A DNA stretch of 46,268 nucleotides, taken from a virus. The notes beneath the pieces were generated by a model. It had not been told where the DNA came from and did not search any database. It was given only the letters and a program-made list of their open reading frames with translations. Below are positions 1 to 46,268 of the stretch, in pieces. The translations under genes were made by a program, and so were the position numbers. Where the stretch lies: IMG/VR virus record IMGVR_UViG_3300043464_001208, positions 1 to 46,268 of that record. The stretch is one strand, 5' to 3'. Position 1 is the first letter of the stretch; every line of letters starts with the position of its first letter.

Positions 1-122
1 ACGACCCGGCGACCGATGGTGATATGCGAGCCTGGATGGTCGCCAACGGCTACCCGCAAAGGCTGGCCGACCAAGGGCTGGCGTGTACCTTCACCGCCAT
101 GACAGAAGATGGCGGGAAGTGA
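1..122 (+). CDS. Small hypothetical protein, 3' part (continues from window end)
   Basis: The codon phase starts at position 3 and the visible part ends at TGA 120-122. It encodes about 39 residues, including RAWMVANGYPQRLADQGL. If the window is circular, it joins in phase to GTG 46241 and gives a 49-residue soluble, acidic protein beginning MPDESEIASHDPATDGDM. I do not recognise the family. The coding appearance (no stop across the junction, balanced composition) is the main support. It would lie just after the lysis region and before the packaging region. Confidence 0.6.
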   Translation, partial: DPATDGDMRAWMVANGYPQRLADQGLACTFTAMTEDGGK

Positions 123-296
123 CAGTTAATGACGAGCCAATCGTATGCGAAACCATACGGAAAGTGCATCATTTCTGATACGTTTGGGGAACAGTTTTTT
201 TGCGACAAAACATGACACGGCGACCGGCGGGTGGAAAAAGACTGACGGCACTCTAGGTTCTGTATCGCGACTTGACCACGCCGCTACCCTCGCGGC
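123..296. other. Non-coding leader before the packaging region
   Basis: This 174-base stretch is less GC-rich than its surroundings and has no convincing ORF. It holds a perfect hairpin (CGTATG 142-147 / CATACG 154-159), a T-run near 197-202, and a TTGACC box at 272-277. A short inverted repeat (GCCGC 280-284 / GCGGC 292-296) abuts the ATG at 297. It probably carries the late promoter or leader, by inference from position. Confidence 0.45.
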
Positions 297-488
297 ATGG
301 ACATCGCCCAGCACTGCCGAACGCTATCGGAGTTCCACGGCGGCACCGACCTCGCCGAGCGGGTGCGATCTGCACTCGACATCCAACGGGAGCAACGGCT
401 CGCCCTCGCCCAGGCCGCAGATGAGATCGAGCGGCTCAACGCCGAGCTCGCGAAACTGCAAGCCCGCGACGCGTCCAGCGTAGGCTAG
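297..488 (+). CDS. Small coiled-coil protein
   Basis: A 63-residue protein of unknown function. Residues about 27-58 have heptad-like Leu/Ala spacing (ALAQAADEIERLNAELAKLQ), predicting one coiled coil. There is no signal peptide. No good Shine-Dalgarno sequence precedes ATG 297; instead a short inverted repeat sits directly upstream. It precedes the packaging genes in the same direction, so it may be a small head or packaging accessory protein, but nothing in the sequence proves that. Confidence 0.5.
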   Translation: MDIAQHCRTLSEFHGGTDLAERVRSALDIQREQRLALAQAADEIERLNAELAKLQARDASSVG

Positions 489-537
489 AAGCATCGGCCC
501 CGCGTCGGGCAAGCCCCGCGCCAACACTGGAGATACC

Positions 538-894
538 ATGAGCGAGATCAAGATCAAGCGTCGCACCCGCAACGTCAGCATCACCCTCGGCACCGCGACC
601 GCTGCCGCCACGACCATCCGCGTCGATGACATGGCGGGTGGGTGCATCTCGGTCGGCACGATGGTCACGGCATCCGCCTCCCTCCAGTGCTGGGGTGCGA
701 TCGAAGAGGCTGGCCCGTATCGCCGCATCTTCGGTGCGGACGGTTCCGCCGGTGATGTGACCCTCGCCCCGAGCACGACCGACGGTCGGATTTACTCGCT
801 GCCCGATGCTGTGTTCGCGGTTCCCTACGTGCGTATCGTCAGCGGCACTACGAACTCGACCGGCACTGTCGGCGTGGTCTCGTTCAAGTCGTGA
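538..894 (+). CDS. Hypothetical beta-rich virion-type protein
   Basis: A 118-residue protein rich in Thr, Ala, Gly and Val, with the alternating pattern typical of small beta-sandwich phage structural proteins. A basic start (MSEIKIKRRTRNVSITLG) is followed by short predicted strands. ATG 538 has an upstream GGAGAT. It lies four bases before the HNH gene in the late operon. A structural or decoration role is an inference from composition and place; I recognise no family. Confidence 0.6.
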   Translation: MSEIKIKRRTRNVSITLGTATAAATTIRVDDMAGGCISVGTMVTASASLQCWGAIEEAGPYRRIFGADGSAGDVTLAPSTTDGRIYSLPDAVFAVPYVRIVSGTTNSTGTVGVVSFKS

Positions 895-898
895 GCCC

Positions 899-1267
899 GT
901 GCCCACTCGCATACCCACCCACAGGCCGCCGCGTCTCCGCTCCGCTTCCCTCCAGGCGGCAGAGCAATCGAGGCCCAACGCGGCAGCCCGTGGGTACTGC
1001 GACTCGCGGCACAAGGCGTGGCGGCTCGCGGTGCTGACGCGTGACGCGTGGCAGTGCCAGGACTGCGGGCGGGTGTGTGCCGATCGCCGCGAGGCTCACG
1101 CGGATCACGTGAGCCCGGTCGTGCATGGCACCGAGGTCTGCCGCGATGGGCGGTCGAGGTATGACGTTGCCGGCGGTCGCTGCCTGTGCGTGCGATGCCA
1201 CAGCCGGAAGACGAACAAGGAACTGCACAAAGAGCGGGCAGCCGGTGCGCGAGGGGAGGGCGGGTGA
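899..1267 (+). CDS. HNH endonuclease, packaging-associated
   Basis: A 122-residue HNH nuclease. The core has a first Cys pair (CQDCGRVC), the HNH-like AHADHVSPV segment and a second Cys pair with the catalytic region (CVRCHSRKTNKE). These are zinc and metal ligands of the family. HNH proteins next to TerS/TerL are known to help the terminase cut at cos sites in HK97-type phages. I chose GTG 899, four bases after the previous stop; the frame is open further upstream to 806, but that part overlaps a better gene and has atypical composition. Confidence 0.85.
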   Translation: MPTRIPTHRPPRLRSASLQAAEQSRPNAAARGYCDSRHKAWRLAVLTRDAWQCQDCGRVCADRREAHADHVSPVVHGTEVCRDGRSRYDVAGGRCLCVRCHSRKTNKELHKERAAGARGEGG

Positions 1268-1405
1268 TGCCTTGCCGGGCACGTCTGAGGAAAACCAGAA
1301 GTTCCTATGGGGAGGGGCGAGCGGGGGTAACGGCTCGGGGGTAGGTCTGCCGCCGCCGCCGCGTTTTCGAGCCGCAAAAAACGGCAGCCACTTTTGAGGT
1401 CAGTC
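1268..1405. other. G-rich gap between HNH and TerS genes (possible cos region)
   Basis: 138 bases with G-clusters around 1310-1345 and a short GCC repeat near 1351-1363. No convincing gene is present. In HNH-TerS-TerL phages the cohesive-end site usually lies near here, so this is the best candidate for cos, but no cos motif can be proven by eye. Confidence 0.3.
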
Positions 1406-1903
1406 ATGGGAAGACGCGGGCCGAAACCGATCCCGACCGAACTGAAGATCCTTCGCGGGAATCCCGGCAAACAGAAACTGAACGCCGACGAGCCGCAGCC
1501 GCCGTCCGACGGCATCGCGATGCCGCCGCACCTGGGCGAAGTCGCCGCCGCCCGGTGGGGCGAGTTGCTGCCGATGCTCCAGGCGACGCGGGTGATGACG
1601 CGGGCCGATGTCGAGGCACTCGCCCGCTACTGCGATACCTGGGAGTGGTGGCTTGCGGTGCGGGTGAAACTCAAGGCGGAAGGCGACACGTACCCGATCC
1701 TCAACGACGGCGGCGAGATCAAGTACATCGCACAGCGGCCCGAGGTCTCGATCGCCCACAAGCTCGCCGGGCAGTTGCGGCAACTGGAGAGCGACTTCGG
1801 TCTGTCGCCTGCCGCCCGCGCCTCGCTGAAGGTGGAACCGGATGCCAAGGCGGAAAGCGCAATCGACAAGTTCCGAGCCCTCAAGGCTGCCCGCAAGGCG
1901 TGA
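1406..1903 (+). CDS. terS: Terminase small subunit, P27 family
   Basis: A 165-residue DNA-recognition subunit of the packaging motor. The N-terminal GRRGPKPIPTELKILRGNPG is a hallmark of the P27 (Terminase_4) family, and its length is usual for that family. It binds the packaging site and delivers DNA to TerL. ATG 1406 is preceded by GAGGT at 1396-1400 with good spacing; an in-frame TTG at 1394 is less likely. Its 3' end overlaps the TerL start by 62 bases. Confidence 0.9.
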   Translation: MGRRGPKPIPTELKILRGNPGKQKLNADEPQPPSDGIAMPPHLGEVAAARWGELLPMLQATRVMTRADVEALARYCDTWEWWLAVRVKLKAEGDTYPILNDGGEIKYIAQRPEVSIAHKLAGQLRQLESDFGLSPAARASLKVEPDAKAESAIDKFRALKAARKA

Positions 1904-3476
1904 GCCAGAGCGGGTCGCGGGCTACACCTACGATCAAGACGCCGCCGATCTGGTGGTTGGATTCTTGGAGTCGGTGTGCTGCCACACGAAGGACTCCCCG
2001 ACCGCCAAGGCCGGCGAGCCGATGCGGCTTCTGGAGTGGCACAAGCAGGATGTGATCGAGCCGCTCTACGGGTGGCGAACCGAGGACGGGCTGCGGAGGT
2101 ATCGGCTCGCCTACATCGAAGTGCCGAAAAAAAATGCCAAGTCAACGCTCCTCTCGTGCCTCTCGATCTGGCACTTGCTGATGGAGGGCGAGGGCGAGCT
2201 CGGGTGCATCGCGGCGAAGGATCGCAATCAAGCGGCGATCATCTTTGACGAGACCGCCGCGATGGTGAAGCGGTCGCCCGAACTGGCGGCATCGCTCGAA
2301 GTGGTCGATTCGCGGAAGACGATCGTCTGCCAGCAAACCGGCTCCAGCCTGCGAGTGATCTCGCGAGATGCCGGGGCGGCGGAAGGCCCGTCCTACTCGT
2401 TCGTCTTCTGCGACGAACTGCACGCGTGGCCCGATCGGCGGCTATTCGAGGCACTCCGCTATTCGGGCCGCTCTAGGCGCGAGCCGCTCCTCGCGACGAT
2501 CTCAACGGCGGGCGATCGGCGTGACACGATTTGCTGGGAGCAGCACGAGTACGCCGAGTTGACCGCTGCCGATCCGAACTACGATCCCCGCTTCTACGGC
2601 AAGATTTTCGGAGCGAGAACTGATGGGAGCGATGACTACTTCGACCCGGCGGTGTGGCGGCGGGTGAATCCCGGCATGGGCGTCACCATGACCGAGGAAT
2701 CGTTCGCGGCGGATGCCCGTGAGGCGAAGAACAAAGCGACGAAGCTGAACGGCTGGCTCCGCTACTCGCTCGGGGTCTGGACGGAGAGCACGAACCGCTG
2801 GCTCGACCCCGAGAAGTGGGCCGCGTGCTCGGGTGGCCCGACCTCGCCATTCGCCGGGCGGAAGTGCATCCTCGGGATGGATCTCTCGAAGAGCACCGAC
2901 CTCTCCGCGATGGTCGCTCTCTACCCGTGCGAGGGCGACGAGTTCGAGGTCGATGCGATGTTCTGGGCTCCCCGCGATCTCATCATGGAGCGGGAGCGAA
3001 CCGACCGCCAGCCGTTCCAGCACTGGGTGAACTCGGGGTACATCACGGCGACCGACGGGAACGTGATCGACCACTCGAAGATCCGCGAGTACGTCTTGGA
3101 GTACGCGAAGACGCACGAGATCGAGCACATCTACATGGATCTCACCGGGGCGGTGCAGTTGGCGGTGGAACTGCAAGGGGCGGGGCTGAAAGTGGCAGGA
3201 TGGTCACAAGGCTTCCGAGGCATGAGTTCGGGTACTAAGAGGCTCGAATCGCTCGTGCTTCAGAACCGGATACGCCACGGCGGCAACCCAGTGCTGTCGT
3301 GGATGTCGGCGAATGTGACGGTGGAGACGAACTCGTTTGAGGACGTTCGGCCGGTGAAGAAGAAGAGCACGGGTCGCATCGACGGCATCGTGGCTCTGAT
3401 CTTCGCCCTGGGTGGCTGGGAGTCATCGAAGATCACCAACAAGCCCTCGTTCGAACCCTCCATCCTCATCCTATGA
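1842..3476 (+). CDS. terL: Terminase large subunit
   Basis: A 544-residue packaging ATPase and nuclease of the Terminase_1 (HK97-type) family. The ATPase has a non-classical Walker A, VPKKNAKST (94-102), as often seen in this family, and Walker B with the catalytic acid, FVFCDELHAW (D191, E192). The C-terminal RNase H-like nuclease shows acidic positions D347 (GMDLSKSTD), D433 (YMDLTG) and D514 (GRIDGIVAL). ATG 1842 has a strong upstream AAGGTGG (1829-1835), supporting the long overlap with terS. It ends four bases into the portal gene. Confidence 0.95.
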   Translation: MPRRKAQSTSSEPSRLPARREPERVAGYTYDQDAADLVVGFLESVCCHTKDSPTAKAGEPMRLLEWHKQDVIEPLYGWRTEDGLRRYRLAYIEVPKKNAKSTLLSCLSIWHLLMEGEGELGCIAAKDRNQAAIIFDETAAMVKRSPELAASLEVVDSRKTIVCQQTGSSLRVISRDAGAAEGPSYSFVFCDELHAWPDRRLFEALRYSGRSRREPLLATISTAGDRRDTICWEQHEYAELTAADPNYDPRFYGKIFGARTDGSDDYFDPAVWRRVNPGMGVTMTEESFAADAREAKNKATKLNGWLRYSLGVWTESTNRWLDPEKWAACSGGPTSPFAGRKCILGMDLSKSTDLSAMVALYPCEGDEFEVDAMFWAPRDLIMERERTDRQPFQHWVNSGYITATDGNVIDHSKIREYVLEYAKTHEIEHIYMDLTGAVQLAVELQGAGLKVAGWSQGFRGMSSGTKRLESLVLQNRIRHGGNPVLSWMSANVTVETNSFEDVRPVKKKSTGRIDGIVALIFALGGWESSKITNKPSFEPSILIL

Positions 3477-5635
3477 TCGCCCCAAACGCTCGCATCTTGT
3501 GGCTCCCCGGCGAAGACTCCCGCAACTGGGACTATGAGTCGGGCAGTTGGGCTTCGAGCAACCGCAATCCGAGCGGCGTGAAGGTGGACGCCGAGACGGC
3601 ACTCCGCTCGACCGTGGTGCTCGCGTGCATCCGCGTGCTTTCGACCAGCGTCGCCGGGCTGCCGTTTCATCTCTACCGCCGGCTCGCGGGTGGCGGGAAG
3701 GAAATCGCCCGCGAGCATCCGCTCTATCGGCTCTTGCACACGCAGCCGAACTCGTGGCAGACCTCGTTCGAGTGGCGTGAGCAGATGATGCTGCACTTGC
3801 TCTCGCACGGGTTCGCCCTCGATGAGAAGGTCTACACGGGCGGGGCGATCAGCGAGATCGTGCCGTTGCATCCGAGCCGAGTGAAGACCGAGCAGTTGGA
3901 GAACAACCGCCTGCGGTACACGTACCGCGAGGCGTCGGGCTCTTCGACGGTCTACACGCAGGATGCGGTGATGTCGGTGCGGGGGATGTCGGATGACGGC
4001 GTGAACGGAATGAGCACGATCGAGCTTGCCCGCGACGCGATCGGGCTGGCACGGGCGTGCGAGATCCACGGGGCGACGTTCTTCGGAAATGGTGCCCGGC
4101 CCGGCGTGATTCTTTCGACCGATCAGATGCTCTCGCCCGAGGCGGCCGAGAACACGAGGAACCAGTGGGAGCGGGCTCACCGTGGGGCGGATCGCAGCAA
4201 CCGAACGGCGGTGCTGCAAGGCGGGCTCAAGGTTTCGGAGCTCGGCGGAAACAACCAAGAGAGCCAGTTCCTTGAGGCTCGCCGGTTCCAAGTCGAGGAA
4301 GTGTGCCGGCTCTTTGGCGTTCCCCCACACCTCGTAGGCGATTTGACCAGAAGTTCTTTCTCGAATATTGAGCAGCAATCGCTCGACTTCCTGACGAACG
4401 GGCTGATGCCGTATCTGCGTCGCATCGAGTCTTCGATCGCTCGCGATCTCTTGGAAGGCGATGACGAATACTTCGCGGAGTTCGACACTCGCGGCGTGTT
4501 GCGGGCCGACGCTGCCGGGCGGGGATCGTACTACAACACGCTCTGGAATCTTGGCGTGTTGAGCGTGAATGAGATCCGCTCGCTGGAGAATCTGAACCCG
4601 GTCGAAAGCGGCGATGTCAGGTTCGTGCAGTTGAACATGACCACGCTCGACAAGGCGGCGGCAGAGCCCGAAGTGCCTGCGACCGTGGTCGAAGAGATCG
4701 TGGTGGACGAGACCGCCCCGGCTGCCGAGCCGGTCGCGGACGCCGCCCCGGTCGAGGCGGAAGAGGGGCCGCAGATCGCCGACGTTTCGCTCAACGGGGC
4801 GCAAGTTTCCAGCCTCTTGGAGATCGTCGCCCAGTACAACGCCGGGCTCCTCAACGAACAGGGCGCGAAGGCGATCATCGCCGCTGCGTTCCCCGGCATC
4901 CCGGCATCGACAATCGACGCGATCATTGCGGGCACCAGCACCGCCCCGGTCGCGATGCCGGGCGAAGCCCCGGCTCCCGAGCCCCTCGCCGCCTCGCTGC
5001 CCACGAGCCGGGCTATGACGATCAGCGTGGACTTCGACCGGACGTTCGCCGCTGACCCGCAGTTGTGGGGCGAGTTCGCCCGGCAGTCTGCCGCCGCCGG
5101 CAATCGGGTCGTGATGGTCTCCCGCCGTCCCGACACGCCCGAGAATCAAGACGAGATCGCCCAGACGCTTGGCGACTACCGCGAGGCGTTCGACGCCGTG
5201 CTACTTGTGGGCGAGCGGCTGAAGGACGAAGCGGCCCGCGAGGCGGGCATTGCGGTCGATGTCTGGGTGGATGATTCGCCGCAGTTCGTGCGGGGCACCG
5301 AGTCGCGTGCCGCCCCCGGCAGTGTCGCGGAGGGCGACTTCGTGTCGTGGGATTCGTCGGGCGGCCGTGCTCGCGGGCGGATCGACCATGTGATGGACTA
5401 CGGCACGCTCGACATCCCCGGCACCGACTTCACGATCGACGCGACCGAGGAAGACCCGGCCGCCCTCATCACGGTCTACGAAGAGGTCAGCGGCGGATGG
5501 CGGGCGACCGAGACGCAAGTCGGTCACAAGGTCGCGACGCTCACGAAGATCGACCCGCTCCCCGAGCCGCCGCCGGTCGAGGAGAGCGCCTACGGCAAGC
5601 CGAAGCGGAAGCCTCGGAGGCGGAAGGGTGGCTAA
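3473..5635 (+). CDS. HK97-type portal protein fused to HAD-like and TUDOR-like domains
   Basis: 720 residues, against about 400-450 for a normal HK97 portal. Residues about 1-395 are the portal (RSTVVLACIRVLSTSVAGLP near the start; FGVPPHLVG and SNIEQQSLDF in the core). An acidic linker leads to a helical segment about 440-490 (NGAQVSSLLEIVAQYNAGLL) found at the end of some portals. Residues about 515-605 resemble a HAD hydrolase: VDFDRTF (D520, D522), a Ser in MVSRR, a Lys (LKDEAAREAG) and VDDSP (D600, D601). Residues about 620-693 match the hypervirulence-associated TUDOR domain (GDFVSWDSSGGRARGRI; PGTDFTI; VGHKVATLTKI). The C-terminus is very basic. The fusion is continuous with no frame break. 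It overlaps the protease gene by eight bases. Confidence 0.9.
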   Translation: MIAPNARILWLPGEDSRNWDYESGSWASSNRNPSGVKVDAETALRSTVVLACIRVLSTSVAGLPFHLYRRLAGGGKEIAREHPLYRLLHTQPNSWQTSFEWREQMMLHLLSHGFALDEKVYTGGAISEIVPLHPSRVKTEQLENNRLRYTYREASGSSTVYTQDAVMSVRGMSDDGVNGMSTIELARDAIGLARACEIHGATFFGNGARPGVILSTDQMLSPEAAENTRNQWERAHRGADRSNRTAVLQGGLKVSELGGNNQESQFLEARRFQVEEVCRLFGVPPHLVGDLTRSSFSNIEQQSLDFLTNGLMPYLRRIESSIARDLLEGDDEYFAEFDTRGVLRADAAGRGSYYNTLWNLGVLSVNEIRSLENLNPVESGDVRFVQLNMTTLDKAAAEPEVPATVVEEIVVDETAPAAEPVADAAPVEAEEGPQIADVSLNGAQVSSLLEIVAQYNAGLLNEQGAKAIIAAAFPGIPASTIDAIIAGTSTAPVAMPGEAPAPEPLAASLPTSRAMTISVDFDRTFAADPQLWGEFARQSAAAGNRVVMVSRRPDTPENQDEIAQTLGDYREAFDAVLLVGERLKDEAAREAGIAVDVWVDDSPQFVRGTESRAAPGSVAEGDFVSWDSSGGRARGRIDHVMDYGTLDIPGTDFTIDATEEDPAALITVYEEVSGGWRATETQVGHKVATLTKIDPLPEPPPVEESAYGKPKRKPRRRKGG

Positions 5636-6641
5636 GTATGACCACATCGACTTCAGCCCGCCGGCTGGCGTGCGGGAGGAAGCAGCGAAGGGGCTCGCTT
5701 GGCGAGACGAGTACGGCCGAGGCGGCACGGCAGTCGGCGTTGCCCGAGCACGCGACCTGTCGAACGGCACGAACATCTCGCCCGACACGGCGAAGCGGAT
5801 GGCGAGCTACTTCGCCCGGCACGAAGTGGACAAGCAGGGCGAGGGCTGGAGCCCCGGCGAGGACGGCTTCCCGAGTGCGGGCCGGATCGCGTGGGCTCTG
5901 TGGGGCGGCGATCCGGGGCAAGCGTGGGCGAGCAAACTGACCAAGCAGATCGAAGCGGCTGACGAGGAAGGCAGGAGCATCATGGGCAACATCGAACGGC
6001 GTTCCTTGGCGATTGACGAGATCGAGTCGGCGGTGCCTCTGCTCGCGGTCGAGAGCCGCAGCGAGGATGACGGCAGCGAACGCGAATGGGTTATCGGCTA
6101 TGCCGCCAAGTTTGGAGTTCTCAGTTTGGACTTAGGAGATTTTGTCGAGAGGCTTGACCCCGGTGCCTTCGGCATCGTCTCCGAGCGTCGCGGTCGCAAG
6201 AAACCGCTGGAGACGCGAGCCCTGTGGAACCACGACCCGAACTACCCGCTCGCCCGCTATCCCGGCACGCTGCGGATGACCGTGGATGAGGTCGGGCTGC
6301 GGTACGAGTTCCCCGTCCCCGACACGTCCTACGGGCGAGACATCGCGAGCAACATCCGAGCGGGCATCGTCAAGGGCTCGTCATTCAGTTTCACCGTGCC
6401 GAGCGGCGGCGATTCGTGGGCGGTCGAGGATGGTCGCAGCGTTCGGACGATCCAGAAGATCGACACGCTGCTGGATGTCGGGCCGGTCACGTTCCCAGCG
6501 TACCCTGACGCCGATGTGAAGGTTGCCCAGCGGTCATTCGACCAGTACCGGCAGCAGCAGGAGATCGAGGTAGCGAAGCGTTCGCTCGCCCGGTCGCGTG
6601 CCGCTGAGATCCGCGAGTATCTGAGGCAGCATGGCCGCTAG
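5628..6641 (+). CDS. Prohead protease with N-terminal accessory domain
   Basis: 337 residues. The N-terminal 110 (HIDFSPPAGVREEAAKGLAW, RMASYFARHE, IAWALWGGDPGQAWA) form a domain I know as a recurring partner of phage head genes, of unproven function. The rest is an HK97-family (U35/S78) maturation protease, with the likely catalytic His at 202 (WNHDPNY) and Ser at 252 (KGSSFSFTV). It cleaves the delta domain of the capsid protein during head maturation. It overlaps the portal gene and runs 11 bases into the zinc-ribbon gene. An internal ATG before MGNIERRS (near residue 118) could give a shorter protease-only product. Confidence 0.9.
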   Translation: MAKYDHIDFSPPAGVREEAAKGLAWRDEYGRGGTAVGVARARDLSNGTNISPDTAKRMASYFARHEVDKQGEGWSPGEDGFPSAGRIAWALWGGDPGQAWASKLTKQIEAADEEGRSIMGNIERRSLAIDEIESAVPLLAVESRSEDDGSEREWVIGYAAKFGVLSLDLGDFVERLDPGAFGIVSERRGRKKPLETRALWNHDPNYPLARYPGTLRMTVDEVGLRYEFPVPDTSYGRDIASNIRAGIVKGSSFSFTVPSGGDSWAVEDGRSVRTIQKIDTLLDVGPVTFPAYPDADVKVAQRSFDQYRQQQEIEVAKRSLARSRAAEIREYLRQHGR

Positions 6642-6813
6642 TGGTGATTCGTGCCCCCGGTGCCGCGATGGCAAGCTCGCCGTCGCGTCGAGTGTTCGCA
6701 GCGGCGAGTATCAGACTCGCTATCTGCGGTGCCAGCGGTGCGGCTGCACAGACAAGCAGATCGTGCCGGGCAGTGAAGTGCGGCGGAAGTCTTTTACTGC
6801 CGAGCGTGCCTAA
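6631..6813 (+). CDS. Small zinc-ribbon protein
   Basis: 60 residues with two CxxC knuckles, CPRC near residue 8 and CQRC near residue 34, about 22 residues apart: a typical zinc ribbon. The charged C-terminus is basic. It starts inside the last codons of the protease gene and is followed by the capsid gene leader. Similar small zinc ribbons occur in phage head operons, but their role is unknown; DNA or RNA binding is an inference. Confidence 0.7.
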   Translation: MAASGDSCPRCRDGKLAVASSVRSGEYQTRYLRCQRCGCTDKQIVPGSEVRRKSFTAERA

Positions 6814-6851
6814 CTGAATGGTTTCGGGGCGTGACTCCTAGTTTAGGGGTA

Positions 6852-6871
6852 GGCGATGCGATTGCGTCGCC
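6852..6871 (+). promoter_or_regulatory. Hairpin in capsid gene leader
   Basis: GGCGATGC 6852-6859 pairs with GCGTCGCC 6864-6871 through a GATT loop, with one G-U pair. It sits about 13 bases upstream of the CAGGAG ribosome site (6885-6890) of the major capsid gene. It could tune or protect the capsid mRNA; it is not terminator-like because no T-tract follows. Confidence 0.35.
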
Positions 6872-6898
6872 ACGAACCCGACTACAGGAGCCTCCCTC

Positions 6899-8260
6899 GT
6901 GGACAAGATCAAGGCACTGCTCGAAGAACTGGCCGCCGTCGTTGCCGAGATGGAGGCGATGACCGAGGACGCCCCCGAGGGTGAGGCTCCCGCCGAGCCG
7001 ATGACCGAAGAGCAGGAGGCTTCGCTCCGGTCGCTCGAAGTTCGCGCCGACAAGCTCAAGGAGCGGATCGAGTTCCTGACCCGCGTGCAGGCCAAGGAGC
7101 TTGAGCTCCGCAGCGTTCTGGAGCGTGCCGCTCCCGCCAAGAAGATCGAAGCCACCGAGGAGACCCCCGTCGTGGAGAGTCGCAAGACCCCCGTGTTCGC
7201 GATCCCGAAGTCGAGCCGTCCCCTTCGCGGTTTCAAGAGCGAAGAGCGTGCCTACCGTGCTGGCATGGCGATCCGTGCCGGTCTGCTCAATGACGAGGAG
7301 GCTCGTCGGTGGTGCATGGATCACGGCGTCCAAAGCCGTGCCCAGGCGGGCGGGATCAACTCGCTCGGCGGCGTGCTGACCAACGACGAACTCTCGACCG
7401 AGATCATCCGGCTCGTCGAGGAGTTCGGTGCCTATCCGGCGAACGCCCGCAACGTGACGATGAACAGCGACACGCTGTTGATCGCCCGTCGCACCGGCGG
7501 TCTGTCGGCTCGCCCGATCGGTGAGAACGCCGCTCCGACCACGAGCGACGTGACCTTCGACAACGTGCAACTCGTCGCGAAGATCTGGGGCGTGGACAAC
7601 CGCGTGCCGATGTCGCTGATCGAGGACTCGGTTATCAATCTCGCCGATGCGATGGCGGTCGAGGTGGCCCAGGCTTACGCCGAAGCCTTCGACAACTCCG
7701 GGTTCATCGGAACCGGCAACGGCTCGCTCTACCACGGCACCGTGGGCGTCGCGGTCGCGATCAACGACGGCACGCACTCCGCGAGCGTCGTGACGGCTGA
7801 CACGGGCAACAACACGTTCGGCACTCTGGATCTTCTGGACTACACGAACCTCGTAGCCAAGCTGCCCCTGTACGCTCGGCGGAATGCCAAGTGGTACATC
7901 AGCCCGGCCGGCTACGGCTCCTCGATGCTGCGGCTCCTCATGGCTGCCGGCGGCAACAATGGGGCCGATGTGGCTGCGGGTGGCGGGCTGAACTTCCTCG
8001 GCTTCCCGGTGGTGCTGACGCATCCGCTGGAGAGCCGGCTCACCGGCACCGGCAATGCTATCGCCTGCCTGTTCGGCGATCTCTCGCAGGCTTGCACGAT
8101 GGGCACCCGGCGGGAGATCAGCGTCAAGACCGACGCGTCTCGCTTCGTGGAGTTTGACCAGCTTCTGACCTTCGCGACCGCTCGCGTCGCGATGGTCGCC
8201 CACGACCTTGGTGACTCCAGCAAGGCTGGCCCGCTCGTCGCTCTCAAGTTCGCCTCGTGA
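6899..8260 (+). CDS. Major capsid protein, HK97 fold
   Basis: 453 residues. Residues 1 to about 105 are an acidic, coiled-coil delta (scaffold) domain (IKALLEELAAVVAEMEAM), followed by the HK97 capsid fold: GGVLTNDELSTEIIRLVEEFG, the E-loop region, GVDNRVPMSLIEDSVINLAD, and a C-terminal TFATARVAMVAHDLGD strand region. The delta domain is expected to be removed by the upstream protease. GTG 6899 is preceded by CAGGAG with eight-base spacing. Confidence 0.95.
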   Translation: MDKIKALLEELAAVVAEMEAMTEDAPEGEAPAEPMTEEQEASLRSLEVRADKLKERIEFLTRVQAKELELRSVLERAAPAKKIEATEETPVVESRKTPVFAIPKSSRPLRGFKSEERAYRAGMAIRAGLLNDEEARRWCMDHGVQSRAQAGGINSLGGVLTNDELSTEIIRLVEEFGAYPANARNVTMNSDTLLIARRTGGLSARPIGENAAPTTSDVTFDNVQLVAKIWGVDNRVPMSLIEDSVINLADAMAVEVAQAYAEAFDNSGFIGTGNGSLYHGTVGVAVAINDGTHSASVVTADTGNNTFGTLDLLDYTNLVAKLPLYARRNAKWYISPAGYGSSMLRLLMAAGGNNGADVAAGGGLNFLGFPVVLTHPLESRLTGTGNAIACLFGDLSQACTMGTRREISVKTDASRFVEFDQLLTFATARVAMVAHDLGDSSKAGPLVALKFAS

Positions 8261-8290
8261 ACCCTCTGACCCTCTAGGAGACTCTGACTC

Positions 8291-8719
8291 GTGAACCATC
8301 TCGAAGCATCCAAGACGGTCGTGGGTTCCACCGTGACCTCGGCCGCCGGAACGGCGACCCTGACCATCGACCGCCTCGGCTACGACTACGCGTCGGTCGA
8401 TGTGGTCGTGGCGGTCTCGGCGACCCCGGCGAACACCTCGGCGTCGATCCTGAACGTGCTGACGCTCTCGCAGGGCGACACCAACACGGCGGGCTCCTCG
8501 GTCTACACCGTGGCGGTTCCCGCTGCGAGCGTGGCTGTGACGGCCCAGCCCAGCGTGGTGCGGCTCGATGTCGATCTTCGCGGCAAGGGCCGGTATCTGA
8601 AGATCGACGCCACTCCCGCGACCAGCCTTGCCACCACGATCGTAGCTCGGCTCGGCAAGGGCGAGATCGGCCCCGAGTCGGCTTCCGCCAAGGGCGTGCT
8701 CGCGAAGTACAGCGGCTGA
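8291..8719 (+). CDS. Probable head decoration-type protein
   Basis: 142 residues, rich in Ala, Thr, Ser and Val with alternating beta pattern. A conserved-looking stretch (VRLDVDLRGKGRYLKIDATP) resembles a small family often found directly after HK97 capsid genes. The place right after the capsid gene suggests a capsid-binding decoration protein, by inference. GTG 8291 has AGGAG at 8276-8280. Confidence 0.6.
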   Translation: MNHLEASKTVVGSTVTSAAGTATLTIDRLGYDYASVDVVVAVSATPANTSASILNVLTLSQGDTNTAGSSVYTVAVPAASVAVTAQPSVVRLDVDLRGKGRYLKIDATPATSLATTIVARLGKGEIGPESASAKGVLAKYSG

Positions 8720-8743
8720 TCGCTTGACAGCCTCGACACAGTG

Positions 8744-8777
8744 GATGGCGGGTGCGGCATGAGCCGTGCCCGCCATC
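8744..8777 (+). terminator. Strong hairpin after the capsid/decoration genes
   Basis: GATGGCGGG 8744-8752, two unpaired bases, CGGC, an ATGA loop, GCCG, two unpaired bases, then CCCGCCATC 8769-8777. The stem has 13 pairs. Only a weak T-rich segment follows, so it may be a partial terminator or a stabiliser of the abundant capsid mRNA. A TTGACA box lies just upstream at 8724-8729. Confidence 0.45.
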
Positions 8778-8793
8778 TCTGTTTGAGGGCTTC

Positions 8794-9528
8794 ATGATCG
8801 TCAAGGTCGGCGGCACGGATGTCGATGTTCGGATCGAGTGCGTGATGAGCGGCCCGAGATTCGGCCCACTCGCGAATCTCTTCGGCTGGGCACAGGCTCT
8901 CATGCCGCTCGGCATCCGCCCGACGCTCGGGCAGGGGGCTCTGTGGGGTCAGGTGCTCCAGCGGTGCCTAGAGCAGTTCGTTGACTCGACTGAGTACATC
9001 CTTTGCACAGATTTCGATTCGTTCTGGGGGCAGCGTGAAGTCTCTGAGCTCGTCGCCCTGGCGATGGCTTTTCAATGCGACGCTCTCGCCCCGCTGCAAG
9101 TGAAACGCGAGGACGGTCGCCCGATGTTCACGCTGCCCGGCACGCTGGACAAGCCGCCCGAGGGCGGGTCTACAGAACTGCCGATGTCGTGGTTCGCGGA
9201 GCCTGTGCAAGAGGTGGACTCGGCTCACTTCGGCTGCACGCTGATCTCGACGCGAGCACTGAAGCGAACGCCGAAGCCGTGGTTCCAAGATCAGCCGAAC
9301 GCATCGGGCGAATACGGCGATGGTCGCGTGGACGCGGATATTCACTTCTGGCGGCAGTTCCGAGCCGCTGGGAACCGCGTCTACGTCACGCCCCGCGTCT
9401 CGATCGGGCACGGCGAGTACGTCTCGGTCTGGCCGGGCAAGGATCTCCAGAAGCCCGTGTTTCAATACGTCGGCGACTACACGGCGAACGGTCGCCCCAA
9501 AACTGCATGGAGTGCCCCCGGATCATGA
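8794..9528 (+). CDS. Glycosyltransferase-like protein (GT-A fold) in the head module
   Basis: 244 residues. TEYILCTDFDSFWG carries a DxD-like metal and nucleotide-sugar motif (DFDS), followed by a region resembling GT-A enzymes (EYGDGRVDADIHFWRQF; SIGHGEYVSVW). It probably transfers a sugar to a protein or glycan. It lies between the capsid/decoration genes and the head-tail connectors, so a virion protein is a plausible acceptor (inference). I chose ATG 8794, with GAGGGC just before; an in-frame GTG at 8752 lies inside a hairpin. It overlaps the next gene by four bases. Confidence 0.7.
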   Translation: MIVKVGGTDVDVRIECVMSGPRFGPLANLFGWAQALMPLGIRPTLGQGALWGQVLQRCLEQFVDSTEYILCTDFDSFWGQREVSELVALAMAFQCDALAPLQVKREDGRPMFTLPGTLDKPPEGGSTELPMSWFAEPVQEVDSAHFGCTLISTRALKRTPKPWFQDQPNASGEYGDGRVDADIHFWRQFRAAGNRVYVTPRVSIGHGEYVSVWPGKDLQKPVFQYVGDYTANGRPKTAWSAPGS

Positions 9529-9764
9529 AAATAAGACTGACGCAGAACTACTCGACCTACACCGTCGGCCGGGTGGTCGATTGCGAGGGCGACACAGCGG
9601 AGCGGCTCATTCGTGACGGCATTGCCGTGCGGGAGCCGCAGATGGATTTGATCGAGACGGCGACGGCCGAGCCCGAGGTCGAGCGGGCTGACGCACGACC
9701 GCGACGCGGCAGGAAACCGAATGCGATACCGCAGTCTCAAGACTCTGACGCAGCCGGCGGTTGA
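9525..9764 (+). CDS. Small head-module protein
   Basis: 79 residues. The first 40 (MKIRLTQNYSTYTVGRVVDC, then RLIRDGIAV) match a small SH3-like pattern often seen between capsid and connector genes; the C-terminal half is charged and disordered. ATG 9525 overlaps the previous stop (ATGA) and its end overlaps the connector gene by 44 bases. A head-completion role is inferred from place only. Confidence 0.65.
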   Translation: MKIRLTQNYSTYTVGRVVDCEGDTAERLIRDGIAVREPQMDLIETATAEPEVERADARPRRGRKPNAIPQSQDSDAAGG

Positions 9765-10317
9765 GCCGGTCACGCTCGCGGAAGCGAAGGCACATTGCCG
9801 GGTCGATACCGACACCGACGATGCTCTGATCGCTGCCTACCTCAAGGCGGCTCGCGAGTGGTGCGAGGCGTACTGTGACGAGACGTTCGTTCACACGCAG
9901 TACCGGATGACCCTCGACTCGTTCCCCGTGGAGATCGAGTTGCCCCGCCCGCCAATGGCGACCAGCGGCACGGTGACGGCGGTCAGCATCACCTACACGC
10001 TGGAGAACCAGAGCACCGCCACGCTCTCGACTGCCGAGTACCGGGTCGATCGTGACAGCGTGCCGGGCGTCCTGCGGACGAACTACAACGGCTCCTGGCC
10101 CTCGCATCTGCTGGACTACAACGCGGTTGCGGTGACGTGGCACGCCGGGCGTGACGGCACCGGGGCGAGCGTGCCGCAGCGGGTGAAGAACGCGATCCTG
10201 TGGCTCGTGGGCATGTGGTACGAACGCCGCATGGCGGCTGATGCGGTGAGCCTGTCGGAGATTCCGTTCGGCGTGAAGGCGTTGCTCGATTCGGCGAAGT
10301 GGGGGAGCTACCGATGA
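9721..10317 (+). CDS. Head-tail connector protein (gp6-like)
   Basis: 198 residues. The start (VEPVTLAEAKAHCRVDTDTDDALIAAYLKAAREWCE) is typical of the gp6-like head-tail connector family that forms a ring under the portal. The C-terminal helix region (VPQRVKNAILWLVGMWYERR) also fits. It lies in the normal order after capsid genes and overlaps both neighbours. Confidence 0.88.
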   Translation: MRYRSLKTLTQPAVEPVTLAEAKAHCRVDTDTDDALIAAYLKAAREWCEAYCDETFVHTQYRMTLDSFPVEIELPRPPMATSGTVTAVSITYTLENQSTATLSTAEYRVDRDSVPGVLRTNYNGSWPSHLLDYNAVAVTWHAGRDGTGASVPQRVKNAILWLVGMWYERRMAADAVSLSEIPFGVKALLDSAKWGSYR

Positions 10318-10727
10318 GCAGCGTTCGCGGAAGGATCTCGGTCGATGTGGCGTTCACTGACAGCACGACCGTGAGCGGGGCACAGTCGCTGAAGACGATC
10401 GTGCTGCGGGATGCGACCGAGTACACGTCGGGCAAGGTAGCGATCGTGACGGGGACGGCGGGGACGGCTGGGGCAAGCATTTCGATTCCGCCCACATACC
10501 GCAATGCCGATGGCAGCCTGTCAACGCTAGCCGCGCCGTCTCGCGTGGCGTTTTCAGCGACGGGCGGGAATCTCGTGCGACTGTCTGACGCAAACCTTCT
10601 TTCTCTGCAATCCAAAAGCGGGGCTGTGAGCGTGAGTGACATGGAGCCTGCCGATGACAACTTGAGCATTCAAGTTATCGGCACCGCTGGCACCGCCTCC
10701 TACACGCTGGTGCTGTATGGCACTTGA
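10314..10727 (+). CDS. Hypothetical beta-rich virion-type protein
   Basis: 137 residues, low in Cys and Trp, rich in Thr, Ser, Gly and Ala, with a predicted all-beta pattern (SISIPPTYRNADGSLSTLAA). It overlaps the connector gene stop (ATGAGC) and the head-closure gene start. No family recognised. Its place between connector and closure genes suggests a minor head, neck or decoration protein. Confidence 0.6.
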   Translation: MSSVRGRISVDVAFTDSTTVSGAQSLKTIVLRDATEYTSGKVAIVTGTAGTAGASISIPPTYRNADGSLSTLAAPSRVAFSATGGNLVRLSDANLLSLQSKSGAVSVSDMEPADDNLSIQVIGTAGTASYTLVLYGT

Positions 10728-11040
10728 CCCTGGCAAGCTCCGCGAGCGGGTGACGATCCAGCAGGCGACCGAGCGACGCAACTCGCTCGGCGAGACCACG
10801 CTGGAGTGGGCGACGTTTGCCGAGCGATGGGCGAGCGTGGAAGGGCTCTCGTCTCGCGAGGTGCTGCTCCTGGGGCAGCAGCAGACCGAAGGCACGCACC
10901 GCGTGCGGCTGCGGTACGTGACGGGGCTTGTGCAGACGATGCGGCTCCTGTGGCGTGGTCGGGTGCTGGAGATCACGACGCTGCTCGAACACGCAAACCG
11001 CAGCGAGCACGAGTTGCTCTGCACGGAGAGGGTGGAGTAA
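10717..11040 (+). CDS. Head closure protein
   Basis: 107 residues. KLRERVTIQQATERRNSLGE near the start and the WASVEGLSSRE segment are typical of the SPP1 gp16-like / Phage_H_T_join closure family. It plugs the connector after packaging and offers the docking surface for the tail. The stop shares one base with the next start (TAATG). Confidence 0.88.
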   Translation: MALDPGKLRERVTIQQATERRNSLGETTLEWATFAERWASVEGLSSREVLLLGQQQTEGTHRVRLRYVTGLVQTMRLLWRGRVLEITTLLEHANRSEHELLCTERVE

Positions 11041-11810
11041 TGGCACTAGGACGCATTGAACTCTCGGCCGAGCTTGCCGGTTTGGGGCAACTCCAGAAGG
11101 ACATCGGGCAAGTGTTCGGCAGGCAGCGGGCGGTCGTGATCCTGCGGGCCGCGTTGCAGAAGGCGATGCTTCCGGCAGAGTTGGCTCTCAAGGAAACGAC
11201 CCCGCTCGGGCCGACGGGCAACCTGCGGCGAGCGATCAAGACGAAGTACGTGGTCTATCGCGATGACGGCGTTGCCGTCGCCCTGCTTGGCTTTCGCCGG
11301 GCGGCGAGGGCTGATTCGGAGAGTGCTGCCGGTGGCAGCGTGCGAAAGGGGCCAGACCGAGCGAGACATCAATACTGGCTGGAGGAAGGCACAAACGCAC
11401 GAACGGTCAGCAAGCCTGCCGACACGCCCTACACGCGAAAGTCGCACAAGCGAACCACGAAGTCGGGCACGGTGACGCAAGTGCAGACGCACCCCGTCGC
11501 GAGGCAAGGTGGCTACATCGCATCGAGCTTCAACAGGCTTGGCAAGTTCACGATGGAGAAGCCCACGAAGGGCGAGCGGAGCCGAGTGCAAACAAAGCCG
11601 GGCTACCCAGCAGCGTTTTTTCGGAAGAGCAAAACCCCGATCACGATTCCTGCGATGCCGGCGGGCGGCAGCACCGGGCAACCCCCGCTGAAGACTGCCT
11701 GGGATCGCACGAAGGCAACGGTCGCCGAGATCCTTCAGCGGGAACTGCGGCTGTCGCTGGAGCAAGCGATCAGCACGCTCTCGCAATCCGTCACGGGGGC
11801 TATCGACTAA
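11040..11810 (+). CDS. HK97 gp10-like neck protein
   Basis: 256 residues, longer than the usual 130-150. The N-terminus (IELSAELAGLGQLQKDIG, then LKETTPLGPTGNLRRAIKTK) fits the HK97 gp10 family of neck/tail-completion proteins. A basic, Thr/Lys-rich insertion follows (about residues 95-200). The C-terminus is helical. Start ATG 11040 overlaps the previous stop, and its end overlaps the next start by one base. Confidence 0.8.
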   Translation: MALGRIELSAELAGLGQLQKDIGQVFGRQRAVVILRAALQKAMLPAELALKETTPLGPTGNLRRAIKTKYVVYRDDGVAVALLGFRRAARADSESAAGGSVRKGPDRARHQYWLEEGTNARTVSKPADTPYTRKSHKRTTKSGTVTQVQTHPVARQGGYIASSFNRLGKFTMEKPTKGERSRVQTKPGYPAAFFRKSKTPITIPAMPAGGSTGQPPLKTAWDRTKATVAEILQRELRLSLEQAISTLSQSVTGAID

Positions 11811-12229
11811 TGAGCGTCAAATCCCCCGAACGCCTGATCGGCGATGCCCTGGTCGCCGCCCCCGCCGTCGCGGAGATCGTGGGCGACCGGGTGTACCCCG
11901 TCATCGCCCCTGCCTCGGCGGCGATCCCGTTCGTCACTTGGCGGCGGCAGGCGGTGCAGCGGGAAGCCACCCTATCCGGCCCGTCTGGGATCGCTACCGT
12001 GACGCTGGCCGTGGATATGTACGCGACCACGTATGAGGGAGTAAGGGAACTGGCAGACCGCTGCCGGGTGGTACTGGATGGTTTCAACGGTGCCTTGGGA
12101 AACTGGATTTCAGTGCGAAACGTGTCGCTGCTCAGTGAGAGCGACGGGTTCGTGCAGTTGGCCGGCGGCGAGTTGCCCGCCGTCTACAGCGTGACGCAGA
12201 CCTACACCATTCTCTGGCAGGAGATCTAG
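11810..12229 (+). CDS. Tail completion protein, DUF3168-like
   Basis: 139 residues. The pattern IGDALVAAPAVAEIVGDRVYP, then VTWRRQ, VDMYATTYEGVRELADRCR and TQTYTILWQE, matches the DUF3168/gp17-like tail-terminator family, which caps the tail tube and joins it to the head. Its position between gp10-like and tail-tube genes is canonical. Confidence 0.85.
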   Translation: MSVKSPERLIGDALVAAPAVAEIVGDRVYPVIAPASAAIPFVTWRRQAVQREATLSGPSGIATVTLAVDMYATTYEGVRELADRCRVVLDGFNGALGNWISVRNVSLLSESDGFVQLAGGELPAVYSVTQTYTILWQEI

Positions 12230-12232
12230 CCC

Positions 12233-12661
12233 GTGTCATTCTCGACCCCGCACGATACCGCATCCGGTGGAGCCACGAGCCTTGGCACCCAACTCACGCT
12301 GGGTGTGCAGGGTTACACCGTCACGAACATCGTCATCTCTAACACGAACCCCGGCGCAGCCGGCGACTCGCAGATCGACGTTGCCCACCTCGGGCAAACG
12401 ACCGGCGAACTTGCGGCCCGGCTGACGCCGCCGCTCGTGGTGCCTGCCGAGGACGGCGGTTCGGGTCGGCAGATCACGTTCGACTACATCGGCAAGATCG
12501 TGATCGCGGACGGTTCGACCGGCACGTACAAGCTCTCCGTTGCGGGTGCGATTCTCGTCGGTGGCACCACGGCGAGCTACTTCACCGTGCAGAGCTCGAC
12601 GCTCACGCTGGCGACGAACGACGCGATCCGGGGCCAGGGCGTCATCACGGTCTCCCGCTAG
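12233..12661 (+). CDS. Hypothetical tail or virion protein
   Basis: 142 residues, beta-rich, with no Cys and few charged residues. It contains GGTTASYFTVQSSTLTLATN near its end. GTG 12233 starts four bases after the previous stop. It may be a tail tube or decoration protein; I cannot tell which of this and the next gene is the tube subunit. Confidence 0.6.
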   Translation: MSFSTPHDTASGGATSLGTQLTLGVQGYTVTNIVISNTNPGAAGDSQIDVAHLGQTTGELAARLTPPLVVPAEDGGSGRQITFDYIGKIVIADGSTGTYKLSVAGAILVGGTTASYFTVQSSTLTLATNDAIRGQGVITVSR

Positions 12662-12679
12662 TCATGACGGGGTGCCGTC

Positions 12680-13042
12680 ATGGCGATTCCATGCCAAGGG
12701 TTCACGATCACCTGGGGCGGTCAGACGCTCCAAGAGGTGCAGTCGCTCGAACTTGACGCCCAGCGTGGGCTGCCGCTCGGTCGCATCACAACGTGGACGC
12801 CGAGCCTTGGCACGTTGCGGCTGGCTGGATTCTCGACCGCTCATCTGCCCGTGAGCGAGTACGGGCGGCGGAAGCGGTTGACGTTCTCGGGTCGCACCGC
12901 GTCGGCGGGAACGCTGGTCACGTTCTTCGATGCAGATTGCATCTACGAAGACGCACGCATCGAAGCCGTGGCGAACGAGGTCGTGCGGCTTGCCTTCACT
13001 TTTAGAGTGCAGGATACGGTCGGGGCTCCGACTAATCCCTAG
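12680..13042 (+). CDS. Candidate tail tube protein
   Basis: 120 residues, all-beta by appearance (GFTITWGGQTLQEVQSLELD, then TASAGTLVTFFDADCIYEDA, LAFTFRVQDTV). It lies immediately before the G/GT chaperone genes, which is where the tube subunit normally sits, so it is my first choice for that role despite its small size. A short GACGG/CCGTC hairpin (12665-12678) precedes ATG 12680. Its stop TAG is part of the TAGGAG ribosome site of the next gene. Confidence 0.55.
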   Translation: MAIPCQGFTITWGGQTLQEVQSLELDAQRGLPLGRITTWTPSLGTLRLAGFSTAHLPVSEYGRRKRLTFSGRTASAGTLVTFFDADCIYEDARIEAVANEVVRLAFTFRVQDTVGAPTNP

Positions 13043-13055
13043 GAGATCGTGACAG

Positions 13056-13400
13056 ATGGCACTGACGGCAGATCAGATTCTCGCGGCGGATGATCTCGGA
13101 CTGAAGCGGGTCGCGGTTCCCGAGTGGGGCGGCGATGTCTTCATCCGCGTCATGAGCGTGGGCGAGCGTGACTCGTATGAGCGGAAGTGGATCGGCAAGA
13201 AGGAAACCGGGATCGAGAACTTCCGCACGCAGTACCTCGCGGGCGTGCTGTGCGACGAGACCGGGAAGCTCCTGTTCACTCGCGACCAGATCGACAAGCT
13301 CGCGAGCAAGAGCGGTGCGGTGATGGGTCGGCTGTTCGACGAAGCGATGAAGCACAACCGGATGACAGAGGAGGATGTGCACGAACTGGGAAAAGGCTGA
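13056..13400 (+). CDS. Tail assembly chaperone G
   Basis: 114 residues, soluble and acidic (GGDVFIRVMSVGERDSYERK, CDETGKLLFTRDQIDKLASK). It precedes the tape measure and ends HELGKG just after a slippery heptamer, which fits the G part of the conserved G/GT chaperone pair. The G protein helps tail proteins assemble on the tape measure and is absent from mature tails. TAGGAG lies just upstream. Confidence 0.85.
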   Translation: MALTADQILAADDLGLKRVAVPEWGGDVFIRVMSVGERDSYERKWIGKKETGIENFRTQYLAGVLCDETGKLLFTRDQIDKLASKSGAVMGRLFDEAMKHNRMTEEDVHELGKG

Positions 13401-13732
13401 ACGCGAGCCCGACTCGGCGGTATATGTTCGCGGTCGCTCGCGACTTGCACATGACCGTCGGTGAGTTGGGCACGCGAATGGATTCGGCCGAGTTCTCTGA
13501 GTGGATCGCCTACAACCGCTACTACTCGGCGTTGCCCGACTCGTGGCGGGAGACGGCGTTGATCGTTACGGCACTCCTGGCTCCGCACATTGGCAAGAAC
13601 TCGAAACGACCCAAGCCCGAGGATTTCATTCCGACAGAGAAGCCGCCGCAGCACGAGTCGCAGGACATGGCGGCGTTGTTGGAGTTGCGACGGCAGTTCG
13701 GTCTCGGCGATCTCGAAGTGAACAATGGCTAA
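13056..13732 (+). CDS. Tail assembly chaperone GT, made by -1 frameshift
   Basis: The T frame continues after the G frame by slipping one base back at G GGA AAA (13388-13394), giving HELGKRLNASPTRRYM and about 112 further residues. The T part (WIAYNRYYSALPDSWRETAL) is helical, and its last bases overlap the tape measure start. Positions before 13388 are read as G. The fusion would be about 225 residues. T could alternatively start at ATG 13425, but the slippery site is exactly in phase. Confidence 0.82.
13388..13394 (+). promoter_or_regulatory. -1 ribosomal frameshift slippery heptamer
   Basis: GGGAAAA read as G GGA AAA in the G frame, six bases before its TGA (13398-13400). It has the XXXYYYZ form known for tail chaperone frameshifts, and a -1 slip enters the open T frame. 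Confidence 0.85.
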
Positions 13733-16136
13733 CGTCCTCTCACTAGCGTTGCGGGTCACGGCTGACGCCAGCGGGCTGAAGCTCGATCCGGTGCAGCGTG
13801 CGCTTGTGGGGTTGGGGGATCAAGCCGACAAGCTCACGAGTCAGTTCGCGAAGTTCGCGGGCGAGAGCGAAGCGGCGGCGTCGGCTCAGGCTCGGTTCGA
13901 GAAGGAAGCCCAGGATCTCGTCAACACGCTGCGAGACGGCGGCGGTGCGACCCAGTTTGCGGCAGGGTTTGATCGGCTGACCGAATCGATCAACAAAGAA
14001 GCCGCCGCGTTCGAGCGTGCGGCCCGGATCACCGAAGCGAACCTCCTGCCCCTGGAGCGGTTTGATCGTGCCCAGGCCGAACTAAAAGAGCAGGTCGATG
14101 CCGGGCGGATCTCGCTAGACACCTACAACCGGGCGACCGAGAACGCCGCGAAGGGGCTGACCGACGCGGAGCGTGCGGCTCGCGGGTTGGCGGTGCAGCA
14201 GAAAGAAATCGACACCGCAGCGACGAGCACGACGCTCAAGTTCAACGAACTCTCGGGGGTGTTCTCGGTGCTGCCCGGCCCGCTGGGCAACATCGCGGGC
14301 CGCATCTCGGGCATCGCGAGTGCGAGCGAGGGGCTGTCGCGGGTGTTCGCGGGCGGGCTGAAGTCAGGCATCAGCGGGATTGCATCGCAACTTACATCTT
14401 TGGCTACATCTTGGAACCTTGCCCTTGTCGGCATCACGGCGTTCGCGGCTGGGGCGGTTGCTGTTGTGCGTGGCTTGGTTGCCCTGGAGGATCGCGTCGA
14501 GCGGCTCAGTCGCTTGGCGACCCAGTTGGGCGTCTCGTTCGAGTTCGTGCAAGTGCTGGAGGAAGCCGGCCGCAGGGCAGACGTTTCGATTGAGCAGTTG
14601 AGCGGCTCGTTCGCTCGGCTTCAGAACACGCTCGCGGGGGCAGACGAAGAGAGCAAGAAAGCCCAGGCGGCGTTGCAGCGGCTCGGCGTTTCGGTTCAAG
14701 ACTTCGGGGCACTCTCGGAGCAACAGCGGATCGACTTGATCGGCGAGCGTCTGGCTGCAATCGAAGACCCTGCCCAGCGGTCAGCAGCGGCGATCGCCCT
14801 GTTTGGTCGCAGCGGCGTGCAGTTGCTGCCGTTCTTCAATGAGTTAGGCGGTGCAGCCGATGACATCCAGACCTTCGGGGCGGCACTGAGCGAGACCGAT
14901 CGCACGGCGTTTTCCGGTCTGGGTGCTGCATTCGATCAAGTCGGCGTAGCGATCCAAGGTCTCGGTCAGTCGGTGCTTCTGCCGTTCGTCGGTCTGGTCG
15001 AAGGCATCGCTACGGCTTTCAGCGGGCTCATCAACATCGTCACGGTAGTGGCCCAGACCATTGGCACCGTGCTCGGGCCGATTCTCAGTACCGTCGGCTC
15101 GGTGTTCGGGGCGTTCGGCGATGCCGTCAACGGCACGATCGGCTTCTTCCGGTCGTTCTTTTCGACCGCTGAAGAGACCGCAGCGGCTACAGAGAAGACA
15201 GCCGAGGCCGTCACTCGCACGGCGGAAGAGGTCAAGGCACTCGACAAGGCGTTCGCCGACTCGCAGAAGGGTCTCGACTCCGCGATCGCCAAGGCGGGCG
15301 AGTTCGGGCAGGCTGGCTTCGATGCCGCGTTCGAGTTCGAGCAAGCACTCGCTGACTTGCAAGAGCAAGCGAACGACGGCGAACTGAACGCAGAGCAGTA
15401 CGCTCGCGGCGTTGCCAATGCTACCGCCGAGTTTGAGAAGCAGATCGACGTGGCACGGAGGGTCGCGGAGGAGAACAAGCGGCTCGCGGAGGAAGCCCAG
15501 CGGCGGGCTGAAGCGGAAGCCAAGGCAGTGCAAGACATCATAGACGCGAACCTCGAACAGATCCGCGTCGATGAGCAGTTCGGCGGCGACTCCAGCCGGG
15601 CGAGGGCGGCCGATAATCTGCTCAAGATCCAGCAGGAGATCGTGCGGGTTGAGGAGCAACTCCAGGCAGCCAGAGCCGCCGGGGACACCGAGGCAATCAA
15701 CGCCCTCGCCTCCCGGCTTGCGACGCTCGATCAAGTAGAGGCCCGCGAGGGCGACATTGCGAGCGGTGCCAAGAAAGCCCGAGAGGACGCTGCCAAGGAA
15801 GCAGAGCGGATTGCCGAGGAGGCCGAGCGGCGAGCCGAAGATCAGCGGCGGGAACTCGAACGCGTTAGCCAGCAGATCGCGGATGCCCAGGCGAAGATCA
15901 GCGACCGCCAGTTCGAGATCGAACTCGCCCGCGCCGAAGAGCTCGCCACCGTTCGTACCGGCTCGGTCGAGATCAACGACATCCGCTCGGGCGGCATCTC
16001 GGCATTCTTCGACACGCTGAAGGAAGACCCCGCCATCGCGGAGGCGAAAGCCCAGACGAAGGAACTCCAGGCGATGCGGAAAGAGATCGCCAAACTGAAC
16101 GCCGAGAAGGTTGACATCCTCGCGGGGACGGGCTGA
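13725..16136 (+). CDS. Tape measure protein
   Basis: 803 residues, the longest of the central tail genes. It has long coiled coils at about residues 25-165 and 570-800 (RVAEENKRLAEEAQRRAEAE; EERAEDQ-type charged repeats), and a hydrophobic middle (GAVAVVRGLVALED; FVGLVEGIATAFSGLINIVT; GTVLGPILSTVGSVFGAFGD). At about 0.15 nm per residue, length would suggest a tail of roughly 120 nm, if the usual rule holds. It overlaps the T frame by eight bases. Confidence 0.92.
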   Translation: MANVLSLALRVTADASGLKLDPVQRALVGLGDQADKLTSQFAKFAGESEAAASAQARFEKEAQDLVNTLRDGGGATQFAAGFDRLTESINKEAAAFERAARITEANLLPLERFDRAQAELKEQVDAGRISLDTYNRATENAAKGLTDAERAARGLAVQQKEIDTAATSTTLKFNELSGVFSVLPGPLGNIAGRISGIASASEGLSRVFAGGLKSGISGIASQLTSLATSWNLALVGITAFAAGAVAVVRGLVALEDRVERLSRLATQLGVSFEFVQVLEEAGRRADVSIEQLSGSFARLQNTLAGADEESKKAQAALQRLGVSVQDFGALSEQQRIDLIGERLAAIEDPAQRSAAAIALFGRSGVQLLPFFNELGGAADDIQTFGAALSETDRTAFSGLGAAFDQVGVAIQGLGQSVLLPFVGLVEGIATAFSGLINIVTVVAQTIGTVLGPILSTVGSVFGAFGDAVNGTIGFFRSFFSTAEETAAATEKTAEAVTRTAEEVKALDKAFADSQKGLDSAIAKAGEFGQAGFDAAFEFEQALADLQEQANDGELNAEQYARGVANATAEFEKQIDVARRVAEENKRLAEEAQRRAEAEAKAVQDIIDANLEQIRVDEQFGGDSSRARAADNLLKIQQEIVRVEEQLQAARAAGDTEAINALASRLATLDQVEAREGDIASGAKKAREDAAKEAERIAEEAERRAEDQRRELERVSQQIADAQAKISDRQFEIELARAEELATVRTGSVEINDIRSGGISAFFDTLKEDPAIAEAKAQTKELQAMRKEIAKLNAEKVDILAGTG

Positions 16137-16138
16137 CC

Positions 16139-17008
16139 ATGAGCGTTCACTCCTGGCGAGAACTGGCGCGTACCGCGACGCATCTGATCGGGGCATCGCC
16201 CGAGTTCGAGCGGCGATTCATCGCGACGCTCAACGACCCGAACACGAACGCGGGCACGGTGATCGCGGCGATCGGCTGCACGCACGGCTCGTCGCACCCC
16301 GAGTACGCGTTTGCCCTGTGCTACGAAGTCGAGGTCAACGAGGCGTATGAGGAGAACCGCTACTGGCACGAGGCGATCGCCCGGTACAAAGTGCCAGCGG
16401 CGAGCGAGCGAGACATCGACCTCTTGCCGTGGCTGCGGCCCGACGTGTGGAAGTTTCAGACCCAAGGCGTCGCGGTGCCCGCCCTCTACTACTACGACGG
16501 CTCAACGCAGAAGCCGCTCACGAACTCGGCGGGCGACTATTTCGAGGGGCTGAGCGTCGATGAAGCCCAGCAGAAAGTCACGATCCAGAGCAACCGGCAG
16601 AACTTCCCCTCGGCTCTCGCGGCAGCGGTCACGAACTGCGTCAACGACGGCAGCTACCTCGGCTTCCCCCAGGACGGCGTGAAGGTGCAGGGCATCTCGG
16701 GCGAGCAAGCGGTCGAGTCGGTGAACGGTCAGGAAGTGCGGTACTGGAAGATCACGAGCGAACTGCTCTGCCGTCAGAGCGGGTGGAGCCTGCTCCTGCC
16801 CGATGTGGGATTCAACTACATCGACGGCGGCGTGAAGAAGCGGGCCGATGTCGCGGGGCCGGACGGCGAGCAAGTCGCCTCCGCGAATCCGATCGCCCTC
16901 AACGGCAGCGGCGGCAAGCAGTCGGGCGCGACCTTGCCCGCGATCCTCACTCGCCGCGTCTACAAGCGAATCTCAATGTCACAGTATTTCGGCACGCCGC
17001 CGTCCTAG
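16139..17008 (+). CDS. Minor tail protein, unassigned
   Basis: 289 residues directly after the tape measure, where the distal tail protein normally lies. It has aromatic-rich stretches (PALYYYDGSTQKPL; ENRYWHEAIARYKVP) and a mixed alpha/beta look, and no motif I can name. A Dit-like or baseplate role is inferred from order only. Its stop TAG is part of the next gene's TAGGAG. Confidence 0.65.
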   Translation: MSVHSWRELARTATHLIGASPEFERRFIATLNDPNTNAGTVIAAIGCTHGSSHPEYAFALCYEVEVNEAYEENRYWHEAIARYKVPAASERDIDLLPWLRPDVWKFQTQGVAVPALYYYDGSTQKPLTNSAGDYFEGLSVDEAQQKVTIQSNRQNFPSALAAAVTNCVNDGSYLGFPQDGVKVQGISGEQAVESVNGQEVRYWKITSELLCRQSGWSLLLPDVGFNYIDGGVKKRADVAGPDGEQVASANPIALNGSGGKQSGATLPAILTRRVYKRISMSQYFGTPPS

Positions 17009-17016
17009 GAGTTCCC

Positions 17017-17385
17017 ATGGCAGACATCAGCTACAGCGTGAACGTGAACGTAAACGCCGGGGCGTTGAATCAGAACCTCAACGCGTCAAACATCACGAGC
17101 GACTTCGCCACGACGGGGCTTCTGGCTCTGACGCTCAACGTGGGCACGAGCACCCAGGCGATCACCACGGCGTCGGCGTCGAGCCTCGGGCTGTGCTTCG
17201 CTCGGTCGCTGGCGACCGCTGGCACGCATACGATCTCGTTCGGCCGGGTGAGCGGCACGACGCTGTTCGAGACGGTGCGGCTGAAGCCGGGCGATGCTGC
17301 CGTGCTGCGGCTGGCAGCGGGCAACTATGCGGCCCAGGCGAACGCTCCCAACTCGCGGCTGCTCCTCCAGATCTTGGAGGAGTGA
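17017..17385 (+). CDS. Hypothetical tail-region protein
   Basis: 122 residues, beta-rich and Asn/Ala/Thr-rich (SVNVNVNAGALNQNLNASN), with a hydrophobic core (FETVRLKPGDAAVLRLAAGN). ATG 17017 follows TAGGAG with good spacing. It probably belongs to the tail tip or fibre complex because of its position; family unknown. Confidence 0.6.
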   Translation: MADISYSVNVNVNAGALNQNLNASNITSDFATTGLLALTLNVGTSTQAITTASASSLGLCFARSLATAGTHTISFGRVSGTTLFETVRLKPGDAAVLRLAAGNYAAQANAPNSRLLLQILEE

Positions 17386-17727
17386 GTGAGTACCTCCCGC
17401 GTCGATTTCACTCGCGGTGCCGCCGAGCGGATCGCTGCCGTCGTTCGTCAAGTCGAGGGCGGCAATCGCGACGGGGCACCGCTGACATTTGGCAGGGTGG
17501 ACACGCCCGGCGGCGGCAAGGTGTTTCGCATGTGTACCTTTACTGGTACATGGGCGATTGACACGCTGAAGACACTGACCTTTCGCGGCGTCACGGCGAC
17601 GCCGAATACCGTCGTGGCTTACAACTTGTTCGCTGTCATCACCACTGCCGGCACGGCGACATCGACCCCGTGTGCTATCGCGAAGGAAGGCACCGCGTGG
17701 TATCTGATTGCGGCACGCTGCTCATGA
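17386..17727 (+). CDS. Hypothetical tail-region protein
   Basis: 113 residues. GTG 17386 follows the previous TGA with no gap and is preceded by GGAGG at 17376-17380. It is predicted beta-rich (KVFRMCTFTGTWAIDTLKTL), with no signal peptide. It shares four bases with the adhesin start. Unrecognised; the tight coupling suggests it is co-made with the adhesin-like protein. Confidence 0.6.
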   Translation: MSTSRVDFTRGAAERIAAVVRQVEGGNRDGAPLTFGRVDTPGGGKVFRMCTFTGTWAIDTLKTLTFRGVTATPNTVVAYNLFAVITTAGTATSTPCAIAKEGTAWYLIAARCS

Positions 17728-20216
17728 TTGAGTTTCTCGCGTCCATTGAGCCGGCATCCATTCCGCTCCTGGCGGTGCTCGCGTTTTCCCTCTCGCTCTA
17801 TCCGTTGGGATTCATGCTCGGGGCATCGTGCAGCCCGTGCTGCGACATCCCTTGCGGCGAGTGTGCGACGGGCAAACTGCCTGACACGGTGACGGTCACA
17901 TTCGATGGCTACCCCGATGTCGGCCCGGCGTTCAATGCGTTGTTCGTTTCGTTCAGCTCGTGCTACGGCTCCGGTGCAACGGCCACTCCCACTACGGCAA
18001 GCGGGGCGATCACTGCGATCACCGTGACCAACGGCGGCAGCGGTTACGCCACGCTCGCACGCGTTGAGCCGACGATCACTGCCGATGGCTCGGGCGGATC
18101 GGGAGCCGACATCACCGTGACGCTCACGGAGGATGAGGACGAATGCGGGCTGCCGTATTGGGCGGTCACGGGCCTGACCGTTGTCGATGGCGGCAGCGGG
18201 TACACCGATGGCGGGCAGATCGTGTTCACGCTCGGGGCTGGCGAGACTGAGCAATCCGCAGCGTCCGCTTTGATTCAGACTTCGCGAGACGAGCCCGACC
18301 TGACGATTGAGCCGCCCGAGGACACTGGCGCCGGTGCGACGTTCACCGTCTCGCTCACGGTCACAGGCTCCAGCCCGCAAACGTGGTATATCTCTGGCAT
18401 CACCGTGACGGCCGGCGGCACGGGGTACAGCGACGGCGACTTCGCGACTGTCGGGCTTGGCAGCGGCGACGTTGAGCAGACGCAAGCGACGCTCGTGATT
18501 CGCACGGTGCGAGACGAGCCCGAGCTCACGCTCTCTGGCCCGGCCGACCTGACGGTGAACGTCGCGAGTCTGGGCGGCACTCCCGAATCGTGGGAGGTCG
18601 CCTCGATCACGGTCACTGACGGCGGCAGCGGATACAGCGACGGGCAGTACCTCAACATCATCCTCGGGGCTGACGATGTTGAGCTTGATCCGACCACGCT
18701 GGAGGTCAAGACAGTTCGCGACGAGCCAACCCTTGCCGCTCAACTCGTCAGCGGTGGTGGCTCGGGTGCGATCCTGACCGTGACAGTCGTGCAGTCTGGC
18801 GACGTGTGGGTCGTGAGCGGTGTGACGGTTGTGAACGGCGGCAGTGGCTACACGCAGGGGCAGTTGTTCGATATCGTGCCATCCGTTGGCCAGACCGTGG
18901 TCGCGGGGCAGGTCTCGGCAAACGTGACCGGCGGCGTCATCACATCGCTGAGCATCGACAACGCGGGCCAGTATTTCCTCGACACGGGCGTGATCGACAC
19001 GGTGGATGTGTTGTACGGCGGCTCGTACTTCAAGGACACGGGCGTGATCGACTCGATCAGCATCTCGTCTGCCGGCGTCTACTACAAAGCCCTTGGCGAC
19101 ATCGAAAGCATCAACCTCTCGGACGGCGGTGCGTTCTACGGTGAAGACCCCGACGCCCCGCCGCTGGTCGCCGACATCACAGTAGTGCTCGACCAGATCG
19201 CCCCTAGTGATGGCGACGGGGCGACGTTCACCGTGAACGTGGACGATGACCCCGACAGCCCGACGTTCGGCGAGATCACGAGCGTCACGGTCAACAACGG
19301 AGGCGACGGGTACGAAGCCGAGGGGTTTCCGAATCAGTACTGCATGGGCGAGTACATGAACGGGAAGTCGTTCGTGCTGGCCCGCAGTAAGTTCTTTGGG
19401 AGTTTCTTCAATATCCCGAGTTACGCGTGCGAGTACCGAGCCTATCTGTGCAACCCTCTGGCTCTCAGCACGTATTCGTCTTCAGCCATTGTGTTTGAGT
19501 ACCGCCAAGACAAGACTGCCGAGCCCGCGAAATCCTTGCTTCAAGCCCCGCTCGTCAGCCTGACTACCGAGGAACAAATCGCAGATTGCAGTAGTTTTAC
19601 GCTGGAGTTTCCCGACAAGGCTCAGAGCGTGCCGGCGTTCAACGACGTTACTGCGACTGTTGTCTCGGGCGGCGGAAGTGTCGAGGATGCTACGGGCTCC
19701 CCGGTAGTTCCCTCAATCGCTGGCGGCTCATCTCATGCGACCGGCGTCTGCGGCTCGTGCTGCCTCAATGAAGAGCCCACGCCGGCGGAAATCACTATCA
19801 ACCTTGAGTATCTGATTGAGAGCTCGTTCGGCAGGCCCGCAGAGGGAGACTACGTGCTGAGCCGAAGCAGCGGACTGATCGACGCGTTCAATGCCAACCC
19901 GACACGATGGGTCACGAACGGCACGTATGTTTTTGAAGGCTCTACCTATTCGTTTTCGTTGGAGGCTGTCATTGAGCCATGTGCAACGCTGTCTGACACA
20001 TTGCTTACATTCGTTGACGCAGGCTGCGACGATACGTGTTACAAAAAATGCCGGCTGCGGATAAACCTTAGCGGCCCGTTTTTTGAGTTTGTTCCCGGCG
20101 TTTACTACCCCGGCTGCGATTGCATTGATTTCCCGGTCTGTTCGCCACCGGCTGACGCATACACGCTAGTGACAGGGATGTTCAACACCCCCGCCTACAC
20201 CGCGACGATCTCGTGA
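17724..20216 (+). CDS. Large repeat-containing tail adhesin-like protein
   Basis: 830 residues. A hydrophobic N-terminal segment (about 10-32) and a Cys-rich stretch (ASCSPCCDIPCGEC) lead into at least four copies of a unit of roughly 75-85 residues containing a VTNGGSGYTDG-like motif followed by a TVRDEPEL-type segment (residues about 90-400). Shorter DTGVID...SIS repeats follow, then a C-terminal domain with more Cys groups (CGSCC, CYKKC, CDC). The GGSGY motif recurs in phage fibre and tip proteins, so receptor binding is likely. ATG 17724 overlaps the previous stop (ATGA). Confidence 0.72.
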   Translation: MIEFLASIEPASIPLLAVLAFSLSLYPLGFMLGASCSPCCDIPCGECATGKLPDTVTVTFDGYPDVGPAFNALFVSFSSCYGSGATATPTTASGAITAITVTNGGSGYATLARVEPTITADGSGGSGADITVTLTEDEDECGLPYWAVTGLTVVDGGSGYTDGGQIVFTLGAGETEQSAASALIQTSRDEPDLTIEPPEDTGAGATFTVSLTVTGSSPQTWYISGITVTAGGTGYSDGDFATVGLGSGDVEQTQATLVIRTVRDEPELTLSGPADLTVNVASLGGTPESWEVASITVTDGGSGYSDGQYLNIILGADDVELDPTTLEVKTVRDEPTLAAQLVSGGGSGAILTVTVVQSGDVWVVSGVTVVNGGSGYTQGQLFDIVPSVGQTVVAGQVSANVTGGVITSLSIDNAGQYFLDTGVIDTVDVLYGGSYFKDTGVIDSISISSAGVYYKALGDIESINLSDGGAFYGEDPDAPPLVADITVVLDQIAPSDGDGATFTVNVDDDPDSPTFGEITSVTVNNGGDGYEAEGFPNQYCMGEYMNGKSFVLARSKFFGSFFNIPSYACEYRAYLCNPLALSTYSSSAIVFEYRQDKTAEPAKSLLQAPLVSLTTEEQIADCSSFTLEFPDKAQSVPAFNDVTATVVSGGGSVEDATGSPVVPSIAGGSSHATGVCGSCCLNEEPTPAEITINLEYLIESSFGRPAEGDYVLSRSSGLIDAFNANPTRWVTNGTYVFEGSTYSFSLEAVIEPCATLSDTLLTFVDAGCDDTCYKKCRLRINLSGPFFEFVPGVYYPGCDCIDFPVCSPPADAYTLVTGMFNTPAYTATIS

Positions 20217-20533
20217 CCCGCTGCGACTACGATACCGTCGATCTGCGGTGCCGCGTCTGCGGTCACCAAGCCCGGCGGCTGCCCACGTTTCGCGATTGCC
20301 GCCCACCGCCCGCCGAGGTGTGGCGGCCGTTCCTTTTGGGCGACTTTGTCGAGCGGTGCCTGACTCGCGTCGGCGTGACGAAAGAGCGAGTCGAGCGGTG
20401 GACGCGAACCGAGGGCAAGCCCGGCGGGTGCGGGTGTGAGGCTCGCCAGCGGTGGCTCAACGAATGGGGAACCCGCGTGCAGATGCGGGTGAGGCGGTTC
20501 GCCCAGCGGTACGCGAAGGCTGTTTTCGGTTGA
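20213..20533 (+). CDS. Small Cys-containing protein after the adhesin
   Basis: 106 residues. An N-terminal CRVCGH pair, then Cys at CRPPP, CLTR and GGCGC, may bind zinc. The C-terminal third is very basic (RVQMRVRRFAQRYAKAVFG). GTG 20213 overlaps the adhesin stop. It may be a tail or chaperone protein, or a regulator; unrecognised. Confidence 0.6.
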   Translation: MTRCDYDTVDLRCRVCGHQARRLPTFRDCRPPPAEVWRPFLLGDFVERCLTRVGVTKERVERWTRTEGKPGGCGCEARQRWLNEWGTRVQMRVRRFAQRYAKAVFG

Positions 20534-20568
20534 CAGCCCCGCGACACTGACGGGCGAAAGGGTTGCCC
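20530..20568 (+). promoter_or_regulatory. TTGACA box with short inverted repeat
   Basis: TTGACA 20530-20535 overlaps the TGA of the previous gene and is followed by GCGACACTG, then a stem ACGGGC 20550-20555 / GCCCGT 20565-20570 reaching the next start. No clear -10 box is present. The same arrangement occurs at about 272, 8724, 37788 and 38217. Confidence 0.35.
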
Positions 20569-20853
20569 GTGGCTGAAGATCATCACATCACGATCGACGG
20601 CAAGCGTTGGCTCCTGCGGTTCACCCGGTTGAAGGGCGACGCGATGGGCTGGACGTTTTTCGACAACGCGACCAGCCCGCGAATCCTCATCGACGATCGC
20701 TGCAAGGGATCGCAGAAGATGGAGACGGTGCTCCACGAGATCGCCCACGCGGTACTCGGCCCGAGCATCAGTGAGGAGGCGGTGACTGAACTCGCCCGCG
20801 TGCAGCGGCGGGTGCTGACCATGCTCGGGTATAGGGAGGTGCCGCGTGATTAG
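20569..20853 (+). CDS. Small HExxH metallopeptidase-like protein
   Basis: 94 residues with HEIAH (zinc-binding HExxH) and a nearby glutamate in SEEAVTELA, a pattern of zincin-like peptidases. The short N-terminal half is beta (HITIDGKRWLLRFTRLKG). This resembles small ImmA/IrrE- or SprT-like phage proteins, but it is too short to assign a subfamily. ImmA proteins cleave phage repressors, so a switch role is possible but unproven. GTG 20569 has AAAGG six bases upstream; TTG 20563 is less likely. Confidence 0.65.
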   Translation: MAEDHHITIDGKRWLLRFTRLKGDAMGWTFFDNATSPRILIDDRCKGSQKMETVLHEIAHAVLGPSISEEAVTELARVQRRVLTMLGYREVPRD

Positions 20854-21091
20854 CCTGCGTGATGCTATTGCCGAATCCGCCAAGCCAAGCAAGCGGTCGC
20901 CTACATGGCTCGACCGCCTGGAGCCAGACATTCGCGAGGAGTTGCTCGACATCCGCCGCGAGTGGCGTGCTGGCACGCTCCAGGCGTCGGGTCGCGGGCT
21001 CGCTGCCGCCATCGTCGAGAACTGCCGCGAGCGTGGCATCCCGGTCTGCACGGCGTCAGGAGTGCGTGAATGGCTGGCAAGGCAGGACTGA
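20846..21091 (+). CDS. Small hypothetical helical protein
   Basis: 81 residues, basic and helical (WLDRLEPDIREELLDIRREW; ASGRGLAAAIVENCRERGIP; SGVREWLARQ). It looks like a compact DNA-binding fold, but no clear HTH can be claimed. It overlaps the previous and next genes (8 and 22 bases), so it is translationally coupled to the phosphoesterase. Confidence 0.55.
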   Translation: MISLRDAIAESAKPSKRSPTWLDRLEPDIREELLDIRREWRAGTLQASGRGLAAAIVENCRERGIPVCTASGVREWLARQD

Positions 21092-22257
21092 AAGCCGCGG
21101 TCGCCGCGAGCCTCCCGGCCCCGGCACCGGCCGCGACCTCTGAGCAGGTGACGCAGCGGCGTGAAGGCGACACGCTCGAAGCCCGCTCCACCAGCCGCCG
21201 CATCAAGACGGTCGAGGATCTGCTTCGCCACATCGAAGCGGATATGACGCGGTACGAAGTCGCCGCGAGCGAGGCGACGAAGTGGGAGTGTGCCTCGGGC
21301 GACGGCGAGGGCGGCACGACCGTCACCGAACTGCATCGCGTGTTCGTGCGGCTGCGACCGAAATCCGGGCCGAGCATCACCGATGCGGTCGCCGCGATGA
21401 TTGAGGCGGCGAAGGGGGAGATACGCAAGCCCAAGACAAAGGGACACGGCAAGCCGAAGCCGGGGCTCTGGCAAGTGCTGGTCGTTTCAGATACGCACTT
21501 CGGGAACTACTCGTGGAAGGCGACTACGGGGGCGGATTGGGATCTCTCGATTGCCGAGCGGGTGGTTCGCGACACCGGACACGAGCTCCTGGCGGTGGGA
21601 GATTCCCACAAGCCCACTCGCCGCACGATCGCCTTCCTGGGTGATCTCTTTCACTACGACCGGGCCGAGCGGGCTGAGACCTCTAGCGGCACGCTACTCG
21701 AACGCGACGGGCGACTTCAGAAGATGTTGGACGTTGGCACGACTACGCTGCTCGGGATCGTGGAGCGATCCGCCGAGACGGTGCCGACCGATGTCGTGCT
21801 CGTGCATGGCAACCACGACGAGACGCTCTCGTGGGTCTTCCATCGGCTCTTGCTGGAGCGATACCGCAACGACAAGCGAATCACGATCGACGGCAACTAC
21901 ACGGGGCGGAAGTACCTCTCGCACGGGCGGAACCTGTTGGGCTTCGCCCACGGGCACAAGGCGAAGAAGCGACTCCCGCAACTCATGGCGATCGAGGCGG
22001 CGTCGCAGTGGGCGGCGTGCCCGTACCGCGAGTACCACACGGGGCACTACCACTCGACGGCTGCGGAGTGGTCGCGACCGATCGAGACGATCGACGGCGT
22101 GCTGGTCAGAACGGCACCCTCGCTCTGCGTCGCCGACGATTGGCACGCGAGCCTGGGGTTCCTCAACGCTAGACAAGCGATGGAGACTCATCTCTACGCG
22201 TTCGACGGTGGGTTGACCGCGACACACGTAGCAGGCCCGAGAAAGGAACTCACATGA
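21070..22257 (+). CDS. Calcineurin-like metallophosphoesterase
   Basis: 395 residues. An N-terminal region (1-130) has a disordered basic linker. The catalytic domain shows the metal-binding motifs VVSDTHFG (D141, H143), FLGDLFH (191-195), VLVHGNHDE and the terminal HTGHYHS. These are the SbcD/Mre11-type phosphoesterase signatures. It could act on DNA ends, cyclic nucleotides or phosphate esters; no partner nuclease subunit (SbcC) is near. It is coupled to the next gene (ATGA). Confidence 0.85.
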   Translation: MAGKAGLKAAVAASLPAPAPAATSEQVTQRREGDTLEARSTSRRIKTVEDLLRHIEADMTRYEVAASEATKWECASGDGEGGTTVTELHRVFVRLRPKSGPSITDAVAAMIEAAKGEIRKPKTKGHGKPKPGLWQVLVVSDTHFGNYSWKATTGADWDLSIAERVVRDTGHELLAVGDSHKPTRRTIAFLGDLFHYDRAERAETSSGTLLERDGRLQKMLDVGTTTLLGIVERSAETVPTDVVLVHGNHDETLSWVFHRLLLERYRNDKRITIDGNYTGRKYLSHGRNLLGFAHGHKAKKRLPQLMAIEAASQWAACPYREYHTGHYHSTAAEWSRPIETIDGVLVRTAPSLCVADDWHASLGFLNARQAMETHLYAFDGGLTATHVAGPRKELT

Positions 22258-22763
22258 CAGCGGCGATTCTGGAGAGAGCGAACGATGAACTGCGGGCAGC
22301 GGTGCGGGAGCGGCTGGCGAGCACCGACCCGAGCGATGACAAGCTGGTGGGCTACACGCCGCCGCCGCTTGCGGGCTGCGAGCCGGCCCAGCAATGTGCA
22401 GCCGAGGTGCTCGCTCAGGCGTGGCGGGGCGACTCGCTCTTGAAGTCTGACGTTCACCCGACATCGCAGGCGTTCTTCGATCTGTGCGACTCGCTGAAGG
22501 AGATGCACCGCAGGAAGAGTCGAGACTACGGCTGCCCGAGTGGCGAAGACCCCCTCGCGAACATTCGCAACGGGGCGAAGTTCGTCGGCATCCCATCGTG
22601 GAAGGGTGCGATGGTGCGGTTGAGCGACAAGGTGACGCGGCTCGCGGCGTACAACGCGACCGGGCGGCTGGAGAACGAGTCGCTCGAAGACAACTTGGCT
22701 GATCTCGCGTCCTACAGTTTGCTCGCCCTTTTGCTTCATCGCGAGGAACACGGTGGATCGTGA
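22254..22763 (+). CDS. Nucleotide-modification-associated (Nmad1/DUF1599-like) protein
   Basis: 169 residues. The C-terminal part, MHRRKSRDYGCPSGEDPLAN, then WKGAMVRLSDKVTRLAAYNA and DNLADLASYSLLALLL, fits DUF1599 (Nmad1), a MazG-like all-helical domain. Members are predicted to hydrolyse or handle modified nucleotides. The N-terminal 60 residues are variable. A role in dNTP pool or base modification is inferred from family. Confidence 0.75.
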   Translation: MTAAILERANDELRAAVRERLASTDPSDDKLVGYTPPPLAGCEPAQQCAAEVLAQAWRGDSLLKSDVHPTSQAFFDLCDSLKEMHRRKSRDYGCPSGEDPLANIRNGAKFVGIPSWKGAMVRLSDKVTRLAAYNATGRLENESLEDNLADLASYSLLALLLHREEHGGS

Positions 22764-22944
22764 GCCCCTCACCGACGCGTACCTCGCGGAGTGCGAGCAA
22801 CGGGCACGCCGGTTCTCGGGGTGCTGGGATGCGGGCACGAGCGGCTCGCTCGCGGCGGATGTGATGCGGTTGCTGTTCGAGGTGAGGCGACTGAAGGTCG
22901 AGGCGGCGTACCGCGAGGAACTGCGGCAGCCCGCGACCGAATGA
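22753..22944 (+). CDS. Small hypothetical protein
   Basis: 63 residues, GTG start inside the end of the previous gene. Helical and charged (DAYLAECEQRARRFSGCWDA; VMRLLFEVRRLKVEAAYREE). It is the last gene before a large dyad-rich gap. Unrecognised. Confidence 0.5.
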   Translation: MDREPLTDAYLAECEQRARRFSGCWDAGTSGSLAADVMRLLFEVRRLKVEAAYREELRQPATE

Positions 22945-22960
22945 TCCGGGCCAGCGAGTT

Positions 22961-22995
22961 GAGGCGGCGGGTTTTCTCCCTTTCCCCGCCGCCTC
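22961..22995 (+). terminator. Perfect 11-bp inverted repeat ending the late operon
   Basis: GAGGCGGCGGG 22961-22971 pairs perfectly with CCCGCCGCCTC 22985-22995 around a 13-base pyrimidine loop. It lies 17 bases after the last stop, at the change from the structural/accessory genes to early control genes. There is no T-tract, so termination may need another factor; the place makes it the best operon terminator. Confidence 0.55.
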
Positions 22996-23006
22996 CTCGC
23001 TGTGCC

Positions 23007-23033
23007 GGGTAGGTACGCCGAATGTACCTACCC
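23007..23033. promoter_or_regulatory. Perfect 10-bp dyad, operator-like
   Basis: GGGTAGGTAC 23007-23016 / GTACCTACCC 23024-23033 with a seven-base spacer. It stands 52 bases upstream of the promoter -35 box at 23085. Nested short palindromes follow (GAAAAC/GTTTTC near 23050-23062). Likely a binding site for a dimeric regulator, or a second RNA hairpin. Confidence 0.45.
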
Positions 23034-23084
23034 CCGGTTTCCTCGGGGAAAACGCGGTTTTCGGAAAATCTTTTCAAGCCCCCC

Positions 23085-23112
23085 TTGCCATATGTCCGAT
23101 AGCGGATATAGT
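23085..23112 (+). promoter_or_regulatory. Sigma70-type promoter P1
   Basis: TTGCCA 23085-23090, 16-base spacer, TATAGT 23107-23112. Upstream AAAATCTTTTC (near 23065-23075) and the C-run, plus CCGATAGC inside the spacer, are shared with the promoter at 25509. It would drive the genes from 23155 toward the integrase. Confidence 0.7.
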
Positions 23113-23154
23113 TAGGGCATGACCAGCAACGACACCAACGCGAAGGGGACAAAG

Positions 23155-23478
23155 ATGAAAAGCGAAACCAAGACTTGCGAATGCTACAAGTGCGGCGGGT
23201 CGGGCTACATTGAGGCGTTTTCTGGAATCGCCAGCGGGATTTGCTTCACCTGCGACGGAACCGGCAAGGTCGCGTTTCGCGTCAAGAAGCAAAACAAGTT
23301 CAGCCCGATCAACGCGATGCACTGCCGGACGCTTGATGAAGCACAGAGCTTCCGGCTCGCGGAGTTCGCGAATCGTTTTCCCACGATTGCCCTGACAGCC
23401 GATGACGAATACCGAATCAAGAATGGCTGCGGAAACCTGAAGCAGATTGTCGCCAACTATGAAATGAGCGTTTCATGA
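23155..23478 (+). CDS. Small protein with DnaJ-type zinc motif
   Basis: 107 residues from ATG 23155, which has AAGGGG a few bases upstream; an earlier ATG (23119) falls at the expected transcription start, so it is less likely. CYKCGGSG (about 8-15) and CFTCDGTG (about 29-36) are two CxxCxGxG repeats that bind one zinc, as in DnaJ. The remainder is charged and helical. First gene of the early transcript from P1; possibly a chaperone-like or host-takeover protein, function unknown. Confidence 0.7.
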   Translation: MKSETKTCECYKCGGSGYIEAFSGIASGICFTCDGTGKVAFRVKKQNKFSPINAMHCRTLDEAQSFRLAEFANRFPTIALTADDEYRIKNGCGNLKQIVANYEMSVS

Positions 23479-23837
23479 AAAAGCGTGACCTACTTAGGCT
23501 CTTAGCTGACTTCGACAACGACGCCGACATCACGTTCGATGCCGGCGGCTGCTCTGGCTGGCACTACCGCATCGACTGCGTGGCGTCGGCCATCCTTGGG
23601 GAAGGCAGCGGCAACCCCGGCGAGCATGTCATCCTGCTCTGCGAGTGCGACGCCGATGGTCGCGATGTCGTGGACGAATACGCCGACCCGAAGAATCACG
23701 AGACGCGACGGCGATTCACCGACTTTGAGATTCTGAGCGTCTTCGCGATTGAACGTTGCGAGGGCGGCGACCCGAACGGCGTGATGACGGTGCTCACGCG
23801 ATCCGAGATCGACCAGCCGGAATACAGAGCCACATGA
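23475..23837 (+). CDS. Hypothetical protein of the P1 operon
   Basis: 120 residues, acidic. MKKRDLLRLLADFDNDADIT is followed by a Cys/Trp-containing stretch and a C-terminal EIDQPEY. It overlaps both neighbours by four bases (ATGA). The start resembles small phage proteins that begin with a short helix and a DADI motif, but no function is known. Confidence 0.6.
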   Translation: MKKRDLLRLLADFDNDADITFDAGGCSGWHYRIDCVASAILGEGSGNPGEHVILLCECDADGRDVVDEYADPKNHETRRRFTDFEILSVFAIERCEGGDPNGVMTVLTRSEIDQPEYRAT

Positions 23838-24049
23838 CCACCCCGACCATCATCAGCGTCACCGAAGCCGCCCGGCGTGCGGGCATCACCGATCGCCACA
23901 TACGCCGGCTGATCCACGACGGCGTGCTCCAGGCGACCCGCCTCGGGCGGGCGTGGCTCGTGGACGCGAAGAGCGTCGCGGCCTACCAGCGGCACCCCAC
24001 GATGGGGAGACCGGCGAAGCCCCGCCGGGCGGCGAGGAAGCGGCGGTAG
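23834..24049 (+). CDS. Excisionase-type HTH protein (HTH_17-like)
   Basis: 71 residues. ISVTEAARRAGITDRHIRRL and the following LGRAWLVDAKSVAAY are the MerR-like winged HTH of excisionase-family proteins. The C-terminal tail is basic (RPAKPRRAARKRR). It ends two bases from the convergent integrase gene. That place and fold make it a candidate recombination directionality factor, though a regulator is equally possible. Confidence 0.75.
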   Translation: MTTPTIISVTEAARRAGITDRHIRRLIHDGVLQATRLGRAWLVDAKSVAAYQRHPTMGRPAKPRRAARKRR

Positions 24050-24051
24050 CG

Positions 24052-24990
24052 TCACGCCGCCGGCTCGGCGGGCGGCTCTTCCTGCCCGGCTGGCGGATCG
24101 TCCAGCCGCAGCGACGGCATGACCTCGACGCCGCTCTGCTCGCTGGGGCATATCTGAGGGTCAACGTACCGCTCTTGGAGCTTGGGGTCGGAGTGATCGA
24201 GCACCTGGGTGGCGGCAGCCGTACCGCCCGCTAGGGCTGCGTAGGAAGCCCGTGTGCGCCTCAGGCCATGGAAGCCCCTATACCGCACCCCTGCCAGCCG
24301 GCAGAGCAGTTTGAGGCTCGTCCAGAGGCTCCCGCGATGCCGATCCCACGGCCAGACGAGATCCTCGGGCCGGCGGCGGCGGGCTTCGAGGAATCCGGCG
24401 AGGTCGGCGGTGAAGTCTCGCTCGATGTCGCGGGTCGAGCCCTTGCGGGTCGCGCCTAAGAAAACCACCCGGCGGCGGGCAGTGTCGAGTTCGCCCCAGC
24501 GGAGCGACATCAACGCGGTCGCCCGCTCGCCCGTGCAGTAAGCCATGTAGATAAGCGTGCTCCACCACCACGCGGAAGGCTGCCCGCCGGTCGTGCCGAT
24601 TCGGCGGCGAGCCCGGCGGATGAGTGCGGCAACGTCTTCGGCGGTGTAGGCCCGCCCGGTCGGGATGCTCTTGGCGACTTTGATGCGGGGGAGCTCGGGG
24701 AACTCGCTCACCCATCGCTTTCGGGCGGCGAGGTTCCACACGGCGGCGATCATGACCTTGTCCTTCTGGACGCTCGCCGGGCGGATCGGCTGCCCACGGT
24801 AGAGGTGCGTCGCTCGGTGCCTGAGATACCGCGAGATCGTCAGATCGTCGAGGTCGGCCGTTGTGGGCTCGTGCCCCAAGAACGCACGCAGGCGATCGAG
24901 CAGCATGACGTAGAGCTGCATCGTCTTGGCGTCGAGATTCCGCAGGTCTCCGTACCGCTCGAAGAGCTCTGCCAGCGTGATCGGTTCCAT
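24052..24990 (-). CDS. int: Tyrosine integrase
   Basis: 312 residues, the only confident minus-strand gene. The N-terminal arm/core-binding part (1-110) includes SAM-like helices. Catalytic residues are all visible: R156 (CTGERATAL), K183 (TRKGSTRD), H241 and R244 (HGLRRTRASY), H266 (LDHSD) and nucleophile Y275 (QERYVDP). It should integrate the phage at a host att site; the attP core is not identifiable here. Its stop is two bases from the convergent HTH gene. The C-terminal tail is acidic and proline-rich. Confidence 0.95.
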   Translation of the reverse strand: MEPITLAELFERYGDLRNLDAKTMQLYVMLLDRLRAFLGHEPTTADLDDLTISRYLRHRATHLYRGQPIRPASVQKDKVMIAAVWNLAARKRWVSEFPELPRIKVAKSIPTGRAYTAEDVAALIRRARRRIGTTGGQPSAWWWSTLIYMAYCTGERATALMSLRWGELDTARRRVVFLGATRKGSTRDIERDFTADLAGFLEARRRRPEDLVWPWDRHRGSLWTSLKLLCRLAGVRYRGFHGLRRTRASYAALAGGTAAATQVLDHSDPKLQERYVDPQICPSEQSGVEVMPSLRLDDPPAGQEEPPAEPAA

Positions 24991-25007
24991 CGACTCCCTC
25001 GCTCATC

Positions 25008-25087
25008 GGATACGTGGACAGCAGTCCACTATACAACGATTCGACGGGAGCCGCCTCCAGTCGAACATTGCCTAGTCCACAGTATCC
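25008..25087. promoter_or_regulatory. Integrase control region: GTCCAC half-sites and 26-bp dyad
   Basis: GGATACGTGGAC 25008-25019 is inverted against GTCCACAGTATCC 25075-25087, with a third GTCCAC at 25024-25029. Between them, TTCGACGGGAG 25040-25050 and CTCCAGTCGAA 25055-25065 form a 26-base dyad with one mismatch. A minus-strand TATAGT -10 (complement of 25028-25033) lies in the middle and would serve int. These look like operator or recombinase arm sites. Confidence 0.55.
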
Positions 25088-25158
25088 GCCAGCCGGCCGG
25101 GGAGGCACGATCCCCGCGCCGGTCGTGCGGATTCTGCGGGCTGGGCGATGAGGACAGT

Positions 25159-25186
25159 TTGACTCCCAACTATTTCTACGTACCAT
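25159..25186 (+). promoter_or_regulatory. Promoter for HTH gene at 25193
   Basis: TTGACT 25159-25164, 16-base spacer, TACCAT 25181-25186. The first base of the transcript would be at or close to ATG 25193, so translation may be leaderless. Divergent from int. Confidence 0.5.
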
Positions 25187-25192
25187 TTGGGC

Positions 25193-25462
25193 ATGGTCAG
25201 CATGGCGTACAACATCGACGGCGTGGATTACCTCACGGTCTCGGAGGCGGTCGAGTTCATCGGCTGCACCGATGGCTGGGTGCGGGTGCTCTGCCGCGAG
25301 GGCAAGCTCGAAAGCCGGATGATGGGCAAACGGCTTCGGCTGGTGGCGAAGCGATCTGCCGCCCACGTCCGCGACACCCTCACGACCAGGGCGACGGGCA
25401 AGAAGCACCTCGCTAAGCGGCCCGCCGCCAAGCGGAAAAAAGCCGCCAAGCGGCGGAAGTAG
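25193..25462 (+). CDS. HTH_17-like DNA-binding protein with lysine-rich tail
   Basis: 89 residues from ATG 25193. Residues about 12-60 (YLTVSEAVEFIGCTDGWVRV, LCREGKLESRMMGKRLRLV) form the excisionase-type HTH. The C-terminal 20 are almost all Lys, Arg, Ala and Pro, suggesting non-specific DNA binding. It is transcribed away from int. Candidates are a lysogeny regulator or RDF. Starts at TTG 25187 or ATG 25202 are also possible. Confidence 0.72.
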   Translation: MVSMAYNIDGVDYLTVSEAVEFIGCTDGWVRVLCREGKLESRMMGKRLRLVAKRSAAHVRDTLTTRATGKKHLAKRPAAKRKKAAKRRK

Positions 25463-25482
25463 CGTTTTCCCCGCTAAAACGC
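25462..25482 (+). terminator. Hairpin after the HTH gene
   Basis: GCGTTTT 25462-25468 / AAAACGC 25476-25482 with a seven-base loop, beginning at the stop codon. It is followed by CCCCC and an A-run, then TCTTTTC. Terminator-like in position, weak in T-tract. Confidence 0.4.
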
Positions 25483-25508
25483 CCCCAAAAAAATCTTTTC
25501 TCACCCCC

Positions 25509-25537
25509 TTGCAACCCAAATACCGATAGCCTATAGT
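25509..25537 (+). promoter_or_regulatory. Sigma70-type promoter P2, twin of P1
   Basis: TTGCAA 25509-25514, 17-base spacer, TATAGT 25532-25537. It shares AAAATCTTTTC (near 25490-25500), the C-run and CCGATAGC with P1 at 23085, so both are probably controlled by the same protein. It would drive 25594 and the genes after it. Confidence 0.75.
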
Positions 25538-25593
25538 ACCCCCAGACGCGAGCGAATGAGACTCGCGGGACACGACGCAAGGGAGACCGGACG

Positions 25594-25908
25594 ATGACCA
25601 ACAACATGCAAGTCGCAAACACGATCCTCGATCAACTCGGTGGCGGTCGGTTCGCCGCGATGACCGGAGCCAAGTGCTTCGCCGCGATTGAGTCGGGCGT
25701 TCGGTTCAAGCTGCCCGCCAAGGCGGGCTGGATCAGGGACGGCATCAACATGGTCACGGTGCGGCTCACCCCGAGCGATACCTACACGGTCGAGTACGGT
25801 CGCCTCTGGGGCACCAAGTACACCGTCATCGCCACGAGCGAGAACGTCTACTGCGACACGCTCCAGGCTGACTTCTGCGACGCGACCGGATTGTTCACGA
25901 GCCTCTGA
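25594..25908 (+). CDS. Widespread phage hypothetical protein
   Basis: 104 residues. The pattern TILDQLGGGRFAAMTGAKCF, FKLPAKAGWIRDGINMVTV, GLFTSL belongs to a family I have seen in many unrelated phages, without a known role. ATG 25594 has AAGGGAGA upstream. It is the first gene after P2, so it is probably made early. Confidence 0.75.
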   Translation: MTNNMQVANTILDQLGGGRFAAMTGAKCFAAIESGVRFKLPAKAGWIRDGINMVTVRLTPSDTYTVEYGRLWGTKYTVIATSENVYCDTLQADFCDATGLFTSL

Positions 25909-25919
25909 CCAACCACCCC

Positions 25920-25945
25920 GCCCGCCGGCACCTGGGCCGGCGGGC
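25920..25945 (+). terminator. Perfect 10-bp GC hairpin
   Basis: GCCCGCCGGC 25920-25929 / GCCGGCGGGC 25936-25945 with an ACCTGG loop, 12 bases after the previous stop. No T-tract follows. It may limit read-through or protect the upstream message. Confidence 0.5.
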
Positions 25946-25975
25946 ACGACTCCACGAAACGAAAGGGAACGAACG

Positions 25976-26170
25976 ATGACGAACGGCTACTACGTCCTGC
26001 GAATCCTCAACTCGCAAGTCTGCTGCCTGCTCAACTGCGGCGCACGGGTCATCCCGATCCTGCCGACTGCGGACTGCGTGAAGCGGTTCGCGACGCTCGC
26101 CGAAGCATGGGAGGCATGTGACGAGATCAAAGCCGAAGGTATGCACCCGTACTTCGTCCGCACAGCCTGA
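25976..26170 (+). CDS. Small hypothetical protein
   Basis: 64 residues with a close Cys pair (VCCLLNC) and a helical C-terminus (LAEAWEACDEIKAEGMHPYF). GAAAGGGA precedes ATG 25976. Unrecognised; part of the early transcript. Confidence 0.6.
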   Translation: MTNGYYVLRILNSQVCCLLNCGARVIPILPTADCVKRFATLAEAWEACDEIKAEGMHPYFVRTA

Positions 26171-26184
26171 CCGCACACGGTGGG

Positions 26185-26224
26185 GCCACCCGGCCAGCCG
26201 ACAGCCGCGAAACGGGTGGCACTT
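26185..26224 (+). terminator. Terminator-like hairpin with T-run
   Basis: GCCACCCG 26185-26192 / CGGGTGGC 26213-26220, 20-base loop, followed by ACTTTTGGATTCTT. It lies between the 64-residue gene and the 23-residue ORF. Confidence 0.5.
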
Positions 26225-26254
26225 TTGGATTCTTCACACGCCAAGGAGGGCACC

Positions 26255-26326
26255 ATGAACGCTGAAATCTGGATCGAGCTCGCGATCGTTTTGCTGCGAA
26301 TCCTCGCCGCTGGTCTTTCCGGTTGA
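26255..26326 (+). CDS. 23-residue hydrophobic peptide
   Basis: MNAEIWIELAIVLLRILAAG followed by LSG. ATG 26255 has one of the strongest Shine-Dalgarno sequences in the window (AAGGAGGG at about 26243-26250, good spacing). The middle could form one membrane-associated or amphipathic helix. It lies alone between a hairpin and an operator-like region. Function unknown; alternatives are a leader peptide or a toxin-like membrane peptide. Confidence 0.6.
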   Translation: MNAEIWIELAIVLLRILAAGLSG

Positions 26327-26508
26327 CGAAACTACCGCTAGACCATAGCCTACCTACCGCTAGACAATACGGCACGAACGAAAACGCCTCATTTCCCCGA
26401 TGAAACCACGCGAACGAAAACTCGCTTGACGATGCAACCGAGGGGGGTAGGATACGCCCCCTCACCGATGGACAGATGACCAGTAACACACCTCGAAGGG
26501 ACTCAAGA
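26327..26508. promoter_or_regulatory. Control region with tandem repeats and promoter P3
   Basis: Two 16-base direct repeats (CTACCGCTAGACMATA at 26332-26347 and 26354-26369) are 22 bases apart, two DNA turns. Two copies of CGAACGAAAAC follow (26375-26385, 26411-26421). Promoter P3: TTGACG 26426-26431, 16-base spacer, TAGGAT 26448-26453. No gene here before ATG 26509. Confidence 0.6.
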
Positions 26509-26742
26509 ATGGACGCTCACTACGCAGAAGCTGCCGCCGCAATCGCAGGGATGACCGAGACCTATGGCTACCGCCCCGCCGTGGGCGATTGCGTGATTGC
26601 CGAGCCGCCCTACATCGGCGGCAGGCGGGCTGGAATCGTGCGGCACGTCAACGCCGCGTACTGCCTCGTGGAGATGGACGGCGAGACGCTCGCCTACTAC
26701 CCGCACGAGTTGGAGTACGCGGGCAAAGCCGCGACTGCTTGA
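26509..26742 (+). CDS. Small beta-barrel-like hypothetical protein
   Basis: 77 residues. YRPAVGDCVIAEPPYIGGRRAGIVRHV has a KOW/SH3-like barrel look. I chose ATG 26509 because GAAGGG lies about 10 bases upstream; the frame opens earlier at 26476. First gene of the P3 transcript leading to recombination and replication genes. Function unknown. Confidence 0.6.
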   Translation: MDAHYAEAAAAIAGMTETYGYRPAVGDCVIAEPPYIGGRRAGIVRHVNAAYCLVEMDGETLAYYPHELEYAGKAATA

Positions 26743-26789
26743 AGCAAACAGGAGCCCGGTGGAACCGGGAACACCCAGGAAGGGATCGG

Positions 26790-26821
26790 GCCGCTGACGC
26801 AAGGACGGGGAAGCGGCTTTT
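26790..26821 (+). terminator. Rho-independent-terminator-like hairpin or attenuator
   Basis: GCCGCT 26790-26795 / AGCGGC 26812-26817 followed at once by TTTT, with a 16-base loop. A smaller hairpin (CCCGGT/ACCGGG, 26755-26769) precedes it. It lies 37 bases before the Sak4-like gene, so it may attenuate rather than end transcription. Confidence 0.5.
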
Positions 26822-26857
26822 CACGAACGGAACGACAGAACGAAAGGAACTCGACAG

Positions 26858-27763
26858 ATGGTTCAGATTCGCAAAGCCCGCCGCTCGGCAACAAAGTTGC
26901 GGCTCCTGCTCACCGGCCCGAGCGGTGCGGGAAAGACTTGGGGAGCCCTCCAGATCGCGAATGGCATGGGCGGCAAGACGGTCGTGATCGACACCGAGGA
27001 AGGATCGTCCGACCTCTACGATCACCTCCACGACTTCGACGTGATCGACCTTCGCCCACCGTTCTCTCCCGAGCGGTACATCGAAGCCATCAAGGCAGCC
27101 GAAGAGGCGGGATACGAAGTGATCGTCATCGACTCGGTGACGCACTGCTGGAGCGGGCCGGGCGGCTGCCTGGAGATCCTCGAAGACGTGGCGAAGGCCC
27201 AGTTTCGTGGGAACACATGGTCGGCGTTCAGCGTCATCACGCCCCGCTGGCGGGCGTTCGTGGACGCGATCCTGCGGAGCCCGGCTCACGTCATCTGCTG
27301 CGGGCGATCCAAGACCGAGACCGCCCAGGTCGATGACCACGGGAAGAAGAAGGTCGCCAAGCTCGGGATGAAGCTCGAAGCCCGCGACGGGCTGGAGTTC
27401 GAGTTTACCTGCGTACTCGACCTCATCCACGACGGGCACTACGCGACGGTCTCCAAGGATCGCACCGGGCTTTTCGCGGGCGACCCGAAGCCGATCACGC
27501 CCGCGACGGGCGAGCGGCTGGCGGCGTGGCTCGCGGGCGGCACGCCGACCGTGACGCCGCCCAGCGAGAAGTACCTCCAGGCGGCAGCCTTCATCGGCAA
27601 GGCGGCGACCGACGCGGATCTCCGCAAGGCGACCCGAGCCATCGACGGCTACGTGGCTGCCGGGCAGTTGACCGGCGACGAGTGGTCGAGGCTGACCGAC
27701 CAGATCAACGAGCGGCTCGCCGCTATCGAGACCACGGCGGGCGAGCCCGCTGCGACTGAGTGA
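26858..27763 (+). CDS. Sak4-like RecA-fold ATPase (AAA_24)
   Basis: 301 residues. Walker A GPSGAGKT (20-27), a Walker B-like EVIVIDSV near residue 90, and TPRWRAFVDAILRSPAHVIC match phage Sak4/AAA_24 single-strand annealing ATPases. The last 70 residues are an acidic, helical tail. It is followed by an SSB-like gene, the usual partner. Role: recombination or replication-linked strand annealing. Confidence 0.85.
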   Translation: MVQIRKARRSATKLRLLLTGPSGAGKTWGALQIANGMGGKTVVIDTEEGSSDLYDHLHDFDVIDLRPPFSPERYIEAIKAAEEAGYEVIVIDSVTHCWSGPGGCLEILEDVAKAQFRGNTWSAFSVITPRWRAFVDAILRSPAHVICCGRSKTETAQVDDHGKKKVAKLGMKLEARDGLEFEFTCVLDLIHDGHYATVSKDRTGLFAGDPKPITPATGERLAAWLAGGTPTVTPPSEKYLQAAAFIGKAATDADLRKATRAIDGYVAAGQLTGDEWSRLTDQINERLAAIETTAGEPAATE

Positions 27764-27803
27764 ACGGAACGGAATCGACACCCCTACGGAAAGGACGTGA
27801 GAG

Positions 27804-28277
27804 ATGGATTTCATGATCGAAGAGCAGCCGACCGAGACCGTGACCCGCGAGCGGGAGATTGTCCCCGCCGGGCGGCACGAGATGTTGGTGAAGCTGTGCG
27901 AGGAAGGCACGAACGAGTACAAGCGGCACGAGACGAACCCCGACGGGGACTGCCTCAAGCTGCGGCTCGCGACGGTCGAGGGCGACTACAAGTTCGTCTT
28001 CGACGATATCCCGCATCACCTCGGGTGGCGGGCCGCGAACCTCGCCGACGCCCTGGGCATCAAGCCCGTCGATGGTCGCCTCTCGCTCTCGCCCAGCGAC
28101 ATCGAGGGGCAGACGCTCGTGGTGGAGATCAGCCACTACACGAGCAAGGCTGGGAAGACCTCGGCGGTCGTGAAGCGGTACGTGCCGCTCGCGGCGACGC
28201 AGCCGAAGCCCGCCGCGATCAAGCCCAACCCGAAGCCGGTGGTCGATCGACTGCCGGGCGATGACATCCCGTTCTAG
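27804..28277 (+). CDS. Single-strand DNA-binding-like protein (DUF669-like)
   Basis: 157 residues. A beta-rich core (AGRHEMLVKLCEEGTN, LVVEISHYTSKAGKTSAVVK) is followed by a proline/lysine linker and the C-terminal tip GDDIPF, almost identical to the tip of bacterial SSB that recruits partners. The order Sak4-like then SSB-like is typical. The fold resembles DUF669 phage proteins. Confidence 0.75.
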   Translation: MDFMIEEQPTETVTREREIVPAGRHEMLVKLCEEGTNEYKRHETNPDGDCLKLRLATVEGDYKFVFDDIPHHLGWRAANLADALGIKPVDGRLSLSPSDIEGQTLVVEISHYTSKAGKTSAVVKRYVPLAATQPKPAAIKPNPKPVVDRLPGDDIPF

Positions 28278-28444
28278 TGGCACAGCGGCACGCGGTTGCC
28301 CTAGTGGCTGGCAAGCCACATCCGCCGCCATCGCACTCCAGAGGCGTCGTATCAGTGCAGTCGAGGCTCCCGCCTCCCTTACTCCCGAGTGACTCGACCG
28401 GCTGCGGCACGACACGCCGCCAATACACCCCGAGGAATGGAACG
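28278..28444. other. Non-coding 167-base leader
   Basis: Upstream-open frame but poor coding look. A perfect hairpin GTGGCT/AGCCAC (about 28305-28320) and a GTCGAG/CTCGAC pair (about 28350-28400) are visible. It could be an untranslated leader or a small RNA; no promoter or tRNA features were recognised. Confidence 0.35.
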
Positions 28445-28723
28445 ATGAAGACGGTCTACCGAGCGATCCTGCAAGTCGGAGCAGCACACCCGAAGTACGT
28501 GAGCATCACGATCCAGACCGGCACCTTGCGAGCTATCGCGGGGCAGTGGTGGGTCGAGATGCCCGGCGGGTACATGGCGCAGCACGGTGCCGAGTGGTGC
28601 GACAGCGAGCCGGAAGCGTGGGATCACGCGGCTCGCTCGATCGACGCGATCTCGTGGGGGCTGCGGGATCGGGCCGATGACTGCCGCACTCGCGCCGCCG
28701 ATCTGCAACAGGTGCCCGCATGA
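28445..28723 (+). CDS. Small hypothetical protein
   Basis: 92 residues from ATG 28445, with GAGGA upstream. YRAILQVGAAHPKYVSITIQ then a Trp-rich stretch (GQWWVEMPGGYMAQHGAEWC). Overlaps the next start (ATGA). Unrecognised, in the replication block. Confidence 0.55.
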   Translation: MKTVYRAILQVGAAHPKYVSITIQTGTLRAIAGQWWVEMPGGYMAQHGAEWCDSEPEAWDHAARSIDAISWGLRDRADDCRTRAADLQQVPA

Positions 28724-28953
28724 CCAGCGTCAACGAAGGCACCGCCCCGATCCTGCGGCTCAAGTCGCTCGCCGATCGCCTCGTCGCGATCGAAGCGGAG
28801 AAGCGGCAGCGAGGGGACTTCGACTACGTGACGCTGGTGCCCGAGGCCGCTGCCGCGTTGCGTGAACTGGCGGCGATCAAGTTCGAGGCGTGGAAGGTAG
28901 AGAACCCGGAGGGTGAACGGTACTTGCCGCCGAAGCGGTGGAGAGGGGACTGA
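28720..28953 (+). CDS. Small hypothetical protein
   Basis: 77 residues, helical and charged (LADRLVAIEAEKRQRGDFDY; AAALRELAAIKFEAWKVENP). Coupled by ATGA to the previous gene. Unrecognised. Confidence 0.55.
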   Translation: MTSVNEGTAPILRLKSLADRLVAIEAEKRQRGDFDYVTLVPEAAAALRELAAIKFEAWKVENPEGERYLPPKRWRGD

Positions 28954-28965
28954 AGGAGCAAACCC

Positions 28966-30105
28966 ATGATGCTTGATTTCATTGCCGATTGGTGCAAGCA
29001 GTTGGAGCGACTGCCACTTGCCCAGCAAGTCGAGGAACTCAATGCCGCTCGTCGGATGATGCACGACGCAGGCCCGTTCAAGCGGGAGCCGGTGGACTGC
29101 ATTCAGTGGATTCACACTGAGAACATCCAGGCGAACGACTACAACCCGAACAGCGTCGCGCCGCCAGAGATGGAACTGCTCAAGTTGTCCATCCTCGAAG
29201 ACGGATACACGCAGCCGATCGTCTCGTGGAAGCGTGAATACGTCCACGAAGTCGTAGACGGATTCCACCGCAACCGCGTAGGCCGCGAGTGCATGGAGGT
29301 TCGGCAGCGGATTCGCGGCTACCTTCCCCTCACGATCATCAACACCGAGCGACAGGATCGCGGCGATCGCATCGCTTCGACCATCCGGCACAACCGGGCT
29401 CGCGGCAAGCACGCGGTGTCGGCGATGAGCGACATCGTGATCGAGCTGAAGCGTCGCAACTGGGCAGACGAAAAGATCGCCCGCGAGCTCGGCATGGATC
29501 AAGACGAGATCCTGCGGCTCTGCCAAATCAGCGGACTAGCGGAACTATTCACCGATCAAGAGTTCTCGAAATCGTGGGACGTTGAAGGCTCGGTCACTGA
29601 GGCCGATTTCGCCGAACTGACCGACGATGTGCAGAGCTACGGGGAAGACGAGACCGCTGGCTTTCGCACTGTCAACACGTCCGACGAAGGTCGCATCTTC
29701 CATACCTATGACAAGTGGGAGTGCCACAAGGCAGGGTTCTACGCCACCACCAAGGAAGGCATGAACAAAGCGGAATGCGAAGCCGCAATGCGGGATCTCC
29801 TGGCCGACATCCCTGCGTTCAAGAAAGCGTTGCGAGGCGTCATCACGAAGTGGAAGAACTCGTGTGAGCACTACCTGACCAACGCTGCCATGAACCGCAT
29901 TGCATGGCTGGGGCAAGCGGCGGCGTGCTACGCCATCGGCATCCCTGCGACCTATCGCGGCGGCTTCTACCTGCTGACCAGCGACCAGCAAGAAGCAGCG
30001 AATGCTGCGGCCCTGGCGGCTCTGAACAAGTGGCTAAAAGCAAATGGTCGCAAGCCGGTGGACATGAGCACCGCCGCTCCCGACCGCGAGATGGAGATTT
30101 ACTAA
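28966..30105 (+). CDS. ParB-like (IbrB-type) protein
   Basis: 379 residues. Residues about 40-170 carry a ParB/Srx-like domain: NIQANDYNPNSVAPPEMELL, ILEDGYTQPIVSW, VDGFHRNRVG and TIRHNRARGKH. The C-terminal half is a helical specific region. The next gene is a PAPS-reductase-like protein that shares one base with it, the same pair as IbrB/IbrA. These are proposed to act on DNA or nucleotides; the chemistry is not proven. AAGGAGC precedes ATG 28966. Confidence 0.8.
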   Translation: MMLDFIADWCKQLERLPLAQQVEELNAARRMMHDAGPFKREPVDCIQWIHTENIQANDYNPNSVAPPEMELLKLSILEDGYTQPIVSWKREYVHEVVDGFHRNRVGRECMEVRQRIRGYLPLTIINTERQDRGDRIASTIRHNRARGKHAVSAMSDIVIELKRRNWADEKIARELGMDQDEILRLCQISGLAELFTDQEFSKSWDVEGSVTEADFAELTDDVQSYGEDETAGFRTVNTSDEGRIFHTYDKWECHKAGFYATTKEGMNKAECEAAMRDLLADIPAFKKALRGVITKWKNSCEHYLTNAAMNRIAWLGQAAACYAIGIPATYRGGFYLLTSDQQEAANAAALAALNKWLKANGRKPVDMSTAAPDREMEIY

Positions 30106-31382
30106 TGGGCGTCAAGAGATTCAGCGACATCGACGTGCTGACGGCCGCAAGGCGACGCATCGCCGAGACCTTCGACAACTTCCCGCGAATCTACGTCGCG
30201 TTCAGCGGCGGCAAGGATTCGAGCGTGATGATGCACCTCGTGATGGAGGAGGCCATTAAGCGGGGTCGCAAGGTCGCGGTGATGTTCATCGACTTCGAGG
30301 CTCAGTATGCCGACACGATCGCCCACATAGATGAGATGTTCCACCTCTACCGCGACAACATCGACCCGCATTGGATCTGCATGCCGATGCTGCTTCGTAA
30401 CGCGGTGACGAACTACGAGCCCAGGTGGACGTGCTGGGATGAGGCGAAGCGGGAGGCGTGGGTTCGCGACAAGCCGATGGCTTGCAAGACAGAACGCGAC
30501 TACCCGTTCGCCGTGGCCGGCATGGAGTTCGAGGAGTTTATCGTTCTATTCGGCGAGTGGTACGGGCAAGGCGAGCTCACTGCCGGGTTTATCGGCATTC
30601 GGGCGCAAGAAAGCCTGCACCGCTACTGTGCGATTGCGACCTGGGAGAAGCGAGGCAAGACGTTCGGCGGGCGGCGGTGGACAACGAACATCGTGGATCG
30701 CGTGTTCAACGTCTACCCGATCTACGATTGGCTGACCGAGGATATTTGGCGGTATCACGCCAAGCATCCCGACAAGCCGCACAACAACATTTACGACCGC
30801 ATGAATCAAGCGGGCGTGAAGCTCTCGCAGCAACGGCTCTGCCAGCCGTTCGGCGATGACCAGCGACGCGGGCTCTGGCTGTATCACATTCTTGAGCCTC
30901 AGACGTGGTTCAAGCTCGTGGCCCGCGTCAACGGCGCGAACAGCGGATCGCTCTACATCGAAGAGAAAGGCAACATCAACGGCTACCACAAGATCACGAA
31001 GCCCGAGGGACATACCTGGAAGTCGTTCTGCAACCTCTTGTTGCAGACCATGCCGAAGAAGACTCGCGACCACTACGCGGCCCGGTTCAAGAAGTTCATC
31101 TGGGGCTGGCACCAGCGGGGCTACACGGGCATCCCCGAAGAAGCACCGCCCGAGTTGGAGTCGAAGTGCTGGGCACCGTCTTGGCGGCGAATGTGCAAGG
31201 TGCTCCTGCGGAACGACTACTGGTGCAAGGGGCTGGGGCAGACGCAGCCAAAGTCGGAAGCCTACGGAACGTACATCCGGCTCCGTGATGCTCGCCGTGC
31301 GGAAGCCAAGCGGCAAGAGCAGGAGAGGAAACGGCAGGAGCGGGCGCAACGGCGACTCTTCGACGCGGAGGCCGTGGCATGA
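30105..31382 (+). CDS. PAPS reductase-like PP-loop protein (IbrA-type)
   Basis: 425 residues. The PP-loop SGGKDSSVMM lies near residues 34-43, followed by VMFIDFEAQYADTIAHIDEM and IGIRAQESLHR, typical of IbrA/DUF3440 relatives of phosphoadenosine-phosphosulfate reductase. The C-terminus is charged and coiled (RRAEAKRQEQERKRQERAQR). PP-loop enzymes adenylate substrates, and relatives act in sulfur transfer (DndC) or regulation. Start ATG 30105 overlaps the IbrB-type stop. Confidence 0.85.
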   Translation: MGVKRFSDIDVLTAARRRIAETFDNFPRIYVAFSGGKDSSVMMHLVMEEAIKRGRKVAVMFIDFEAQYADTIAHIDEMFHLYRDNIDPHWICMPMLLRNAVTNYEPRWTCWDEAKREAWVRDKPMACKTERDYPFAVAGMEFEEFIVLFGEWYGQGELTAGFIGIRAQESLHRYCAIATWEKRGKTFGGRRWTTNIVDRVFNVYPIYDWLTEDIWRYHAKHPDKPHNNIYDRMNQAGVKLSQQRLCQPFGDDQRRGLWLYHILEPQTWFKLVARVNGANSGSLYIEEKGNINGYHKITKPEGHTWKSFCNLLLQTMPKKTRDHYAARFKKFIWGWHQRGYTGIPEEAPPELESKCWAPSWRRMCKVLLRNDYWCKGLGQTQPKSEAYGTYIRLRDARRAEAKRQEQERKRQERAQRRLFDAEAVA

Positions 31383-31564
31383 ACTGGCTCCTCTCCATCT
31401 TCCGCCCCCGTCCCTCCCGCGATCTGAGGCAACTCGCCGAGTCGCTGGAGGCTGAGAACGAACGGCTCCGCGAGGAGAACCGGCGTCTGCACACGCTCTG
31501 CCGGGCGTTGCGTGATGTGAACGAACACCTCGACAAGCGACTGCTCGCGGAGGAGACGCGATGA
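31379..31564 (+). CDS. Small coiled-coil protein
   Basis: 61 residues. A short hydrophobic start then a leucine-zipper-like run (LAESLEAENERLREENRRLH). Coupled to both neighbours (ATGA overlaps). Unknown role. Confidence 0.6.
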   Translation: MNWLLSIFRPRPSRDLRQLAESLEAENERLREENRRLHTLCRALRDVNEHLDKRLLAEETR

Positions 31565-31851
31565 CCACGCTCGAAGACCTACCGCTCTTCCAGCGGCACA
31601 GCATCACCAGCCGGGCCGCAGCCGAGTCGCTGACGCCGGTCACGGTGAACGCGTGCCAGCGGAAGGTACTCGACTACCTCGCGGATCACCCCGAAGGGGC
31701 GACCGATGAGCAGATGCAGTTGGGCATCCCGATGTCGCCGAGCACCCAGCGGCCCAGGCGGATCGAGCTTGTGGCGAAGGAAATGATCGTCCAGGCGGGC
31801 GAAGGGAAGACGCGGAGCGGACGGCGGGCGGTCAAGTGGAGAGTGCGATGA
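31561..31851 (+). CDS. Small winged-helix-like protein
   Basis: 96 residues. VLDYLADHPEGATDEQMQLG, then PRRIELVAKEMIVQAGEGKT and SGRRAVKWRV, resembles the small wHTH proteins common in phage replication blocks. DNA binding is likely, target unknown. Coupled by ATGA. Confidence 0.6.
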   Translation: MTTLEDLPLFQRHSITSRAAAESLTPVTVNACQRKVLDYLADHPEGATDEQMQLGIPMSPSTQRPRRIELVAKEMIVQAGEGKTRSGRRAVKWRVR

Positions 31852-32447
31852 AGCAAGTTCGCATGGAGGCGACAATGCAACGCGTCGGCCTAGTCAACAT
31901 TTCTTCAATGTTCGCATTCGGCACGGCCCCAAAGGCGCAGCCACTGGATCATGCGGCCGCACCGTGGAACACGCACTGGAGCCAATCGTGCGTGCATGAC
32001 CTCGTGCCCCGACTGAAGCAATACCCGTCAGGGATGCGTGCCAAGATGCAATGCCGCAAGTGCGGTCAGGGCGTCGGGCCGAACGTAGCCATGCGTGGAG
32101 TCACTGAAGTATGGGACGAAGAACTAGAGGTTCGCGTCTCAAGGGAGTACCAGAGTCTTTGCGACGAATATCGTCAGCGTGCGGCGAACTCTTCTTGCGA
32201 ACTTCGCGGGGAGAGATCGCGTGAGTGGTGGGAGATGTACGGCCGGTATTTGGAGTCTCCCGTCTGGCATACGAAGAGGCTGCTCGTCCTAGAGCGGTGC
32301 GGTGGCGTCTGCGAGTGCTGCGGGCAGGCGGATGCGCAACAAGTGCATCACTTGAAGTACCCAGAGGTTTTCGGCCTAGAGCCGCTGTGGGATCTGCGGG
32401 CCGTCTGCATCCCCTGCCACAGGATCATCCATCCGCATATGAGGTGA
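31848..32447 (+). CDS. HNH endonuclease with extra zinc motif
   Basis: 199 residues. A C-terminal HNH core: CECCGQADAQQVHHLKYPEV, WDLRAVCIPCHRIIHPH. A first CRKCGQ motif near residue 65 is probably zinc-binding. The N-terminal part is specific. It could be a free-standing nuclease or homing-like element within the replication operon; no intron is visible. Ends one base before the primase-helicase start. Confidence 0.8.
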   Translation: MKQVRMEATMQRVGLVNISSMFAFGTAPKAQPLDHAAAPWNTHWSQSCVHDLVPRLKQYPSGMRAKMQCRKCGQGVGPNVAMRGVTEVWDEELEVRVSREYQSLCDEYRQRAANSSCELRGERSREWWEMYGRYLESPVWHTKRLLVLERCGGVCECCGQADAQQVHHLKYPEVFGLEPLWDLRAVCIPCHRIIHPHMR

Positions 32448-32449
32448 GC

Positions 32450-34213
32450 ATGGACGCTCTCGACCAGTGCATTGATTTCCTCGGCTGCATCTTCGAGCCC
32501 GAAGATGTGATCGAGTTCCGCCCGCTCCCGCCGTCGGCTGGTCGGCGGTGGTCTACGCTCGCCGAGCTCCCCGACATCGTGGAGTGGCTGCACGGGCTGA
32601 ACACCGAGCAGCTACGCGTTCACGCGTACTTCGGGGCGAACCCGAGGAAGGCGAAGGGGCAGAGTCAGGCCGAGGGCGTCGCCCTGGCCCGGTGCCTGTT
32701 CGCCGACTTTGACGGGGGCGTGATCCTCGAAGACGCCTACGCCCGCATCAAGGCGGCCGGGCTGCCCTGGCCGACCGCGATCCTCGAAAGCGGCGGCGGG
32801 GTTCATGCGTGGTGGCGGCTCGATGAGCCGATGACCGACGCGAACGCGTGGCACGAGCGGATGAAGGCGATCGCCTCGGCCCTCGGCAGCGACTCGTCCA
32901 TCTGCGATTGGCCCCGGATCATGCGGCTGCCGGGCTTCGTGAACTGGAAGCACGAGCAACGTCCGCTCGCGGTGCTCTCGGACTGCGATGCGACCCGGAT
33001 CTACTCGCTCGATCGGTTTCGCAAGACGGCATCGCAGAGCGTGGTCGTGCAGCCCAAGAGCATGAGCGACCTCACGAGGCGGTTCCTCGAAGAAGGATTC
33101 ACGCTCCCCGCCGGCCGACGGCAGACGATGTTCACGGTCGCCTGTGATATGGCGGCTCGCGGCTGGGGCGTGCAGGAAACGATTTCGACCATCATGGAGC
33201 GGATGCGTCGGGTCGGGCTCCGGGGCGACGATCTCGAAGACTGCCCGCGTCAGATCGCCAACGCGTGGAAGCGGCCTCGGCTGCCGATCCTCGGGCAAGC
33301 CGAGGAAGCGGTGCCGGTGGCGGATGCCAGCGAAGAGACGAAGACGCCGACGCTGGTCGATGCGATTGAGGCGTGGATCAAACAGGAAGAGACGCCCGCG
33401 ATCCCGACGGGCATCGCCTCGATCGACAAGCTCTTCGATGGTGGGTTGCCTCTCGGGCAGATGACCGCCGTCGCGGCGGCCCCCGGCGTCGGGAAGTCGG
33501 CCCTCGCGATGCAGTTGGCGATCGACTGCCTGGAGCAGAACCCAGGCATGATCGCGGTCTGGTGCCTCGGGGAGATGACGCGAGCCGCCCTCGGGGCTAG
33601 GGCGATCACCACGTTCGGCGGGCGGGAAAACTCGCTCACGCTGCAAGACGTGATTCACAAGCAAGGCAACGCCCGCAAGCTCGCGGTCGATCTGTCGAAC
33701 AAGGTCGGCGATCGGCTGAAGTTGGTCGAGGCTCCGCTGCTCATGGACAAGATCGAGCAGTGCATCAACAAGGACAAGCCCGCCCTGTTGATCGTGGACT
33801 ACCTCCAACTCATCCGGGCGAATCGGCACTTTCAGGACAAGACCGGCGAGATCAATGAGTGCTTGCTCAAGCTCCGCGAACTGACCACGACCCGGAACAT
33901 GGCAACGCTGCTGGTCACGAACATCGCGAAGGGCTGCGACGCGAACACCGAGATCGGCAACATCGGCAAAGGCTCGAACCAGATCGACTACGACTGCGAC
34001 AACTTCCTTTTCGGGCACCGCAAGGGCAACGTCGGCAGTGACGGCGAACTCTTGATCGAGTGGAAGTGCAAGAAGCTACGGCAAGGCCAGATGTCTGACG
34101 TTGAGCTTTGGTTCTTTGGGAAGTACCAGCGGTTCGAGGATGCCGCCGCTGCCGCCGAGATCCCTGAGTTCGCGGCCCACGCCCCGAAGGCCCAGGACTG
34201 GAGCAAGTTCTGA
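32450..34213 (+). CDS. Primase-polymerase / DnaB-like helicase fusion
   Basis: 587 residues. The N-terminal third looks like a RepB/AEP primase-polymerase: catalytic ADFDGG (D86, D88), SGGGVHAWWRL with H119, and IMRLPGFVNWK. The C-terminal domain is a RecA-fold replicative helicase: Walker A AAPGVGKS (343-350), Walker B LLIVDYLQLI (D450). It would both prime and unwind at the origin. GAGGTGAGC precedes ATG 32450. Overlaps the initiator start by one base. Confidence 0.85.
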   Translation: MDALDQCIDFLGCIFEPEDVIEFRPLPPSAGRRWSTLAELPDIVEWLHGLNTEQLRVHAYFGANPRKAKGQSQAEGVALARCLFADFDGGVILEDAYARIKAAGLPWPTAILESGGGVHAWWRLDEPMTDANAWHERMKAIASALGSDSSICDWPRIMRLPGFVNWKHEQRPLAVLSDCDATRIYSLDRFRKTASQSVVVQPKSMSDLTRRFLEEGFTLPAGRRQTMFTVACDMAARGWGVQETISTIMERMRRVGLRGDDLEDCPRQIANAWKRPRLPILGQAEEAVPVADASEETKTPTLVDAIEAWIKQEETPAIPTGIASIDKLFDGGLPLGQMTAVAAAPGVGKSALAMQLAIDCLEQNPGMIAVWCLGEMTRAALGARAITTFGGRENSLTLQDVIHKQGNARKLAVDLSNKVGDRLKLVEAPLLMDKIEQCINKDKPALLIVDYLQLIRANRHFQDKTGEINECLLKLRELTTTRNMATLLVTNIAKGCDANTEIGNIGKGSNQIDYDCDNFLFGHRKGNVGSDGELLIEWKCKKLRQGQMSDVELWFFGKYQRFEDAAAAAEIPEFAAHAPKAQDWSKF

Positions 34214-34851
34214 TGGCACGCGGGAAGAAAAAGACCGGGAACCAAGCCGACCCGAAGGGCGAGATGCGTCGCCGCTGGGGGGCTCTGTGGGAGAGCGGGG
34301 CGTTCTGCCGGATCGGAGCCCAAGGGCTTCGGATGGCCCTCTGGGCGTTCTACAGGGGCGACTTCGCGACGTGCGAGGTTCGGGTCAGCGTCCGCGAGAT
34401 CGCCCGGCAAATGGGCGTAGGAACATCCTCGGTGCATCGGGGGCTGAACGAGCTTCTCGCCGAGGGCATTTTGGTGCTCGTCCGGGGCGGCGGGCAGGGT
34501 CGGCGGTCGGTTTACATGGTCGCCAACTGCGCCCCCGTTGGAAACAGCACTGTTCCAACCGTTGGGACGAACTGTTCCAACCGTCGGCAACAACTGTTCC
34601 CACCTTTGGGACGAACTGTTCCCACCTCTGGGACGAACTGCGCCCCCGTTGGGAACAAACTGCGCCCCCATGTGGAACCATTGACAGTCTTATCCATTGG
34701 TAATCCAAGTATTACCAATGGATATATCAATGCGGATGCGGCGGGGGCCGGTGCAAGACCGGCCCCGCCGCTCCGCGAACACAGGAGAATACGAGATGAC
34801 GACGGCGACGGAACGCCCGCCTCTGACGAAGCGGCAGCGTCAGGTACTTGA
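34213..34851 (+). CDS. O-like replication initiator with internal origin
   Basis: 212 residues. The N-terminal 100 contain a winged HTH (SVREIARQMGVGTSSVHRGL, LNELLAEGILVLV), like lambda O-type initiators. The coding sequence then passes through seven 22-base iterons (34525-34679), whose translation is repetitive and low-complexity, then an AT-rich dyad and a GC hairpin. The last 56 bases overlap the LexA-like gene. That arrangement (initiator gene containing its own iterons) matches phage lambda ori in O. The exact C-terminus is less certain. Confidence 0.75.
   Translation: MARGKKKTGNQADPKGEMRRRWGALWESGAFCRIGAQGLRMALWAFYRGDFATCEVRVSVREIARQMGVGTSSVHRGLNELLAEGILVLVRGGGQGRRSVYMVANCAPVGNSTVPTVGTNCSNRRQQLFPPLGRTVPTSGTNCAPVGNKLRPHVEPLTVLSIGNPSITNGYINADAAGAGARPAPPLREHRRIRDDDGDGTPASDEAAASGT
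34525..34679. repeat. Seven iterons, 22-base period, probable origin of replication
   Basis: Unit close to AACTGTTCCCACCTTTGGGA plus CG. Starts: 34525, 34548, 34570, 34592, 34614, 34636, 34658 (spacing 23, then 22 five times). Each has an internal dyad (TCCCA/TGGGA). The 22-base period is two DNA turns, so initiators would bind on one face. AT-rich DNA follows at once. Confidence 0.82.
34681..34730. other. AT-rich unwinding element with perfect 14-bp dyad
   Basis: TATCCATTGGTAAT 34691-34704 / ATTACCAATGGATA 34711-34724, spacer CCAAGT. The surrounding 50 bases are AT-rich in a GC-rich genome, next to the iterons. Best explained as the origin's unwinding region and a dimer-binding or structure-forming site. 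Confidence 0.7.
34732..34776. promoter_or_regulatory. Very stable GC hairpin beside the origin
   Basis: GCGGA then GCGGCGGGGGCCGG pairs with CCGGCCCCGCCGC then TCCGC around TGCAAGA, about 18 pairs with one bulge. No T-tract. It lies six bases before the LexA-like ribosome site; possible roles are origin structure or control of the next gene. Confidence 0.55.
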
Positions 34852-35035
34852 CGCGATAGCCAGATTTCATGAGCAGCACGGCTACTGCACGAGTGTGCGG
34901 GAGTTGATGCAGCAGTTCGGGTGGACGAGCCCGAACTCGGTTGTCGGTCACCTCCGAGCCCTACGCCGGGCGGGGGTGGTGCAGTGGGTGCCCGGCGTCG
35001 CTCGCACCCTACGCCCGACGGGAGAGAAGCCATGA
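34796..35035 (+). CDS. LexA-type DNA-binding domain protein without peptidase
   Basis: 79 residues. LTKRQRQVLDAIARFHEQHG, SVRELMQQFGWTSPNSVVGH, LRALRRAGVV is the LexA N-terminal winged HTH. The C-terminal Ser-Lys peptidase domain of LexA is absent. CAGGAG precedes ATG 34796. It could read LexA-like sites or serve as a constitutive repressor. Coupled to the next gene (ATGA). Confidence 0.82.
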   Translation: MTTATERPPLTKRQRQVLDAIARFHEQHGYCTSVRELMQQFGWTSPNSVVGHLRALRRAGVVQWVPGVARTLRPTGEKP

Positions 35036-35292
35036 AGCCACGCCGACCCCTCCCGCCGGGCGATGTCGCCAATCTCTGCGAGGCTCACTCGTGGGATGAC
35101 GATCTCAACGACGGTGCCCGCCGTGCCTTGGAGCTCGCCCACCATCACATCCGCCGGCTCGCGGCCCGAGCCGCCCGGTGTGCGGTGCGGGCCGAGCGGA
35201 TGGAGACGCAGTGCGAGCGGCTCGCTGATGACAACCGCCGCATGGCGAAGTACCTCCAGACGTTGCTCGCCCAGAAAGGCGGTGCCGCATGA
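35032..35292 (+). CDS. Small helical hypothetical protein
   Basis: 86 residues, basic and helical (LAHHHIRRLAARAARCAVRA; CERLADDNRRMAKYLQTLLA), likely coiled coil. Coupled to both neighbours. Unrecognised. Confidence 0.55.
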   Translation: MKPRRPLPPGDVANLCEAHSWDDDLNDGARRALELAHHHIRRLAARAARCAVRAERMETQCERLADDNRRMAKYLQTLLAQKGGAA

Positions 35293-35456
35293 CGATCGAA
35301 CAACTCACGCTTGTCTGCGTGGGAGTGCTGGTGAACGGATTGACCTTCGCCCTCGGGCTTCTCTCGGGGGCTTCCCTACGTCGAAAGGATTTGACCCATG
35401 ACCGCGACCGCAACAAAGACGAAGCCCGCAAGTGGCATCAAGTTTTCCCGAACTGA
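35289..35456 (+). CDS. 55-residue single-membrane-helix protein
   Basis: MTIEQLTLVCVGVLVNGLTF continues as a hydrophobic helix to about residue 30, then a charged tail (KDLTHDRDRNKDEARKWH). ATG 35289 overlaps the previous stop; the last 59 bases overlap the clamp gene. The ATGA coupling supports it. Confidence 0.5.
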   Translation: MTIEQLTLVCVGVLVNGLTFALGLLSGASLRRKDLTHDRDRNKDEARKWHQVFPN

Positions 35457-36519
35457 ACTGCTCGCCGCCCTCCAGGCGGTGAAGCCGGCGGTGCCGACCC
35501 GCTCGCCGAAGCCGGTGCTGACCAACGTCCGCATCGGCGACGGGCTGATGACCGCGACTGATCTCGAAGTGCGGATCGAGGTCAAGATCGGCGAAGAGGG
35601 CGAGCCCATGCTCGTGCCTCACGGGCGTCTCTTGGAGATTGTGCGTGCGGCGACCGGCGACGAGGTGACGCTGACGCCGAAGGATTCGAGCGTGCTCGTG
35701 AAGTGTGGCTCGGGGAAGTGGACGTTGCCCACCGAGGAAGCGGCCGAGTTCCCGGCGAACACGACGGGCGAACTCAAGCCCGCGTGCCGGCTGCCAGCGG
35801 ATCAGTTCCGCCGGGCCGCGACGGCGACCGCCTACGCGTGCGACACCGAGAGCAGCCGCTACGCCCTCGGGGCGGTGCTGCTGGAGGTCGAGCCCAGCCG
35901 GGACGGGTCGGCTCAGTTCTGGGTGGCGACCGATGGTCGCCGGCTGTGCTGTGTCGAGACCGAGACCGACCAAGCGACCGACTCGCGGAAGGTGCTGGTG
36001 CCCGCTCGCGTGATGCGGATCGTCACGGGCATGGCTCACGGCGACGGGCTGGTGGAGGTCGAGGCGAACGACCGGCAAGTGATGTTCACGACTGACGCCG
36101 GCACGGTCTACGGGCAGGTGACCGAGGGGCAGTTCCCGCGTTGGCGTGACGTGATGGGCGAGCCCGAGGGGGAGCCGAGCGTGCTGGAGATTGCCGACTT
36201 GAAGTCGGCGGTGCGGGCCGCCGCCATCGTCACGAGTGAGCAGTCGAAGGGCGTCGATCTGACGTGGACGAACAACACGCTCGCGATCTCGGCCCGGTCG
36301 AGCGAGTTCGGCGAGTCGATCGTGAAGTGCGAACTCGTTGCCCCCGGCACGACAAGTGCGACGAAGGTCGATCCGCGATACGTGGTCGAGTTTCTGGAGC
36401 ACTTGCCGGGCGACGGCGAGCCCCAGGTGGACGTGTACGCGACCGACCCCGAGAGCCGGGTGATGCTCAAGTGCGGCGACATCACCGGAATCATCATGCC
36501 GCTCGCGAAGGATGCGTGA
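35398..36519 (+). CDS. dnaN: DNA polymerase III beta sliding clamp
   Basis: 373 residues, full length for DnaN. Three repeated clamp domains are expected: SRTELLAALQAVKPAVPTRS and VLTNVRIGDGLMTATDLEVR near the start, the central LPADQFRRAATATAYACDTE, FWVATDGRRLCCVE, and the C-terminal PRYVVEFLEHLPGD, ending IIMPLA (as in bacterial DnaN). No phage DNA polymerase gene is seen, so it probably recruits the host polymerase. A full-length clamp gene is uncommon in phages of this size. Overlaps the next gene by one base. Confidence 0.88.
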   Translation: MTATATKTKPASGIKFSRTELLAALQAVKPAVPTRSPKPVLTNVRIGDGLMTATDLEVRIEVKIGEEGEPMLVPHGRLLEIVRAATGDEVTLTPKDSSVLVKCGSGKWTLPTEEAAEFPANTTGELKPACRLPADQFRRAATATAYACDTESSRYALGAVLLEVEPSRDGSAQFWVATDGRRLCCVETETDQATDSRKVLVPARVMRIVTGMAHGDGLVEVEANDRQVMFTTDAGTVYGQVTEGQFPRWRDVMGEPEGEPSVLEIADLKSAVRAAAIVTSEQSKGVDLTWTNNTLAISARSSEFGESIVKCELVAPGTTSATKVDPRYVVEFLEHLPGDGEPQVDVYATDPESRVMLKCGDITGIIMPLAKDA

Positions 36520-36671
36520 TGGCTGCTCCGCTGATCGCCATCACCGGGTTGATCTACGCCTATGTGGCAGCGGATCTCGCGTGGCAGGGCAAGCACGGGC
36601 TTGCCCTCGCCTACGCGGGATACGCGTTCTCGAACATCGGTCTCTACATCGCAGCGAAAGGAACGCCGTGA
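36519..36671 (+). CDS. Small two-helix membrane protein
   Basis: 50 residues. Hydrophobic segments at about 3-20 (APLIAITGLIYAYVAADL) and 27-46 (LALAYAGYAFSNIGLYIAAK). A common small phage membrane protein, role unknown. Start overlaps the clamp stop (TGATG). Confidence 0.65.
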   Translation: MAAPLIAITGLIYAYVAADLAWQGKHGLALAYAGYAFSNIGLYIAAKGTP

Positions 36672-37009
36672 AGCACTACCACATCGACATCGACGAGCTC
36701 GGGCAACTCTGGGAAGCGGGTTGGACAGTCGAGGATCTGTCGGCCCGCTATCGATGCACCGAGACGTACATCTACTGGCTGCGGAAAAAGTACGGCATCA
36801 GCGATCGCGACATGCTGTGCTCGCGTGAGCCAGACCCGCCGTCGCGAGAGGATGCCGCTGCATCGGAAGACTCGCTCGCGTTGTCGCCGTGGGTGGCGTC
36901 TCGTGCTGCTGAGTTTCGTCGGCAGAAGGAAGCCCGAGGCGAGTCGGTTGTAGGCGGCGTGTATCTGCGAACGTACTCGCTGCGGACGATGACGTTGGTC
37001 GCGGACTGA
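36668..37009 (+). CDS. HTH protein, paralogue of 42740
   Basis: 113 residues, GTG start. LGQLWEAGWTVEDLSARYRC and TETYIYWLRKKYGI form a resolvase-like HTH. The C-terminal DAAASEDSLALSPWVASRAA resembles DELAASESSLDLAPMVAERV in the gene at 42740, so the two probably share ancestry. Likely regulator of the late or accessory genes. Confidence 0.62.
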   Translation: MKHYHIDIDELGQLWEAGWTVEDLSARYRCTETYIYWLRKKYGISDRDMLCSREPDPPSREDAAASEDSLALSPWVASRAAEFRRQKEARGESVVGGVYLRTYSLRTMTLVAD

Positions 37010-37042
37010 AAGCATCGTTGCCGCCCGTGGCATCATCGGGAT

Positions 37043-37828
37043 ATGCGGGGCTTGGCTTTCATCGCCGGGCTGGTCGCGGCGGTGGCTTCTGCGGGCACCG
37101 TCGAGGATACGATTCCCGACGCCCGCTACCGCCAGTACGGCGAGACGTTCGCGGCGTATACGTGCCGGCTCGGCGGGATGAACACGGACGGCAATCCGCA
37201 GGTCGGCACTTGCACGCTGATCGCCCCGCACTGGGCATTGACCGCCGCCCATGTCGTGCGGGATATGACCGCGTGCGAGGTCGAGACGGCGGCCGGGCGG
37301 CACCGGATCGACAGGGTGTTCGTCTATCACGAGTACGCGGGCGTGTTCGCCCGGCACGACATCGCCCTCGTGCATGTAGTGCGACCGTTCGCGGTGACGG
37401 TCTATCCGCCGCTGACTGACGGCAGCGAGCGGGCGGGTGAGGTCTGCACCGCAGCCGGGTACGGCGTCACGGGTCGGCTCTCGACCGGGTTCGGTGGCGG
37501 CGACAACCAGATCCGAGCGGGAACGATGCGGCTGACCGAGGCTGTCGCGAGCGTGTGGGTTTGCAAGATCGAGCGGGGCGGGTCGCCTCTGCCGTTCTGC
37601 ATTGCACCGGGGGACAGCGGCGGCCCGCTCTGGGCACGGGCGGCGGATGGTCGCACGGTGCTGGTCGGCGTGAACTCCTACACGGCGAAGATCGGCAAGC
37701 CGCCGGTACGGAGTCAGGCGGGGGAGGAGAGCGGGCATACGCGGGTGGCGTTGTACCTCGATTGGATTCGGGAGATCGCGGGGGAACTTGACAAGGGCTG
37801 CACTCTCGCAGCATGTCAACCGCGATAG
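37043..37828 (+). CDS. Secreted trypsin-like serine protease (S1)
   Basis: 261 residues. Signal peptide about 1-17 (MRGLAFIAGLVAAVASAG), then the S1 fold with H70 (LTAAHVV), D106 (RHDIALV) and S192 (PGDSGGPL). Several Cys (41, 57, 78, 135, 174, 186) may form disulphides outside the cytoplasm. A secreted chymotrypsin-like protease is rare in phages; it might process host surface proteins, aid lysis or alter the lysogen. Its 3' end overlaps rusA by 16 bases and carries a TTGACA box. Confidence 0.88.
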   Translation: MRGLAFIAGLVAAVASAGTVEDTIPDARYRQYGETFAAYTCRLGGMNTDGNPQVGTCTLIAPHWALTAAHVVRDMTACEVETAAGRHRIDRVFVYHEYAGVFARHDIALVHVVRPFAVTVYPPLTDGSERAGEVCTAAGYGVTGRLSTGFGGGDNQIRAGTMRLTEAVASVWVCKIERGGSPLPFCIAPGDSGGPLWARAADGRTVLVGVNSYTAKIGKPPVRSQAGEESGHTRVALYLDWIREIAGELDKGCTLAACQPR

Positions 37829-38220
37829 CGTTCTCCGTTCCAGGCGACCCCGTGCCGCAGCCCCGCGTCCGCGTCTCGACCGTGGGCGGATTCGGCCGGG
37901 CGTATGTGCCGAAGAGTCACGCGGTGCATCCGTACCGCCAGGCGGTGGCACTCGCCGCCAAGGCCGCCGGCTGCGAGCCGCACGCCGAGCCGGTCAACGT
38001 GGTGATCGACTTCGTGTTCGCTCGCCCGAAGTCGCACCTCCGCAAGTCGGGCGTTCGCGAGGATGCCCCGGTGCTGCCTCGCTCCGACCTCGACAACATG
38101 GCGAAGGCGGTGCTCGATGCCCTCAACGGCGTCGCGTGGGTGGATGACTCCCAAGTGAGCCGGCTCGTGGTGGAGAAGAGCTACGGCAGCGAGGGCCGAA
38201 CGACCGTGCGGATTTCTTGA
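37813..38220 (+). CDS. rusA: RusA Holliday-junction resolvase
   Basis: 135 residues. PGDPVPQPRVRV at the start and SDLDNMAKAVLDALNGVAWV, VDDSQVSRL carry the acidic active site (D92, D94, D111/D112) and K98, matching RusA spacing. It resolves branched recombination or replication DNA, usefully before packaging. Starts inside the protease gene end. Confidence 0.92.
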   Translation: MSTAIAFSVPGDPVPQPRVRVSTVGGFGRAYVPKSHAVHPYRQAVALAAKAAGCEPHAEPVNVVIDFVFARPKSHLRKSGVREDAPVLPRSDLDNMAKAVLDALNGVAWVDDSQVSRLVVEKSYGSEGRTTVRIS

Positions 38221-38288
38221 CGGCTCGCCTACCGTGCAAGCGTCGCCACGGATCGGCGGCGTGTTCAGTGTGACCCAGGAGAATCGTC

Positions 38289-38609
38289 ATGCGTTCCATC
38301 GTGTTTGTGTTCCTCGCGGCCCTCGCCGTGCCCGCCGTTGCCCAGGAGCAGAGCGTGCTCGTCACGTCCGCTCCCGTCGCGGCGAGTTACGTGTCGGCTC
38401 AAGACCACGCTCAGGCACTCGCGTGCTCGGGCGGGTTCTCGCACTGTGCCCGCCGTGGCGGCTACTACGAGGGCATCGGGTTTTCGACCGTCTCGCCCTC
38501 GGCAGCGGTTCGCCGCTGCTGCTTCTGGGGCGTGCGGAAGCCCCGCGAGGTGGGCACCGCCTACTGCCCGCAGCGAAAGGGCTGGGTCGCGGTCGTGAGG
38601 TACTACTGA
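38289..38609 (+). CDS. Secreted Cys-containing hypothetical protein
   Basis: 106 residues with a clear signal peptide (MRSIVFVFLAALAVPAVAQE, cleavage after A-V-A). The mature part has five Cys (46, 53, a pair in RRCCFW and one in YCPQ). Preceded by CAGGAG. Exported, function unknown; neighbour of the secreted protease. Confidence 0.65.
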   Translation: MRSIVFVFLAALAVPAVAQEQSVLVTSAPVAASYVSAQDHAQALACSGGFSHCARRGGYYEGIGFSTVSPSAAVRRCCFWGVRKPREVGTAYCPQRKGWVAVVRYY

Positions 38610-38612
38610 CCC

Positions 38613-39224
38613 ATGCCCGAGATCACGCTCAACGACGAGTTCGGCAAGGCCATTGTCGCCACGGTGCACGCGTGTCGTGTGCAGAGCGTGATTGAGATTG
38701 GCTCGTGGGACGGGCTCGGCTCAACGACTGTGCTGATGCACGCGTTGCAGTCGCAGCCCGACCCACGGCTGACCTGCGTTGAACCGAACCGAGTGCGACA
38801 CGCCTACCTCCAGGGCGTCGTGGCGGAAAAGCCGTGGGTGACAACCGTCTGCCGCCGCAGCGTCAGCCGCGAGACGATGATTCACCGCGAGTTCGCGGAG
38901 GTCTGGCGGTCGCCGTACAACCGGCTCCGCTATGACGAGGCGACGGTTCGCGAGTGGTGGAACGAACAGCGCACCGGGCCGGGCTACCTTGAGACGCTGA
39001 CCGATGAGCGATGGGATGCGGCCCTCATCGACGGGTGCGAGTTCTGCGGCGTCGATGATTTCTTCATGCTCAAGAATCGCGTGCGGGTACTGATGCTCGA
39101 CGATGTGTTCCACGCGTTCAAGTGTGCCGAGGCTCACGAGCAACTCCGCCGAGACCCGAATTGGTCGTGCATCTGGTCGAGCTCTTTCATTCGCAACGGC
39201 GCGAGCATTTGGGTGCGACCATGA
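38613..39224 (+). CDS. SAM-methyltransferase-like protein
   Basis: 203 residues. VIEIGSWDGLGST is a class I SAM-binding glycine motif, followed by TCVEPN (the acidic ribose-binding end of strand 2) and DAALIDGCE. It could methylate a sugar or small molecule made by the neighbours; substrate not visible. First of a tightly packed accessory block. Confidence 0.68.
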   Translation: MPEITLNDEFGKAIVATVHACRVQSVIEIGSWDGLGSTTVLMHALQSQPDPRLTCVEPNRVRHAYLQGVVAEKPWVTTVCRRSVSRETMIHREFAEVWRSPYNRLRYDEATVREWWNEQRTGPGYLETLTDERWDAALIDGCEFCGVDDFFMLKNRVRVLMLDDVFHAFKCAEAHEQLRRDPNWSCIWSSSFIRNGASIWVRP

Positions 39225-39856
39225 AGACCGTCGTGCTCGTCAGCGGGCAGATGCGGACGGCTGACCAGTGTGCCGCCGGCATCCGCGAGCTCTACCCCGA
39301 TGTACCGTTTGTGGTACACGCGGTCGCCGACGAGGACGCCGAGAAAGCGTTCCTCTTTCGCCCGGCAGTGACGGTGATCGAGCCGCAGCGGGAGATGCCT
39401 GAGCGGCGGGAGTATTCGATTCAGATCGGGCGGGGATGCCACGGCGTGCAGCGGGTGCTGAAACAACTCTGGGGGCTGCGTCGCGTCTGGCAAGTGTTCG
39501 AGGCGAGCGGCATCGAAGCCGATTGCGTGGTGCGGTGCCGGGCCGACCTTGCGTTCAGCGTGCCGCCTGAGCCGTTCGAGGGCACGGGGTGGCGGGTGCC
39601 GACGTTCTGCAACTGGTTCGGGTTCAACGACCGATTCGCGTTCGGCGACTTGCCAGCCATGCGAAGGTACTTCACACGGCTCGACCGCCTAGACGAGTAC
39701 ATCGACGCGGGCGGAATGTTTCATCCCGAGACGTTCCTCGGGTGGGCGATGCGGGGCGTGCCGGCTGAGAGCACGCGGGCGGTCTTCGCGACGGTGCGGG
39801 CCGACGGCACGCGAGATGAGCCGCAGTGGTTCGCGAACGCAGGAGACATCCCGTGA
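39221..39856 (+). CDS. Glycosyltransferase-like protein
   Basis: 211 residues. VVLVSGQMRTADQCAAGIRE starts a Rossmann-like fold; RCRADLAFSVP and the GFNDRFAFGDLPAMRRYFTR segment resemble a small family of polysaccharide-type transferases with a Dx-D-like site. Predicted cytoplasmic. Overlaps the upstream and downstream genes by four bases. Confidence 0.65.
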   Translation: MKTVVLVSGQMRTADQCAAGIRELYPDVPFVVHAVADEDAEKAFLFRPAVTVIEPQREMPERREYSIQIGRGCHGVQRVLKQLWGLRRVWQVFEASGIEADCVVRCRADLAFSVPPEPFEGTGWRVPTFCNWFGFNDRFAFGDLPAMRRYFTRLDRLDEYIDAGGMFHPETFLGWAMRGVPAESTRAVFATVRADGTRDEPQWFANAGDIP

Positions 39857-41175
39857 AGGTGCTGTTCTCAAATCCGCCGTGGTGGGATGTCTCCGAGCAG
39901 TACCTACGCTGCGGCGTGCGGGCCGGCTCGCGGTGGCCGTTCACGATGCCCGCGAACGCGATGCCGGGCGAGTTCAAGTTCGGGGGCTATCTCCCCTACC
40001 CGTTCTTCCTCGGGTACGCGGCGACCTACGCGGCGGCCAACACGACCGCCGAGATCCGGTTCCGCGATTCGATCGCCCTGCGGGAGAGCTACCAGACCTA
40101 CATCGACTACCTCGCCGCCGAGCGACCCGACATCGTGGTGATCGAGACGGCCACCCCGAGTTGGCAGCACGATGCCCAGGTCGTGCAGATGATTCACAAC
40201 GTGCTGCCGGCGGCGAAGATCGTGATCGCCGGGCCGATCACGACCACGAAGAGCGACGAGATCCTCGCGACGCTGCCGGTTCACGCGTGCCTGCGGGGCG
40301 AGTACGAAAAGAACGCGGTCAAGGTGATCGAGGGAGCGAGCGGCGTGATCGACTTCGACTTGCTCACGCTCGCTGAGATGAACGCGGCACCGCCGCCGTG
40401 GATGGATGCGGAGATCGCACACCGCTACTTCGACTACAACCCGATCGGGCAGCAGTACCCACACGCTCACGTATGGTCGAGCCGGGGATGCCCGTACAAG
40501 TGCTGCTTCTGCGTGTGGCCCGCCGCGATGACGGGCAACGATCCCGACGGCACGAACGTGCGGAAGGTTCGCCACTACTCGCCCGAGTACATGGAGCCGT
40601 ACCTCACCGGGCTCGTGCGTGACTACGGGTTCCGCTCGATCTACTTCGATGATGACACGTTCAACCTCGGCAACTCGCACGTCGTGAAGATGTGCGAGGT
40701 CATGCGGCGAGTCGGCGTGCCGTGGTCGGCGATGTGCCGGGCCGACACGAGCAAGATGGAAACGTGGTCGGTGATGAAGGAGTCGGGCTGCTTCGGCGTG
40801 AAGCTCGGGTTCGAGAGCGGGAACCAGTACGTCGTGGACAAGATCGTGAACAAGCACCTCGATCTGGAGTACGCCCGCGAGGTGGTGCATGAACTCAAGC
40901 GAATCGGCATGACGGTTCACGGCACGTTCACAGTCGGGCTCCCCGGCGAGACGCGAGAGCAGATGCAGGACACGGTGCGATTCATCGAATCGCTGCCGCT
41001 CGACTCGCATCAACTCTCAGGCACCGCCGAGATCGAAGGCACGCCGCTGCACACGCTGCGGACGGCGGGGCACCTCGACGCCTACGAAGGGGCGAGCATG
41101 GATGCGAACTCTCAGATGCACACCGACGGGAACAAGCGTTTCGCCATGCTCGCCGAGGAGCTCCGCAACTCGTGA
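39853..41175 (+). CDS. B12-binding radical SAM enzyme
   Basis: 440 residues, GTG start with AGGAG upstream. The N-terminal part (about 1-160) looks like a cobalamin-binding Rossmann domain (DIVVIETATPSW, KIVIAGPITTTKS). The radical SAM cluster motif is GCPYKCCFC (C213, C217, C220). Downstream IYFDDDTFNLGN, VKLGFESGNQYVVDKIVNKH, HGTFTVGLPGET are typical of class B radical SAM. Such enzymes perform methylations or rearrangements; substrate unknown. Neighbours suggest a sugar or surface molecule. Confidence 0.88.
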   Translation: MKVLFSNPPWWDVSEQYLRCGVRAGSRWPFTMPANAMPGEFKFGGYLPYPFFLGYAATYAAANTTAEIRFRDSIALRESYQTYIDYLAAERPDIVVIETATPSWQHDAQVVQMIHNVLPAAKIVIAGPITTTKSDEILATLPVHACLRGEYEKNAVKVIEGASGVIDFDLLTLAEMNAAPPPWMDAEIAHRYFDYNPIGQQYPHAHVWSSRGCPYKCCFCVWPAAMTGNDPDGTNVRKVRHYSPEYMEPYLTGLVRDYGFRSIYFDDDTFNLGNSHVVKMCEVMRRVGVPWSAMCRADTSKMETWSVMKESGCFGVKLGFESGNQYVVDKIVNKHLDLEYAREVVHELKRIGMTVHGTFTVGLPGETREQMQDTVRFIESLPLDSHQLSGTAEIEGTPLHTLRTAGHLDAYEGASMDANSQMHTDGNKRFAMLAEELRNS

Positions 41176-41891
41176 ACATCACCGTCTCGGCCTACAACCG
41201 CCCGGCGTATCTGGAGCAGACGCTCGCCGCGTTGCGGTCGTGCTACGGCATCGGCGATTGCCGCGTGATGGTGCTGGTCGATCCCTCGGAAGCGTCAGTG
41301 CATTCCGCCGCCCTCGCGGCCCGGTACGGCTTCCAATCGGGCACCTACCCCGAGCGGGTCGGGTGCAACCGGGCGATCCGCAACGCTCTCGCGTATGGGT
41401 TCAACGAGATGGGCAGCGAGTTTCACGTTCACTTCGAGGATGACACCGTGCCGACGCGGGACTGCCTGCGATGGTTCGCGTGGGCGAGGGATCACTACCG
41501 CGACGATCCCGCCGTGATGAACGTCTCGGGCTACCAGCGGGTGAGCAACGGGTGCCTCGACGAGTGCGGGCTGCGACGTTGGTTCACGCCGTGGGGCTGG
41601 GGCGTGTGGCGTGATCGCTGGCTCGGGCTGCACCTGGGCTGGGTGCAAGGCGACGAGGCGACATCGTGGGATGTGATCGTGAATCACGGGCTGCGAGCCG
41701 GGCGGTACGAAGCGTTCCCCACCGTGAGCCGCATCCAGAACATCGGGGCAGAGCAGGGCACGCACGTGCCCAGTGCCGAGTGGCACGCCGAGCATCACCG
41801 CGTGGCGGTGACGAGCGACCACATTGAGAACGGCGAGATGCCGGCGGCGTGGCGGGAAGTGCGGAGGGCTGATCGTGCAGATCACGATTGA
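41172..41891 (+). CDS. Family 2-like glycosyltransferase
   Basis: 239 residues. NITVSAYNRPAYLEQTLAAL is the GT2/GnT-I-type start, and HVHFEDDTVPTRDC gives the metal-binding EDD. FTPWGWGVWRDRW resembles the acceptor region. GTG 41172 overlaps the radical SAM stop. Cytoplasmic, sugar donor and acceptor unknown. Confidence 0.8.
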   Translation: MNITVSAYNRPAYLEQTLAALRSCYGIGDCRVMVLVDPSEASVHSAALAARYGFQSGTYPERVGCNRAIRNALAYGFNEMGSEFHVHFEDDTVPTRDCLRWFAWARDHYRDDPAVMNVSGYQRVSNGCLDECGLRRWFTPWGWGVWRDRWLGLHLGWVQGDEATSWDVIVNHGLRAGRYEAFPTVSRIQNIGAEQGTHVPSAEWHAEHHRVAVTSDHIENGEMPAAWREVRRADRADHD

Positions 41892-42765
41892 GGACATCGA
41901 GCGGCACGCCCCCGATGTGCTTCTTCCGCCCGATCCCGAGTTCGCGGAGGACTACGCCGCGAAGGTCGAGCTCGGCAGGACGTTCGCTGCCGGGGCCCGC
42001 GTTGCCCTGGTCGCGATCTGCCGCAACGCGATGCCTTGGCTCCCGCGAACGCTCGATCTCGTGGAGCGGACGGGGGCGGCGTTCAAGTCGTGGTCGGCGT
42101 TCGTGTTCGAGAACGACTCCGAGGATGGCACGAAGGAAGTGCTCGCGGCGTGGGCTGACGGCGACCGGCGCAAAGTTTCTCTGAACATCAACCACCGCCC
42201 GCACCTTTCGCACACGATCGCCCAGGAGCGGACGGTCGCCCTCGCCGAGTACCGCGAGCAATGTCAGCACTGGGTGCGGAGCCGCGAGCCGGTGGATTAT
42301 GCGATCGTCTTCGACACTGACCCTTGGGGCGGCTTCAGCATCGACGGCGTGATGAACTCGATCGCGTGGATGTCGCTCGATCACTCGTGGTACGGGCTGG
42401 CTTCGTACTCGTGGTGCGAGATGAACACCGCGATCGGGCCAGTGGCGGCGCACTATGACGCGTTCGCCGCGAGGCTCAATCACTGGGGGCGACGCGATCA
42501 GCAATGGTTTCACCATTGGCATCCCGCCGTGGGCTCGCCCCCGGTCGAGTTCAACTCGGCATTCGGGCAGTTGTGTGTCTACCGTGCCGGCCCGTACCTC
42601 GCGGGCAAGTACGGCGGTGCCGACTGTGAGCACGTTGTGCTGCACCGTTCGATTGCAGAGCAGGGGAGACTGTGGAATGACGAGCACTGCCGGCTGGGCT
42701 TGAACCCATCGAGCCGGGCGGTCTCCTTCTGGGTGCCGAATGGCGGGCAAGACAGCAACGATTGA
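41875..42765 (+). CDS. Glycosyltransferase-like protein (mannosyltransferase-type)
   Basis: 296 residues. VALVAICRNAMPWLPRTLDL, ENDSEDGTKEVL and YAIVFDTDPWGG carry the GT-A motifs (DTD as the DxD). The long acceptor half is aromatic-rich. GTG 41875 lies near the end of the previous gene. Together with 39221 and 41172 it could build a short glycan. Confidence 0.72.
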   Translation: MQITIEDIERHAPDVLLPPDPEFAEDYAAKVELGRTFAAGARVALVAICRNAMPWLPRTLDLVERTGAAFKSWSAFVFENDSEDGTKEVLAAWADGDRRKVSLNINHRPHLSHTIAQERTVALAEYREQCQHWVRSREPVDYAIVFDTDPWGGFSIDGVMNSIAWMSLDHSWYGLASYSWCEMNTAIGPVAAHYDAFAARLNHWGRRDQQWFHHWHPAVGSPPVEFNSAFGQLCVYRAGPYLAGKYGGADCEHVVLHRSIAEQGRLWNDEHCRLGLNPSSRAVSFWVPNGGQDSND

Positions 42766-43147
42766 CGCGACCACTCTCCGCGTTCTTTGGGACTCCTATC
42801 TTCCGATGGGAGCCATCTGCCAGCATTTCACGATTACAGTTCACCAACTCGTGCGGCTCCGCGTCGCGTGGGAACTGCCGCCCCGCAACGATCGCAAGCG
42901 ACGGTACAAGCCGAGCCGAGACGAGCGGCTACTCGACCCCGACGCTGACGAACTCGCCGCCAGCGAGTCGAGCCTCGACCTCGCCCCGATGGTCGCCGAG
43001 CGGGTGACGGTGGTACATGCCACATGGACGCCCGCCGATTGGGCAGAGCGGCAGGCGGTGAAGCCCGAGCCGTTCCGGCTGGCACGGTTCGCCACGCCCG
43101 ACGAAGCCCGCGATCTCGTGGACGAACCCGCCGAGGGGGAGTGGTGA
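42740..43147 (+). CDS. HTH protein, paralogue of 36668
   Basis: 135 residues. TTLRVLWDSYLPMGAICQHF, then TVHQLVRLRVAWELP is a resolvase-like HTH. C-terminal half with DELAASESSLDLAPMVAERV as in 36668, then a specific tail (EWTPADWAERQAVKPEPFRL-like). Overlaps the upstream gene by 26 bases. Probably regulatory. Confidence 0.6.
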   Translation: MAGKTATIDATTLRVLWDSYLPMGAICQHFTITVHQLVRLRVAWELPPRNDRKRRYKPSRDERLLDPDADELAASESSLDLAPMVAERVTVVHATWTPADWAERQAVKPEPFRLARFATPDEARDLVDEPAEGEW

Positions 43148-43398
43148 AGAGCCTGCCCGACTATGTGGAGCGGCGGATCGTGGTCGAGTTCGGCCTGCGG
43201 TACGCCTACGCCTACATCACAGACGGGGCTGGGAAGCTTATTGATGAGGAGTCGTTCAAACAGCCTTACAAGCTGGAGCGAAAGGAATGCCACGAGGAAG
43301 CGAAGGATGTGTACTCGCTGATCTATGACTCACTGAACGAGCTCATCAACTTCCCAACTGCAAGTTCGGACGATGCGGGTGGTACACCGGAGGGATAG
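43144..43398 (+). CDS. Small hypothetical protein
   Basis: 84 residues, GTG start overlapping the previous stop. RRIVVEFGLRYAYAYITDGA then an acidic helical tail. Unrecognised, at the start of the probable lysis region. Confidence 0.55.
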   Translation: MKSLPDYVERRIVVEFGLRYAYAYITDGAGKLIDEESFKQPYKLERKECHEEAKDVYSLIYDSLNELINFPTASSDDAGGTPEG

Positions 43399-43406
43399 CC
43401 CCCGGA

Positions 43407-43715
43407 GTGCCCGCCATGCCCGCGTATGAGATGACCCCGGCCGAAGCGGCCGAGTACGGCAACACGCTCAACATCTGGCAGGCGATCCGCCTGCTGCAGA
43501 CGTGGAGCCCACTGCTCGCCTACGGGCAGAAGTTCGTGAACACGATCGACCCGTACCAGAAGGGTCTGATCGTGGGCGAGGCTGCCGAGTGGCTCGCGAG
43601 CAAGACCGACTCCCAGGTTGACGATCAGCTCGTTCGGCATCTCGCCGAGGTCGCGAAGACCAAGGAAGGCGAGGCTCTCGTTCGGTTCTGTCTCGGGCTT
43701 GCAGGCGTGAAGTAA
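43407..43715 (+). CDS. Small helical hypothetical protein
   Basis: 102 residues. GTG 43407 with GGAG upstream; ATG 43416 is an alternative. MTPAEAAEYGNTLNIWQAIR and QKGLIVGEAAEWLASKTDSQ are helical. Shares one base with the next gene. Function unknown. Confidence 0.6.
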   Translation: MPAMPAYEMTPAEAAEYGNTLNIWQAIRLLQTWSPLLAYGQKFVNTIDPYQKGLIVGEAAEWLASKTDSQVDDQLVRHLAEVAKTKEGEALVRFCLGLAGVK

Positions 43716-44323
43716 TGGATCGTGAAACACTCCTACGCTCCCTCGCAGCCGTCGCAGCCGTGGCGATCCTGGCCGCGCCCTATTGGCGTGTGGTGGCTGA
43801 CGCTCTCGAAGCGGGAGTCGCTGCCGCCAAGGCCCACGCCAACGTCATCGGGAGGCTCGCCGCCGCCGGGCTGATCGTGGCGGCAGCGTGGGGCAAGATC
43901 CCCATGCCGTCGTTCGAGGTGCCCGCCGTGCCGGCGGTCGAGGTCGAGGAACCGAGTGCCGAGATGAAGACGCTGGTCGCCCCCGTCGCTGCCGCCCTGC
44001 GATCCCTGCCGGCTGGCGATCGGATGCTCTGGGCATCGACGTGGAGCAAGGCGGCAATCGTGGTGGCTGGCGATGCGACCGCCCGCGAGGCGGCGTTCAC
44101 CGATACCCGGAGCCTCCAGGCGTTCACCGGGTTGGCTCTCGACATCGCTTGGCGGCGGATCGGGCGGCACGAGCCGGGCAGCAACGAACCGCTACGGAAG
44201 GCTCTGGAAGCCGCCTACGGGGCAGCGGTGGGTACCGACGAGGTTCCGGTCACTCGTGACATCCGCGACCGCTACGCCGCATTTGCGAAGGCTCTGGCGT
44301 GGGCTGGCATCAACGGGGGGTGA
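43715..44323 (+). CDS. Two-TM membrane protein, possible holin
   Basis: 202 residues. Hydrophobic helices at about 7-22 and 43-60, then a soluble helical C-terminal domain. The size is above usual holins, so a signal-arrest or membrane-anchored accessory role is also possible. Directly precedes the papain-like gene. Holin assignment is from place and topology only. Confidence 0.55.
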   Translation: MDRETLLRSLAAVAAVAILAAPYWRVVADALEAGVAAAKAHANVIGRLAAAGLIVAAAWGKIPMPSFEVPAVPAVEVEEPSAEMKTLVAPVAAALRSLPAGDRMLWASTWSKAAIVVAGDATAREAAFTDTRSLQAFTGLALDIAWRRIGRHEPGSNEPLRKALEAAYGAAVGTDEVPVTRDIRDRYAAFAKALAWAGINGG

Positions 44324-44326
44324 GCG

Positions 44327-45265
44327 ATGGCGGGTGAATCCTTCCTGCCGTTGTTCGGCTACCAGCCCGATCCCGAGGGCTCGGCGGCGTTCGTCGCCTC
44401 GCTCCCGCACCCGACGCTCGCGGAAGCCGGGCCGGATCTCCAAGCGGCGAAGACCGACGTGCATCTAGAGCGGGCTCTCCTCCAGTGCTCGCCCTCGTGG
44501 AAGCGGGGTAGCCAGCCGATCGGCTCGTGCGTGGGCTGGGGCTTCGCGATGTCGGTGGACATCCTCGCGGCGTGCGACATCGTGCTGCGGAAGGAACCCG
44601 AGACCTGGGGCGGTCGCACGATCGAGGCGTCGGTCTACGGGGTGAGCCGGGTCGAGGCTCGCGGGCGAACGTCGGCACCGGGCGGGGACGGGAGCACGGG
44701 CTTCCATGCCGCGAAGGCGGTGAGGGATTGGGGCGTGCTGCACTACGGCCAGCAGTACGGCAGCGTGCGGTTCGACCGACAGTTCACCGGCACGCAAGAG
44801 AAGCAGTGGGGTCGCGATGGGATGCCCGATGAACTGGAGCCCTACGCCAAGCAAAGGCGATGCTCCGAGGTCACGCTCGTCAAGTCGTTTGACGATTGCG
44901 CGAAAGCGATCAGCAACGGCTACCCGGTCGCCCTCTGCTCAATGCGTGGGTTCTCGATGCGGTTCACCGATCGAGGCTCGCTCGGCGGTGGCTGGCTCAC
45001 GCCCGCCGGCACCTGGGCACATTGCATGATGGGTTGCTCGGTTCGCTGGGATCGCCCGGCGATCCTCGTGCCGAACTCGTGGGGCAACTGTTACTCCGGG
45101 CCGGTTGACTCGCGGCTCCCCGAGGCTTTCCAGAAGTCGGCGGGCTGGGTCGATGCCGAGGTGATCGACTCGATGTGCAAGGGCGGTGACTCCTACGCCC
45201 TTGCGGGCTTCAGCGGCTTCAAGCCGACCACGCTGCCAGAGAACTGGCTGGAAGGAATCCTGTGA
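44327..45265 (+). CDS. Papain-like cysteine peptidase (C1 fold), possible lysin
   Basis: 312 residues. The papain order Cys-His-Asn is visible: C68 in IGSCVGWGFA, H232 in TWAHCMMGC, N250 in VPNSWGN, the last identical to the family's NSWG. No signal peptide. It lies between a membrane protein and a lipoprotein in the lysis position. A phage lysin cutting peptide bonds, or a protease against the host envelope, is an inference; no peptidoglycan-specific domain is seen. Confidence 0.78.
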   Translation: MAGESFLPLFGYQPDPEGSAAFVASLPHPTLAEAGPDLQAAKTDVHLERALLQCSPSWKRGSQPIGSCVGWGFAMSVDILAACDIVLRKEPETWGGRTIEASVYGVSRVEARGRTSAPGGDGSTGFHAAKAVRDWGVLHYGQQYGSVRFDRQFTGTQEKQWGRDGMPDELEPYAKQRRCSEVTLVKSFDDCAKAISNGYPVALCSMRGFSMRFTDRGSLGGGWLTPAGTWAHCMMGCSVRWDRPAILVPNSWGNCYSGPVDSRLPEAFQKSAGWVDAEVIDSMCKGGDSYALAGFSGFKPTTLPENWLEGIL

Positions 45266-45570
45266 TGTTCCGCTGGCTCATCGTGTTCGCGATCGTCTCG
45301 GGCGGCTGCGTCGCTTCGCTGCCGAGTGACCCCAGCATCTCGGCGGATCTTGCGGTCGAGACTGCCCGCATGGTGATCGCCAGCCGGTCTGCACCGCCGG
45401 CTCCGACGCCCGACGCGGGACGCTGTGAAAACTGCAATGGCACCGGGAAAATCGGTGATGGAAGAATCGTCATGCCTTGCCCGGAATGCGGCGGCGACGG
45501 AGTGAAGGGGGCGGAAAAGTCGGTGCTGCATCCCGCCGCGTTCGTGCCGTGCAAGGAGTGCAACTCGTGA
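45265..45570 (+). CDS. Lipoprotein with DnaJ-like zinc motif
   Basis: 101 residues. Signal peptide with lipobox IVSGGC (lipid-bearing Cys near 15). The mature part contains CENCNGTG and CPECGGDG plus a CKEC pair: a DnaJ-type zinc repeat. A periplasmic outer-membrane lipoprotein beside a peptidase resembles an o-spanin position, but the zinc motif is unusual. Starts at ATG 45265 (TGATG with the previous stop). Confidence 0.68.
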   Translation: MFRWLIVFAIVSGGCVASLPSDPSISADLAVETARMVIASRSAPPAPTPDAGRCENCNGTGKIGDGRIVMPCPECGGDGVKGAEKSVLHPAAFVPCKECNS

Positions 45571-45929
45571 CGGTCGCGGATCTGAAGCTCTGGGTCTGGC
45601 GAAACGTCGGCATCCGGCGGCACCTCGTGGGCCGTCAGGTGATCGACGATTTCACCGAGCTCGCGGTACAGCACTGGGAGAGCGAGGCGTACACGCACGC
45701 GGTGAGTGCCGATCAGCAAGCGATCGTGACCGAGGAAGTGCTGAAGAGCGTCAAGCGGGGCTACCAGATCGTGAGTGACAAGGACGATCCGCAAGAGTAC
45801 GGATTCTTTTGGGCACTCGTGCTCCAGGCGGTCGCCTCGATCGTGGTGCAACTCATCCTGCGATGGTGGCTCGATGCACGGATCAACCGGGTACGCATTC
45901 TGATCTGGCAGCAGGAGTTGACGCGATGA
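45567..45929 (+). CDS. Membrane protein of the lysis region
   Basis: 120 residues, GTG start overlapping the lipoprotein stop. One TM helix at about 77-97 (FFWALVLQAVASIVVQLILR) near the C-terminus, with a charged tail. Unknown, possibly inner-membrane spanin-like or holin partner. Confidence 0.58.
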   Translation: MTVADLKLWVWRNVGIRRHLVGRQVIDDFTELAVQHWESEAYTHAVSADQQAIVTEEVLKSVKRGYQIVSDKDDPQEYGFFWALVLQAVASIVVQLILRWWLDARINRVRILIWQQELTR

Positions 45930-46204
45930 CCATCGAAACCAAAGACACGCTGATTGGCATCATGGAGCGATGGGGCTTCCCGACGCTCGTGGCTCTCGGG
46001 CTGGCGTTCTTCATCCGTCAGGATCTGCTGCTGCCCTTGCTCGAAGAGCACCGGCTGACGCTGAAGGAAGTGCGCGAGACGCAGCGTGAGATTGCGGACG
46101 CGATCGGCGACCAGACGCGGTTGCTCTTGTCGATACAGTCGGGGAAGCCCGTGCATGGCTTGCGGACTGTGGACGCGAGCGAGCCGGAACCCGGCACGAA
46201 CTAA
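45926..46204 (+). CDS. TM plus coiled-coil protein, holin candidate (BhlA/UviB-like)
   Basis: 92 residues. N-terminal membrane helix about 16-35 (WGFPTLVALGLAFFIR), then a charged coiled coil (HRLTLKEVRETQREIADAIG). The pattern is that of small phage holin-like proteins. Overlaps the previous gene by four bases. It is the last complete gene. Confidence 0.6.
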   Translation: MTIETKDTLIGIMERWGFPTLVALGLAFFIRQDLLLPLLEEHRLTLKEVRETQREIADAIGDQTRLLLSIQSGKPVHGLRTVDASEPEPGTN

Positions 46205-46240
46205 CGACCTTACATCACCACTCTAGAGACGCGCCCGCAT

Positions 46241-46268
46241 GTGCCCGATGAATCCGAGATTGCTTCGC
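46241..46268 (+). CDS. 5' start of the gene continuing at position 1
   Basis: GTG 46241 begins MPDESEIAS, runs off the end with one base of a codon left, and that codon is completed by positions 1-2. See the entry at 1-122. No clear ribosome site precedes it; the 36-base gap 46205-46240 is otherwise empty. Confidence 0.55.

Follow-up and report, generated by a model that had tools for sequence, protein, structure and literature searches.

What enzyme would burst the host of a tailed phage in which no usual endolysin can be recognized? This question is raised by one locus of a 46,268-base stretch of DNA (the window, analyzed at its full length). The window comprises an entire IMG/VR virus record and encodes a portal, an S78 prohead protease, a major capsid protein, a tape measure, an integrase, and replication genes. 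The first-pass annotation placed a lysis region toward its end, with membrane proteins surrounding a papain-like peptidase and a zinc-motif lipoprotein. We confirmed these open reading frames at their coordinates, with small transmembrane (TM) or membrane products encoded on both sides of the peptidase. Because each start codon overlaps the preceding stop codon or is only a few bases away from it, the six genes at 43407-46204 look like one translationally coupled operon. The features of this block are as follows.

43138..43398, + strand: small conserved ORF (g43138) that usually opens the block, preceding gene 43407 at most of the clade's loci
43407..43715, + strand: conserved soluble protein (g43407) of 99-102 aa, whose stop codon overlaps the next start
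43715..44323, + strand: membrane protein of 202 aa, candidate holin or anchored regulator, adjoining the peptidase across the clade
44327..45265, + strand: predicted C1 xylellain-type cysteine peptidase of 312 aa, candidate endolysin, based on profile and fold
44513..44530, + strand: codons from Gln63 (44513-44515) to the catalytic Cys68 (44528-44530), both invariant in 34 homologues
45020..45022, + strand: codon of the catalytic His232, invariant in 34 homologues
45074..45085, + strand: codons of Asn250 and the NSWG motif, which aligns with the NSWG of xylellain
45265..45570, + strand: Cys-rich lipoprotein of 101 aa with a Pro-rich linker and CxxCxGxG motifs, based on profile matches
45567..45929, + strand: protein of 120 aa with a C-terminal TM segment, conserved in the block
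45926..46204, + strand: protein of 92 aa with a short N-terminal TM segment and then a coiled coil, with a homologue (c28) in a second clade

The protein at 43715-44323 has two N-terminal hydrophobic segments, a Pro-rich linker, and a helical C-terminal domain. The peptidase has no signal peptide. By topology alone, the protein at 45926-46204 may be holin- or spanin-like; a BhlA-type holin was suspected here, and the match was not found. None of the small membrane proteins matched a holin or spanin family.

Single-sequence searches with the peptidase gave no match in Pfam, PHROGs, NCBIfam, PDB, or phage records, and the protein was recognized only via profiles and folds. Homologues came from 20 viral-contig relatives, 155 candidate stretches found by profile, and Planctomycetota genomes. 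A profile of 34 sequences, searched against PDB with hmmsearch, matched xylellain at 4.3e-6, followed by Lpg2622, cathepsin B, and papain. The xylellain match spans the catalytic Cys region to the end of the protein, with the catalytic residues aligned. An AlphaFold2 model built from 35 sequences (pLDDT 90.3, pTM 0.91) superseded an earlier model from 13 sequences (pLDDT 64), and Foldseek matched the newer model to xylellain (5.3e-12) as well as to procathepsins and papain. Against viral structures, the Foldseek matches were C1 peptidases from both tailed phages and giant viruses. The fold is also shared by two phage entries that bear the names "Peptidoglycan binding-like" and "N acetylmuramidase" and are leads by name only.

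The protein has Gln, Cys, His, and Asn in the order expected of C1 peptidases, together with the NSWG motif, a papain fold, and profile-level homology. Across the 34 homologues, with identity down to ~23%, Q63, C68, and H232 show no variation, and conservation of N250 is at least 90%; the Cys68-His232-Asn250 triad was correctly numbered in the first-pass annotation. The dN/dS of 0.06-0.16 indicates strong purifying selection. A CHAP identity, which a structure comparison was to distinguish from C1, was ruled out, as the Foldseek matches shown were all C1 (among them xylellain, cathepsin B, and papain) and PF05257 gave no match. Nor did the peptidase belong to NlpC-P60 (PF00877). Based on profiles and the structural model, we assign ORF 44327-45265 to the papain family (C1) as a xylellain-type peptidase. 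Its catalytic domain comes with no recognized wall-binding domain.

At ~48 viral loci of the window clade, the gene order is largely kept: gene 43407, the two-TM protein, the peptidase, the Cys-rich lipoprotein, the C-terminal-TM protein, and the N-terminal-TM protein. Where the contig extends far enough, this cassette lies upstream of terS/terL. Gene 43407 was found in 240 stretches across viral contigs, and the peptidase was always present where the contig was long enough. In locus sets that have some contigs in common (peptidase-, 43407-, and terminase-selected), the peptidase was present in 78 of the 79 loci chosen via gene 43407, the remaining one being cut by the contig end, and in 11 of the 12 chosen via the terminase with at least 7 kb upstream. 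The sole exception in the terminase set (L310) lacks the peptidase, and its gene calls look broken. Based on these counts, the peptidase is a core gene of the phage group, and we saw no replacement by another enzyme. One supposed replacement (L165) was rejected, as an intact copy of the peptidase is present there. The homologues in related phages that the first-pass annotation had called for are thus found, in a cassette that is nearly fixed across the window clade. The arrangement, a hydrolase beside small TM proteins in the late region, is the one expected of a lysis cassette.

We scanned 30 peptidase-bearing records, many of them fragments, for Amidase_2, Phage_lysozyme, CHAP, NLPC_P60, M23, SLT, and M15_4, and found none; control genomes gave a positive signal in these scans. 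Most window genes were also scanned against PHROG and Pfam, and no lysis family was found. The earlier statement that no usual endolysin is seen elsewhere held in all of these scans, and rare or novel lysin families elsewhere in these phages are possible. Because the peptidase sits in a fixed block of membrane genes and none of the seven common wall-cutting families was found, it is the leading candidate for a host-bursting enzyme.

Other parts of the window yielded separate observations. A secreted trypsin-family protease at 37043-37828 (Pfam, 6e-14), with His70, Asp106, and Ser192 intact, is encoded just upstream of RusA and occurs in five of eight larger genomes of the clade. It was overlooked in the first-pass annotation and is a possible second envelope protease. 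A small exported Cys-containing protein at 38289-38609 (family c18) has no family match and is common to two otherwise different peptidase-bearing phage clades. A moron-like run at 38613-42765 includes a methyltransferase-like protein and two or three glycosyltransferase-like proteins, and 39853-41175 encodes a radical SAM protein by appearance. At 28966-31382, a ParB-like protein is followed by a PAPS-reductase-like protein.

The lipoprotein at 45265-45570 had been described as bearing a DnaJ-type zinc repeat. Its CxxCxGxG stretch resembles the DnaJ cysteine-rich domain (PF00684, E 1.5e-4) and Anti-TRAP (E 1.2e-5), both below the curated cut-offs. For PF00684, with its four CxxCxGxG repeats, the score was 22.4 bits against a cut-off of 32.7, so the resemblance stands and DnaJ membership does not. 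Relatives have a clear lipobox (e.g., VVLIGC); that of the window (VSGGC) is weaker. Several relatives encode an exported thioredoxin-domain protein one or two genes after the peptidase (L133 at 1.9e-10; L125, L127, and L128 as well), and L128, L129, and L055 have a CxxC/CxC stretch with GDG ahead of the thioredoxin domain. The window lipoprotein matches the N-terminal part of these thioredoxin proteins (hhalign 89.5%, E 2e-6) and that part alone; the thioredoxin domain with its active-site CxxC is absent. This suggests that the lipoprotein is the same partner minus the thioredoxin domain, an apparent kinship overlooked in the earlier reading. Outside the cassette, the window encodes a second protein with a CxxCxGxG stretch (23119-23478), which is also DnaJ-like below the cut-off.

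The peptidase also occurs beyond the window clade. In a second phage clade, the genes ahead of it often encode a small TM protein and an exported protein (c19), and the TM protein (c28) is homologous to the window protein at 45926-46204 (hhalign 97%, E 4e-11). In a third clade, the peptidase is anchored to the membrane at its N-terminus, and its neighbors are other small TM proteins. Across at least three clades that otherwise differ, small TM proteins therefore flank the peptidase, as they also do in Planctomycetota prophages. Within Planctomycetota genomes, the peptidase was found among phage genes near the terminase (L138 and L139), beside the terminase (L148), and among head and tail genes (L147). 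Most clades encode a membrane-bound or exported protein upstream of the peptidase. Its c22, c19, and L128/L135 versions are linked mutually by profiles (47-96%), and the window version is linked marginally (E 0.008-0.01 versus ~0.1-0.3 for unrelated pairs). Endolysins are soluble and SAR endolysins are N-terminally anchored; soluble and signal-anchored forms of the peptidase both occur among relatives.

Three further arrangements were seen around peptidases of this kind. In L134, L135, and L136, a single upstream ORF has holin-like hydrophobic segments followed by lipoprotein-like sequence, and also a possible PKD/Ig-like region and a helical partner domain. A protein family with a GLxLWLDAxD start, perhaps LamG/concanavalin-like (c13; L002 7903-8631 and L063 7548-8282), comes after the cassette in two different clades. 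Gemmataceae and a metagenome-assembled genome (MAG) labelled Bacteroidales have a chromosomal trio around a membrane-anchored C1 peptidase (L083, L082, and L121), made up of an exported partner, the anchored peptidase, and a small exported Cys protein, with no phage genes recognized near it in the pieces read.

Planctomycetota are the likely host of the window phage, which belongs to a large group of freshwater phages that probably infect Planctomycetes. The peptidase is carried by four of five genome-contig matches and by 12 of 392 sampled Planctomycetota genomes. Portal relatives occur in Planctomycetota at 37-38% identity, no closer than those in phages of other hosts. A search for a host of the window clade via gene 43407 found none in the 392 Planctomycetota genomes, and the clade thus has no prophage in this sample. 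When Planctomycetota prophages were chosen by portal, the peptidase was not detected in the pieces read; phages of this phylum therefore do not all carry the cassette.

The composition of the planctomycete wall was in dispute for decades. Planctomycetota possess peptidoglycan (PMC4432640); a protein wall that withstands boiling SDS has also long been described for Planctomycetes (PMC3422733). As both are described, either could be the substrate. The protein-rich wall suggested in the first-pass annotation is thus a loose fit, in that such a wall has been described but the hosts do have peptidoglycan.

With moderate confidence, we read 43407-46204 as the lysis cassette of a temperate tailed phage, with the C1 peptidase as its endolysin. 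The region upstream of terS/terL is a common site for lysis genes. Lysis is the best supported reading because the cassette lies upstream of the terminase and is kept together, because soluble and anchored forms of the peptidase exist, and because no other peptidoglycan hydrolase was found in the 30 records and the S78 protease is separate. Against it stand the Gemmataceae chromosomes with a similar trio, the failure of the small membrane proteins to match any holin or spanin family, and the lack of a recognized wall-binding domain on the enzyme. The earlier call of a lysis region is partly supported, in that the C1 assignment is right and lysis is the likeliest function.

We infer a lysis function, and with it a membrane passage, a substrate, a role for the lipoprotein, and a host, along the following lines. 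The cassette proteins would be made late, as one coupled operon, and the signal-less peptidase would accumulate in the cytoplasm. Its passage through the inner membrane would follow once a small membrane protein (the product of 43715, 45567, or 45926) had made that membrane permeable. In the periplasm, the peptidase would cleave peptide bonds that keep the wall together, whether in peptidoglycan cross-links or in envelope protein. The lipoprotein (45265) could help in one of three ways: it might maintain the catalytic thiol in the reduced state, it might open disulfides, of which its thioredoxin relatives could be capable, or it might act like a spanin. A more specific version, which we consider unlikely, is redox-coupled lysis, in which the papain-type endopeptidase and a thiol-active lipoprotein of the thioredoxin or zinc-cysteine type would jointly open the planctomycete envelope with no murein-specific hydrolase. 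The main barrier would then be a disulfide-linked protein wall or a peptide cross-link reachable only with reduced thiols.

The Gemmataceae trio and the thioredoxin neighbors of the peptidase would also suit an exported, non-lytic system that modifies the envelope, with lysis carried out by an unrecognized protein. The peptidase, its upstream partner, and the thioredoxin/zinc lipoprotein would be active in the periplasm of an infected or lysogenic cell, where they would trim or protect surface proteins (for superinfection exclusion, receptor removal, or biofilm escape), and the second secreted protease in the genome fits such a role. We regard this as rather unlikely, since the peptidase is a core gene sited before the terminase and no other lysin was detected. 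It is quite improbable that the peptidase is instead packaged in the virion as an entry enzyme that opens the wall at DNA injection. Some clades do encode it beside tail or head genes, but in the window clade it lies outside the structural module, coupled to membrane proteins and a lipoprotein, and the N-terminal membrane anchors of other clades are ill suited to a virion protein. The chance that it is a head maturation protease is close to negligible, and the idea was dropped: L064/L068-type phages place the peptidase between portal/protease and capsid genes, but they and the window each encode a separate, canonical S78/HK97-type prohead protease, and membrane-anchored forms of the peptidase exist.

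If the lysis role is true, C1 peptidases would join the endolysin folds. We found no description in the literature of a C1-centered cassette with a thioredoxin-related lipoprotein, and no report in the open-access literature of the means by which Planctomycetota phages lyse their hosts. A conserved cassette with a papain-type peptidase as its only recognizable hydrolase, beside a thioredoxin-related lipoprotein, represents a testable lysis mechanism. The peptidase might offer a new class of enzyme for breaking open planctomycete cells, and the cassette could serve as a probe of what holds the planctomycete envelope together.

Lambda-type holin-endolysin-spanin cassettes serve phages of Gram-negative bacteria. 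The window cassette resembles these in its place beside the terminase, its small TM proteins, its one hydrolase, its Pro-rich lipoprotein, and its overlapping genes. It differs in that the hydrolase is of the C1 type, the lipoprotein has CxxCxGxG motifs (and a thioredoxin domain in relatives), and no holin or spanin family is recognized. Xylellain-type genes have already been noted in tailed phages (PMC10380794). Xylellain and the short bacterial C1A peptidases (PDB 3OIS) have in common with the window peptidase the fold, the Gln-Cys-His-Asn residues, the NSWG motif, the size, and a folded N-terminal extension. However, identity is ~15%, and the window peptidase has a conserved N-terminal G-Y/W-x-x-D-P motif and is encoded in a fixed neighborhood of membrane proteins and a lipoprotein. 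Papain-superfamily endolysin domains are known from CHAP, NlpC/P60, and the N4/N5 domains of mycobacteriophage Lysin A (PMC3314691). Like the window peptidase, these are thiol endopeptidases proposed as phage lysins, but they are compact domains of C40/C51/C39-like type that usually come with wall-binding modules, whereas the window peptidase is a full-length C1 domain alone. PeiW and PeiP, the pseudomurein endoisopeptidases of archaeal phages (PMC4592898), are likewise phage cysteine peptidases directed against a host with an unusual wall. They belong to another family and act on another host domain, with a known substrate; they lyse their host, and they are assayed with a reducing agent.
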